From the NCBI GenBank assembly GCA_003142595.1, contig PLMU01000007.1, positions 210,548 through 246,924 of the forward strand: DNA of 36,377 nt, read 5' to 3'. Each line of letters opens with the position of its first letter. The stretch's first letter is position 1. A model generated the notes under the pieces. That model ran no database searches, had not been told where the DNA came from, and was given only the letters and a program-made list of their open reading frames with translations. Below are positions 1 through 36,377 of this stretch, piece by piece. A program made the translations under genes and the position numbers. This DNA comes from Phycisphaerales bacterium. GTDB taxonomy: Bacteria; Planctomycetota; Phycisphaerae; Sedimentisphaerales; UBA12454.

Positions 1-1553
1 GACGCTACGTAATTCTGCTCATCGTAGCCGCCTCTGCCTTTATTGGCGATATTTGCTGTGCCTGTTTTGCCCCATATCTCTCTGCCTTCAATTGCGGCTT
101 TTTTGCCGGTGCCCTCCTGCACTACCTTCACAAGAGCTTCTTCTACAATCCATCTCGCTGTTTTTTCACTTATGATGAAACTAGCCGTCTGGGCAGGCTC
201 TTCCATTTTTATTTTATCGCCCGCGTTATTTACTACTGCCTTTACAAGATGAGGTCTTATCGGTCTGCCATGATTGGCAAGCGTGCAAAACGCACAGGCC
301 ATCTGCATCGATGTTGTTGAAATCTCATGCCCGAAAGGAACACGGGCAATGCTGTAGCCCGTCCAGACTTTCAGCGGCCATACAATGCCCGCATCTTCGC
401 CCGGAAGGTCGATGCCGGTCTTTCTGCCGAAGCCGAAAAGTTTGGCGCCTTCGTAAAGTTTGGCTGCGCCCATCTTCTGACCGATTTTGGCCATTCCGAT
501 ATTGCTCGAATGCGCCAGGATTCCGCTTATCGGAAGATTTCCAAAACCTTCGTGGTATTCGCCGATTTTTCCGAAACCTTTGCCGCTGTAGCTGCCGTTT
601 TCGCAGAAAATTACATCGTTTGTATGTATCGAACCCGTTTCAATCGCCCAGGAAGCTATGACCGGTTTAATAATACTGCCCGGCTCAAACGGGTCGGAAA
701 GAATATGATTGCCAAGGCTTTTTTCATCTGCGCCTTTCAGAGTTACCGGGTCGAAATCCGGCAGCGAAACCATCGCCAGCACCGCACCGCTGCAGGGATC
801 CATCACCATCGCCACGCCGCTTTCGGCCTGAAATTCAGCCACCTGTTTTTTCAAAGCTGAATGCGCAATCTCCTGAATTGTGGAATCCAGCGTTAAAACA
901 ACATCGCAGCCGTCCTGCGCAGAGCCTGAGAATCTTTCAAGACTTATAGGCCTTCTCGCCGCGTCTGAAAAAAATGTGCTGCCGCCGAAAGTGCCTCTGA
1001 GCTTTTTGTCGTATTCAAGCTCAAGACCTGACATCCCTTTCCCGTCTGTGCCGATAAAGCCGACCGCGTGCACAGCCGCATTGCCCATCGGATAGTATCT
1101 TTTCCATTTGCTTTCTATGCCGATGCCGTCAATTTTCTGTATCCGCTTTCGCTGCTCATTGGTGAGCCTGATGTCAGCGATTATCGGCGCGTATCCGGTA
1201 TTCCTAGCGGTAAGAATTGTCTTGGTAATTTCATTTGCACTTAAGTCGATTATCGCGGCAAGCTCTTTGGCTGTCGCTTTGATGCCGCCGACCGCCCGCG
1301 GCTCGACAAAAATCGTATCGGAAACGTAACTGGCGGCAAGAATTCTTCCCCGGCAGTCGAGTATCGCTCCCCTTTTGGGCTGTTCTATAAAATTCGACTG
1401 CTGAGACCTGATTGAGGTTTGCTGATAATAATTGTTTTTATAATACTGCAAATAAAAACAACGAACAGCAACGCCGATAAATCCGATGCCGATGAATAAA
1501 AGTAAAATTAATGCTGTTTTGCTGCGCATATAACTTGTATCATTTTTTTTCAT
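1..1553 (-). CDS. ftsI: Penicillin-binding protein, FtsI/PBP2-type (3' end outside window)
   Basis: Class B transpeptidase that cross-links septal peptidoglycan; membrane anchored with a periplasmic catalytic domain. My translation from ATG at 1553 gives a short cytoplasmic tail, one N-terminal membrane segment (about residues 14-33), a PBP dimerisation region, then the transpeptidase domain. All three active-site motifs are visible: S-I-I-K after FEPG (catalytic Ser), S-S-N, and K-T-G-T-A near the window edge. About 517 codons are present; the end lies beyond position 1. The start overlaps the end of the FtsL-like gene by 14 nt, and an alternative ATG lies at 1529. Position in the dcw cluster directly after an FtsL-like gene supports FtsI (PBP3) rather than an elongation PBP2. 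It is likely transcribed from the mraZ promoter. Confidence 0.93.
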   Translation of the reverse strand, partial: MKKNDTSYMRSKTALILLLFIGIGFIGVAVRCFYLQYYKNNYYQQTSIRSQQSNFIEQPKRGAILDCRGRILAASYVSDTIFVEPRAVGGIKATAKELAAIIDLSANEITKTILTARNTGYAPIIADIRLTNEQRKRIQKIDGIGIESKWKRYYPMGNAAVHAVGFIGTDGKGMSGLELEYDKKLRGTFGGSTFFSDAARRPISLERFSGSAQDGCDVVLTLDSTIQEIAHSALKKQVAEFQAESGVAMVMDPCSGAVLAMVSLPDFDPVTLKGADEKSLGNHILSDPFEPGSIIKPVIASWAIETGSIHTNDVIFCENGSYSGKGFGKIGEYHEGFGNLPISGILAHSSNIGMAKIGQKMGAAKLYEGAKLFGFGRKTGIDLPGEDAGIVWPLKVWTGYSIARVPFGHEISTTSMQMACAFCTLANHGRPIRPHLVKAVVNNAGDKIKMEEPAQTASFIISEKTARWIVEEALVKVVQEGTGKKAAIEGREIWGKTGTANIANKGRGGYDEQNYVA

Positions 1554-1785
1554 TAACTTTATCTTTGACAGTCTTGGATACCGAGGTTGGGTTGATATAA
1601 CTTTCAAGCTGCAGCTGTTTTTGCCAGAGTTGCTGTTTCAGCCTTGTCGTCTTGACCTGACCGTTTCTGAATTTATAGAATGCGCAATTCTCTTCTCTGC
1701 GAAGATAAACGGCGGATACTAAAACTAAAAAGATGACAAGGACAACAAATATGTAACGATATGCATTCAAAACTGTAACAATCAC
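1540..1785 (-). CDS. Small bitopic membrane protein, FtsL-like
   Basis: 81 aa with a short N-terminus, one hydrophobic segment at about residues 8-27 and then a charged, Gln/Lys-rich stretch (residues 45-65) that could form a short coiled coil. Size, topology and position immediately before the ftsI-type gene match FtsL, the divisome protein that links FtsB and FtsQ to FtsI. FtsL is too divergent to identify by eye, so the assignment rests on synteny. The start overlaps the LysM gene stop in an ATGA arrangement (1782-1785), and its end overlaps ftsI, which implies translational coupling. No other function is suggested by sequence. Confidence 0.72.
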   Translation of the reverse strand: MIVTVLNAYRYIFVVLVIFLVLVSAVYLRREENCAFYKFRNGQVKTTRLKQQLWQKQLQLESYINPTSVSKTVKDKVNEKK

Positions 1786-2630
1786 TTGGCAGGTATTTTT
1801 ATTTTTGTGCCGACGACAAGATTTTCAGTATCTTTTATGACGGACTCGTTCAGTTTCGCTATTTCTTCGTATCTGTTCCCATCGCCGAGGAATTTAGCGG
1901 CTATCTTCCAGAGAGTGTCCTGCTCCTTTATAACGTATTCCTGCAATGGCTTGGATGTCTTTTTCTCTGTTGCAGCAGCGGCTGGTGCAGAGGCGGGTTT
2001 TGTTTCTTTTACTACTTTTTCAAACAGGCCGGTCTTGAGAATCGCTTTTTCCTTTTCATTCAAAGGCGGAATTACCAGCTTCTGGCCGACCTGAAGTGAA
2101 TCTATTGACTTGAGTGTCTTTTTGTTTGCTTCGTAAATTTTTTGGACATTGGCAAATTTCTTTCCCTCTTTCGGACCGTAAAATTTTATCGCGATGTCCG
2201 AGAGTCTGTCGCCGTCGGTTACTACATAACTCGTTCCCGATACAGGCTGGGCTTCGACCGATGCAGTAGTCGCAGGAATATCTGCTGCCACTGTTTCCGC
2301 AGCTGTTGTTGTGGACACGCTGTTGACGACTTCGCTTGCCGCAGGAAGAATCGTTTGATAGGCGGCATTAGGCTGCTGAAGCTGGATATTCGCTTCAGCG
2401 ACGGCCGGCGCCATCGCCGAGGGAGTTTCTTTTCTGTTCAGTGCCGCCGCGATATTTCTGCTTTGGCCGACGATACCCGGCTCGGCAGGTTTATAATGGC
2501 TGACATAATTTACAGTATCCTGTGATTTGTCTTTCTTGTTGAGAAAATCGGGCAGGCCATTGATTACGAATGTTATCGCTACAATAAATACCAACGCTAA
2601 AAGCAATCCTATCTTTGCATCGGTTGTCAT
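1782..2630 (-). CDS. Membrane-anchored protein with two LysM domains
   Basis: 282 aa. A single membrane segment at residues 7-24 anchors the protein. It is followed by a low-complexity Ala/Thr/Val-rich linker and two LysM peptidoglycan-binding modules, at about residues 134-190 (SYVVTDGDRLSDIAIKFYG..., ending in the IPP turn) and about 230-280 (ending KIKIPAK). No catalytic domain is present, so it probably tethers the inner membrane to peptidoglycan or marks the division site. It sits between rsmH and the FtsL-like gene, a place where most dcw clusters have no LysM gene. The short gap to rsmH (22 nt) and the ATGA overlap with the next gene make it part of the operon. Role in division is inference. 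Confidence 0.88.
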   Translation of the reverse strand: MTTDAKIGLLLALVFIVAITFVINGLPDFLNKKDKSQDTVNYVSHYKPAEPGIVGQSRNIAAALNRKETPSAMAPAVAEANIQLQQPNAAYQTILPAASEVVNSVSTTTAAETVAADIPATTASVEAQPVSGTSYVVTDGDRLSDIAIKFYGPKEGKKFANVQKIYEANKKTLKSIDSLQVGQKLVIPPLNEKEKAILKTGLFEKVVKETKPASAPAAAATEKKTSKPLQEYVIKEQDTLWKIAAKFLGDGNRYEEIAKLNESVIKDTENLVVGTKIKIPAK

Positions 2631-2652
2631 TATCGAAACTCCTTTTTCTCTA

Positions 2653-3558
2653 TTAAATTTTAACTGCTATTCGCAATTTTGCGCTTCTCGAACGCGGATT
2701 GTCAAACATTTCCTGCCGGGAAGCGATTATCGGCTTCTTTGTTATTATATCATATACGCCGGCTGTTTTGTTAAGCCGAAAATTATTTTTTACTAATCTG
2801 TCTTCAAGGCTGTGAAAGCTTATTACAGCCGCCCGGCCGTCTTTTCTCAGCAATAATGGAATAGCTTCCAGAAATTTCTCAAGATTGTCAAGTTCATTAT
2901 TGACCGCGATTCGCAACGCCTGGAATGTTTTGGTTGCCGGATGTATCCTGCTCCTTCTTGCATTCGGGTTGCAGCCAAGAGCACGACAAATTACATCTAC
3001 AAGCACCGTTGTTGTTTTGATTCTCGCCGACTTGCGGTATTGAACTATGGAACGGGCTATCCTCCGTGATGCCCGTTCCTGTCCAAACTTAAATATCAAG
3101 TCCGCCAATCCCTTCTCGTCCATGTTGTTTATGATGTCAGCGGCTGTCATTTCAAGCCTGTCATCCAGCCGCATATCAAGCTTCATATCCTGCTGAAAGC
3201 TCAGGCCTCTTTCGGTATCCGCAAGCTGTCCCGAGCATACGCCCAAATCGGCAAATATCAAATCTGCCGCTTCTATGCCATTTTCCCGCAGAGAATCGGC
3301 AATTTCCGAGAAATTCCGCCGAATCAGCAGAACCTTGCACGGCAGATTACTCAAGATTTGCCGCGAGGCTTCAAGACACTTTGGGTCAACATCAAATCCA
3401 ACGAGCACACCATCCGGGCCGAGAGACTGTGCGAAAATACTGCTGTGTCCGGCAAAACCGAGAGTCGCATCAACAACCACGGCATCGCTTTTGGGCTTCA
3501 GCTCTGCGCCAATCAGCTCGGCAAGAACAGGTTTGTGCTCAGCCGGCATATTATTCAC
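2653..3558 (-). CDS. rsmH: 16S rRNA (cytosine-1402 N4) methyltransferase RsmH
   Basis: SAM-dependent methyltransferase (formerly MraW) that modifies C1402 in the ribosomal P site. At 301 aa it is close to the usual 300-315. The N-terminal HKPVLAELI box and the SAM-binding DATLGFAGHS motif (around residues 31-40) are diagnostic; ADLIFADLGVCSGQL matches the family's DLGVSSxQL, the conserved HPATKTFQALRI segment is present, and the C-terminus carries SFHSLEDRLVK. The start is GTG at 3558, with AGGAG six bases upstream; an ATG three codons later is a weaker alternative. Its location after mraZ is the canonical dcw arrangement, except for the small gene in between. Confidence 0.97.
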   Translation of the reverse strand: MNNMPAEHKPVLAELIGAELKPKSDAVVVDATLGFAGHSSIFAQSLGPDGVLVGFDVDPKCLEASRQILSNLPCKVLLIRRNFSEIADSLRENGIEAADLIFADLGVCSGQLADTERGLSFQQDMKLDMRLDDRLEMTAADIINNMDEKGLADLIFKFGQERASRRIARSIVQYRKSARIKTTTVLVDVICRALGCNPNARRSRIHPATKTFQALRIAVNNELDNLEKFLEAIPLLLRKDGRAAVISFHSLEDRLVKNNFRLNKTAGVYDIITKKPIIASRQEMFDNPRSRSAKLRIAVKI

Positions 3559-3598
3559 TTTTAACTCCTGTATTTGACAGGTTCAAATTTAAACCGAT

Positions 3599-3805
3599 TT
3601 AACTTATCGCAAGAAGCGATTCCTGCTCGATAAGCGCCTGCACCTGCGGTGAAAACTCTACGTCCACCAGCCGCCGATGAACCTTTTGAACAGTCTGCAG
3701 TCTCTCTGCCAGAAGATTGATTGATGTGAAGGTCTGTTCATCGGTTGGTCTTTCGCCCGCGAGGCTTTGGCTAACTACTTTACAATGGTCGATATCTTTG
3801 TGCAT
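3599..3805 (-). CDS. 68-aa protein of unknown function in the dcw cluster
   Basis: Small soluble, mostly helical protein starting MHKDIDHCK, with no membrane segment and no motif I recognise. The ATG at 3805 has a textbook AAGGAG six bases upstream; a TTG at 3823 would add six residues but lacks a site. It lies between mraZ and rsmH, which are normally adjacent, with 28 nt to mraZ and 40 nt to rsmH, so it is co-transcribed with both. The ribosome-binding site and operon position argue that it is a real gene. It could be a lineage-specific division or translation accessory protein, but nothing in the sequence shows this. Confidence 0.75.
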   Translation of the reverse strand: MHKDIDHCKVVSQSLAGERPTDEQTFTSINLLAERLQTVQKVHRRLVDVEFSPQVQALIEQESLLAIS

Positions 3806-3833
3806 CGCTCGCTCCTTAAGCAATTAACTAAAA

Positions 3834-4307
3834 CTATATTTCTTTTCCTTGTTTTTGAAGCACAGATTGTCTTGCCTGCATCGTTTGCTGCTGGAACTGG
3901 GCCGAATGGTCGGAAACGTATTTTTCCCAGTCCTCGGCATTCCAAAACTCTATATGGTCCCGGATGCCCAATAATGTTAGATTGTTTCGCAGGTTTGCTC
4001 GTTTCCTTATTTTTTCACTGATTAGTAATCGGCCTTGCCGATCCAACTCTACCTTGCTGGCCATCGCAAAATTCATTCGTTCAAATACTACCGACTCATC
4101 CGGGGCCACCGTCCCTGGTGACTCGGCAAGGGCGATTTGCTGAAAATATTTCTCTGGATAAAGGCACAATACTCCGTTTGGGCCGGTCGCGAGATAAAAA
4201 CTGCTGCCGTGCTCGTCGCAATCTATCTGATTGCGGAGTTTGTTGGAGATGAAAACCCTTCCCTTTTCATCCACAGTGCCTTCGTATTCACCTGTTAGTA
4301 AAAGCAT
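3834..4307 (-). CDS. mraZ: Transcriptional regulator MraZ
   Basis: DNA-binding regulator of the dcw cluster, 157 aa with two SpoVT/AbrB-type MraZ domains. Each domain carries the DxxxR signature (D13-R17 in DEKGRVFIS and D89-R93 in DRQGRLLIS). The open frame extends back to 4373, but ATG 4307 is chosen for three reasons: homology begins at MLLLTGEYEG, AAAGGTGG lies about 10 bases upstream, and the promoter at 4364-4391 would start transcription downstream of 4373. It is the first gene of the cluster and probably represses its own promoter, as in Escherichia coli, through the phased TGG repeats upstream. Confidence 0.96.
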   Translation of the reverse strand: MLLLTGEYEGTVDEKGRVFISNKLRNQIDCDEHGSSFYLATGPNGVLCLYPEKYFQQIALAESPGTVAPDESVVFERMNFAMASKVELDRQGRLLISEKIRKRANLRNNLTLLGIRDHIEFWNAEDWEKYVSDHSAQFQQQTMQARQSVLQKQGKEI

Positions 4308-4339
4308 TGAAAACTTTCCACCTTTATAGGAACTTTTAC

Positions 4340-4385
4340 CACTTAACCAACACAACGACCCAGATTCTACCACTTGCCCCCACTA
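4340..4385 (-). promoter_or_regulatory. Putative MraZ operator: phased TGG repeats
   Basis: Minus-strand TGG triplets begin at 4382, 4372 and 4362, exactly one helical turn (10 bp) apart, in the contexts AGTGGGGG, AGTGGTAG and TCTGGGTC. Two further TGG triplets begin at 4349 and 4341. Known MraZ operators are direct repeats with a TGG core at a 10-bp period. The array spans the spacer, the -10 and the start site, which suits repression. Confidence 0.7.
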
Positions 4386-4391
4386 TGTCAA
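4364..4391 (-). promoter_or_regulatory. Sigma70-type promoter of the mraZ/dcw operon
   Basis: On the minus strand there is a perfect -35 TTGACA (4391-4386), a 16-bp spacer and -10 TAGAAT (4369-4364, five of six consensus). The predicted start is near 4357, giving a leader of about 50 nt before the mraZ ATG at 4307. Confidence 0.8.
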
Positions 4392-4506
4392 TATACAAAA
4401 GCAAAATTTTTGCAGATTTATTAAAAAAATGTTATGAGACGTGGAAAACTTTTACCCGGCAAAATCTATTTATTTTGCCTATTTTAACATAAATATTTAG
4501 ATTTAA

Positions 4507-4577
4507 AGCGGGCGATGAGAATCGAACTCACATGACCAGCTTGGAAGGCTGGAGCTTTACCATTAAGCTACGCCCGC
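4507..4577 (-). tRNA. tRNA-Gly (anticodon UCC)
   Basis: 71 nt including the discriminator base. The acceptor stem GCGGGCG/CGCCCGC pairs perfectly. A D-arm with AATGGTAA, an anticodon stem CCAGC/GCTGG around loop CTTCCAA (anticodon TCC), and a T-arm with TTCGATT are all present. The 3' CCA is not encoded. Confidence 0.97.
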
Positions 4578-4595
4578 TTATGTGGTTAGAATTTT

Positions 4596-4625
4596 ATTAT
4601 ATGGTTTGAAATTGTCAATTGTAAA
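4596..4625 (-). promoter_or_regulatory. Probable promoter of tRNA-Gly
   Basis: Minus strand: TTTACA (-35, 4625-4620), an 18-bp spacer and a perfect TATAAT (-10, 4601-4596). This places a start about 12 nt before the tRNA 5' end. It overlaps the oppositely directed proA promoter. Confidence 0.6.
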
Positions 4626-4634
4626 GAGTATAAA
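4606..4634 (+). promoter_or_regulatory. Probable promoter of proA-proB
   Basis: Plus strand: TTGAAA (-35, 4606-4611), a 17-bp spacer and TATAAA (-10, 4629-4634), each five of six consensus bases. The leader to the proA ATG at 4721 is about 80 nt. Confidence 0.65.
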
Positions 4635-4720
4635 CTTGCCTGCAAAACGGTTGTTTAATTACAGATTGCCTGTTAAAATAGTTTTTTTAATCGTCAATTA
4701 TGGAAAACAGGATTTAAGAT

Positions 4721-6019
4721 ATGGATTTAAAGGCAGTTGCACAATCAGTTAAAAAAGCGTCTATTCGTCTGTCGGCGTTTAACGCCAAACGCAAAAATAA
4801 TGCGCTGAAAGCTATCGCAGCGGCCCTGAAAAAGCGAACTGCCGATATTGTAAAGGCAAATAAGCAGGATTTGAACAAGGCGGCAAGTGAAAAAATCGCT
4901 CCCGCCCTGCTCAAGAGACTCAAATTCGACGAAAGCAAAATCGAAGATGTTTGCAGCGGGATTAAAAACCTCATAAAACTAGACGACCCTGCCGGCAAAA
5001 CACTTTACGCAATCCAGATGGACAAAGGCCTCGACCTTTACAAGGTAAGCTGCCCTATCGGAGTCATCGGCATTATTTTCGAATCGCGACCTGACGCTCT
5101 GGTTCAGATTTCTACGCTCTGTCTTAAAAGCGGCAACGCCTGTTTACTCAAAGGCGGCGCTGAGGCCGCGAATACAAACAAAATTCTCTTTGAAATTATT
5201 CGCGACTCAAGCATCAAGGCAGGCATACCAGAAAACTGGATTCAGCTTCTGCAGACTCGCGCGGACGTTCAGGTAATTCTTGAATTAGATAAATACATCG
5301 ACCTGATTATTCCAAGAGGTTCAAACGAGTTTGTCCGCTACATTATGGATAACACCAATATACCTGTTCTAGGCCATGCGGAAGGAATCTGTCATATTTA
5401 CGTGGACAGCAAGGCAGATATCGATATGGCTGTTAAAATTACCGTTGACGGCAAGACTCAATACGCGGCAGTTTGCAACGCGGCTGAAACGCTTTTGGTT
5501 CACAAGGACATCGCGAAAAAATTTCTGCCTTTAGTTAAAACAGCTCTTGAGGCCAAAGACGTTGAGCTTCGCGGCTGTGAAAAAACAAGAAAAATCATAA
5601 ATATAAAACGCGCCAGCGGTAAAGACTGGTCAACAGAGTATCTTACAGAGATTCTCTCAATCAAAATCGTAGATTCGCTCGATGAAGCGATAGAACATAT
5701 TAATACCTACGGCTCGCATCATACGGATATAATCGTTACGCAAAACAAAGTGGTTGCGGCTGATTTTCTGGAGCTTGTCGATTCTGCAAACGTATTTTTA
5801 AACGCCAGCACAAGATTCAGCGACGGCTACCGCTACGGCCTGGGCGCAGAAGTCGGCATCAGCACAAACAAAATTCACGCCCGTGGCCCTGTAGGACTGG
5901 AAGGACTTGTAATTTACAAATGGAAACTTATCGGCAGTGGACAAATCGTCGCCGATTATTCTGGCCGGGACGCAAAACAATTTACGCACAAGAAACTGAA
6001 AAAGGATTTTCATATCTAA
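4721..6019 (+). CDS. proA: Gamma-glutamyl phosphate reductase
   Basis: Second step of proline synthesis: NADPH-dependent reduction of gamma-glutamyl phosphate to glutamate-5-semialdehyde. At 432 aa it is slightly longer than the usual 417-420. The aldehyde-dehydrogenase-like fold is recognisable by GVIGIIFESRPDALVQI (residues 113-130), LKSGNACLLKGGAEA, and the catalytic cysteine C252 in YAAVCNAAETLLV; the C-terminal LGAEVGISTNKIHARGPVGLEGL box is intact. AGGATT precedes the ATG. Its TAA stop overlaps the proB ATG by one base, so the two are translationally coupled. The order proA then proB is the reverse of the common proBA order. Confidence 0.97.
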   Translation: MDLKAVAQSVKKASIRLSAFNAKRKNNALKAIAAALKKRTADIVKANKQDLNKAASEKIAPALLKRLKFDESKIEDVCSGIKNLIKLDDPAGKTLYAIQMDKGLDLYKVSCPIGVIGIIFESRPDALVQISTLCLKSGNACLLKGGAEAANTNKILFEIIRDSSIKAGIPENWIQLLQTRADVQVILELDKYIDLIIPRGSNEFVRYIMDNTNIPVLGHAEGICHIYVDSKADIDMAVKITVDGKTQYAAVCNAAETLLVHKDIAKKFLPLVKTALEAKDVELRGCEKTRKIINIKRASGKDWSTEYLTEILSIKIVDSLDEAIEHINTYGSHHTDIIVTQNKVVAADFLELVDSANVFLNASTRFSDGYRYGLGAEVGISTNKIHARGPVGLEGLVIYKWKLIGSGQIVADYSGRDAKQFTHKKLKKDFHI

Positions 6020-7119
6020 TGCGAAACTTCACCAATTCAAAACGAATAGCTATAAAAATCGGCACAAACACGCTGAGCAAAGACGGCGGCGTTGACAGCA
6101 CATTTATCCGTTCTCTCGCATCACAGGTCGCTGAACTTGCCAAAAGCGGCAGGGAAATTGTAATCATAACCTCCGGCGCAATTGGAATGGGAGCAAGTCA
6201 GTTAAAAATATCCGAAGCGATTACCGGCATACAAATGCGTCAGGCCTGTGCCGCGGTCGGCCAGCCTTTGCTGATGTCGGAATACAAAAAGGCGTTCGAT
6301 AAATTTGATCTAACCTGCGCTCAGGTTCTTTTGACCGCGGAAGTGCTGAACAATCGCCAAACTTATTTGAATTTGAAAAATGCCATAGAAACGCTTTTAA
6401 AGCTCGGCGTAGTGCCTGTTCTGAATGAAAACGACTGCGTAGCGACAGATGAAATCGGCACAGCATTCGGCGATAACGATAAATTAAGCGCACTTGTCGC
6501 AAGCAAGCTCGACGCCGATGTATTGCTTATCCTGAGCGATATTGACGCTCTCTACGATAAAGACCCCCGCAAATTTGACGATGCCAAAGCTGTAAAAGTC
6601 GTCTTTGAAATTACGCCCCAGATTCAAAAAAGTGCAGGCTCGAAAGGCTCTACATTCGCAACCGGCGGAATGAAAACCAAAATTGAGGCGGCAAAAATCG
6701 CAGCCAATGCGGGATGCCGGATTATTCTTGCCGACGGCAAAATTAAAAATGTTATTACGAAAATCATAGCAGGCGAAGATATCGGCACGGTCTTTATGCC
6801 CAAACGAAAATTAGATAACCGTTCGCGATGGCTCCTGAATAGCGCCGCGGCTGGAACAATTACGATAGATGACGGCGCTGTCGAGGCAATAAAGAAGAAA
6901 AAATCACTGCTGCCGAAGGGAATTAAATCTATCTCCGGTAGTTTCAGCCCCGGTGACGTGGTTATGATTAATAATGTCGCAAAGGCGGTCAGCAATTTCA
7001 GCAGTGAAGAACTGAAGCAAATTGCCGGCAAACACAGCAGCGAAATTAAAAATATCCTCGGCGGAGGCAAAAAAGATGTTGTCGCCATACCAGAAAACAT
7101 CGTATTTTTAGATTACTAA
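6019..7119 (+). CDS. proB: Glutamate 5-kinase
   Basis: First step of proline synthesis: ATP-dependent phosphorylation of glutamate, normally feedback-inhibited by proline. 366 aa, the full two-domain length. An amino-acid-kinase domain (about 1-255) has KIGTNTLSKDGG at the N-terminus, NENDCVATDEIGTAFGDNDKLSALVA, SDIDALYDKDPRK and FATGGMKTKIEAAKIA; a C-terminal PUA domain (about 275-360) includes ISGSFSPGDVV. The frame is open upstream to 5920 inside proA, but ATG 6019 starts the conserved region and gives the TAATG coupling with proA. The pair supplies glutamate semialdehyde for proline; proC is not in the window. Confidence 0.97.
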   Translation: MRNFTNSKRIAIKIGTNTLSKDGGVDSTFIRSLASQVAELAKSGREIVIITSGAIGMGASQLKISEAITGIQMRQACAAVGQPLLMSEYKKAFDKFDLTCAQVLLTAEVLNNRQTYLNLKNAIETLLKLGVVPVLNENDCVATDEIGTAFGDNDKLSALVASKLDADVLLILSDIDALYDKDPRKFDDAKAVKVVFEITPQIQKSAGSKGSTFATGGMKTKIEAAKIAANAGCRIILADGKIKNVITKIIAGEDIGTVFMPKRKLDNRSRWLLNSAAAGTITIDDGAVEAIKKKKSLLPKGIKSISGSFSPGDVVMINNVAKAVSNFSSEELKQIAGKHSSEIKNILGGGKKDVVAIPENIVFLDY

Positions 7120-7177
7120 ATTGACAAAGACATAAAATTATAATAGAAAATAACCTATAAGATTTAAGATTTATGGA

Positions 7178-7198
7178 ACGCCTTCGGCGTATTTTTTT
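7178..7198 (+). terminator. Rho-independent terminator after proB
   Basis: ACGCC-TTC-GGCGT makes a 5-bp stem (7178-7190) followed by a run of seven T at 7192-7198. Flanking AT-rich arms (7160-7174 and 7216-7230) share an 11-bp inverted match, which could extend the structure. Confidence 0.65.
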
Positions 7199-7237
7199 AT
7201 ATTTTAAATTTTCAATATTAAATCTTAAATTTACATC

Positions 7238-7321
7238 GCCGAAGTGGCGGAACTGGCAGACGCGCAGGATTCAAAATCCTGTCCTCGCAAGAGGGTGTGG
7301 GTTCAATTCCCACCTTCGGCA
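7238..7321 (+). tRNA. tRNA-Leu (anticodon CAA)
   Basis: 84 nt class II tRNA. The acceptor GCCGAAG/CTTCGGC pairs fully; D-arm with GGCGGAACTGGCAGAC; anticodon stem CAGGA/TCCTG around loop TTCAAAA (anticodon CAA); a long variable arm at about 7281-7295; and T-arm GTGGG-TTCAATT-CCCAC. The discriminator is A7321 and CCA is not encoded. Its last 17 bases recur twice downstream (8576-8592 and 9178-9194). Confidence 0.96.
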
Positions 7322-7336
7322 TTAAAGAGAGATTAT

Positions 7337-8539
7337 ATGTTAATAAAAATTATCCTAATCAGGCGGAACATCTTATTTGCGGTACTACTCTGCTTTGCCT
7401 GCCGCGGGCTGGCAGATACCTTCACTAATAAAAAAACGGGAGAACGGTTTAACGGTTATGCCGTGAAAACAACACAGACAGCAAAGATGGCGGTGCGAAG
7501 CACTGCGCGAGAAGGAATCAGGTATATTGAGCGGGCAGATTATGATATTGTTTATAATGCCGAGGGAAGACGAAACCAAATTTTCGTAATCGATATGAAT
7601 GAACCTTTGATGCTCGAATGCGAAACAGCGGCATTTGAGAAAGCCATTAAACTATCCGAGAATCAGGGGAATTTAGCGATAGTTATAAAGATTGACACTC
7701 CCGGAGGCAGGATTGACCTTATGAAGCGATACTGCACTGCTATTGCCGCGGTAGATATGACACCTGTCATCGCAGTAGTATGCGGAGGAAAAACCGGGGG
7801 AGCGTATTCGGCCGGCGCTATAATCGCGATGGGATGCGACAAGCTTTATATGGGAGAAAATACGGCAATCGGAGCCGCGACGCTTTTGGTAATAGACGCT
7901 AATGATGAGTTTAAAAGCGCCAAGGCCGCATACGGTGATGTGATAGGAGAAAAAGTCGATTCGGCTCATCGTGCGTATTGCGCAAGTGTTGCCGAACATG
8001 CCGGAAGAAGCGGATTACTCGCTCAGGCAATGATTAACAAAGAAATTGAAGTCATTGCCAGGAAAACCGAAAATGGCAAGTACGAAATTTTAGACGGCAG
8101 GGACATAAAGGACAGTAACACAAAAGATATAATAATTGTTAATCACAAAGGTTCCCTGCTGACATTGTCGGCGAAACAGGCGGTAGATATCGGCTTTGCT
8201 GACGGCCAGATAGACAGTTTTAATATTTGGAAGCAGAATGGCCCATTTACCCAGAGTAAATGGATTGTCTGCCAGGATATTCAAGCAGCGCACCGGCAAT
8301 ATTTGACTTATGACAGCCAATTCCAGACTGCATTGATGATTATTAAGCAGCTTAAAACCAAAATTCATATTACCCCCTCAAAGACAGAGATGCGTGATTA
8401 TTTCGGCGGAATAATCGAACAATATAGACTGATTATCGCTTTGAAAAAAAATTGCAACGATTTGCCGGTGGAAATGGATTCTCTTGTTTCAGAACTGGAC
8501 CAGTTTGTGATATTGTATAATAAATTGAGTAACCAATAA
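7337..8539 (+). CDS. Secreted/membrane serine protease of the ClpP-crotonase fold (NfeD/S49-like)
   Basis: 400 aa. An N-terminal hydrophobic signal (residues 7-24) is followed by a ClpP-class domain typical of NfeD/SppA proteases: IKIDTPGGRIDLMKRY, then GGKTGGAYSAGAIIAMGCDKLYM, whose Ser is the likely nucleophile, then TAIGAAT. The C-terminal OB-fold and membrane segments of full NfeD are absent; the last 150 residues are of unknown type. Such proteases cleave membrane or stomatin-like proteins, but no stomatin gene is adjacent. The frame runs back through the tRNA to 7244, so ATG 7337 (AGAGAG upstream) is used. It lies alone between the tRNA-Leu and a second copy of the tRNA tail, suggesting acquisition by insertion. 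Confidence 0.75.
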   Translation: MLIKIILIRRNILFAVLLCFACRGLADTFTNKKTGERFNGYAVKTTQTAKMAVRSTAREGIRYIERADYDIVYNAEGRRNQIFVIDMNEPLMLECETAAFEKAIKLSENQGNLAIVIKIDTPGGRIDLMKRYCTAIAAVDMTPVIAVVCGGKTGGAYSAGAIIAMGCDKLYMGENTAIGAATLLVIDANDEFKSAKAAYGDVIGEKVDSAHRAYCASVAEHAGRSGLLAQAMINKEIEVIARKTENGKYEILDGRDIKDSNTKDIIIVNHKGSLLTLSAKQAVDIGFADGQIDSFNIWKQNGPFTQSKWIVCQDIQAAHRQYLTYDSQFQTALMIIKQLKTKIHITPSKTEMRDYFGGIIEQYRLIIALKKNCNDLPVEMDSLVSELDQFVILYNKLSNQ

Positions 8540-8540
8540 C

Positions 8541-8592
8541 AGGCACGCGTCGGGCTTAACACCCGGTGTTTGTTAAATTCCCACCTTCGGCA
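8541..8592 (+). pseudogene. Degenerate tRNA-Leu remnant
   Basis: The segment GGCACGCG, a TCGGG/CCCGG stem around loop CTTAACA (where the anticodon would be TAA, Leu), and a T-arm/acceptor 3' half ending AATTCCCACCTTCGGCA align in order with the intact tRNA-Leu at 7238-7321. The 27-nt T-arm plus 3' end matches 24 of 27. The 5' acceptor strand and most of the long variable arm are missing. It begins directly after the protease stop codon and could not fold as a functional tRNA. Confidence 0.6.
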
Positions 8593-8624
8593 ATTCGCTT
8601 ATGGCGCTGAACAGGATGGAAAAT

Positions 8625-9170
8625 ATGAACTTTTTAGAATTGGCAAATAAAAGATACAGCGTAAGAAATTACAACCAAACCCCTGTCCCTCGTGAAAAAA
8701 TTGCCAGGTGTATTGAGGCTGCCAGACTTGCTCCATCTGCCTGCAACTCTCAGCCATGGAAATTTATCGTAGTGGATGAACCCGGACTTAAGACTGATGC
8801 TGCCAGTGCTACCTTTGGAGGCATATTAGACGTTAATCATTTTGCATTTAAAGCTCCCGTTTTAATTTTAATCGTTTCTCAGCGTCAAAAATTACTCGCA
8901 AAGATTGGAAGCGTAGTCAAAAGAAAAAACTTCAGTCTTATGGATATAGGTATCGCGGCAGAGCATTTCTGTCTACAGGCCGCGGAGGAAGGTTTGGGAA
9001 CCTGTATACTTGGCTGGTTCAACGAGAAAAAAGTTAAGAAAATGCTCGACATTCCAAAAAACATAAGATTAGAGCTTATAATTTCTGCTGGTTTGTCCGC
9101 CGATGAAAAAATTCCGGATAAAATACGAAAAAGCCCGGAAGAAATCACATCTTACAATAAATATTTATAA
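8625..9170 (+). CDS. Nitroreductase family protein
   Basis: FMN-dependent oxidoreductase of the nitroreductase fold, 181 aa. The N-terminal RYSVRNYNQTPVP box and ARLAPSACNSQPWKFIVV are the FMN phosphate and isoalloxazine binding segments; the central DIGIAAEHFCLQAAEEGLGTCILGWF helix and loop are typical. It is a short-form member near the family's lower length limit, and its substrate cannot be predicted. ATG 8625 is chosen because AGGATGG precedes it and homology starts at MNFLELANKR; in-frame ATGs at 8601 and 8616 are less likely. It is enclosed between the second and third tRNA-tail repeats. Confidence 0.88.
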   Translation: MNFLELANKRYSVRNYNQTPVPREKIARCIEAARLAPSACNSQPWKFIVVDEPGLKTDAASATFGGILDVNHFAFKAPVLILIVSQRQKLLAKIGSVVKRKNFSLMDIGIAAEHFCLQAAEEGLGTCILGWFNEKKVKKMLDIPKNIRLELIISAGLSADEKIPDKIRKSPEEITSYNKYL

Positions 9171-9199
9171 CAATGTGAATTCCCACCTTCGGCATTTTG

Positions 9200-10078
9200 T
9201 TATGGTGTAGAACCTGAATTAGATTCTCCCCTGCCTCTTGGCAAATAATACCTCGGCTGGTATCTATACCCTCGCCATATATCGTCGAGCTCGGTTTCAA
9301 ATTTCAGCAACCGCTGCTGGAGAAGTTGAATCGCCAATTCGTCGCCCGTTATCTTATTACGGAGATCATTATAATCTCCGATTGCCGCGTTATTATTCGC
9401 AAGTTCCTGCCGGATAGCTGTGATATCATCCGAATTTGCGTTTATCTGTTCCTCGATTTTTTGCAGCCGAGCATCGAGCGTTGACAGCACTTCCAGTTTT
9501 CTCAAATCCGCACGGGTTTTAGCCTGCCCGGCCCATTTCTCCATATCCTTTTCTATCTCGTCTATTTTTTCGTCGAGTTCCGTAACGAGCTTATGGTCTG
9601 CCCCGACGGCTTCTTCAGCAATTGTTCTGGCCTGTTGGTAGCATCGTATCGCCTGCATATATTCGTCGGGGTCATCCTGAAAATCCCAGACTTTCTGCAG
9701 AAAATATTTACCCGTATCTCTCCAGTAATCCAGTTCGGAAACAGTTTTGTATATAATCGAATTTTTGTCTATGCCGGTTTTGAAATATGTCGAAAGCACT
9801 ATCCTGCTTCCTCTTATCTCATTGATTTCAATCTGATATGGGTCTTCGCTCACAAGTTTGCCGTTAATTCTCTGTCCCCCTGTAAGATTAAACGAGATAA
9901 GCTGGACTTTTTCAATAGGCTTCCTTCGCACCGACAATGTGTTGGAATCCTGAATGTGTTTCTTTATCTCCTCTGCCCCCCCGGCCATATTGGCAAGCAA
10001 TACCGTCAAAAGAAAAAACAATCCCGATGCTCCAAACGCGGGTTTAACACGCATACAGTTCTTATTTGTGTCAGCCAT
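9200..10078 (-). CDS. Secreted coiled-coil protein of unknown function
   Basis: 292 aa. A hydrophobic stretch at about residues 17-34 ending in AGGAEE looks like a cleavable signal, so export is likely. Residues 55-115 form a beta-rich region (ISFNLTGGQRINGKLVSEDPYQIEI) that resembles the small SH3-like fold of proteins describing altered surface properties. The middle part has a helical segment similar to a TPR (DDPDEYMQAIRCYQQARTIAEEAV), and residues 165-270 are strongly heptad-like. The C-terminus is Arg/Gly/Ser-rich. No catalytic motif is seen. GGGAGG sits five bases before the ATG. I do not recognise the family; a lineage-specific envelope protein is the likeliest reading. Confidence 0.7.
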   Translation of the reverse strand: MADTNKNCMRVKPAFGASGLFFLLTVLLANMAGGAEEIKKHIQDSNTLSVRRKPIEKVQLISFNLTGGQRINGKLVSEDPYQIEINEIRGSRIVLSTYFKTGIDKNSIIYKTVSELDYWRDTGKYFLQKVWDFQDDPDEYMQAIRCYQQARTIAEEAVGADHKLVTELDEKIDEIEKDMEKWAGQAKTRADLRKLEVLSTLDARLQKIEEQINANSDDITAIRQELANNNAAIGDYNDLRNKITGDELAIQLLQQRLLKFETELDDIWRGYRYQPRYYLPRGRGESNSGSTP

Positions 10079-10121
10079 TTAAGCCTCCCTGTAATAAACC
10101 TTTTAAAACATATGAGGGTAT

Positions 10122-10150
10122 ATTATAGATTTGACACGAAGTGATTACAA
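10122..10150 (-). promoter_or_regulatory. Promoter of the secreted coiled-coil gene
   Basis: Minus strand: TTGTAA (-35, 10150-10145), a 17-bp spacer and a perfect TATAAT (-10, 10127-10122). The predicted leader is about 35 nt to the ATG at 10078. Confidence 0.6.
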
Positions 10151-10185
10151 GTTTCAATTCCGGCAAGTTTGCAGCACAAAAAACG

Positions 10186-10887
10186 TTATTCGCTCTTTTT
10201 TTGTTTGATTACGCCAAGTTCCACAAGCGCGTTAAAAGCGGCGTTTTGCTGAGCCTCTTTTTTGGTTGTGCCCCAGGCGCTCGGATAGTGTTTATTGTCT
10301 ATGACAACGGCACTTTCGAAGCACTTGTTATGGTCGGGTCCCTTTTCGTCGAGAATTTCATAGTTTACAGACCGGTTCAAATGCTGCTGAGTGTACTGCT
10401 GAAGAAGCGACTTATAATTTTCCTGATGCTCGGCCGCGTCGGCCTGTTTTATCAGCGGCCCAAATATCCGCAGGATAAAATCCTTTGCCGCATTAAAACC
10501 TCCATCGATATATATTGCCGCTATCAATGCTTCCAGCGTAGCCGCGGCGACAGAGCCTTTCAGAGACCTGCTTTTTTCCATTCCAGGCCCTACCACAAGC
10601 AGCCCGTCGATGTCCAGCTGATTGGCAAGCAGCGAGCAGGTCTTGCGCGAAACAAACTTGCTTTTTATCTTTGTCAGGTCTCCTTCGAGATAGCCGGGAA
10701 ATTTCTCAAAAAGAGCCTCGCAGATTACAAGTCCCAGCACCGAATCGCCGAGAAATTCGAGCCTTTCATTGCTGTCGAGTTTGCCGGTAGCGGCTGATGA
10801 ATGGGTAAGGGCTTTTTTCAAAATAGAATTGTCGGTAAATTTATATTGAAGTGATTCTTCAATTCGCTGTACAATTTGCTTATTCAT
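10186..10887 (-). CDS. rnc: Ribonuclease III
   Basis: Double-stranded RNA endonuclease for rRNA and mRNA processing, 233 aa. The RNase III domain (about 1-150) includes the signature NERLEFLGDSVL (E41, E44, D48) and E68 in LEGD; a double-stranded RNA binding domain spans about 156-226 (ending TKKEAQQNAAFNALVEL). The odd point is the second catalytic box: the usual ADxxEALIGAIYLD reads AATLEALIAAIYID, so the conserved Asp (E. coli D114) is Ala116, while the essential Glu is retained as E119. CAGGAA lies upstream of the ATG. It is 82 nt downstream of the STAS gene on the same strand. Confidence 0.95.
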   Translation of the reverse strand: MNKQIVQRIEESLQYKFTDNSILKKALTHSSAATGKLDSNERLEFLGDSVLGLVICEALFEKFPGYLEGDLTKIKSKFVSRKTCSLLANQLDIDGLLVVGPGMEKSRSLKGSVAAATLEALIAAIYIDGGFNAAKDFILRIFGPLIKQADAAEHQENYKSLLQQYTQQHLNRSVNYEILDEKGPDHNKCFESAVVIDNKHYPSAWGTTKKEAQQNAAFNALVELGVIKQKKSE

Positions 10888-10969
10888 AAATGATTCCTGT
10901 TATCACGCCGCGGCTTTTATCGCAGGGCATGATGTTAGCATTTTATGCCGATGTTGTCAACTGCGGTAC

Positions 10970-11305
10970 TTATTTGGTCAATTGCAGACCCGCGAGCGCG
11001 ACGAACCTGTCCTCGACAAATTCAAAGACCTTATCAAGCCCGGTAACCTCGAAAATCCCCCTGGTTTTCGGCTTTACGCCGCAAAGAACAAACTGCTGAT
11101 TCTGGTCATCAAGCACCTTCTGGAGTCTGAGCAATTGAGCAAGGCTTGAGGATGTTACGATATCGACCTCGGAAAAATCTATGACTATGCTGCAGTTTTT
11201 CCGCTGGCGAACTATATCCGTTACAACCTTAAGCTCTTCACAGAAATCGGGCTCCGGTGCTATATCAACCAATATCACATTTTCCGACCAATCCTGAATA
11301 CCCAT
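10970..11305 (-). CDS. STAS-domain protein (anti-sigma factor antagonist type)
   Basis: 111 aa, a single STAS domain. The beta strand and helix around DFSEVDIVTSSSLAQLLRLQKVL match the phosphorylatable Ser region of SpoIIAA/RsbV proteins (the usual DSSGL reads TSSSL), and LCGVKPKTRGIFEVTGLDKVFEF is the typical C-terminal half. Such proteins are switched by a serine kinase and phosphatase and control a partner by binding. No kinase or sigma gene is adjacent, so the pathway is unknown. The absence of Gly after the Ser pair is a modest deviation. AAAGGAGA precedes the ATG. Confidence 0.85.
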   Translation of the reverse strand: MGIQDWSENVILVDIAPEPDFCEELKVVTDIVRQRKNCSIVIDFSEVDIVTSSSLAQLLRLQKVLDDQNQQFVLCGVKPKTRGIFEVTGLDKVFEFVEDRFVALAGLQLTK

Positions 11306-11666
11306 TTTAAGTCTCCTTTATTCCGGGTTTCGTCATATCTGATTTATCGGCAGACAATAAGGTCAGATTAAGGAAAAACCCTATTAATATAATCGCTGTT
11401 TTTAGCTTAATTTGAGGCTATTTATGGGTCTCCAGGCAATTAATCGACCTGAGAATTGACAAATCCGAAATTAACAGTAGGCTTGTGTAGCTTCTTAAGC
11501 TTATTTAACGGCATTAGTTAAGCGTAATACTAGGCTCAGTTTAATATTTCCGATAATCCGTCGAAGCCGTAGCGGAGACCCCGACGCATCGGGGCGGGTA
11601 AAACCTTTTAAAGTAAGATGTTGCAATTTTGATCGCGGAAATTTATTACCCTTAAGGGTATAAAAT
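11306..11666. other. Intergenic region between divergent STAS gene and glycan operon
   Basis: 361 bp without a credible gene. It must contain the promoters of both flanking units, but I see no convincing -35/-10 pair for either; TTGACA at 11456 lacks a good -10. The right half carries the hairpin repeat at 11561-11598. Confidence 0.6.
11561..11598 (+). repeat. Dispersed hairpin repeat, copy 1
   Basis: A TCGAAGC...AGCGGAGACCCC box runs into a 6-bp hairpin, CCCCGA-CGCA-TCGGGG (11579-11594). The same box plus hairpin recurs at 24544-24573. Confidence 0.75.
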
Positions 11667-12296
11667 ATGTCAAAACATAATATTTTTGAAGATACTAAAA
11701 CCGCTCTTGTCGCAGTCGCTCATCCCGACGATGAGACTCTATGGTCGGGCGGCACAATCCTGTCGCATCCCGAAATCAATTGGACAATTTTGACTCTATG
11801 CCGAAAATCCGACCCTGACAGGGCGCCGAAGTTTTTTAAGGTTGCCAAACAACTCGGCGCAAAAGGTTTTATGGCTGACCTTGCCGATAGCCCAGACCAG
11901 AAACCTCTAAAACAAACAGACATACAAAAGACGATTTTAAGTGCGCTGTCCGAAAAGAGTTTTGATATAATCCTGACTCATAATCCCAAAGGCGAATATA
12001 CCCGCCACCTTCGGCACGAGGAAACTTCTCAGGCGGTTTTGGGGCTTTGGAATGATAGTAAATTAAAGGCAAAACAGCTTTTGGTTTTTGCTTATGAAGA
12101 CGGCGGCGGAAAATACGCCCCCAGGCCGGTTGAGAACGCGGATATTGTAATAAAACTGACAAAAAATGTATGGCAGAAGAAAAAAGATATTATAATCAGC
12201 AGTTATGGCTTTTCGCCAGACAGTTTTGAAGCGAAAGCGGTCTCTAAAATCGAAGCGTTCCGAATTATAGAAACATCAAAGGATATTGAAATATGA
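11667..12296 (+). CDS. PIG-L (LmbE-like) family deacetylase
   Basis: Zinc-dependent N-deacetylase fold that acts on N-acetylglucosamine-type sugars or related conjugates. 209 aa. The AHPDDE motif (H19, D21, D22; metal and base residues) is at the N-terminus, and GEYTRHLRHEE (around residues 110-120) gives the second histidine region. AAGGGTA precedes the ATG. It is the first gene of a plus-strand operon; its stop overlaps the glycosyltransferase start (12293-12296, ATGA). The context suggests it deacetylates a sugar built or modified by the two neighbouring glycosyltransferases, but the substrate is unknown. Confidence 0.9.
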   Translation: MSKHNIFEDTKTALVAVAHPDDETLWSGGTILSHPEINWTILTLCRKSDPDRAPKFFKVAKQLGAKGFMADLADSPDQKPLKQTDIQKTILSALSEKSFDIILTHNPKGEYTRHLRHEETSQAVLGLWNDSKLKAKQLLVFAYEDGGGKYAPRPVENADIVIKLTKNVWQKKKDIIISSYGFSPDSFEAKAVSKIEAFRIIETSKDIEI

Positions 12297-13435
12297 AAGT
12301 ACTCGTTCTCTATGATTATCCTCCGTCGCCGGGCGGGCTGGCAACACAAGGCAGTTTGCTTTACAAGGGCCTTAAGAAAATTGGCGTTGACGTTTACTCT
12401 GTAAATTCAGAATCGGCGCAGGAAAAGGAATGGTATTTTCACTGGTTCAAGCCGGACATCGCGGTAGGAATTGGGTATTGGGGACACACCCCCGACCTTG
12501 TCGTCCATCCGCGCTCGCACGGCATAACAGCCGTCCCGTGGCTTGTCGCCGACGGCTATCTTGCCAATTATAAGGAACTTCTCGAGGATTTGCCTTTAAT
12601 ACTCGTTACTTCAAAGTGGGTCAAAGATGTTTATGTCCGTGACGGCCTGAGCGGAAAAAATATTGAAATTCTGCCGGTCGGCTGCGATACGGATTCGTTT
12701 TGTCCGCGTGATAAAAATGACCCGAAGGTCGCCTGTATCCGCCATTCACTCGGCGTTGACGACAATCAGATTATGATACTCACCGCCGGCGGCGATGCCG
12801 CTTCGAAAGGCGCACAGGAAGTTATGCAGGCTTTGGCGACCATTGATAAAAAGGTCCCGGATTGGAAATATGTCTGCAAAGTCTGGCCGCAGCCGCGAAC
12901 AGAACAGCAGAACCTCCTGGATTTTCAGCTTGCGGCAAGTCTGGGCATCAAGGACAAAATTATTTACACAGTAAACAAAATTTCCAGAAACTTTATGCCT
13001 TATCTGCTTGCCTCGTGCGATATTTACGCCGCACCAAGCCGGCTTGAAGGTTTTGGAATGCTTCAGGTCGAAGCCAACGCCTGCGGAAAACCGGTCCTGG
13101 GAATAAATGGTATGGGGCTGCTGGATACGATGGTGCAAGGCCAAACTGCGTATCTGGCCGATATTGGCAAGGAAATTGTTCTCAAAGAAACAATTCTCGG
13201 CAGAGAATCAGGCTATGAACCCAATACTAAAATAGTTTTTAAACAGCCGCGGGTCGTGGACTATCGCGCAAGTGTTCCCGACATCGCAAAATATCTGCTG
13301 GAGCTTATGAACAATCCGAAACTTTGCAGGACTATGGGCGAAAACGGCAGAAAAAGAGCCGTGGAAAATTTCGATTACAGAGTCGTAGCGAAAAAATTTG
13401 TGAACATTATCTCCAAAAGACTTGGAATTAAATAA
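12293..13435 (+). CDS. Glycosyltransferase, GT4-like (GT-B fold)
   Basis: 380 aa retaining glycosyltransferase of the GT-B fold. The N-terminal domain starts MKVLVLYDYPPSPGG with the Gly-rich acceptor loop; the C-terminal donor domain has the EX7E motif in RLEGFGMLQVEANACGKPVLG and ends in a Glycos_transf_1-type helix (ENFDYRVVAKKFVNII). It has no membrane segment, so it is cytosolic or peripheral. The ATGA overlap with the deacetylase and one-base overlap with the next gene show tight coupling. Donor and acceptor cannot be read from the sequence. Confidence 0.92.
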   Translation: MKVLVLYDYPPSPGGLATQGSLLYKGLKKIGVDVYSVNSESAQEKEWYFHWFKPDIAVGIGYWGHTPDLVVHPRSHGITAVPWLVADGYLANYKELLEDLPLILVTSKWVKDVYVRDGLSGKNIEILPVGCDTDSFCPRDKNDPKVACIRHSLGVDDNQIMILTAGGDAASKGAQEVMQALATIDKKVPDWKYVCKVWPQPRTEQQNLLDFQLAASLGIKDKIIYTVNKISRNFMPYLLASCDIYAAPSRLEGFGMLQVEANACGKPVLGINGMGLLDTMVQGQTAYLADIGKEIVLKETILGRESGYEPNTKIVFKQPRVVDYRASVPDIAKYLLELMNNPKLCRTMGENGRKRAVENFDYRVVAKKFVNIISKRLGIK

Positions 13436-14619
13436 TGGATAAAAAAGATAAAAAGCTGGTATCCGCAGCCAGGGCAACGGCAATAAAAGTTCTGCTGCAC
13501 AACAATCGCGGTCCATATCACGACCTGCCTCGCGCCGCCGGCTGGGGCTATCCTGAGCCTTATACACGCGATATGATGATTTCTTCGCTTGGAGTGCTTG
13601 TATCAGGCGAAGCAAAACTTTTAAAAACCTTAAAACACGTCCTTGAAACTCTCGCATCCAATCAAACACGGCTTGGCCATATTCCATCGCTTGTTCACGA
13701 CAAGCAGGACCGCGGCTCAAGCGATGCGACTCCGCTGTTTCTTATGGGTGTCGGTTTATACCGCAAGGCGACCGGCGAGAAAAAATTTCTCGAAGATGCG
13801 GTTAGTAAATCTCTGACGTGGATGGAATATCAGAGTCCGTCCGACCGCGTAATGGTCGCGCAGCTTCCGACAAGCGACTGGCGCGATGAGCAATGGGTGC
13901 TCGGCTACGGTCTTTTTGTCAATACGATTGTTTATACTTATCTTCGGCTTTTCGGTTTTAAGAAAAAAGCAAGCGAACTTCATGAGGCGATGGGCCGCTT
14001 TGCTGTTATAGCAGAACATCAGCAGCGGCACGTCCACGAAGGTCTTGTCCTGAAATACAAACCATATTATGCGCTGTGGTCGTATAAAGTTCACAGAAGC
14101 GAACGGTTCGACTTACTGGGCAATAGTATTGCGATTCTGACCGGAATAGCTTCTAAAACAAAAGCAAAAGAAATTGTCGTCTGGATTGAAACCGAATGTC
14201 AAAACCTCAGGAAAAATAAAGACCTCGCCGTAGATTTGCCGCCGTGCTTTTTCCCATATATTCAACAGGGCAACCCCGATTGGATGAGCCGATATGAGAA
14301 ATACAACAGGCCGGGCGAATACCACAATGGCGGAATCTGGCCTTTTACCTGCGGTTTTTATATCGCTGCGCTTGTGGCGGCAGGCCAATACAAACTTGCA
14401 GAAAAAAAACTTATCGCACTTACGCATCTTATCCGCCAGACCAGGAAAGCAAAAGTAGATTTCGGTTTTAACGAATGGCACAAGGCACAGGACGGAAAAC
14501 CCTGCGGCCAGGATTGGCAAACATGGTCGGCCGCGATGTATCTTTACGCCGCTTGTTGTGTCGAAAAAAGAAAGACTCCATTTTTTGATGATATTAGAGG
14601 GAAAAATTATGCCGTATAA
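13435..14619 (+). CDS. GH100-like (alpha/alpha)6 glycosidase, alkaline/neutral invertase type
   Basis: 394 aa. It has the six-hairpin toroid repeats of GH100 and related families: PYTRDMMISSLG, RGSSDATPLFLMGVG (the likely acidic catalytic region), DWRDEQWVLGYGLF, GEYHNGGIWPFTCGFYIAAL, and FGFNEWHKAQDGKPCGQDWQTWSAAMYLYA at the C-terminus. There is no signal peptide, so the enzyme acts in the cytoplasm. Plant and cyanobacterial GH100 enzymes hydrolyse sucrose, but here it lies between two glycosyltransferases with no sucrose synthase or phosphatase, so its substrate may be the operon's own product. Its stop overlaps the next start by 11 nt. The family call is confident at fold level and tentative for substrate. 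Confidence 0.8.
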   Translation: MDKKDKKLVSAARATAIKVLLHNNRGPYHDLPRAAGWGYPEPYTRDMMISSLGVLVSGEAKLLKTLKHVLETLASNQTRLGHIPSLVHDKQDRGSSDATPLFLMGVGLYRKATGEKKFLEDAVSKSLTWMEYQSPSDRVMVAQLPTSDWRDEQWVLGYGLFVNTIVYTYLRLFGFKKKASELHEAMGRFAVIAEHQQRHVHEGLVLKYKPYYALWSYKVHRSERFDLLGNSIAILTGIASKTKAKEIVVWIETECQNLRKNKDLAVDLPPCFFPYIQQGNPDWMSRYEKYNRPGEYHNGGIWPFTCGFYIAALVAAGQYKLAEKKLIALTHLIRQTRKAKVDFGFNEWHKAQDGKPCGQDWQTWSAAMYLYAACCVEKRKTPFFDDIRGKNYAV

Positions 14620-16036
14620 TATTCGAATAGTCAGTACATATCCGCCAAGAAGGTGCGGTATCGGAACTTTCAGCAGAGACCTGGCAAACGCGCTCGAGCA
14701 TTTCACCAGCGAAATAGGTTATATCAGGGTCGCCGTGATTGACAAAGACCATCTGCCTTATCACATCCCCGTAGATTTGGTTATCGACCAGTACAATCCG
14801 CAGTCGTGGCGAAACGCCGCTGATGATATTATCGCTCGCGCAAAGGAAAGCTCGAACAAAACCATTGTTCTGCTCCAGCACGAGTACGGCCTCGACCCAG
14901 ACGATAAAGGAAAAGACTGCCGCGGCACTAACTACGTTAATATGGCAAAAACTTTTACCGAAAACGGCTTAACCACAGTCATCTATCTGCATACGGTTCT
15001 TGACAATCCCGATGAGCACCAGAAAAAAGTCATGCAGGACCTCGCTCGCTACAGCCAGAGTCTTATCGTTACAACTGAAAGCGCCATTCACATCCTCGAA
15101 TCGCCAATCTACGGCATCCACCACGACAAACTTAAGCATATCGACCACGGCATAAGAATGGAGCACCCTTCGCAATTCGACCGGCTTGAGATAAAAGAAA
15201 AACTCGGCCTGAAAAATCATGTCCTCTTAACAACAATCGGTCTGCTCTCGCCCGACAAAGGCATCCAGTTCAGCATAAAAGGTTTCGGCAGATTTATCAA
15301 CGAATCCCTGACGCCTCAGCAGCGCAATTCGATTGTTTATTTAATCGCCGGCCAGTGCCATCCAGAGTTTGTCAAATCCGACAACGGCGAAAATTACAGA
15401 CGTTTCCAGCAAACCCTTGCTCAGTCTCTCGAACAGGCAAATGTCCGCTGGTGCAAAGTCTCTTCTCTTTTCGAGGTTGAATATGACAAATTCGATGTCG
15501 TGTTCCTCGATGCTTTCATTGAGGAAAAGCATCTTCTCGAAATTTACGGCGCCACTAACATAATGCTTTTGCCGTATCTGAATATGCAGCAGATTTCAAG
15601 CGGCATTCTTGCCGACACTCTCGGCTCCGGCCGGATTGCGATTGCGACGAAGTTTCGTTATGCCCTTGAGCTGATTCATTCGAACCAGAAATGTCCCCCC
15701 GGAATTGTCATCGGCAGGCACGCCAGAGGAATTTTAGTTGACCCCGGCGAACCGAGCGTCGAGCAAATCGCCCAGGCCCTCGATTATCTGGTCTTCAATC
15801 AGAACAAAAGGCTGCAAATGGAAAAACAGGCCCACCAGAGAGGTTATCAAATGAGCTGGGACAATACCGCCTGGGCGCTTTTGCAGCACATCGACTTTTT
15901 GACCGAAGAAAACCAGATTCAAACCGGCAGAGGAGTAACTTTTAAAAGAGACAAACCTTCAATTTATCAGAATATTAAGGACGCCAGGTTCGACGACACT
16001 GCCGGCGCCCAACAGGAGAAAAAATCTGATGCTTAG
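14609..16036 (+). CDS. Glycosyltransferase, GT-B fold
   Basis: 475 aa. It begins with RIVSTYPPRRCGIGTFSRDLANAL, the acceptor-loop signature of GT-B enzymes, and has the donor-domain strand TTIGLLSPDKGIQFSIKGF. The usual EX7E site is replaced by the NMQQISSGILADTLGSGRIAIATK type, which I recognise from a GT4-like subgroup. The open frame extends to 14558, but ATG 14609 has AGAGGG eight bases before it. The C-terminal 35 residues are charged and probably disordered. It overlaps both neighbours (11 nt and 8 nt), so it belongs to the same transcript as the GH100-like gene. Confidence 0.9.
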   Translation: MPYNIRIVSTYPPRRCGIGTFSRDLANALEHFTSEIGYIRVAVIDKDHLPYHIPVDLVIDQYNPQSWRNAADDIIARAKESSNKTIVLLQHEYGLDPDDKGKDCRGTNYVNMAKTFTENGLTTVIYLHTVLDNPDEHQKKVMQDLARYSQSLIVTTESAIHILESPIYGIHHDKLKHIDHGIRMEHPSQFDRLEIKEKLGLKNHVLLTTIGLLSPDKGIQFSIKGFGRFINESLTPQQRNSIVYLIAGQCHPEFVKSDNGENYRRFQQTLAQSLEQANVRWCKVSSLFEVEYDKFDVVFLDAFIEEKHLLEIYGATNIMLLPYLNMQQISSGILADTLGSGRIAIATKFRYALELIHSNQKCPPGIVIGRHARGILVDPGEPSVEQIAQALDYLVFNQNKRLQMEKQAHQRGYQMSWDNTAWALLQHIDFLTEENQIQTGRGVTFKRDKPSIYQNIKDARFDDTAGAQQEKKSDA

Positions 16037-16610
16037 CGATATCCTTCACACCTTTATACCGTTATTTGTGGCCGTGGACGCCATCGGCGTATTGCCGATA
16101 TTCGTCGGCCTTACCGAAGACCTGGACGCAAAGCAAAAAAATCAGGTTGTAATTCAGTCTATTTGGACCGCATCGGTTGTTGCCATCATTTTTATTCTGG
16201 TCGGTAAACTGATTTTTCGTTATCTCGGCATTACCATCGCCGACTTTATGATTGCCGGCGGCGCCATTCTTTTCTGCATTTCAATAACGGACATTATCAA
16301 TCCGGCCCAAAGAAGAAAAATCCCTTCTGACAATCTCGGCTCGGTCCCGATTGGTATCCCGCTGATTGTCGGCCCCGCTGTTTTGACTACCTCGCTGGTT
16401 CTCGAATCGCAATATGGCCTTCTGGTTACGATTATTTCGATTTTGCTTAACATTCTGATAGCCTCTGCCGTTTTTAGGCAGTCGCATCGTTTGATAACTA
16501 TTCTCGGCGACGCAGGTTCAAAGGCTTTATCGAAGGTAATGAGTCTGTTGCTCGGTGCCATTGCCGTTATGCTGATTCGCCGCGGCATTCAGGAATTCTT
16601 CATTAAGTAA
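16029..16610 (+). CDS. MarC family integral membrane protein
   Basis: 193 aa with about six hydrophobic segments. The N-terminal IPLFVAVDAIGVLPIFVGLTEDL and central IGIPLIVGPAVLTTSLVL are characteristic of MarC/UPF0056 proteins, whose activity is unknown. AGGAG precedes the start, which lies eight bases inside the upstream glycosyltransferase gene. Its coupling to a glycosyltransferase operon may mean it handles a product or intermediate, but MarC genes occur in many contexts. Confidence 0.93.
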   Translation: MLSDILHTFIPLFVAVDAIGVLPIFVGLTEDLDAKQKNQVVIQSIWTASVVAIIFILVGKLIFRYLGITIADFMIAGGAILFCISITDIINPAQRRKIPSDNLGSVPIGIPLIVGPAVLTTSLVLESQYGLLVTIISILLNILIASAVFRQSHRLITILGDAGSKALSKVMSLLLGAIAVMLIRRGIQEFFIK

Positions 16611-16636
16611 ACCATTTTCTATCTCGGAGTAAAATA

Positions 16637-16966
16637 ATGAAAACAATTGTCCTGCTGACGATTTCCAACATCTTTATGACTTTCGCCTGGTATGGCCATT
16701 TGAAATTCAAGAACAAACCTCTCATATGGGTAATTCTTATAAGCTGGCTGATAGCCTTTGCCGAATACTGTTTCCAGGTCCCCGCCAACAGAATCGGCAG
16801 TTACATTTATACCACTGCGCAGTTAAAGACCATTCAGGAAGTGATTACTCTGGTCGTATTTTCGGTGTTTTCGATACTTTATCTGAAAGAAGATTTCCGC
16901 TGGAATTATGCGGTAGGATTCTTATTAATCATCCTCGCCGTTTTTATAATCTTCAAAAAATGGTAA
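16637..16966 (+). CDS. DUF486 (DMT-like) small membrane protein
   Basis: 109 aa with four membrane segments. Sequence features such as NIFMTFAWYGHLKF, ISWLIAFAEYCFQVPANRIG and KTIQEVITLVVFSVFSILYLKE match the DUF486 family, small proteins resembling one half of DMT/EamA transporters. A GGAG site precedes the ATG and the gene follows marC after 26 nt, so it is the last gene of this operon. Transported substrate unknown. Confidence 0.92.
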   Translation: MKTIVLLTISNIFMTFAWYGHLKFKNKPLIWVILISWLIAFAEYCFQVPANRIGSYIYTTAQLKTIQEVITLVVFSVFSILYLKEDFRWNYAVGFLLIILAVFIIFKKW

Positions 16967-17064
16967 ATTCGATAAAATCTGTTTATTTAATGTCGGCCGG
17001 ATGTTAAAATCCCGAAAATGTTATTTTGGCGACTTTTTATAAATCTATTGGATGGACTTGTATT

Positions 17065-18960
17065 ATGAAAACCGGTTCAAACGCTTCATCGACCCTGGCA
17101 CAATTTTTCGCTTTATCGTATTTGCTGCTTCTGATTAACGCTTCCGCATTTCTCAGGCATATTCATTATATAAATTTCTCTACTTATCTTTTTGCAGGCG
17201 TTGTTTATCTTTCTTACTGTTTTCTTTATATCCTTCCGATTCTTCTTTTATTCGGGATTTTGCAAAAAATTCTCTCTTACAGTCGTTTGCCGTTGTTTTT
17301 AAAATCTCCATGGTTCCTCGGCCCCCTGGCCGTCATAGCGGCAACCGCTCTTCAAATACTGATTTATACTGACTATTTTGTCTTCAAAATTTTCGGGTTC
17401 CACTTCAACAGCTTTGTCTGGAATCTCATTTTTACAAAAGGCGGCATCGATTCGATGGGCAGCAGTCAGGCGACAATGCGAAGCTTCATTATGATTATGC
17501 TGTTTTTCTTCATCGCACAGGGAGCGATTTTAGTATTGCTGATGACGGTTGGCCGGGTAAAAAAATTCTGCGATAATTTGCTTTCCCGCCGCAGGCTTAT
17601 CGCTGCCGTCGTTATTATTATAATGTTGTTTGTTTCACAGTTCATTGCCTTTGGCATCAGTTCCTTATACAACTACAGCCCTGTGCTTACGATTTCGCAA
17701 TCCTTTCCTTTTTATGTTCCTGTTACCTTCCGCAAACTCGTTAAATCCCTTGGATTAAAGCCTCCTCGCCAGACTGCTTTCAATATGAAATTCAAAGAAA
17801 TTAATTTACATTATCCTTTGAAGCCCATCAATCAGAAGCCCGACCATAAAAACTACAATATAGTTATCCTTATGGCCGAATCCCTTCGCGCTGCTATGCT
17901 CGACCCTCAAATTATGCCCAAAACCTGGGCTTTCTCTCAGCAAGGCCTTCGTTTCACACAGCATTACAGCGCAGGCAACGGCACGCGAATGGCTATGTTT
18001 GGCGCCTTTTACGGCCTATATGGTAATTATTGGTTTAAATTTCTTGACGAGCAAAGGGGGCCTGTTTTCATTGATTTGCTGCTCAATAATAACTACCAGA
18101 TGAGTGTTTACAGCAGCGCAAAATTTTCTTATCCCGAATTCGATAAAACTATTTTTGCTCGCTTGCCGCAGGGCAGCCTCCATGACTCAACGGAGCTTGA
18201 CAAAAGTCTGACCAGCTGGCAGTTTGACAGGCTGAATGTTGACCGTCTGCTTGATTTTCTCGAACATCGCGACAAGTCGCGCCCATTTATGACTTTTATG
18301 TTTTTTGAATCTCCGCATGCCCCTTATAATTTCCCGCCGGAAAATGAAATACGAACTCCCTGCCTTGCGCAATTCGATTACGCCGCCGTTGACCTGAAAA
18401 AAGACATCCAACTGATAAAGAACCGGTATATCAATTCCAGCAATCATCTCGACAGTCAGTACGAACGGGTATTTAAATATCTGCGCGATAATTCTCTGCT
18501 CGATTCGACGATTGTCATAATCACCGGAGACCACGGAGAAGAGTTTATGGAGCATGACCGATGGGGACACAACTCAGATTACAGCGATGAGCAAACCATT
18601 GTTCCAATGGTTCTTTGGGCACCGACAGTTAAGCCCGGCCAAATAGACAGCATAACAAGTCATCTGGATATACCGGTAACTATTCTTAATCTTCTGGGCG
18701 TTACTAATCCGCCGCAGGATTATTCACAGGGCTTCGATTTGCTTGGCAATGAAAAACGCCGGTTTACTGTTATTAGCGATTGGGATGCCATAGTTTACGT
18801 TGACGGCGAATACAAAGCCACATTCCCTATGAATATTTTCAGTCCCAAAATTGTTACTACAAAATCATATATCGAAATATCCGACAAAGCCGCTTTCTAT
18901 CAGACGCATCAATTACCTCTGGTTGAAATTATGAAGGGATTGTCTAATTTCAGTCAATGA
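17065..18960 (+). CDS. YejM/PbgA-like inner-membrane protein of the alkaline phosphatase/sulfatase superfamily
   Basis: 631 aa. Five N-terminal membrane segments (to about residue 215) precede a periplasmic hydrolase-fold domain. Diagnostic pieces are NIVILMAESLRAAML (metal/nucleophile strand), GNGTRMAMFGAFYGLYGNYW, FESPHAPY and IIITGDHGEEF...RWGHNSDYSDEQ. The layout and the NGTR...FYGL box match YejM (PbgA), which in enterobacteria controls LPS synthesis by sensing lipid A. Lipoteichoic-acid synthases are a more distant alternative. The frame opens at a TTG (17026), but ATG 17065 is preferred. Its stop lies four bases from the convergent comM stop. Confidence 0.85.
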   Translation: MKTGSNASSTLAQFFALSYLLLLINASAFLRHIHYINFSTYLFAGVVYLSYCFLYILPILLLFGILQKILSYSRLPLFLKSPWFLGPLAVIAATALQILIYTDYFVFKIFGFHFNSFVWNLIFTKGGIDSMGSSQATMRSFIMIMLFFFIAQGAILVLLMTVGRVKKFCDNLLSRRRLIAAVVIIIMLFVSQFIAFGISSLYNYSPVLTISQSFPFYVPVTFRKLVKSLGLKPPRQTAFNMKFKEINLHYPLKPINQKPDHKNYNIVILMAESLRAAMLDPQIMPKTWAFSQQGLRFTQHYSAGNGTRMAMFGAFYGLYGNYWFKFLDEQRGPVFIDLLLNNNYQMSVYSSAKFSYPEFDKTIFARLPQGSLHDSTELDKSLTSWQFDRLNVDRLLDFLEHRDKSRPFMTFMFFESPHAPYNFPPENEIRTPCLAQFDYAAVDLKKDIQLIKNRYINSSNHLDSQYERVFKYLRDNSLLDSTIVIITGDHGEEFMEHDRWGHNSDYSDEQTIVPMVLWAPTVKPGQIDSITSHLDIPVTILNLLGVTNPPQDYSQGFDLLGNEKRRFTVISDWDAIVYVDGEYKATFPMNIFSPKIVTTKSYIEISDKAAFYQTHQLPLVEIMKGLSNFSQ

Positions 18961-18964
18961 TATT

Positions 18965-20491
18965 TTATAGCGCTCTGTCTAATTTCCGATAGCTGACCGC
19001 CTCTGCGATATGTTCTGCGCTGATATTTTCCTTTTCGTCAAGGTCTGCTATTGTCCGTGCGACCTTGCAGATTTTATCGTGTGCCCTTGCCGAGAGGCCG
19101 AATTCCGTCATAGCGTTTTTCAAAACCATTTCCGCCGCCGTATCCAAATCACAGTATTTACTCACCTGCCTATGAACCATCGTAGCGTTTGTCGTCGTCT
19201 TCTTTTCGCCGAACCGCTGTCTTTGGATTTCTCTTGCCGATATAACCTTCGCTCGTATTTCCGCTGAACCGTCGCTGATTTGTTTTGAGCGCAGCTTGCT
19301 GAACGTTACGCTCGGCACATCGATATGAATATCTATCCTGTCAAGCATCGGCCCGGATATTTTTGCCAAATACCGTTCAATCTTGTTCGGCGTGCACTTG
19401 CACCGCTTCTGCATCGACCCGAAATACCCGCACGGACACGGATTCGTCGCCGCAACAAGCATAAAATTCGCCGGAAACGTAACCGACCCTTTAGCCCGCG
19501 AAACCGTTACCTTTTTTTCCTCCAAAGGCTGACGAATCATTTCCAATACGTGCCTTGGAAACTCCGCGAACTCATCGAGAAATAAAATCCCGTTATGCGC
19601 AAGCGATAATTCTCCGCATCGAGGATTCGTCCCGCCTCCTACCAGCGCCGCTCCCGTCGCGGTATGGTGCGGCGTTCTCACCGGCCTTGTCGCCATCAGC
19701 CCCTTGCCGTCAAGCAGACCGGCCGAAGAATAAACCCGTGTCGTCCCAAGCGATTCAGTCAACCCCAGCGGCGGCAAAATCGTCGCAAGCCTCTGTGCCA
19801 GCATTGTCTTTCCCGCGCCCGGCGGACCAATCATCAGAATATTATGTCCGCCCGCCGCGGCTATCGTCAGTGCGCGTTTGACATTCTCCTGCCCTTTGAC
19901 ATCGGCAAAATCAACATCATAAGCGCCCGCCTGCTTTAAAATCTTGTCGATATCGACATAAGCGGACTCCAGGGATAATTTGCCCGCCAGAAAAGATGCC
20001 GCCTGCGCCAGCGACCCGACCCCGAAAACTTCAATATCCTCGACAACAGCGGCCTCGCGAACATTTTCCAATGGCACAATCATACTCTTAAATCCTTTTG
20101 CCTGTGCTGCCATTGCCATACTCAAAACTCCGTTTACCGGCCGGACCCTGCCGTCGAGCGCAAGTTCGCCGATAATGACAAAATCTTTTGCAACGGAGCT
20201 TTCAATCGCTTTGGTGCTAAGCAGAATTCCCAGCGCAATTGGCAAATCGAATCCTGGCCCGACTTTTTTGATATCCGCCGGCGCAAGGTTGATTACGCTT
20301 TTTGTCTTTGGATAGACGAAACCTGAATTTGTGACTGCCGATTGAACGCGTTCGATGCTTTCCTTTACTGCCGTATCCGGCAAACCGACTATGAGTGATT
20401 TTTCAAATCCGCTGCGTTTTATATGCACTTCAACTTCGCAGATTACCCCCTCGATACCTTCAAGCGTTACGCTAAACAGTTTGCTAAGCAT
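18965..20491 (-). CDS. comM: YifB/ComM family Mg-chelatase-like AAA+ ATPase
   Basis: 508 aa, full length. An N-terminal Lon-protease-like fold (about 1-170) is followed by an AAA+ core with Walker A GPPGAGKTMLAQR, Walker B GILFLDEFAEF, a CPCG turn and the sensor/arginine region (MLDRIDIHIDVP), then a C-terminal Mg_chelatase_C helical bundle. ComM is a hexameric helicase that promotes branch migration during natural transformation. No other competence genes are nearby. AAGGATGGAG precedes the ATG. Confidence 0.95.
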   Translation of the reverse strand: MLSKLFSVTLEGIEGVICEVEVHIKRSGFEKSLIVGLPDTAVKESIERVQSAVTNSGFVYPKTKSVINLAPADIKKVGPGFDLPIALGILLSTKAIESSVAKDFVIIGELALDGRVRPVNGVLSMAMAAQAKGFKSMIVPLENVREAAVVEDIEVFGVGSLAQAASFLAGKLSLESAYVDIDKILKQAGAYDVDFADVKGQENVKRALTIAAAGGHNILMIGPPGAGKTMLAQRLATILPPLGLTESLGTTRVYSSAGLLDGKGLMATRPVRTPHHTATGAALVGGGTNPRCGELSLAHNGILFLDEFAEFPRHVLEMIRQPLEEKKVTVSRAKGSVTFPANFMLVAATNPCPCGYFGSMQKRCKCTPNKIERYLAKISGPMLDRIDIHIDVPSVTFSKLRSKQISDGSAEIRAKVISAREIQRQRFGEKKTTTNATMVHRQVSKYCDLDTAAEMVLKNAMTEFGLSARAHDKICKVARTIADLDEKENISAEHIAEAVSYRKLDRAL

Positions 20492-20510
20492 ATCTCCATC
20501 CTTGTGCTCG

Positions 20511-20550
20511 TGTCATTCTGAACGGAGCGAAGCGCAGTGAAGAATCTCGT
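20511..20550 (+). repeat. Dispersed intergenic repeat of the TGTCATTCTGA type
   Basis: TGTCATTCTGAACGGAGCGA continues into AGCGCAGTGAAGAATCTCG. The same consensus, GTCATTCTGAGCG..GCGAAGAATCT, is widespread in intergenic DNA of many environmental bacteria. Confidence 0.7.
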
Positions 20551-20718
20551 TGTTGCGTTCAATAATGACAAATTACATTATTCGTATTATTAGAGTTTTC
20601 TTTAAGGCTTATATAATACAGAATAACCGATCCATTTTCCAATATAATTCGTCATTATTATTCCGCCCCCTTTTGGGGGGCAATCTCCATTGAATCGTCT
20701 TCTCTGAAGATGGGGGGC

Positions 20719-20751
20719 CGTCATTGCGAGGCCCGCAGGCCGTGGTAATCT
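20719..20751 (+). repeat. Dispersed intergenic repeat of the CGTCATTGCGAGG type
   Basis: CGTCATTGCGAGGCCCGCAG continues into GCCGTGGTAATCT. It resembles the common CGTCATTGCGAGG...AAGCAATCT element. It lies 25 bp from the end of the accessory genes. Confidence 0.65.
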
Positions 20752-20775
20752 AAATCCATTTTTTAAAAAACATAA

Positions 20776-21522
20776 TTATAACTCCTGTAGAAACGCAAAA
20801 AACTCATCAAATGTTTTGGAATCTTTCCAAATAGGTTTATTTATTTTGATACGAATAGGACCTTCATTTATCACGATTTCAATATCACCAGAACTCGCTA
20901 TTTTCTCTTGTTCCTCTTTAATATTTTCTGCCTCATCAACTTTATCTTGTATCTTACTTCCAATATCAGTAACAAATCTTGCACTCTTTTTTATGCTCTC
21001 TTCGTTGGGTTGTGAGTTATCCACTTCAATTACACATAGAACATGATTGTCTGGATTATCCCGTGCCTCTTTAGCTTGAGGAAGTGTCATTTTTACATAA
21101 TCTTGAGTAGTAGATTTAAGTTCAATATAATAAGCTTTATTCTCTTTCTTGATTTCAAAAACTGTTTCTGCGTTATCTTTTACACAGTCATATTCTATCA
21201 AAAAGTCGCTTCCTACTCTAATTTTTTCTACTTTGAAACCTTCTTTTTCAAGCACGCTTTTAAGAAGGTCTTCAACTAAAGCGCCCATAAATTGATTCCT
21301 TCGAATTTGTTCTCTGGTCTCTATCCGCTCTTCCATTTCCGCTATGAATAACTCTGATTCACTTTCTGCTAATTCGGCAATCTTACTTAATTGATGTGGA
21401 TTTGACATGAATGTATTGAATAGCGAACCCATTGCTTTATCCAGTTCAAGTTTAACTTTTTCGTCCTTAGTCACAAAATGCATCATAAGTTCGCCAATAC
21501 TTATGTTAAGTCTACTCAACAA
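20776..21522 (-). CDS. DUF3883-type PD-(D/E)XK nuclease-fold protein (second part of a split gene?)
   Basis: 248 aa. A helical, charged N-terminal half (to residue 85) ends in TREQIRRNQFMGALVEDLLKSVLEKEGFKVEK. A restriction-endonuclease-like core follows: D106 in GSDFLIEYD, E134-x-K136 in YYIELKST, and Q149 in MTLPQAKEA, which together make a complete PD-(D/E)XK-Q active site. The upstream ORF ends at a TAA (21552-21550) in exactly the same frame, nine sense codons before this start. The only early starts are TTG (21522) and ATG (21486, 21483), and none has a good ribosome-binding site. It is therefore probably the C-terminal part of one ancestral protein with the GHKL ATPase, or is made by readthrough or reinitiation. 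AT-rich compared with comM. Confidence 0.75.
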   Translation of the reverse strand: MLSRLNISIGELMMHFVTKDEKVKLELDKAMGSLFNTFMSNPHQLSKIAELAESESELFIAEMEERIETREQIRRNQFMGALVEDLLKSVLEKEGFKVEKIRVGSDFLIEYDCVKDNAETVFEIKKENKAYYIELKSTTQDYVKMTLPQAKEARDNPDNHVLCVIEVDNSQPNEESIKKSARFVTDIGSKIQDKVDEAENIKEEQEKIASSGDIEIVINEGPIRIKINKPIWKDSKTFDEFFAFLQEL

Positions 21523-21549
21523 TCTTGAAGGTTTATCTTGTGTACAATT

Positions 21550-24021
21550 TTATATTAATTCTCCATGTCCTTCCCCTTCAAAAAGTACGGCTAAATTTTG
21601 CGCACTTGCTATATCACTTTTATCCTTTTTAATAGGGACCCACTTTCGATTTTTAAGTCGAGCCATCCAGAATGCCGGATAAATTCTATGGTTTATGCCA
21701 CATCCACAGCTAACTTCTAAAGTACAATCCCATTTATTGTCTTTTTCGATGATATATACAAAAAGAAACTCTAAAAATTTCCTAGCTTTATTTTTAGTTT
21801 TTCTCATCGTTTCAATAATGCCTATGTCTTCTGTATCAAGAAAAGCTATTTTACTTACCGCAACATCATCCATTATTTCATGTTCTTTTTCTTCATCCAA
21901 TTTTTCTCCAGATAATAAAGATTCTAAATTATCTTGGGACAATTTTTCATTCTCATTATATAATGGATCAGTTAAAATCAATGTTTCATTTTCAAGTTTG
22001 TTCCAATCATCTCTGTTTGAATTTTTTTCATAGTATAAAGAAGAAACGATAAATTCTTGTGGAAAAAGTTCTGCATATTTTTTTGCAGTTTCATTCCAAA
22101 TCTCTTTAGGCGCAAGAAGTCTCCCTTTAAGTTGTTTGCTTAAAGATGTAAACGTCTTATCTTTCGAGGAAAGAACGGGATAACCATCAAAACATTCAAA
22201 TTTATTATGTTTTAATAACCAATCGAACAGTTCTATATTGGCTTGGACATATTGAATATCATCTGGCGAAGATTGTTTAATTTTAGATGAAATTTGATCC
22301 AGAACTTCTTCTTGTTTTTTTACTGAGAGTAAATTTTGAATTACTTCATCAATGCTTAAATGAAGCAATTGACTCCGAACACCTATCTTTAATTTGTCAG
22401 AAATATCTTTTAATATTTCATCTATTCCTTCGTCTTTATGCAATTGAGTCTTTTTTGTTAATATCCCATTTTGGTCCGGTACGATATTTTTTTCGTCAAG
22501 CAATTCTCTTTTTTCTGCTCCAAGCAGAAGTCCATAGAAAACGTTAAGTGTGTCAATTTCATCTACATCACCGCTCAATTCATTTTTGAAATCTTTAAGA
22601 CTTCCACACTCCTCTATTAAGGCTGCAATTTTTACAATTGTGATTTCTATTTTTGTTATTAAATCTAAGTCTAGAAATTTCCACCCATTGATTATTTGCA
22701 TCCACTCAAAGGCGAGTTCCTTTGCGGGCATCTTTTTCTTGTAGTTCAAAAATCGATAGCAAATATCCCACAATATTTTAACTTTTCCCTCATTCAAACC
22801 ATCAAAATTTGGTATGAGTCCTTCATTGAGATTTATAAAGGTTCCAAGTTCTGTTTTAAGAACTTTTGATTTACAGATTCCTTCAATACATGTCTTTAAG
22901 AGGCTATTATACCAATCTTTATCCTTCAGCCATTCGGGCGGACAACTAAATTTTAGTATAACATGAAGATTGCTCCATTTGTTTGAATCTGAACTAGAAA
23001 TAAAATCACCAAATAACTCATTTGCCTCCTCTAAAAGTTTTTTATTTTGTTTAATATCGTCGGTATCTTCTCTACCAAGAAATATGCCATCTCTCTCTGC
23101 AGTTGGTTTGAATTTCCTACTATTAATCACTGCGGGAAACGATAAATCTCGAGTGCCAAAAAGGGGAAAAGCAAGAAATATTTTTGGGATATCAAATAAA
23201 TCATCTATTTGATAGGTTTCATCATTTTCCTTTTTTCCCTTTATAGCTATTTCAACATCTTCATTTTTAATAATCCATAATTCATGATCTATGTCGATTT
23301 GTGCTTCCCTTTTTTGTTTAATTGTTTTCTGTGTGTAGGCAGTTTCATTGCTTTCATTAACCAATTCAAATTTTAACTCGCTACCATTTTCTGTAATTTT
23401 AATGCAACCTAATTTATCATTAAACGCAAGCACATAGGGTGCAATTTTAGTTAAGTCTTCAATGCCCGCTTCAACAGTTTTTAAACTAATATCGTTTAAA
23501 GGATATTTGTACTCGGCACTGTAAGAAGTGGAAGCCGATTTTGAGTCTACAAGTGATTTTTGATATGTCTCCCAAGTTTCTTCCATTTTAGTTTTGATTC
23601 CATCGGGCGAATTACTTTCTCTGTCTAATTCAAAACTAAAGCTTTTATTATCTTCTCGGACTCCATTGACAATTATTTTTTTTGATAAAAGATGGGATGT
23701 AATAAAACCTGTTCCAAATTTCCCAATGTCTTGCTCTCCTTTAGTGGAGCCATGATAAATAAGATGCGATACTTCTTCACGTTTGAATGGGCGACCGTTA
23801 TGTCGGAAAATTATTTGCGTATCATTTTTGATTATTTCAACTTCTATTTTTCTATCTGACGGAGCTGTATCTAAAGCATTTTGCATGAGTTCCCATATCC
23901 AACATTTCTCATAGATTTCACGTTGGTTTCCTATTTCGTTTAAATGGTTAAATATTTCTTGCGCCGTGTTATCAATTAGTGTTTTCTGTTTTATTTCCTC
24001 TTCTAGTAAATTTTTAGTCAT
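21550..24021 (-). CDS. Sacsin/Hsp90-like GHKL ATPase, putative anti-phage or conflict-system protein
   Basis: 823 aa from ATG 24021 (GAGG seven bases upstream; TTG 24033 is weaker). The N-terminal GHKL ATP-binding domain has the N-box ELMQNALD (E44, N48, D51), FRHNGRPF (residues 72-79, where classical Hsp90 has D-x-G) and IGKFGTGF (99-106). The remaining 600 residues are helical and lack a recognisable enzyme domain; the C-terminus has FWMARLKNRKWVP, a repeat-like element of sacsin-type proteins. Related bacterial proteins that I recall continue into a DUF3883 nuclease domain, and here the nuclease follows in the same frame after one TAA. Low GC, unusual codon use and flanking repeats point to transfer. 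The defence role is inference. Confidence 0.82.
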   Translation of the reverse strand: MTKNLLEEEIKQKTLIDNTAQEIFNHLNEIGNQREIYEKCWIWELMQNALDTAPSDRKIEVEIIKNDTQIIFRHNGRPFKREEVSHLIYHGSTKGEQDIGKFGTGFITSHLLSKKIIVNGVREDNKSFSFELDRESNSPDGIKTKMEETWETYQKSLVDSKSASTSYSAEYKYPLNDISLKTVEAGIEDLTKIAPYVLAFNDKLGCIKITENGSELKFELVNESNETAYTQKTIKQKREAQIDIDHELWIIKNEDVEIAIKGKKENDETYQIDDLFDIPKIFLAFPLFGTRDLSFPAVINSRKFKPTAERDGIFLGREDTDDIKQNKKLLEEANELFGDFISSSDSNKWSNLHVILKFSCPPEWLKDKDWYNSLLKTCIEGICKSKVLKTELGTFINLNEGLIPNFDGLNEGKVKILWDICYRFLNYKKKMPAKELAFEWMQIINGWKFLDLDLITKIEITIVKIAALIEECGSLKDFKNELSGDVDEIDTLNVFYGLLLGAEKRELLDEKNIVPDQNGILTKKTQLHKDEGIDEILKDISDKLKIGVRSQLLHLSIDEVIQNLLSVKKQEEVLDQISSKIKQSSPDDIQYVQANIELFDWLLKHNKFECFDGYPVLSSKDKTFTSLSKQLKGRLLAPKEIWNETAKKYAELFPQEFIVSSLYYEKNSNRDDWNKLENETLILTDPLYNENEKLSQDNLESLLSGEKLDEEKEHEIMDDVAVSKIAFLDTEDIGIIETMRKTKNKARKFLEFLFVYIIEKDNKWDCTLEVSCGCGINHRIYPAFWMARLKNRKWVPIKKDKSDIASAQNLAVLFEGEGHGELI

Positions 24022-24230
24022 ATTTTTCCTCAATTTTACTTTGTTTTTTGAAATTCAAAATTTTAAGACAGTTGTCATCATCCATAATTTTTGTTAATGC
24101 TTTTGCTATGACGTGTCCGTTACCTATTTTTCTTCTTCTTATATTTTACCTCGATTCAGTTTAGTATTATATCCCCGCTTCCTCTTTATCTCAAACTTTT
24201 TCAACAAAAGCCAAAATATATCTTTTATAT

Positions 24231-24257
24231 TTAGTGTCTTTGTGCCTTCGTGGCTAA
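24231..24257 (-). repeat. Dispersed intergenic repeat of the CACGAAGGCACAAAGACAC type
   Basis: Minus-strand AGCCACGAAGGCACAAAGAC continuing ACTAA. This matches a well-known intergenic element (CACGAAGGCACGAAGACACGAAG) of many environmental genomes. It lies inside a long plus-strand frame, which argues against that frame being a gene. Confidence 0.65.
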
Positions 24258-24522
24258 GGCAATTCTGGACATTAAAGATTAACCAAATTTCTCCCCAAAA
24301 ACCCGTTCAAAACCTGCTCTTTTTGATGTTTTTCGTGTTATTTTCCCTCACTTTTCATCATTTTTCCCTCATTTTCCGTGAATTTCGACGTGTTTTTTTA
24401 GCTTTTCGAAGCGCAAAACAATTAAAACATACACGTTTGTTAAAAAAAAAGACGTTTTTGTTCGAACTTTTTTCCATAACTCCTTATTTTATTTTTCAAA
24501 ATAACGATTTATGACAGATTCC

Positions 24523-24603
24523 CCCACGCAAACAAACGACTTATCGAAGCGCAGCGGAGACCCCTCAGGGGCATTAAAATCTCCCACGCATTTAAAAGAC
24601 TTA
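24523..24603 (+). repeat. Dispersed hairpin repeat, copy 2, flanked by imperfect direct repeats
   Basis: TCGAAGCGCAGCGGAGACCC with hairpin CCCC-TCA-GGGG (24561-24571) is the same family as copy 1 at 11561. On each side is CCCACGCA-N3-AAA-N-GACTTA (24523-24543 and 24583-24603; 17 of 21 identical), so the element sits between short direct repeats. Confidence 0.65.
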
Positions 24604-24624
24604 CAATAATCGGCTAACGACTAA

Positions 24625-25254
24625 TTAATCCGCCGGATTTGTTTGGGTATTTACGAAATAAATCAGATTTTCTATTTCGGTTTCCAAGTTAAGGTTATGC
24701 ACTACGACATCAGTGTTTTCGCTTCTAAGTCTAATTGGCGCAAAGTTTAATACGCCTTTTATGCCGGCCTGAATCAATTTATCGAAAACTTCCTGCGCAG
24801 CAAAATCGGGCACGGCTATAATTCCCAATTCAACTTCGTTTGTTTTTACATACCCAGCCAATTCGTCCATTGGAAAAACCGGAGCATCCGCTTTGCGGTT
24901 GTATTTTGAAGGGTCTAACTCAAAGCCGGCAACGATTTTAATCTCACTTTTCACAAAACCCGGATAATTTATCAATGCCCTGCCCATATTTCCCACGCCA
25001 ACGACAATAAATTTCTGCAGCTTGTCTTTCCCAAGTACTTTATTCAACTGAGTTAACAACTCGTCAATCTGATAGCCGCCGCGGCGGTTGCCGGAAATGC
25101 CGAAAATCGAAAAATCCTTGCGAACCTGAGAAGCTGTAACGCCAGTGGCATCAGCTAAATTATCAGAGAAAACTTTCACAAAATTCAGTGATTTCAAACG
25201 CAATGAAGCGTTTTTGTAACGCGATAAACGTAAGATCCTGCTCCTACTGGACAT
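24625..25254 (-). CDS. rex: Redox-sensing transcriptional repressor Rex
   Basis: NADH/NAD+-responsive repressor, 209 aa, typical length. An N-terminal winged helix (RYKNASLRLKSLNFVKVFSDNLADATGVTASQVRKDFSIFG) is followed by a Rossmann domain with GVGNMGRALINY and the dimer-swap C-terminal helix. ILRLSRY before the winged helix fits the Rex N-terminus. AAAGGT precedes the ATG. A TTGTGA-N6-TCACGT site upstream (25382-25399) suggests autoregulation and possible control of the divergent efp. Rex usually governs fermentation and respiration genes, none of which are adjacent here. Confidence 0.96.
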   Translation of the reverse strand: MSSRSRILRLSRYKNASLRLKSLNFVKVFSDNLADATGVTASQVRKDFSIFGISGNRRGGYQIDELLTQLNKVLGKDKLQKFIVVGVGNMGRALINYPGFVKSEIKIVAGFELDPSKYNRKADAPVFPMDELAGYVKTNEVELGIIAVPDFAAQEVFDKLIQAGIKGVLNFAPIRLRSENTDVVVHNLNLETEIENLIYFVNTQTNPAD

Positions 25255-25344
25255 ATATAATACCTTTCAAATAGGCTCTTTACAGAAATATGAGCTTTTG
25301 AGACAAAAAACCAGAATTATGCACCTTAAAATATCAGTAAAATC

Positions 25345-25373
25345 AAAATATATAAAGTTAAAGTAATTGTCAA
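25345..25373 (-). promoter_or_regulatory. Probable rex promoter
   Basis: Minus strand: perfect TTGACA (25373-25368), a 17-bp spacer and TATTTT (25350-25345, four of six). The leader would be about 85 nt to the rex ATG at 25254. Confidence 0.45.
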
Positions 25374-25381
25374 GATAGATT

Positions 25382-25399
25382 TTGTGATATTATTCACGT
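25382..25399. promoter_or_regulatory. Rex operator-like palindrome
   Basis: TTGTGA-TATTAT-TCACGT matches 10 of the 12 arm positions of the Rex consensus TTGTGA-N6-TCACAA. It lies in the rex-efp intergenic region, eight bases upstream of the rex -35. Confidence 0.65.
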
Positions 25400-25452
25400 T
25401 AAATGAAAAAAGTATGGAGAGTGTGAAGGGTAAGGGGGCAATTAAAAAACGC

Positions 25453-25481
25453 TTGACTAAAGGGCCGATGGGGAGTATATT
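25453..25481 (+). promoter_or_regulatory. efp promoter
   Basis: TTGACT (25453-25458), a 17-bp spacer and TATATT (25476-25481), each five of six consensus. The start would fall near 25488, about 43 nt before the GTG start of efp, which rules out the longer frame beginning at 25384. Confidence 0.7.
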
Positions 25482-25530
25482 TTTCGCCTCTACAAATTTA
25501 AAAAAAGAAAGATTAATTCAGGAAACAAAA

Positions 25531-26088
25531 GTGAAAGCAAGCGAACTAAGGCCGGGAATGGGCGTTGTATATGAAGGAAAACTGTGTATCTGCGCCAAAG
25601 CGGTACATGTAACGCCGGGCAATCTGAGGGCGTTTGTGCAGGCAAAAATGCGAGGCGTTAAAGACGGAGTTATGTTCGAAAAAAGGCTTCGCTCGACTGA
25701 AGATATTGAGCAGGCGTTTCTGGACAGACGTGAAATGCAATACCTGTATTCCGATGCGCATGGACTTGTGCTTATGGACACCGAAAGCTTCGACCAGACT
25801 ACCGTGCCGAAAGAAATGGTTGAAGATGCGACGAAATACCTCAAGCCTGATACGAAAATTAACGCTCTTTTGCATGATGGAAATGTGGTGTCAATAGAAC
25901 TGCCAAATGTCGTTGAACTTGTGGTTACTGAAACGGCACCTCAGCCGCGAGGAGCGACGGCGACAAATCAGATGAAAGATGCTACGCTGGAAACGGGCTT
26001 GAATACCCGCGTTCCACCTTTTATAGAGGTTGGCGAGGTAGTAAGAATCAGTACGGAAAACGGCGAATATCTGAGCAAGGCAAAATAG
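25531..26088 (+). CDS. efp: Elongation factor P (variant loop)
   Basis: Translation factor that relieves ribosome stalling at polyproline, 185 aa with the three-domain EF-P layout (KOW-like N-domain, two OB domains, ending EVVRISTENGEYLSKAK). The start is GTG 25531, preceded by AGGA; the frame is open further upstream to 25384, but homology begins at KASELRPG. The domain I loop reads TPGNLRAF. In E. coli the loop is KPGKGQAF, with the modified Lys34 at the tip; here that position is Asn31, so the usual beta-lysyl modification cannot occur. No epmA or epmB modification gene is nearby. It is monocistronic from its own promoter. Confidence 0.95.
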   Translation: MKASELRPGMGVVYEGKLCICAKAVHVTPGNLRAFVQAKMRGVKDGVMFEKRLRSTEDIEQAFLDRREMQYLYSDAHGLVLMDTESFDQTTVPKEMVEDATKYLKPDTKINALLHDGNVVSIELPNVVELVVTETAPQPRGATATNQMKDATLETGLNTRVPPFIEVGEVVRISTENGEYLSKAK

Positions 26089-26120
26089 TCGCTAGTTGAT
26101 AGTTGGTAGTCGCTAGTACG
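26086..26120 (+). repeat. Five tandem heptamers of TAGTNNN
   Basis: TAGTCGC, TAGTTGA, TAGTTGG, TAGTCGC and TAGTACG run head to tail, starting at the efp stop codon. Heptamers 1 and 4 are identical. Confidence 0.75.
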
Positions 26121-26131
26121 AGGAATAGATA

Positions 26132-26881
26132 CTAAGATTTTTTAATAAGTCTTAAAACCATATCGGCGGTTCTGGGTGGTCTTTCAAGGACGCTGGTAAT
26201 ATACTCAATCAGGATTTCCTCAACTTTAATAAGCGTTTGCTGCTGCGCTGATAAAATTTTCGAGGGCTGATTTAAGCAGACAGCGCATTCGAAAGGTATC
26301 ATTTTTTTGTCAACAAAAGCAGATTCGCAATCGCGACAGAGGATGCCGCGAGCAGATGCGCTGAAAAAATATTGTTTCCAATCGGCATCGAATTTTCTTT
26401 TGCAGTTGGCGCAAATATCGCACAGGGGCGCAGAGCCAGTCAGGGACAACAAGGCAAACTCAAAGAGTATCAGAAACGGCAAAACTTTGTCGTCGGGATT
26501 ATCGCGAAGATTTTGCAGTAAAAAAACGGCCTGGTCGAAAAGTTCGGGATGAGGGTCAAGCTCTTTTGTAAATAAATTTAATAAATCGGCGGCAAAAAAT
26601 GCGCAATTAAGGGCGAGCAGTTTTTTTCGAATCTCAAGGCCGAGGAAAGTCGGATTGAACTCGGTGAGCGTGGCGAGTTTTTCGCGGTCCCTGAGCGAAA
26701 AGACCATATCGCCGATGGTGCAAATTTCGATAGTGCTGCAGAAAGAAGATTTAAGACGGCGGGAGCCTTTGGCGATGGCACCGATTTTGCCGTGGTCTCT
26801 TGTGAAGAAAGTCAGAATCTGCGAACTTTCGGAATAGTCCGTAGAGCGAATACACAAGCCTTTATCTTTTTTCAGAGGCAT
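26132..26881 (-). CDS. recO: DNA repair protein RecO
   Basis: 249 aa. RecO works with RecR and RecF to load RecA at single-strand gaps. The N-terminal OB fold (LCIRSTDYSESSQILTFFTRDHGKIGAIAKGSRR) and the four-Cys zinc finger in the C-terminal half (CDICANC...CRDC) are visible, a typical length and layout. The frame extends to a TTG at 26899, but ATG 26881 starts just before the conserved region; both overlap the end of ybeY (20 nt for the ATG). It is the last gene of the purA-to-recO operon. Confidence 0.93.
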   Translation of the reverse strand: MPLKKDKGLCIRSTDYSESSQILTFFTRDHGKIGAIAKGSRRLKSSFCSTIEICTIGDMVFSLRDREKLATLTEFNPTFLGLEIRKKLLALNCAFFAADLLNLFTKELDPHPELFDQAVFLLQNLRDNPDDKVLPFLILFEFALLSLTGSAPLCDICANCKRKFDADWKQYFFSASARGILCRDCESAFVDKKMIPFECAVCLNQPSKILSAQQQTLIKVEEILIEYITSVLERPPRTADMVLRLIKKS

Positions 26882-27341
26882 ACACAACACCGAAACCAAA
26901 TTTTTTGAGAATGTCGTCCTCTGCCCGGTGCATTTTGGCGGCCTGGGCGGCGGTTGTGTCGTCGAAGCCTAAATGATGCAGCAGGCCGTGCAGGATATAA
27001 AGCGCAAGCTCGGAGGCGGCATCGTGGCCGCGGGCGCGGGCCTGTCTTTGAGCCATCTGAGCGTTAACGGCGATATCGAAAAATTTTTCTTTGCTTTCGT
27101 CGTCGGAAACATCGAAGCTGATAACGTCCGTGACAGTGTCCTTATCAAGAAACTGACGATTTATGCCGGTTATCTTTTTATCATCGACAACGGCGATATT
27201 TATCTGAGCATTGGAGAGGCGGAAGTGCTCGGCTGTCTGACGAATGAGGTCTAAAATTTTCCGCCGGTCGAAAACAACTGCATTGCATTGGCTTGAAATA
27301 TTTACCCTGATACCCGATGAGGCGATATTCTTTTTAGACAT
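26862..27341 (-). CDS. ybeY: Endoribonuclease YbeY
   Basis: Metal-dependent RNase for 16S rRNA 3' maturation and ribosome quality control, 159 aa from ATG 27341. The domain carries NRQFLDKDTVTDVISFDV and the zinc box HGLLHHLGFDD. The usual box is HGxLHLxGYDH, so the third histidine ligand is Asp here, while the first two are kept. The open frame runs to 27425, but that part lies inside the upstream gene; ATG 27341 overlaps its stop by eight bases, with ATG 27353 an alternative. It follows phoH and pgpH, as in many bacteria. Confidence 0.93.
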   Translation of the reverse strand: MSKKNIASSGIRVNISSQCNAVVFDRRKILDLIRQTAEHFRLSNAQINIAVVDDKKITGINRQFLDKDTVTDVISFDVSDDESKEKFFDIAVNAQMAQRQARARGHDAASELALYILHGLLHHLGFDDTTAAQAAKMHRAEDDILKKFGFGVVYASEKR

Positions 27342-28884
27342 TTTCGGGCTCATCTTCGTCTTCGTCGGCGTCAGATTGCTGCTGAGGCTGCGAAGGTTTG
27401 GCTGGAGTCGCGGACGGATATGCAACTCGGCCGTGGTAATGCGCGGTCAGACTTTTCGAAATTGCCTCTTCTATCCTGCTTAATTCCTTGAGGGTAAGCT
27501 CGCACTCGTCAAACTGGCCATCCTGCAGGCGCTTAATAGCCATATTATGCACTGTAGTTTCAATTTTAGTGGGCGTAACTTCTGTAAGCGATCTTACGGA
27601 ACCTTCAACGGCATCGGCAAGCATAACAATGGCGGCCTCTTTTGTCTGCGGGCGCGGGCCGGGGTATCTGAATTCCGATTCGGGCGGCAAAATACCTGTG
27701 CCATTGGCTTTCTTTTTTGCTTCCTCATAAAAATATTCAATCAAAGTCGTGCCGTGATGAGTTTCGATAAATTGCCTTATCACTGCGGGCAGGCCATATT
27801 CCTCGGCAAGCTCCAAACCGTCCCTGACATGGCCGACAATAACCAACTGACTCATAATCGGCGAAAGCAGGTCGTGACGGCTGGCAGTGCTAATCTGGTT
27901 TTCAACGAAATAGCGCGGCTTTCCGATTTTGCCGATGTCGTGATAATACGAGCCGACACGGCAGAGAAGGCCGTTTGCGCCGATGGCGTCGGCGGCAGTT
28001 TCGGCAATGGAACCAATCAGCAGGCTGTGACTGTATGTGCCGGGAGCATCCATCGCGAGCTTTTTCAGCAAAGGCTGGTTTGCGTCGCTGTAATCCAGCA
28101 GGGTCATACTCGTTGCTATGTGAAATGCCTTTTCGATAAAAGGTAAAAAGGCCTGAATGACGACGGCGACACATATTACGGCAGTTGCAGTCCAGCCGGC
28201 GTCGGCAAAAATTTTGTGGGTAAAATCGCTATCAAAAAGGTCGGTGGAAAAACTCAGGACAAAAACCGCAGCACCAGCAAAAACGCCAACTTCGAGAATT
28301 TTTACGCGAGTCCTGATTTCCCGCAGTAGAAAACAGCTTGTGATAACGCCGGCAGCCATAGTAAGAAAGAAGCCGAAATCGGTTTCAAAACCAGCAGCAA
28401 GGCAGGCGAGAGCCGAATAAAAAATACCCAAAACAAGCGCGAATCTCTGACTATAGACAATCGTCATAATAATCGCACCGGCAACGGCGGCAGCAATAGA
28501 CAAATATTGGCTGGCAGCGGACAGTGTGCTTAATTTTGTAAGGAGAAGGAGAGTTAGAAGCAAGCCGGCCAGAGAAAGAACTTGCAGAGGACTTTTAATA
28601 ATCCTGTAATTATAACGGTAAACATAGACAGACGCAGCGAAAGACAAAACGGAAACAAAAATAATGACGGATAATATTTGATGGCTCGGCCGACAAGTTA
28701 TTCTGCCGACGTTGGTTTTAAAACTAAACAAAAATGAGCAAATCGCGATAAAAATCAGAAGTATCGAAACGGCAGTGGGCAGACCGCTATTGACAACCTC
28801 CTTAAGTTTGGCAAACCTTTCGATGGCAAGGGTCTCCCTGAGCTGTTTACGCCGGGGACTTAAATTTTTATTCAAAATTCCCAT
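27334..28884 (-). CDS. 7TM-HD phosphohydrolase, PgpH-like (c-di-AMP phosphodiesterase type)
   Basis: 516 aa. About eight hydrophobic segments (residues 38-260) lead into a cytosolic HD domain: GTYSHSLLIGSIAETAADAIG, VGSYYHDIGKIGKPRYFVENQ (the HD pair), SQLVIVGHVRDGLELAEEYGLP and FIETHHGTTLIEYF. The C-terminal tail is Pro/Gln then acidic (SDADEDEDEPENV). Typical PgpH proteins are 700-850 aa with a large extracellular 7TMR-HDED domain; that domain is missing, so this is a short form. PgpH proteins hydrolyse c-di-AMP, but whether this organism makes c-di-AMP cannot be seen. The gap to phoH is two bases. Confidence 0.9.
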   Translation of the reverse strand: MGILNKNLSPRRKQLRETLAIERFAKLKEVVNSGLPTAVSILLIFIAICSFLFSFKTNVGRITCRPSHQILSVIIFVSVLSFAASVYVYRYNYRIIKSPLQVLSLAGLLLTLLLLTKLSTLSAASQYLSIAAAVAGAIIMTIVYSQRFALVLGIFYSALACLAAGFETDFGFFLTMAAGVITSCFLLREIRTRVKILEVGVFAGAAVFVLSFSTDLFDSDFTHKIFADAGWTATAVICVAVVIQAFLPFIEKAFHIATSMTLLDYSDANQPLLKKLAMDAPGTYSHSLLIGSIAETAADAIGANGLLCRVGSYYHDIGKIGKPRYFVENQISTASRHDLLSPIMSQLVIVGHVRDGLELAEEYGLPAVIRQFIETHHGTTLIEYFYEEAKKKANGTGILPPESEFRYPGPRPQTKEAAIVMLADAVEGSVRSLTEVTPTKIETTVHNMAIKRLQDGQFDECELTLKELSRIEEAISKSLTAHYHGRVAYPSATPAKPSQPQQQSDADEDEDEPENV

Positions 28885-28886
28885 AT

Positions 28887-29831
28887 TTATTGTGCCCGCT
28901 TTTTCTTTTTCGCTTCGTAAGCCTGGACTATATTCTGAACCAGATTGTGACGGACAATGTCGGTATCGTCAAGACCTATCAAAGAAATGCCCTCTGTTCC
29001 GGCAAGAGTCTCCATCGCGTCGAGCATACCGCTTTTGGCGCCCCTTTCGAGGTCGGTCTGAGTAATATCGCCGGTGATAATCATTTTCGAGCCGCGGCCC
29101 ATTCGCGTCAGGAACATCAGCATCTGGGTCGGTGAAGTATTCTGGGCCTCGTCGCAAATGATACAGGCCTCATTGAGGGTCCTGCCCCGCATAAACGCAA
29201 GCGGAATGACTTCAATAATATCCATATCAGACAATTTTCTCATCTGGACAAATTCCATCATATCCTCGAGACTGTCGAAAAGCGGACGCAGATAGGGATT
29301 TACTTTGGCCTCTATGTCTCCAGGCAGAAAGCCCAGTTTTTCTCCAGCCTCAACGGCGGGACGGGCAAGAACAATCTTTCTAATCTGCTTTTTCTTCAAC
29401 ATCGAAACCGCAACGGCAACAGCAAGATAAGTTTTGCCTGTTCCGGCAGGCCCGGTGCAAAAAGTCAAATCGAAATTCAGCATCGCCTCGATATACCTTC
29501 GCTGTCCGCGAGTAAAAGGCTTGATAAGTTTCTTCGGCGAAAATACAGAAATGCCGAAATCTTCATCCGGCTCGATAGTAAGTTCAACTTTGCTCATCAG
29601 GCCGATTACGTCGTTGGCGTTAAGTTTGCCGAACCGAATCAGGTATTTTTGCATCATTCCGACAACCTGTTCGGCTTTTCTGACGGCCTGCTCCTGGCCG
29701 GAGATGATAACCGATTCATCGCGAGCGGCAATGGCCACACCGCAACGGGCGCGAACTATCCGAAGATTCTCGTCGGTCGGGCCGAATAATTCGAGTCTGT
29801 TTTTCGAAAGCAATTGAACAGTAATTTCCAA
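28887..29831 (-). CDS. ybeZ: PhoH-like ATPase (YbeZ)
   Basis: 314 aa. An N-terminal KH-like region (to about residue 75) precedes a P-loop ATPase of the PhoH family with Walker A TGPAGTGKTYLA, LARPAVEAGEKLGFLPGD, Walker B EACIICDEAQNTSP and GDITQTDL. YbeZ forms a functional pair with YbeY in rRNA processing, and here only pgpH separates them. The start is TTG 29831 with AAGG seven bases upstream, a non-standard initiation codon supported by homology and spacing. A Lys-rich C-terminus (KKKKRAQ) ends the protein. Confidence 0.95.
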   Translation of the reverse strand: MEITVQLLSKNRLELFGPTDENLRIVRARCGVAIAARDESVIISGQEQAVRKAEQVVGMMQKYLIRFGKLNANDVIGLMSKVELTIEPDEDFGISVFSPKKLIKPFTRGQRRYIEAMLNFDLTFCTGPAGTGKTYLAVAVAVSMLKKKQIRKIVLARPAVEAGEKLGFLPGDIEAKVNPYLRPLFDSLEDMMEFVQMRKLSDMDIIEVIPLAFMRGRTLNEACIICDEAQNTSPTQMLMFLTRMGRGSKMIITGDITQTDLERGAKSGMLDAMETLAGTEGISLIGLDDTDIVRHNLVQNIVQAYEAKKKKRAQ

Positions 29832-29840
29832 GCGAATGCC

Positions 29841-30701
29841 TTAAAAAATAATCCAGAAAAAAATATAAGCAAAAACCGCAGATGCAAGCGGCGAATCAAT
29901 CACATCGAGAATTCCGCCAAAACCCGGAACAGCAGCGGAAGCATCTTTTTGCTCAGCAGCTCTTTTTAACATAGATTCGGCCAAGTCGCCAAGCTGACCA
30001 ATAAAGGCAAAAACTATGCCGAAAACCACCGCCTGCCAAAGCGGCATTATATCAAAGAGCAAAGCAAATATCGAGGCTGCAATAACAGCAAAAATCACTC
30101 CCCCTGCCATGCCTTCCCAGGTTTTTTTCGGGCTGATAACGGGCGAAAATTTGTGTTTGCCAAAAAGTCTGCCTGACGTATAAGCCCCTATGTCACAAAA
30201 CTTTACAACAAAAACAAACCATAGAAAAACGAGCGGCCCGAAATCGATTCTTATTTTAATAAAGAAACTTGCCAACGCGCCAAGATAAATTATAGAAAGA
30301 AGATTGGCGCCGCAGTTTGCAAAGGCTCCAACAGAGGCATACTTAAACCCCTGCCATAAAAATATTGCAAGAGCGCTGATACAAACCACTAAAATAAAAA
30401 ACAAGGCGGCAAATTGATTTTTATCTGAAAAAAACTGAGACCAGTACCAGCCGGTAGATAGCAAAACACTGCTTATAATTGTTATGGGCAGAAAAATTTT
30501 AGCGCCTGTATTTTTTACAAGGCCGGCAAATTCAAAATTGGCCGGGATAGCAACAATAATCAAAAAAATCGCAAGAAGCGTCGCCTGCACGGCAGCGGGG
30601 TTTTGCAAATTTAAACTGCCGTCAAGCACACCGTCAAACAATACCAGACCGATGAAAAAAATCGTCATCAATGTTCCGAATATCAGTCTGTATTTAAGCA
30701 T
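29841..30701 (-). CDS. cdsA: Phosphatidate cytidylyltransferase
   Basis: CDP-diacylglycerol synthase of the inner membrane, the branch point of phospholipid synthesis. 286 aa with about eight membrane segments. The C-terminal signature is recognisable as SMLKRAAEQKDASAAVPGFGGILDVIDS, preceded by SPKKTWEGMAGG and QLGDLAESMLKR. The PROSITE-type motif normally has PGHGGxxDRxDS; His is replaced by Phe and the Asp-Arg pair by Asp-Val, while the KD and final Asp are kept. GAGG precedes the ATG. Adjacent to uppS, as in many bacteria. Confidence 0.93.
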   Translation of the reverse strand: MLKYRLIFGTLMTIFFIGLVLFDGVLDGSLNLQNPAAVQATLLAIFLIIVAIPANFEFAGLVKNTGAKIFLPITIISSVLLSTGWYWSQFFSDKNQFAALFFILVVCISALAIFLWQGFKYASVGAFANCGANLLSIIYLGALASFFIKIRIDFGPLVFLWFVFVVKFCDIGAYTSGRLFGKHKFSPVISPKKTWEGMAGGVIFAVIAASIFALLFDIMPLWQAVVFGIVFAFIGQLGDLAESMLKRAAEQKDASAAVPGFGGILDVIDSPLASAVFAYIFFWIIF

Positions 30702-30722
30702 TTATAATCCTCGAATAAAATC

Positions 30723-31508
30723 TTAAACCAAAGAAGGTTTGATATCGCCCATACGTCTTGCACGTTTTGAAAATTCGATAATGGCCTTGTCAACGTCAGC
30801 AGGAGCGAAATCGGGCCAGAGTGTATCAGTAATATAAAACTCGGCGTAAGAAATCTGCCAAAGGAGAAAATTGCTGATTCTTTTCTCACTGGAGGTCCTT
30901 ATCAGCAAGTCAGGGTCCGGCAGAGAAACAGTATAAAGATTATTTTTTATAATGTCCTCGTCGATTTGCTCGACACTTAATTTGCCCTGGATACAGGCAA
31001 GACTGATTTTTTTTGCGGCATCAATAATTTCCTCACGACTGCCGTAATTTAAAGCCAGTGCAAGGGTCATTCCCGTATAGCCTGATGTAATCTCGACGGT
31101 TTTTTGCAGTTCCCGGACAAGTTTGGGCGGGAGTTTTTCAGTCCTTCCGAGATGAACGAGCCGGACATTGTGCTCTTTTAGAGTTTTCCTTATTCCGACC
31201 AGATAACGTGTATAAAGCTGCATCAGGAAAGCAACTTCCAGTTTCGGGCGTTTCCAATTCTGCATACTGAAGGAATACAGCGTCAGACATTCTATACCAA
31301 TATCGACACAGTAATCGACAATTTTTTCGACTGTTCGCGCGCCCTGGCGATGACCCTGAAAACGCGGAAGACCGCGCTGAGTAGCCCATCTGCCGTTGCC
31401 GTCCATTATAATGGCAATATGATGCGGCATATTCTGGAGGTCAATACCGAGCCTTTCGGCCGCAGCGATACGATTTTTTTTAATGTTCGATATTTCTTTA
31501 GAGACCAA
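30723..31508 (-). CDS. uppS: Isoprenyl transferase (undecaprenyl diphosphate synthase)
   Basis: Cis-prenyltransferase that makes the lipid carrier for peptidoglycan and O-antigen, 261 aa. HIAIIMDGNGRWATQRGLPRFQGHRQGA (catalytic Asp and substrate phosphate site), LTLYSFSMQNWKRP, and the C-terminal DLLIRTSSEKRISNFLLWQISYAEF are all conserved. The start is TTG 31508, with AGGAAG seven bases before it inside the purA stop region; the next in-frame ATG (31430) would cut close to the conserved core. Three bases separate it from purA. Confidence 0.96.
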   Translation of the reverse strand: MVSKEISNIKKNRIAAAERLGIDLQNMPHHIAIIMDGNGRWATQRGLPRFQGHRQGARTVEKIVDYCVDIGIECLTLYSFSMQNWKRPKLEVAFLMQLYTRYLVGIRKTLKEHNVRLVHLGRTEKLPPKLVRELQKTVEITSGYTGMTLALALNYGSREEIIDAAKKISLACIQGKLSVEQIDEDIIKNNLYTVSLPDPDLLIRTSSEKRISNFLLWQISYAEFYITDTLWPDFAPADVDKAIIEFSKRARRMGDIKPSLV

Positions 31509-31511
31509 AAT

Positions 31512-32789
31512 CTACTTCCTGAAAATAGTCTGCTTTCTTGAGGGACCAACGCCGATAATCTTAACGGGAAGTCCAACGGCATCCTCAACGGCTTTGAGGT
31601 AACGCTTGGCTTCGAGAGGAAGTTTTTCATAACTATCAACCTCAGTAATTTCCTGACCGAAACCTTTTATAGTTTCATAGGTGCATTTTACTTTTGCCAG
31701 TTTGTCGATATTCGACGGAAACATTTTTACTTCTTTGCCGTCGATAGTGTAGCCTGTGCAGATTTTAACCTCATCAAGGCCTGCGAGCGTATCGAGGTGC
31801 ATCATCGCGATTTCATTTATTCCACCGATTTTGGCGGCGTATTTAACTACCATCGCGTCGAACCAGCCGCAGCGCCGTGGCCGGCCGGTAGTCGTGCCAT
31901 ATTCGTGGCCCTTGTCGCGGATAAACTGACCGATTTCATTATTGAGTTCCGAAGGGAAAGGCCCTGCTCCTACGCGAGTCGTATAGGCCTTGACGACGCC
32001 GATAAATTTGTCAATCATCTGCACGGGGACGCCGCAGCCGGGACCAACGCCGAGAGAACTGGCGTTGGAACTGGTAACAAACGGAAAAGTGCCGTGGTCA
32101 AGGTCGAGAAGCGCACCCTGAGCGCCTTCGAAAAGGATATTTTTGCCCGCTTCAACCTGCTCGTGCAGGTATTCGGTCGTATTGCAGACATATTTTGAAA
32201 GTCTTTGAGAGTATATTTTGCATTTTTCAAAAATTTCAGAAGCCTTAATCGGCGGGGCATTATACAAAGCCGCAAATACTTTATTTTTATAATTAACTAT
32301 TTTTTCAAGTTTTTGTTTCAAGCCGTCGAGATTGAGTAAGTCCGTCATCCTGACGGCGTAGCTTCTGCCGACCTTGTCGGAATAACAAGGACCGATGCCG
32401 CGAACTGTTGTGCCTATCTTATTATCGCCCAGCGCCGCTTCCCTGAATCCATCTTCCGCTTTATGGTAATCGAGGACAACATGAGCACTTTCGCTGATTA
32501 ATAATCTGCCGTCAAGCGAGATGCCTCTTTTAGCCAGGCCGTCAATTTCGCCGATGAGAACCTCGGGGTCAACGACAACGCCATTAGCAATAACGCAGAC
32601 GGTTTGCTCCCTGACGGCCCCGCTGGGCAAAAGATGCAGGGCGAATTTTTCATTGCCGATAACAACGGTATGGCCGGCATTGGCGCCGCCGCCGTAACGG
32701 ACAACAATATTATTTTTTTCGGCAAGGATATCAACGACTTTGCCCTTGCCTTCATCGCCCCACTGCAGACCTACAACGCAGACATTCAT
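31512..32789 (-). CDS. purA: Adenylosuccinate synthetase
   Basis: GTP-dependent conversion of IMP to adenylosuccinate in AMP synthesis, 425 aa, normal length. N-terminal GLQWGDEGKGKVVDIL, GGANAGHTVV, GTTVRGIGPCYSDKVGRSYAVRM, FEGAQGALLDLDHGTFPFVTSSN and TTTGRPRRCGWFD are intact active-site segments. AGGAAA precedes the ATG. It heads the tightly packed minus-strand operon through recO. Confidence 0.97.
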   Translation of the reverse strand: MNVCVVGLQWGDEGKGKVVDILAEKNNIVVRYGGGANAGHTVVIGNEKFALHLLPSGAVREQTVCVIANGVVVDPEVLIGEIDGLAKRGISLDGRLLISESAHVVLDYHKAEDGFREAALGDNKIGTTVRGIGPCYSDKVGRSYAVRMTDLLNLDGLKQKLEKIVNYKNKVFAALYNAPPIKASEIFEKCKIYSQRLSKYVCNTTEYLHEQVEAGKNILFEGAQGALLDLDHGTFPFVTSSNASSLGVGPGCGVPVQMIDKFIGVVKAYTTRVGAGPFPSELNNEIGQFIRDKGHEYGTTTGRPRRCGWFDAMVVKYAAKIGGINEIAMMHLDTLAGLDEVKICTGYTIDGKEVKMFPSNIDKLAKVKCTYETIKGFGQEITEVDSYEKLPLEAKRYLKAVEDAVGLPVKIIGVGPSRKQTIFRK

Positions 32790-32839
32790 AATAACATTTC
32801 CTAAAAAATACGAATGGATATAAATACGATTTATTCCGG

Positions 32840-33301
32840 TCAGCCGGTGATTTTAGATACAAGCAATTCAAGAACGGCATCGAGATTATCATAATTACGG
32901 TTGCTTATTTTTTTCTGCTGCGAGTTACCGGAATCATCCTTGTAAATCACAACAAAAAAACCTTTCGAATCGTAGTTGGTCTTGTCAATGCTCTCAATGG
33001 AGCTATAGGATATTTTTTCCTTCTCGCTGAGGACAAGCTGCCCGTCGTCTGCGATAATTTTTTTGTTCCTTACCGTCCAGGCGTAAATAGCAATAGCAAT
33101 CGCCGCTGCCAGCATATAAGGCGGAGACTTTTGATTAAAAACAAGCGTAGAGTTTGGTTTTCCATTAAGGGTGTGCGTAGCGATAAACTTTTTATTATAT
33201 TTGGCGTCGTATCCAAAATAAACCGCGAAAACCAGCAAGAGGCCGATATAAATTTTAAAATTCGTTTTTTTGTATTTGGCAAGCGGGGCAACTACAGCCA
33301 T
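32840..33301 (-). CDS. Two-helix membrane protein with a PH-like tail, unknown function
   Basis: 153 aa. Two membrane segments, at about residues 16-32 and 61-76, are joined by a short polar loop (residues 33-60). The C-terminal 70 residues (LVLSEKEKISYSSIESIDKTNYDSKGFFVVIYKDDSGNSQQKKIS) have the alternating strand pattern of bacterial PH domains. GGAG precedes the ATG. It is 50 nt upstream of purA on the same strand and could share a transcript. I do not recognise a specific family. Confidence 0.75.
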   Translation of the reverse strand: MAVVAPLAKYKKTNFKIYIGLLLVFAVYFGYDAKYNKKFIATHTLNGKPNSTLVFNQKSPPYMLAAAIAIAIYAWTVRNKKIIADDGQLVLSEKEKISYSSIESIDKTNYDSKGFFVVIYKDDSGNSQQKKISNRNYDNLDAVLELLVSKITG

Positions 33302-33339
33302 TTTCAGTCTCCAGAAAATCCTTTAAAATTAAAATCCTT

Positions 33340-34089
33340 TTATCTTCTGTGCGCTATCGCGCTTGTAAGCGGCATAATGATATTGGGCACAACTTTTTCA
33401 TCCATAAAATCAACAGCCAGTCCGCAGAGCCTGTTAAAAACAGAGGCCATTTCAAAATCCTGTCCTCGCTGCGGATACTGCCTGATAGTCAAATACAGGC
33501 TGATGGGTTTGTCGGCATCGAATTTTCCGGTTCGTATCTCAGTTTCTTCTGTCCGCGCTTCGACGCTGAGCCTTGCCCTGGTCGAACAATCATCGTCAAG
33601 TGCAAGTATGACCGAAGGCGAAAGATTCAACGGGCCGGGGCCGGAAACGTCAAAAACTTTTGAAAAAGCCGAGCCGCCAAAAAGAGCCTCAGCAATAATC
33701 TCATTATGATTTCCGGCATAATCAAAATCCATTCCGAAAGTCAAATCGAGCGATTCAATATCGAGACTTCGAACGCCGAGCATATAAGGAATAAGGTCAA
33801 TCACAAATTTGGGCAGTTCAAACGCCTGCTGAAAAGTTTCAGGATTGACACAGCCTGCGCCGAGCCGATCGATATCGACACTGGCCCAGCGGTTCTGGCC
33901 GGACCCGGGGTCCTGCTCAAGGCTGAATTCTATGCCGTCCCTGCCGAGAGTTGTCATCATGGGAAACTGCTTTTTGATTCTCTCGAAAAAGGCAAGCAGA
34001 ATATCCCTGTCGGACGGCAGGTCAAAACGTGTATTAATATACATATCGACGTAAAAATCGTCACAAAACGAGTTATAACTAATCGGCAT
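33340..34089 (-). CDS. Conserved hypothetical protein
   Basis: 249 aa, soluble, without signal or membrane segments. Composition is balanced and the sequence has a mixed alpha/beta look (PISYNSFCDDFYVDMYINTRFDLPSDRDILLAFFERIKKQFP...). No catalytic motif is evident. ATG 34089 is chosen because GGAG lies nine bases upstream and the predicted transcription start is near 34116; ATG 34104 has no site. I recall similar proteins only as uncharacterised planctomycete families, so no function is proposed. Confidence 0.72.
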   Translation of the reverse strand: MPISYNSFCDDFYVDMYINTRFDLPSDRDILLAFFERIKKQFPMMTTLGRDGIEFSLEQDPGSGQNRWASVDIDRLGAGCVNPETFQQAFELPKFVIDLIPYMLGVRSLDIESLDLTFGMDFDYAGNHNEIIAEALFGGSAFSKVFDVSGPGPLNLSPSVILALDDDCSTRARLSVEARTEETEIRTGKFDADKPISLYLTIRQYPQRGQDFEMASVFNRLCGLAVDFMDEKVVPNIIMPLTSAIAHRR

Positions 34090-34122
34090 AACACCTCGCT
34101 CCATAAAACCAGTTACGGCATT

Positions 34123-34151
34123 ATTATCTCATAAAAGAGCGATAAAAACAA
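34123..34151 (-). promoter_or_regulatory. Possible promoter for the 33340-34089 gene
   Basis: Minus strand: TTGTTT (34151-34146), a 17-bp spacer and GATAAT (34128-34123, five of six). The -35 is weak. Confidence 0.4.
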
Positions 34152-34160
34152 ATAAATTTC

Positions 34161-36362
34161 TTATGTATAATTGTTTTCGACATCCGGTAGCGACAATTCG
34201 GTTAAAATCGCTCCAGTTACCATCATTAAAGCAAAGGTAAAACAATGCCAAATTGTGAAGATAATCATATTCGGTTTCGGCGAGGCGGGCACTGAACCCT
34301 TAAAGTATGTAACAAAAAAGGTAAGAAAAATAGCCGTCAGGACACCAGTAAAGGCGGCAGCGGAAAATCTTTTCCAAATCGCCGCTCTGCCGCAGTAAAT
34401 TGTTACAAGAGAGCCGCTGATAAGAGAAATCAAGGCGGCAGCAGGTTTAAAGTGCCAATTGGCAAAAAACATCAGGCAGGCAGCGGCAAGAATTGCAATT
34501 AACAATACATGCCAGTATCGCGGAGATAATTTTTCGCGAAGAACAGCTCTTGCATTCATTCGCCTGCGGATTGTCAACGGCCAATTATAAAACACACAAA
34601 ATATCGAATGCTCAAACAATGCGCCTCTTTCGCCGAAGACCGGCACCGTATGAACAGCATCCGTCGCCCAGTGAGCGGCCATAAACCTGGCAAGTGCGGG
34701 ATAGCGATATGTCATTTGTATCGGAAAGGCAAGATAGCCGATGATTTTGAAAAAAGCCAGGACAACGGCAATATTGTAATCCTTAAAACTTTTGTCTCTT
34801 AAGCCTACATAAATGACATATAATCCGCGTGCAATAGAACCGGGAGAAACAGGAATAACATGGAAAATCAGCATAATGGCCCCTGCCGCGGCAATGCTCT
34901 CTTTCCAGGTTAAGCCGGGATGTTTTATAATATATACAACGGCAACTATCATCGAAACAATCTGCGTTATCGGCAGGCAGCAAATATGAACCGCCAGACT
35001 TTTGAGATACTTGTCAATGTAAGGCTCGTTAATCTGCAGCAGGATTGTTTTGGCATCTTCATCGGTGAGAATATGTTTGTGCTGACCCTGCTTGACCATA
35101 TCCAAAAGCCATTGTTTTCGAAGCTGTTCATTGAAATATAACTGAACTGGCCTTACCGTAAGGAAATACAATTTTTCTTTGGCAAACCGCCGGTCAGTTA
35201 AAAGCCTGTGCAGGGACGGAAATATCAAAAGCAGAAACGGCAAATGATATAAAATCCGCCAGGGCTGCCGCGAAAGCAATTCTCCGGTTTGGCGCGAAAT
35301 TCTGCCTTTTCTGTGCCAGGAAATAAGCAATTCGATGATTTTGCCGTTAAGAGCCTTTTTGAAATATTCGGCACTTGTCAAAATACTGACATAATGTTTT
35401 CGCCAGTCACTATGCCAGATAAATTTTCGCAGAACTGCGCCGAGAACCGGCAAAAGACCTATCAAAAAGAAAATGGAAGTTTTGAATTTACTCTGCCGTA
35501 ATTTTTCAAAACTATTATCATCAATAATATTTTTTACTTTCCAGCCGACAACGGCCGAAGAAAAAATTGTCGACCAGAGTTTGCCGCTGGATAAAAGACG
35601 AATGTGGTTGTGCGTGATGTCAGGCATTGAATTTCGATAAATATCATCGGCCTGGGCAAGCTTTTCGAATAATCCCGGCATATCGGTAAAATGCTCTTTG
35701 TGATTTTCTATAAAACTTTTTAATTTATTTAAATCGCCTCTGTCGAACTGCACCAGCGAGCCGCGTTTTAAGCCCTGCCAGATAAGTTTAAAATCGCCGG
35801 GACTCATCGGCAAAAACGGAAGCAAAGCCAGACCCGCCCTGAAATCCACGGCGACAAGCCCTTTGTCCGGTTCGGCGTGACAATCGTCGAGACGTTTGAG
35901 GCAATTCGGCTGACTTTTGCAGGTTGTCCATTCATACTGGCGGGCAAATTCATGAGCGCCGACCTCGTGCAGCAAATTTACAAATTCATGCATAAAGACA
36001 TATTTTGCGCGGTATTCAGGGGACCCAAGTTTTTGCGGGTCGAGTTTTTGACCTTTTCGCCACTTTTTGAGCAAATTAATATGGTCGTCAACTTCGAGCC
36101 GCCAGGTTCTGCCGTGAATCCACTGGCTAAGTTCACCGCAGCTTCCCATCTGACTATCGACGAATGTGCCAAAGATATCGACGACGCTGTTTTCGTCACC
36201 GAATTTTATTTTCGCGCCCCTGCGGATAAATTTTTGCCACAGTGCGCCGGCTTTTGCCGCGGCAGGATTGACCTGAAGCTGAAATGGAGCGCCGAAGCCG
36301 ACCCAGTAAAGAATATTGCGGAAAAGTTTACTCAAGCCCGAAGGCGGGACGAGAATTTTCAT
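34161..36362 (-). CDS. Large polytopic membrane protein with kinase-like N-terminal part (may extend past window)
   Basis: 733 aa from ATG 36362. The frame stays open to the window end with no clear ribosome-binding site before this ATG, so the true N-terminus may lie outside. The first 220 residues are soluble and contain YVFMHEFVNLLHEVGAHEFARQYEW, a Cys-containing loop (CKSQPNCLKRLDDC) and VAVDFRAGLALLPFLP, which resembles the DFG region of a protein-kinase-like fold. No complete catalytic loop is visible in the window. From about residue 290 on there are nine or ten membrane segments with charged loops. I do not recognise the family; a kinase-membrane fusion involved in lipid or envelope handling is only a guess. 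Confidence 0.7.
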   Translation of the reverse strand: MKILVPPSGLSKLFRNILYWVGFGAPFQLQVNPAAAKAGALWQKFIRRGAKIKFGDENSVVDIFGTFVDSQMGSCGELSQWIHGRTWRLEVDDHINLLKKWRKGQKLDPQKLGSPEYRAKYVFMHEFVNLLHEVGAHEFARQYEWTTCKSQPNCLKRLDDCHAEPDKGLVAVDFRAGLALLPFLPMSPGDFKLIWQGLKRGSLVQFDRGDLNKLKSFIENHKEHFTDMPGLFEKLAQADDIYRNSMPDITHNHIRLLSSGKLWSTIFSSAVVGWKVKNIIDDNSFEKLRQSKFKTSIFFLIGLLPVLGAVLRKFIWHSDWRKHYVSILTSAEYFKKALNGKIIELLISWHRKGRISRQTGELLSRQPWRILYHLPFLLLIFPSLHRLLTDRRFAKEKLYFLTVRPVQLYFNEQLRKQWLLDMVKQGQHKHILTDEDAKTILLQINEPYIDKYLKSLAVHICCLPITQIVSMIVAVVYIIKHPGLTWKESIAAAGAIMLIFHVIPVSPGSIARGLYVIYVGLRDKSFKDYNIAVVLAFFKIIGYLAFPIQMTYRYPALARFMAAHWATDAVHTVPVFGERGALFEHSIFCVFYNWPLTIRRRMNARAVLREKLSPRYWHVLLIAILAAACLMFFANWHFKPAAALISLISGSLVTIYCGRAAIWKRFSAAAFTGVLTAIFLTFFVTYFKGSVPASPKPNMIIFTIWHCFTFALMMVTGAILTELSLPDVENNYT

Positions 36363-36377
36363 TGCGCAGATTTTGCC

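Follow-up and report, generated by a model that had tools for sequence, protein, structure and literature searches.

An in-frame TAA interrupts a TmtA-type gene of the Tiamat family in a Phycisphaerales genome

Family assignment of the interrupted gene

Tiamat, an anti-phage system with the protein TmtA, was reportedly described by Millman et al. in 2022. It is regarded as a defence system of unknown mechanism (PMC12926258, PMC10482375). We analysed a stretch of 36,377 nucleotides from a Phycisphaerales bacterium (hereafter, the window), in which the minus strand from 24021 to 20776 comprises 823 codons, a TAA, and 257 further codons in the same phase up to a final TAA. An initial annotation of this DNA had proposed that the frame of a GHKL ATPase ends at the TAA in 21552-21550 and that the frame of a nuclease continues in the same phase. 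Translation confirmed both points and showed that this TAA is the sole stop in an otherwise unbroken frame of 1,081 codons, with no frameshift; the continuous protein of about 1,080 residues expected upon removal of the stop codon was thereby obtained. The features of the gene are as follows.

21553..24021, minus strand: N-terminal part of TmtA, a GHKL/Hsp90-like ATPase module; 823 codons from an ATG start with an AGGA-type ribosome-binding site up to the internal stop
21550..21552, minus strand: in-frame TAA, codon 824 of 1,081, inside the predicted helix 820-827
20779..21549, minus strand: C-terminal part of TmtA, with the last ~30 residues of the ATPase body, a flexible linker (~851-900) and a predicted PD-(D/E)xK nuclease domain
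21286..21288, minus strand: internal in-frame ATG (M912), with AAGGA ahead of it (-5.0 kcal/mol)
20776..20778, minus strand: natural terminal TAA of the TmtA gene

The part upstream of the internal stop matched the PADLOC TmtA model PDLC03967 (Tiamat) with 489 bits over model positions 9-796, and the downstream part matched it with 157 bits over positions 824-1057. The read-through protein reached 656 bits over positions 9-1057 of 1063, approximately the sum of the two halves. As in TmtA, both modules are matched over their full length and in the same order, and the length is similar (1,081 versus 1,063 in the model); the difference is that the frame in the window is split by the TAA at codon 824. 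Judged by these matches, the gene is an interrupted member of the TmtA/Tiamat family whose chain is not intact. General domain models gave lower scores: HATPase_c matched the ATPase part with 24.8 bits, just below its cut-off of 26.4, and NOV_C/DUF3883 (PF13020) matched the nuclease part with 19.1 bits, under the gathering cut-off of 22.1, which was cleared by one relative (L012, 25.7 bits). A SACS domain was matched only weakly, in another relative (L016). The suggestion that relatives carry a sacsin-like ATPase and a DUF3883 nuclease in one chain was thus right about the single chain, whereas the family is TmtA and the DUF3883 assignment stays below threshold.

When bacterial and archaeal genomes were scanned, 80 loci were returned. 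Among the loci that were retrieved, all open reading frames that matched the nuclease part also hold ATPase sequence; because ATPase motifs served as seeds, a stand-alone nuclease far from its ATPase would be missed. When the joined parts were aligned, 17 relatives from Bacteroidota, Planctomycetota, Chloroflexota, Pseudomonadota, Rhodothermota and archaeal bins ran through the junction without a break there, and no consistent encoding of the nuclease as a separate gene emerged. In a tree of the ATPase part, the window sequence fell in a clade of nine (97% SH-aLRT), all of them fused. The closest relative of the window protein shares 34% identity with it, and the nearest one from the same order, on a contig labelled Sedimentisphaerales, 27%. 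The ATP-binding GHKL residues E44, N48, D51, H74, G100, F102, G105 and F106 are invariant across the 18 sequences and present in the window, and the nuclease residues conserved in the family (G913, G937, D939, E967, K969 and Q982), all of which lie after the stop and of which G913, D939, E967, K969 and Q982 are invariant, are intact in the window protein. Column 824 of the alignment is variable, mostly polar or absent in the relatives, and a stop in none of them. Homology, phylogeny, structure and composition together support the reading of the locus as a single gene that one in-frame TAA interrupts.

Predicted structure and position of the internal stop

An AlphaFold2 model of the whole chain, based on the 18-sequence alignment, had a mean pLDDT of 84. 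In this model, residue 824 lies within a helix (820-827) of the last subdomain of the ATPase module, and a low-confidence linker extends over residues ~851-900, beginning about 30 residues past the stop. The earlier impression that the text around the stop reads like a normal linker was therefore not borne out. Because the stop falls inside a helix and about 30 residues ahead of the flexible linker, where a natural gene boundary would be expected, the model indicates that its site is a poor place for such a boundary.

The best PDB matches of the ATPase-part model were Hsp90 structures (Foldseek, E 9e-9). The likeness to Hsp90 and sacsin-like GHKL ATPases comprises this Hsp90-like model and the conserved residues of the N-box and glycine-box; however, only the fold is shared, with ~11% identity and a TM-score normalised by the query of 0.2 over the whole chain. 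The nuclease domain, folded separately, reached a pLDDT of 82 and resembled Hjc Holliday junction resolvases (Z 9-10.9; the best match covers 115 residues at 3.0 A) and other PD-(D/E)xK nucleases, among them the effectors of SPARDA (Z ~8). On the basis of these models, the C-terminal domain is a predicted PD-(D/E)xK nuclease fold in which the active-site signature D-ExK-Q (D939, E967-x-K969, Q982) is conserved. It resembles nucleases of the Hjc/NOV_C type in these respects and differs from them in that the NOV_C score is below the cut-off and no solved nuclease was matched by sequence. The matches that a profile of the nuclease alignment gave among solved structures were all weak and uninformative, de novo helical proteins among them.

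Genomic context, translation starts and a distant two-gene branch

The ATG at 24021 shows Shine-Dalgarno pairing of -5.6 kcal/mol. After the internal stop, nine codons (NCTQDKPSR) precede the first possible start, TTG 21522, and, as had been annotated, no ribosome-binding site accompanies it; pairing is -0.2 kcal/mol, essentially none, for this codon and for TTG 21519, so that near its 5' end the C-terminal part lacks any start preceded by a ribosome-binding site. The next plausible start, ATG 21288, sits at the core of the nuclease domain and could in principle initiate a nuclease-only product of ~170 residues; a methionine at the position of M912 is absent from the aligned relatives. An open frame of 257 codons would arise by chance in random sequence of the same composition with p ~1e-10, and GC3 is alike on either side of the stop (0.243 and 0.253; about 0.44-0.55 in neighbouring genes). 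We considered whether same-phase adjacency and the missing ribosome-binding site prove by themselves that a gene has been split, and rejected this argument: with the window included, 33 same-phase pairs of long open reading frames occur in ~376 kb of the same genome, and many of the second members have no Shine-Dalgarno start. Since such pairs are common, these two signs are weak evidence alone, and it is homology that decides.

The TmtA gene stands alone amid housekeeping genes. Downstream of it lies a gene of the Mg-chelatase/ComM family, and upstream are a gene for a Rex-like regulator and one resembling elongation factor P. The GC content of the TmtA gene is 0.32, compared with 0.42-0.51 in its neighbours. 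The gene is absent from the six further genomes that belong to the genus and from each of the 12 others searched in the family, so that comparison with these related genomes offered no sister allele. The low GC content and the absence from sister genomes make a recent horizontal acquisition probable. No close DNA copy or sister-strain allele was detected in phage or plasmid collections or, with a single-sequence query, in IMG/VR, and the genus, the order and a sample of the phylum gave remote homologues at most. In other members of the genus where both the Rex and the Mg-chelatase/ComM genes were found, they lie on separate contigs, which precludes an empty-site comparison. A search around the gene for marks of an insertion boundary (direct repeats, integrase, tRNA) gave nothing convincing.

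Three other observations were made in the window. Directly 3' of the gene, at 20690-20755, lies a GC-rich, palindrome-like intergenic sequence (accacggcctgcgggcctcgcaatgacg) that resembles REP-type dispersed elements. For the 60-nt intergenic stretch 24454-24513, located between Rex and the gene, a sister genome holds an 80% match on the opposite side of Rex (L103:1060-1118); the stretch is perhaps a dispersed repeat. A tRNA-Leu (CAA) at 7238-7321 lies across the 5' end at which an NfeD-like open reading frame (7244-8539) could be annotated; this frame therefore probably starts further downstream.

Distant members of the TmtA ATPase family consist of the ATPase alone (about 805-863 aa, most with the C-terminal tail LG..LK..GI..IPL) and are immediately followed by a separate gene with an N-terminal AlbA_2 domain and a C-terminal TIR_2, PNP_UDP_1, RiboL-PSP-HEPN or unknown domain. 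The loci of this branch are the following.

L049:5941-9345, L067:5854-9285, L080:5956-9365, L086:5938-9361 and L075:5881-9615: two-gene ATPase and AlbA_2 loci
L059:130-3758, L022:5852-9447, L034:5908-9582, L047:1212-4824 and L027:5872-9476: further loci of the same branch

Their domain content suggests a modular sensor-plus-effector system, and no description of a GHKL and AlbA defence system was found in the literature searched. The N-terminal ~560 residues of these ATPases are homologous to those of the window protein. However, their partner is AlbA_2 fused to TIR, PNP, HEPN or an unknown domain, and their ATPase ends in a conserved tail which the window protein does not have. Membership of the window gene in this branch was rejected, since its ATPase part does not end in such a tail at residue 823, the open reading frame that follows encodes the nuclease, and the next gene belongs to the Mg-chelatase/ComM family.

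Interpretation of the interrupted frame

We consider it likely that the window carries a horizontally acquired, single-gene TmtA that was recently cut by an in-frame nonsense mutation at codon 824. The intact gene would encode one chain of ~1,081 residues, an Hsp90/GHKL-type ATPase followed by a PD-(D/E)xK nuclease effector, in which the ATPase module would be expected to sense or gate; an intact member of the family would presumably act against phage through nuclease activity. With the nonsense mutation, translation would end ahead of the nuclease and the cell would make only an ATPase stub without the last helices of its own module, the nuclease stretch being intact as DNA and effectively untranslated. 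Because the stub lacks both the nuclease and these helices, the system as it stands is very probably inactive. About 4.8% of the possible substitutions in the gene would create a stop. If the stretch evolves neutrally, the absence of a second stop and of any frameshift limits the further substitutions since inactivation to at most ~26-63, that is, 0.8-1.9% divergence (95% bound; the value varies with the indel rate that is assumed). This leaves three possibilities: a very recent nonsense mutation, an erroneous stop, or parts on which selection still acts.

The main rival is that the organism holds an intact TmtA and that the TAA is an assembly or base-calling error, which we regard as unlikely while giving it more weight than any other alternative. 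A single codon stands alone in an otherwise intact and catalytically complete gene, and the assembly, an incomplete one of 18 contigs, is possibly a metagenome bin, all of which would suit an error. However, what breaks the frame is a stop of the substitution type and no frameshift, there is no general error load, and none of the remaining genes in the window seems to be split; among five same-phase pairs checked by Pfam elsewhere in the genome, the three in which both halves could be named proved to be unrelated, separate genes. A nonsense mutation is most likely, and we infer that it is real. The possibility that the stop is functional has also to be weighed. That the ATPase and the nuclease are made as separate polypeptides, by reinitiation or from the start at 21288, and then assemble is an improbable explanation: both halves look intact, AAGGA precedes ATG 21288, and the distant branch of this ATPase family does have two genes, but the first starts past the stop have no ribosome-binding site, the cut within a helix separates the last ~30 residues of the ATPase body from the rest of it, M912 is not conserved, and all of the window's clade of nine is fused. 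The two-gene branch itself gives no support to this explanation here, because the window matches neither its tail nor its partner.

Programmed readthrough or recoding of the TAA as a regulatory device would account for the in-phase continuation into an intact effector, and we hold it to be very improbable. TAA is the commonest stop among the neighbouring genes (16 of the 24 listed) and none of the 47 detected tRNA genes has a UUA anticodon, so that an alternative genetic code or a suppressor tRNA was rejected; a structured readthrough element was rejected as well, the RNA 3' of the stop being no more structured than its shuffles (z -0.17). In addition, no relative has a stop conserved at codon 824. 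Taken more broadly, a stop that yields two polypeptides or a rare readthrough fusion could limit a toxic nuclease while keeping the defence available, which would make this a newly split or translationally throttled Tiamat; we give this scenario little credence. Of the explanations that the initial annotation had left open, the results speak against the two-gene form and regulated readthrough; a nonsense mutation and a sequence error remain, with preference for the mutation.

Several relatives are independently broken, by frameshifts (L032, L056 and L065) or by C-terminal truncations (L041 and L069). The TmtA relative of Thermoflexibacter ruber (L069:5941-8883) is 93% identical to the intact L074 up to residue 867; there, shortly ahead of the nuclease, it is cut off by transposase-like sequence, and has thus lost its nuclease end independently. 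In L041:5863-10323, a TmtA-type ATPase shares 94% identity with L030 as far as residue 858 of 1026, beyond which its end diverges; this end is followed by a gene with AlbA_2 and HATPase_c_4. Loss of such defence genes appears to be common.

A nonsense mutation in the window gene would mean that a costly defence gene was cleanly inactivated, probably very recently, after its horizontal transfer, which fits the fast gain and loss of such systems. The predicted domain boundary of the TmtA family is fixed as well: the Hsp90-like ATPase comes first, and a flexible linker joins it to the PD-(D/E)xK nuclease. Across the family members surveyed, the same ATPase is used with interchangeable effectors, either a fused nuclease or a separate AlbA-TIR, AlbA-PNP or AlbA-HEPN protein, and this makes the mechanism of Tiamat more testable.
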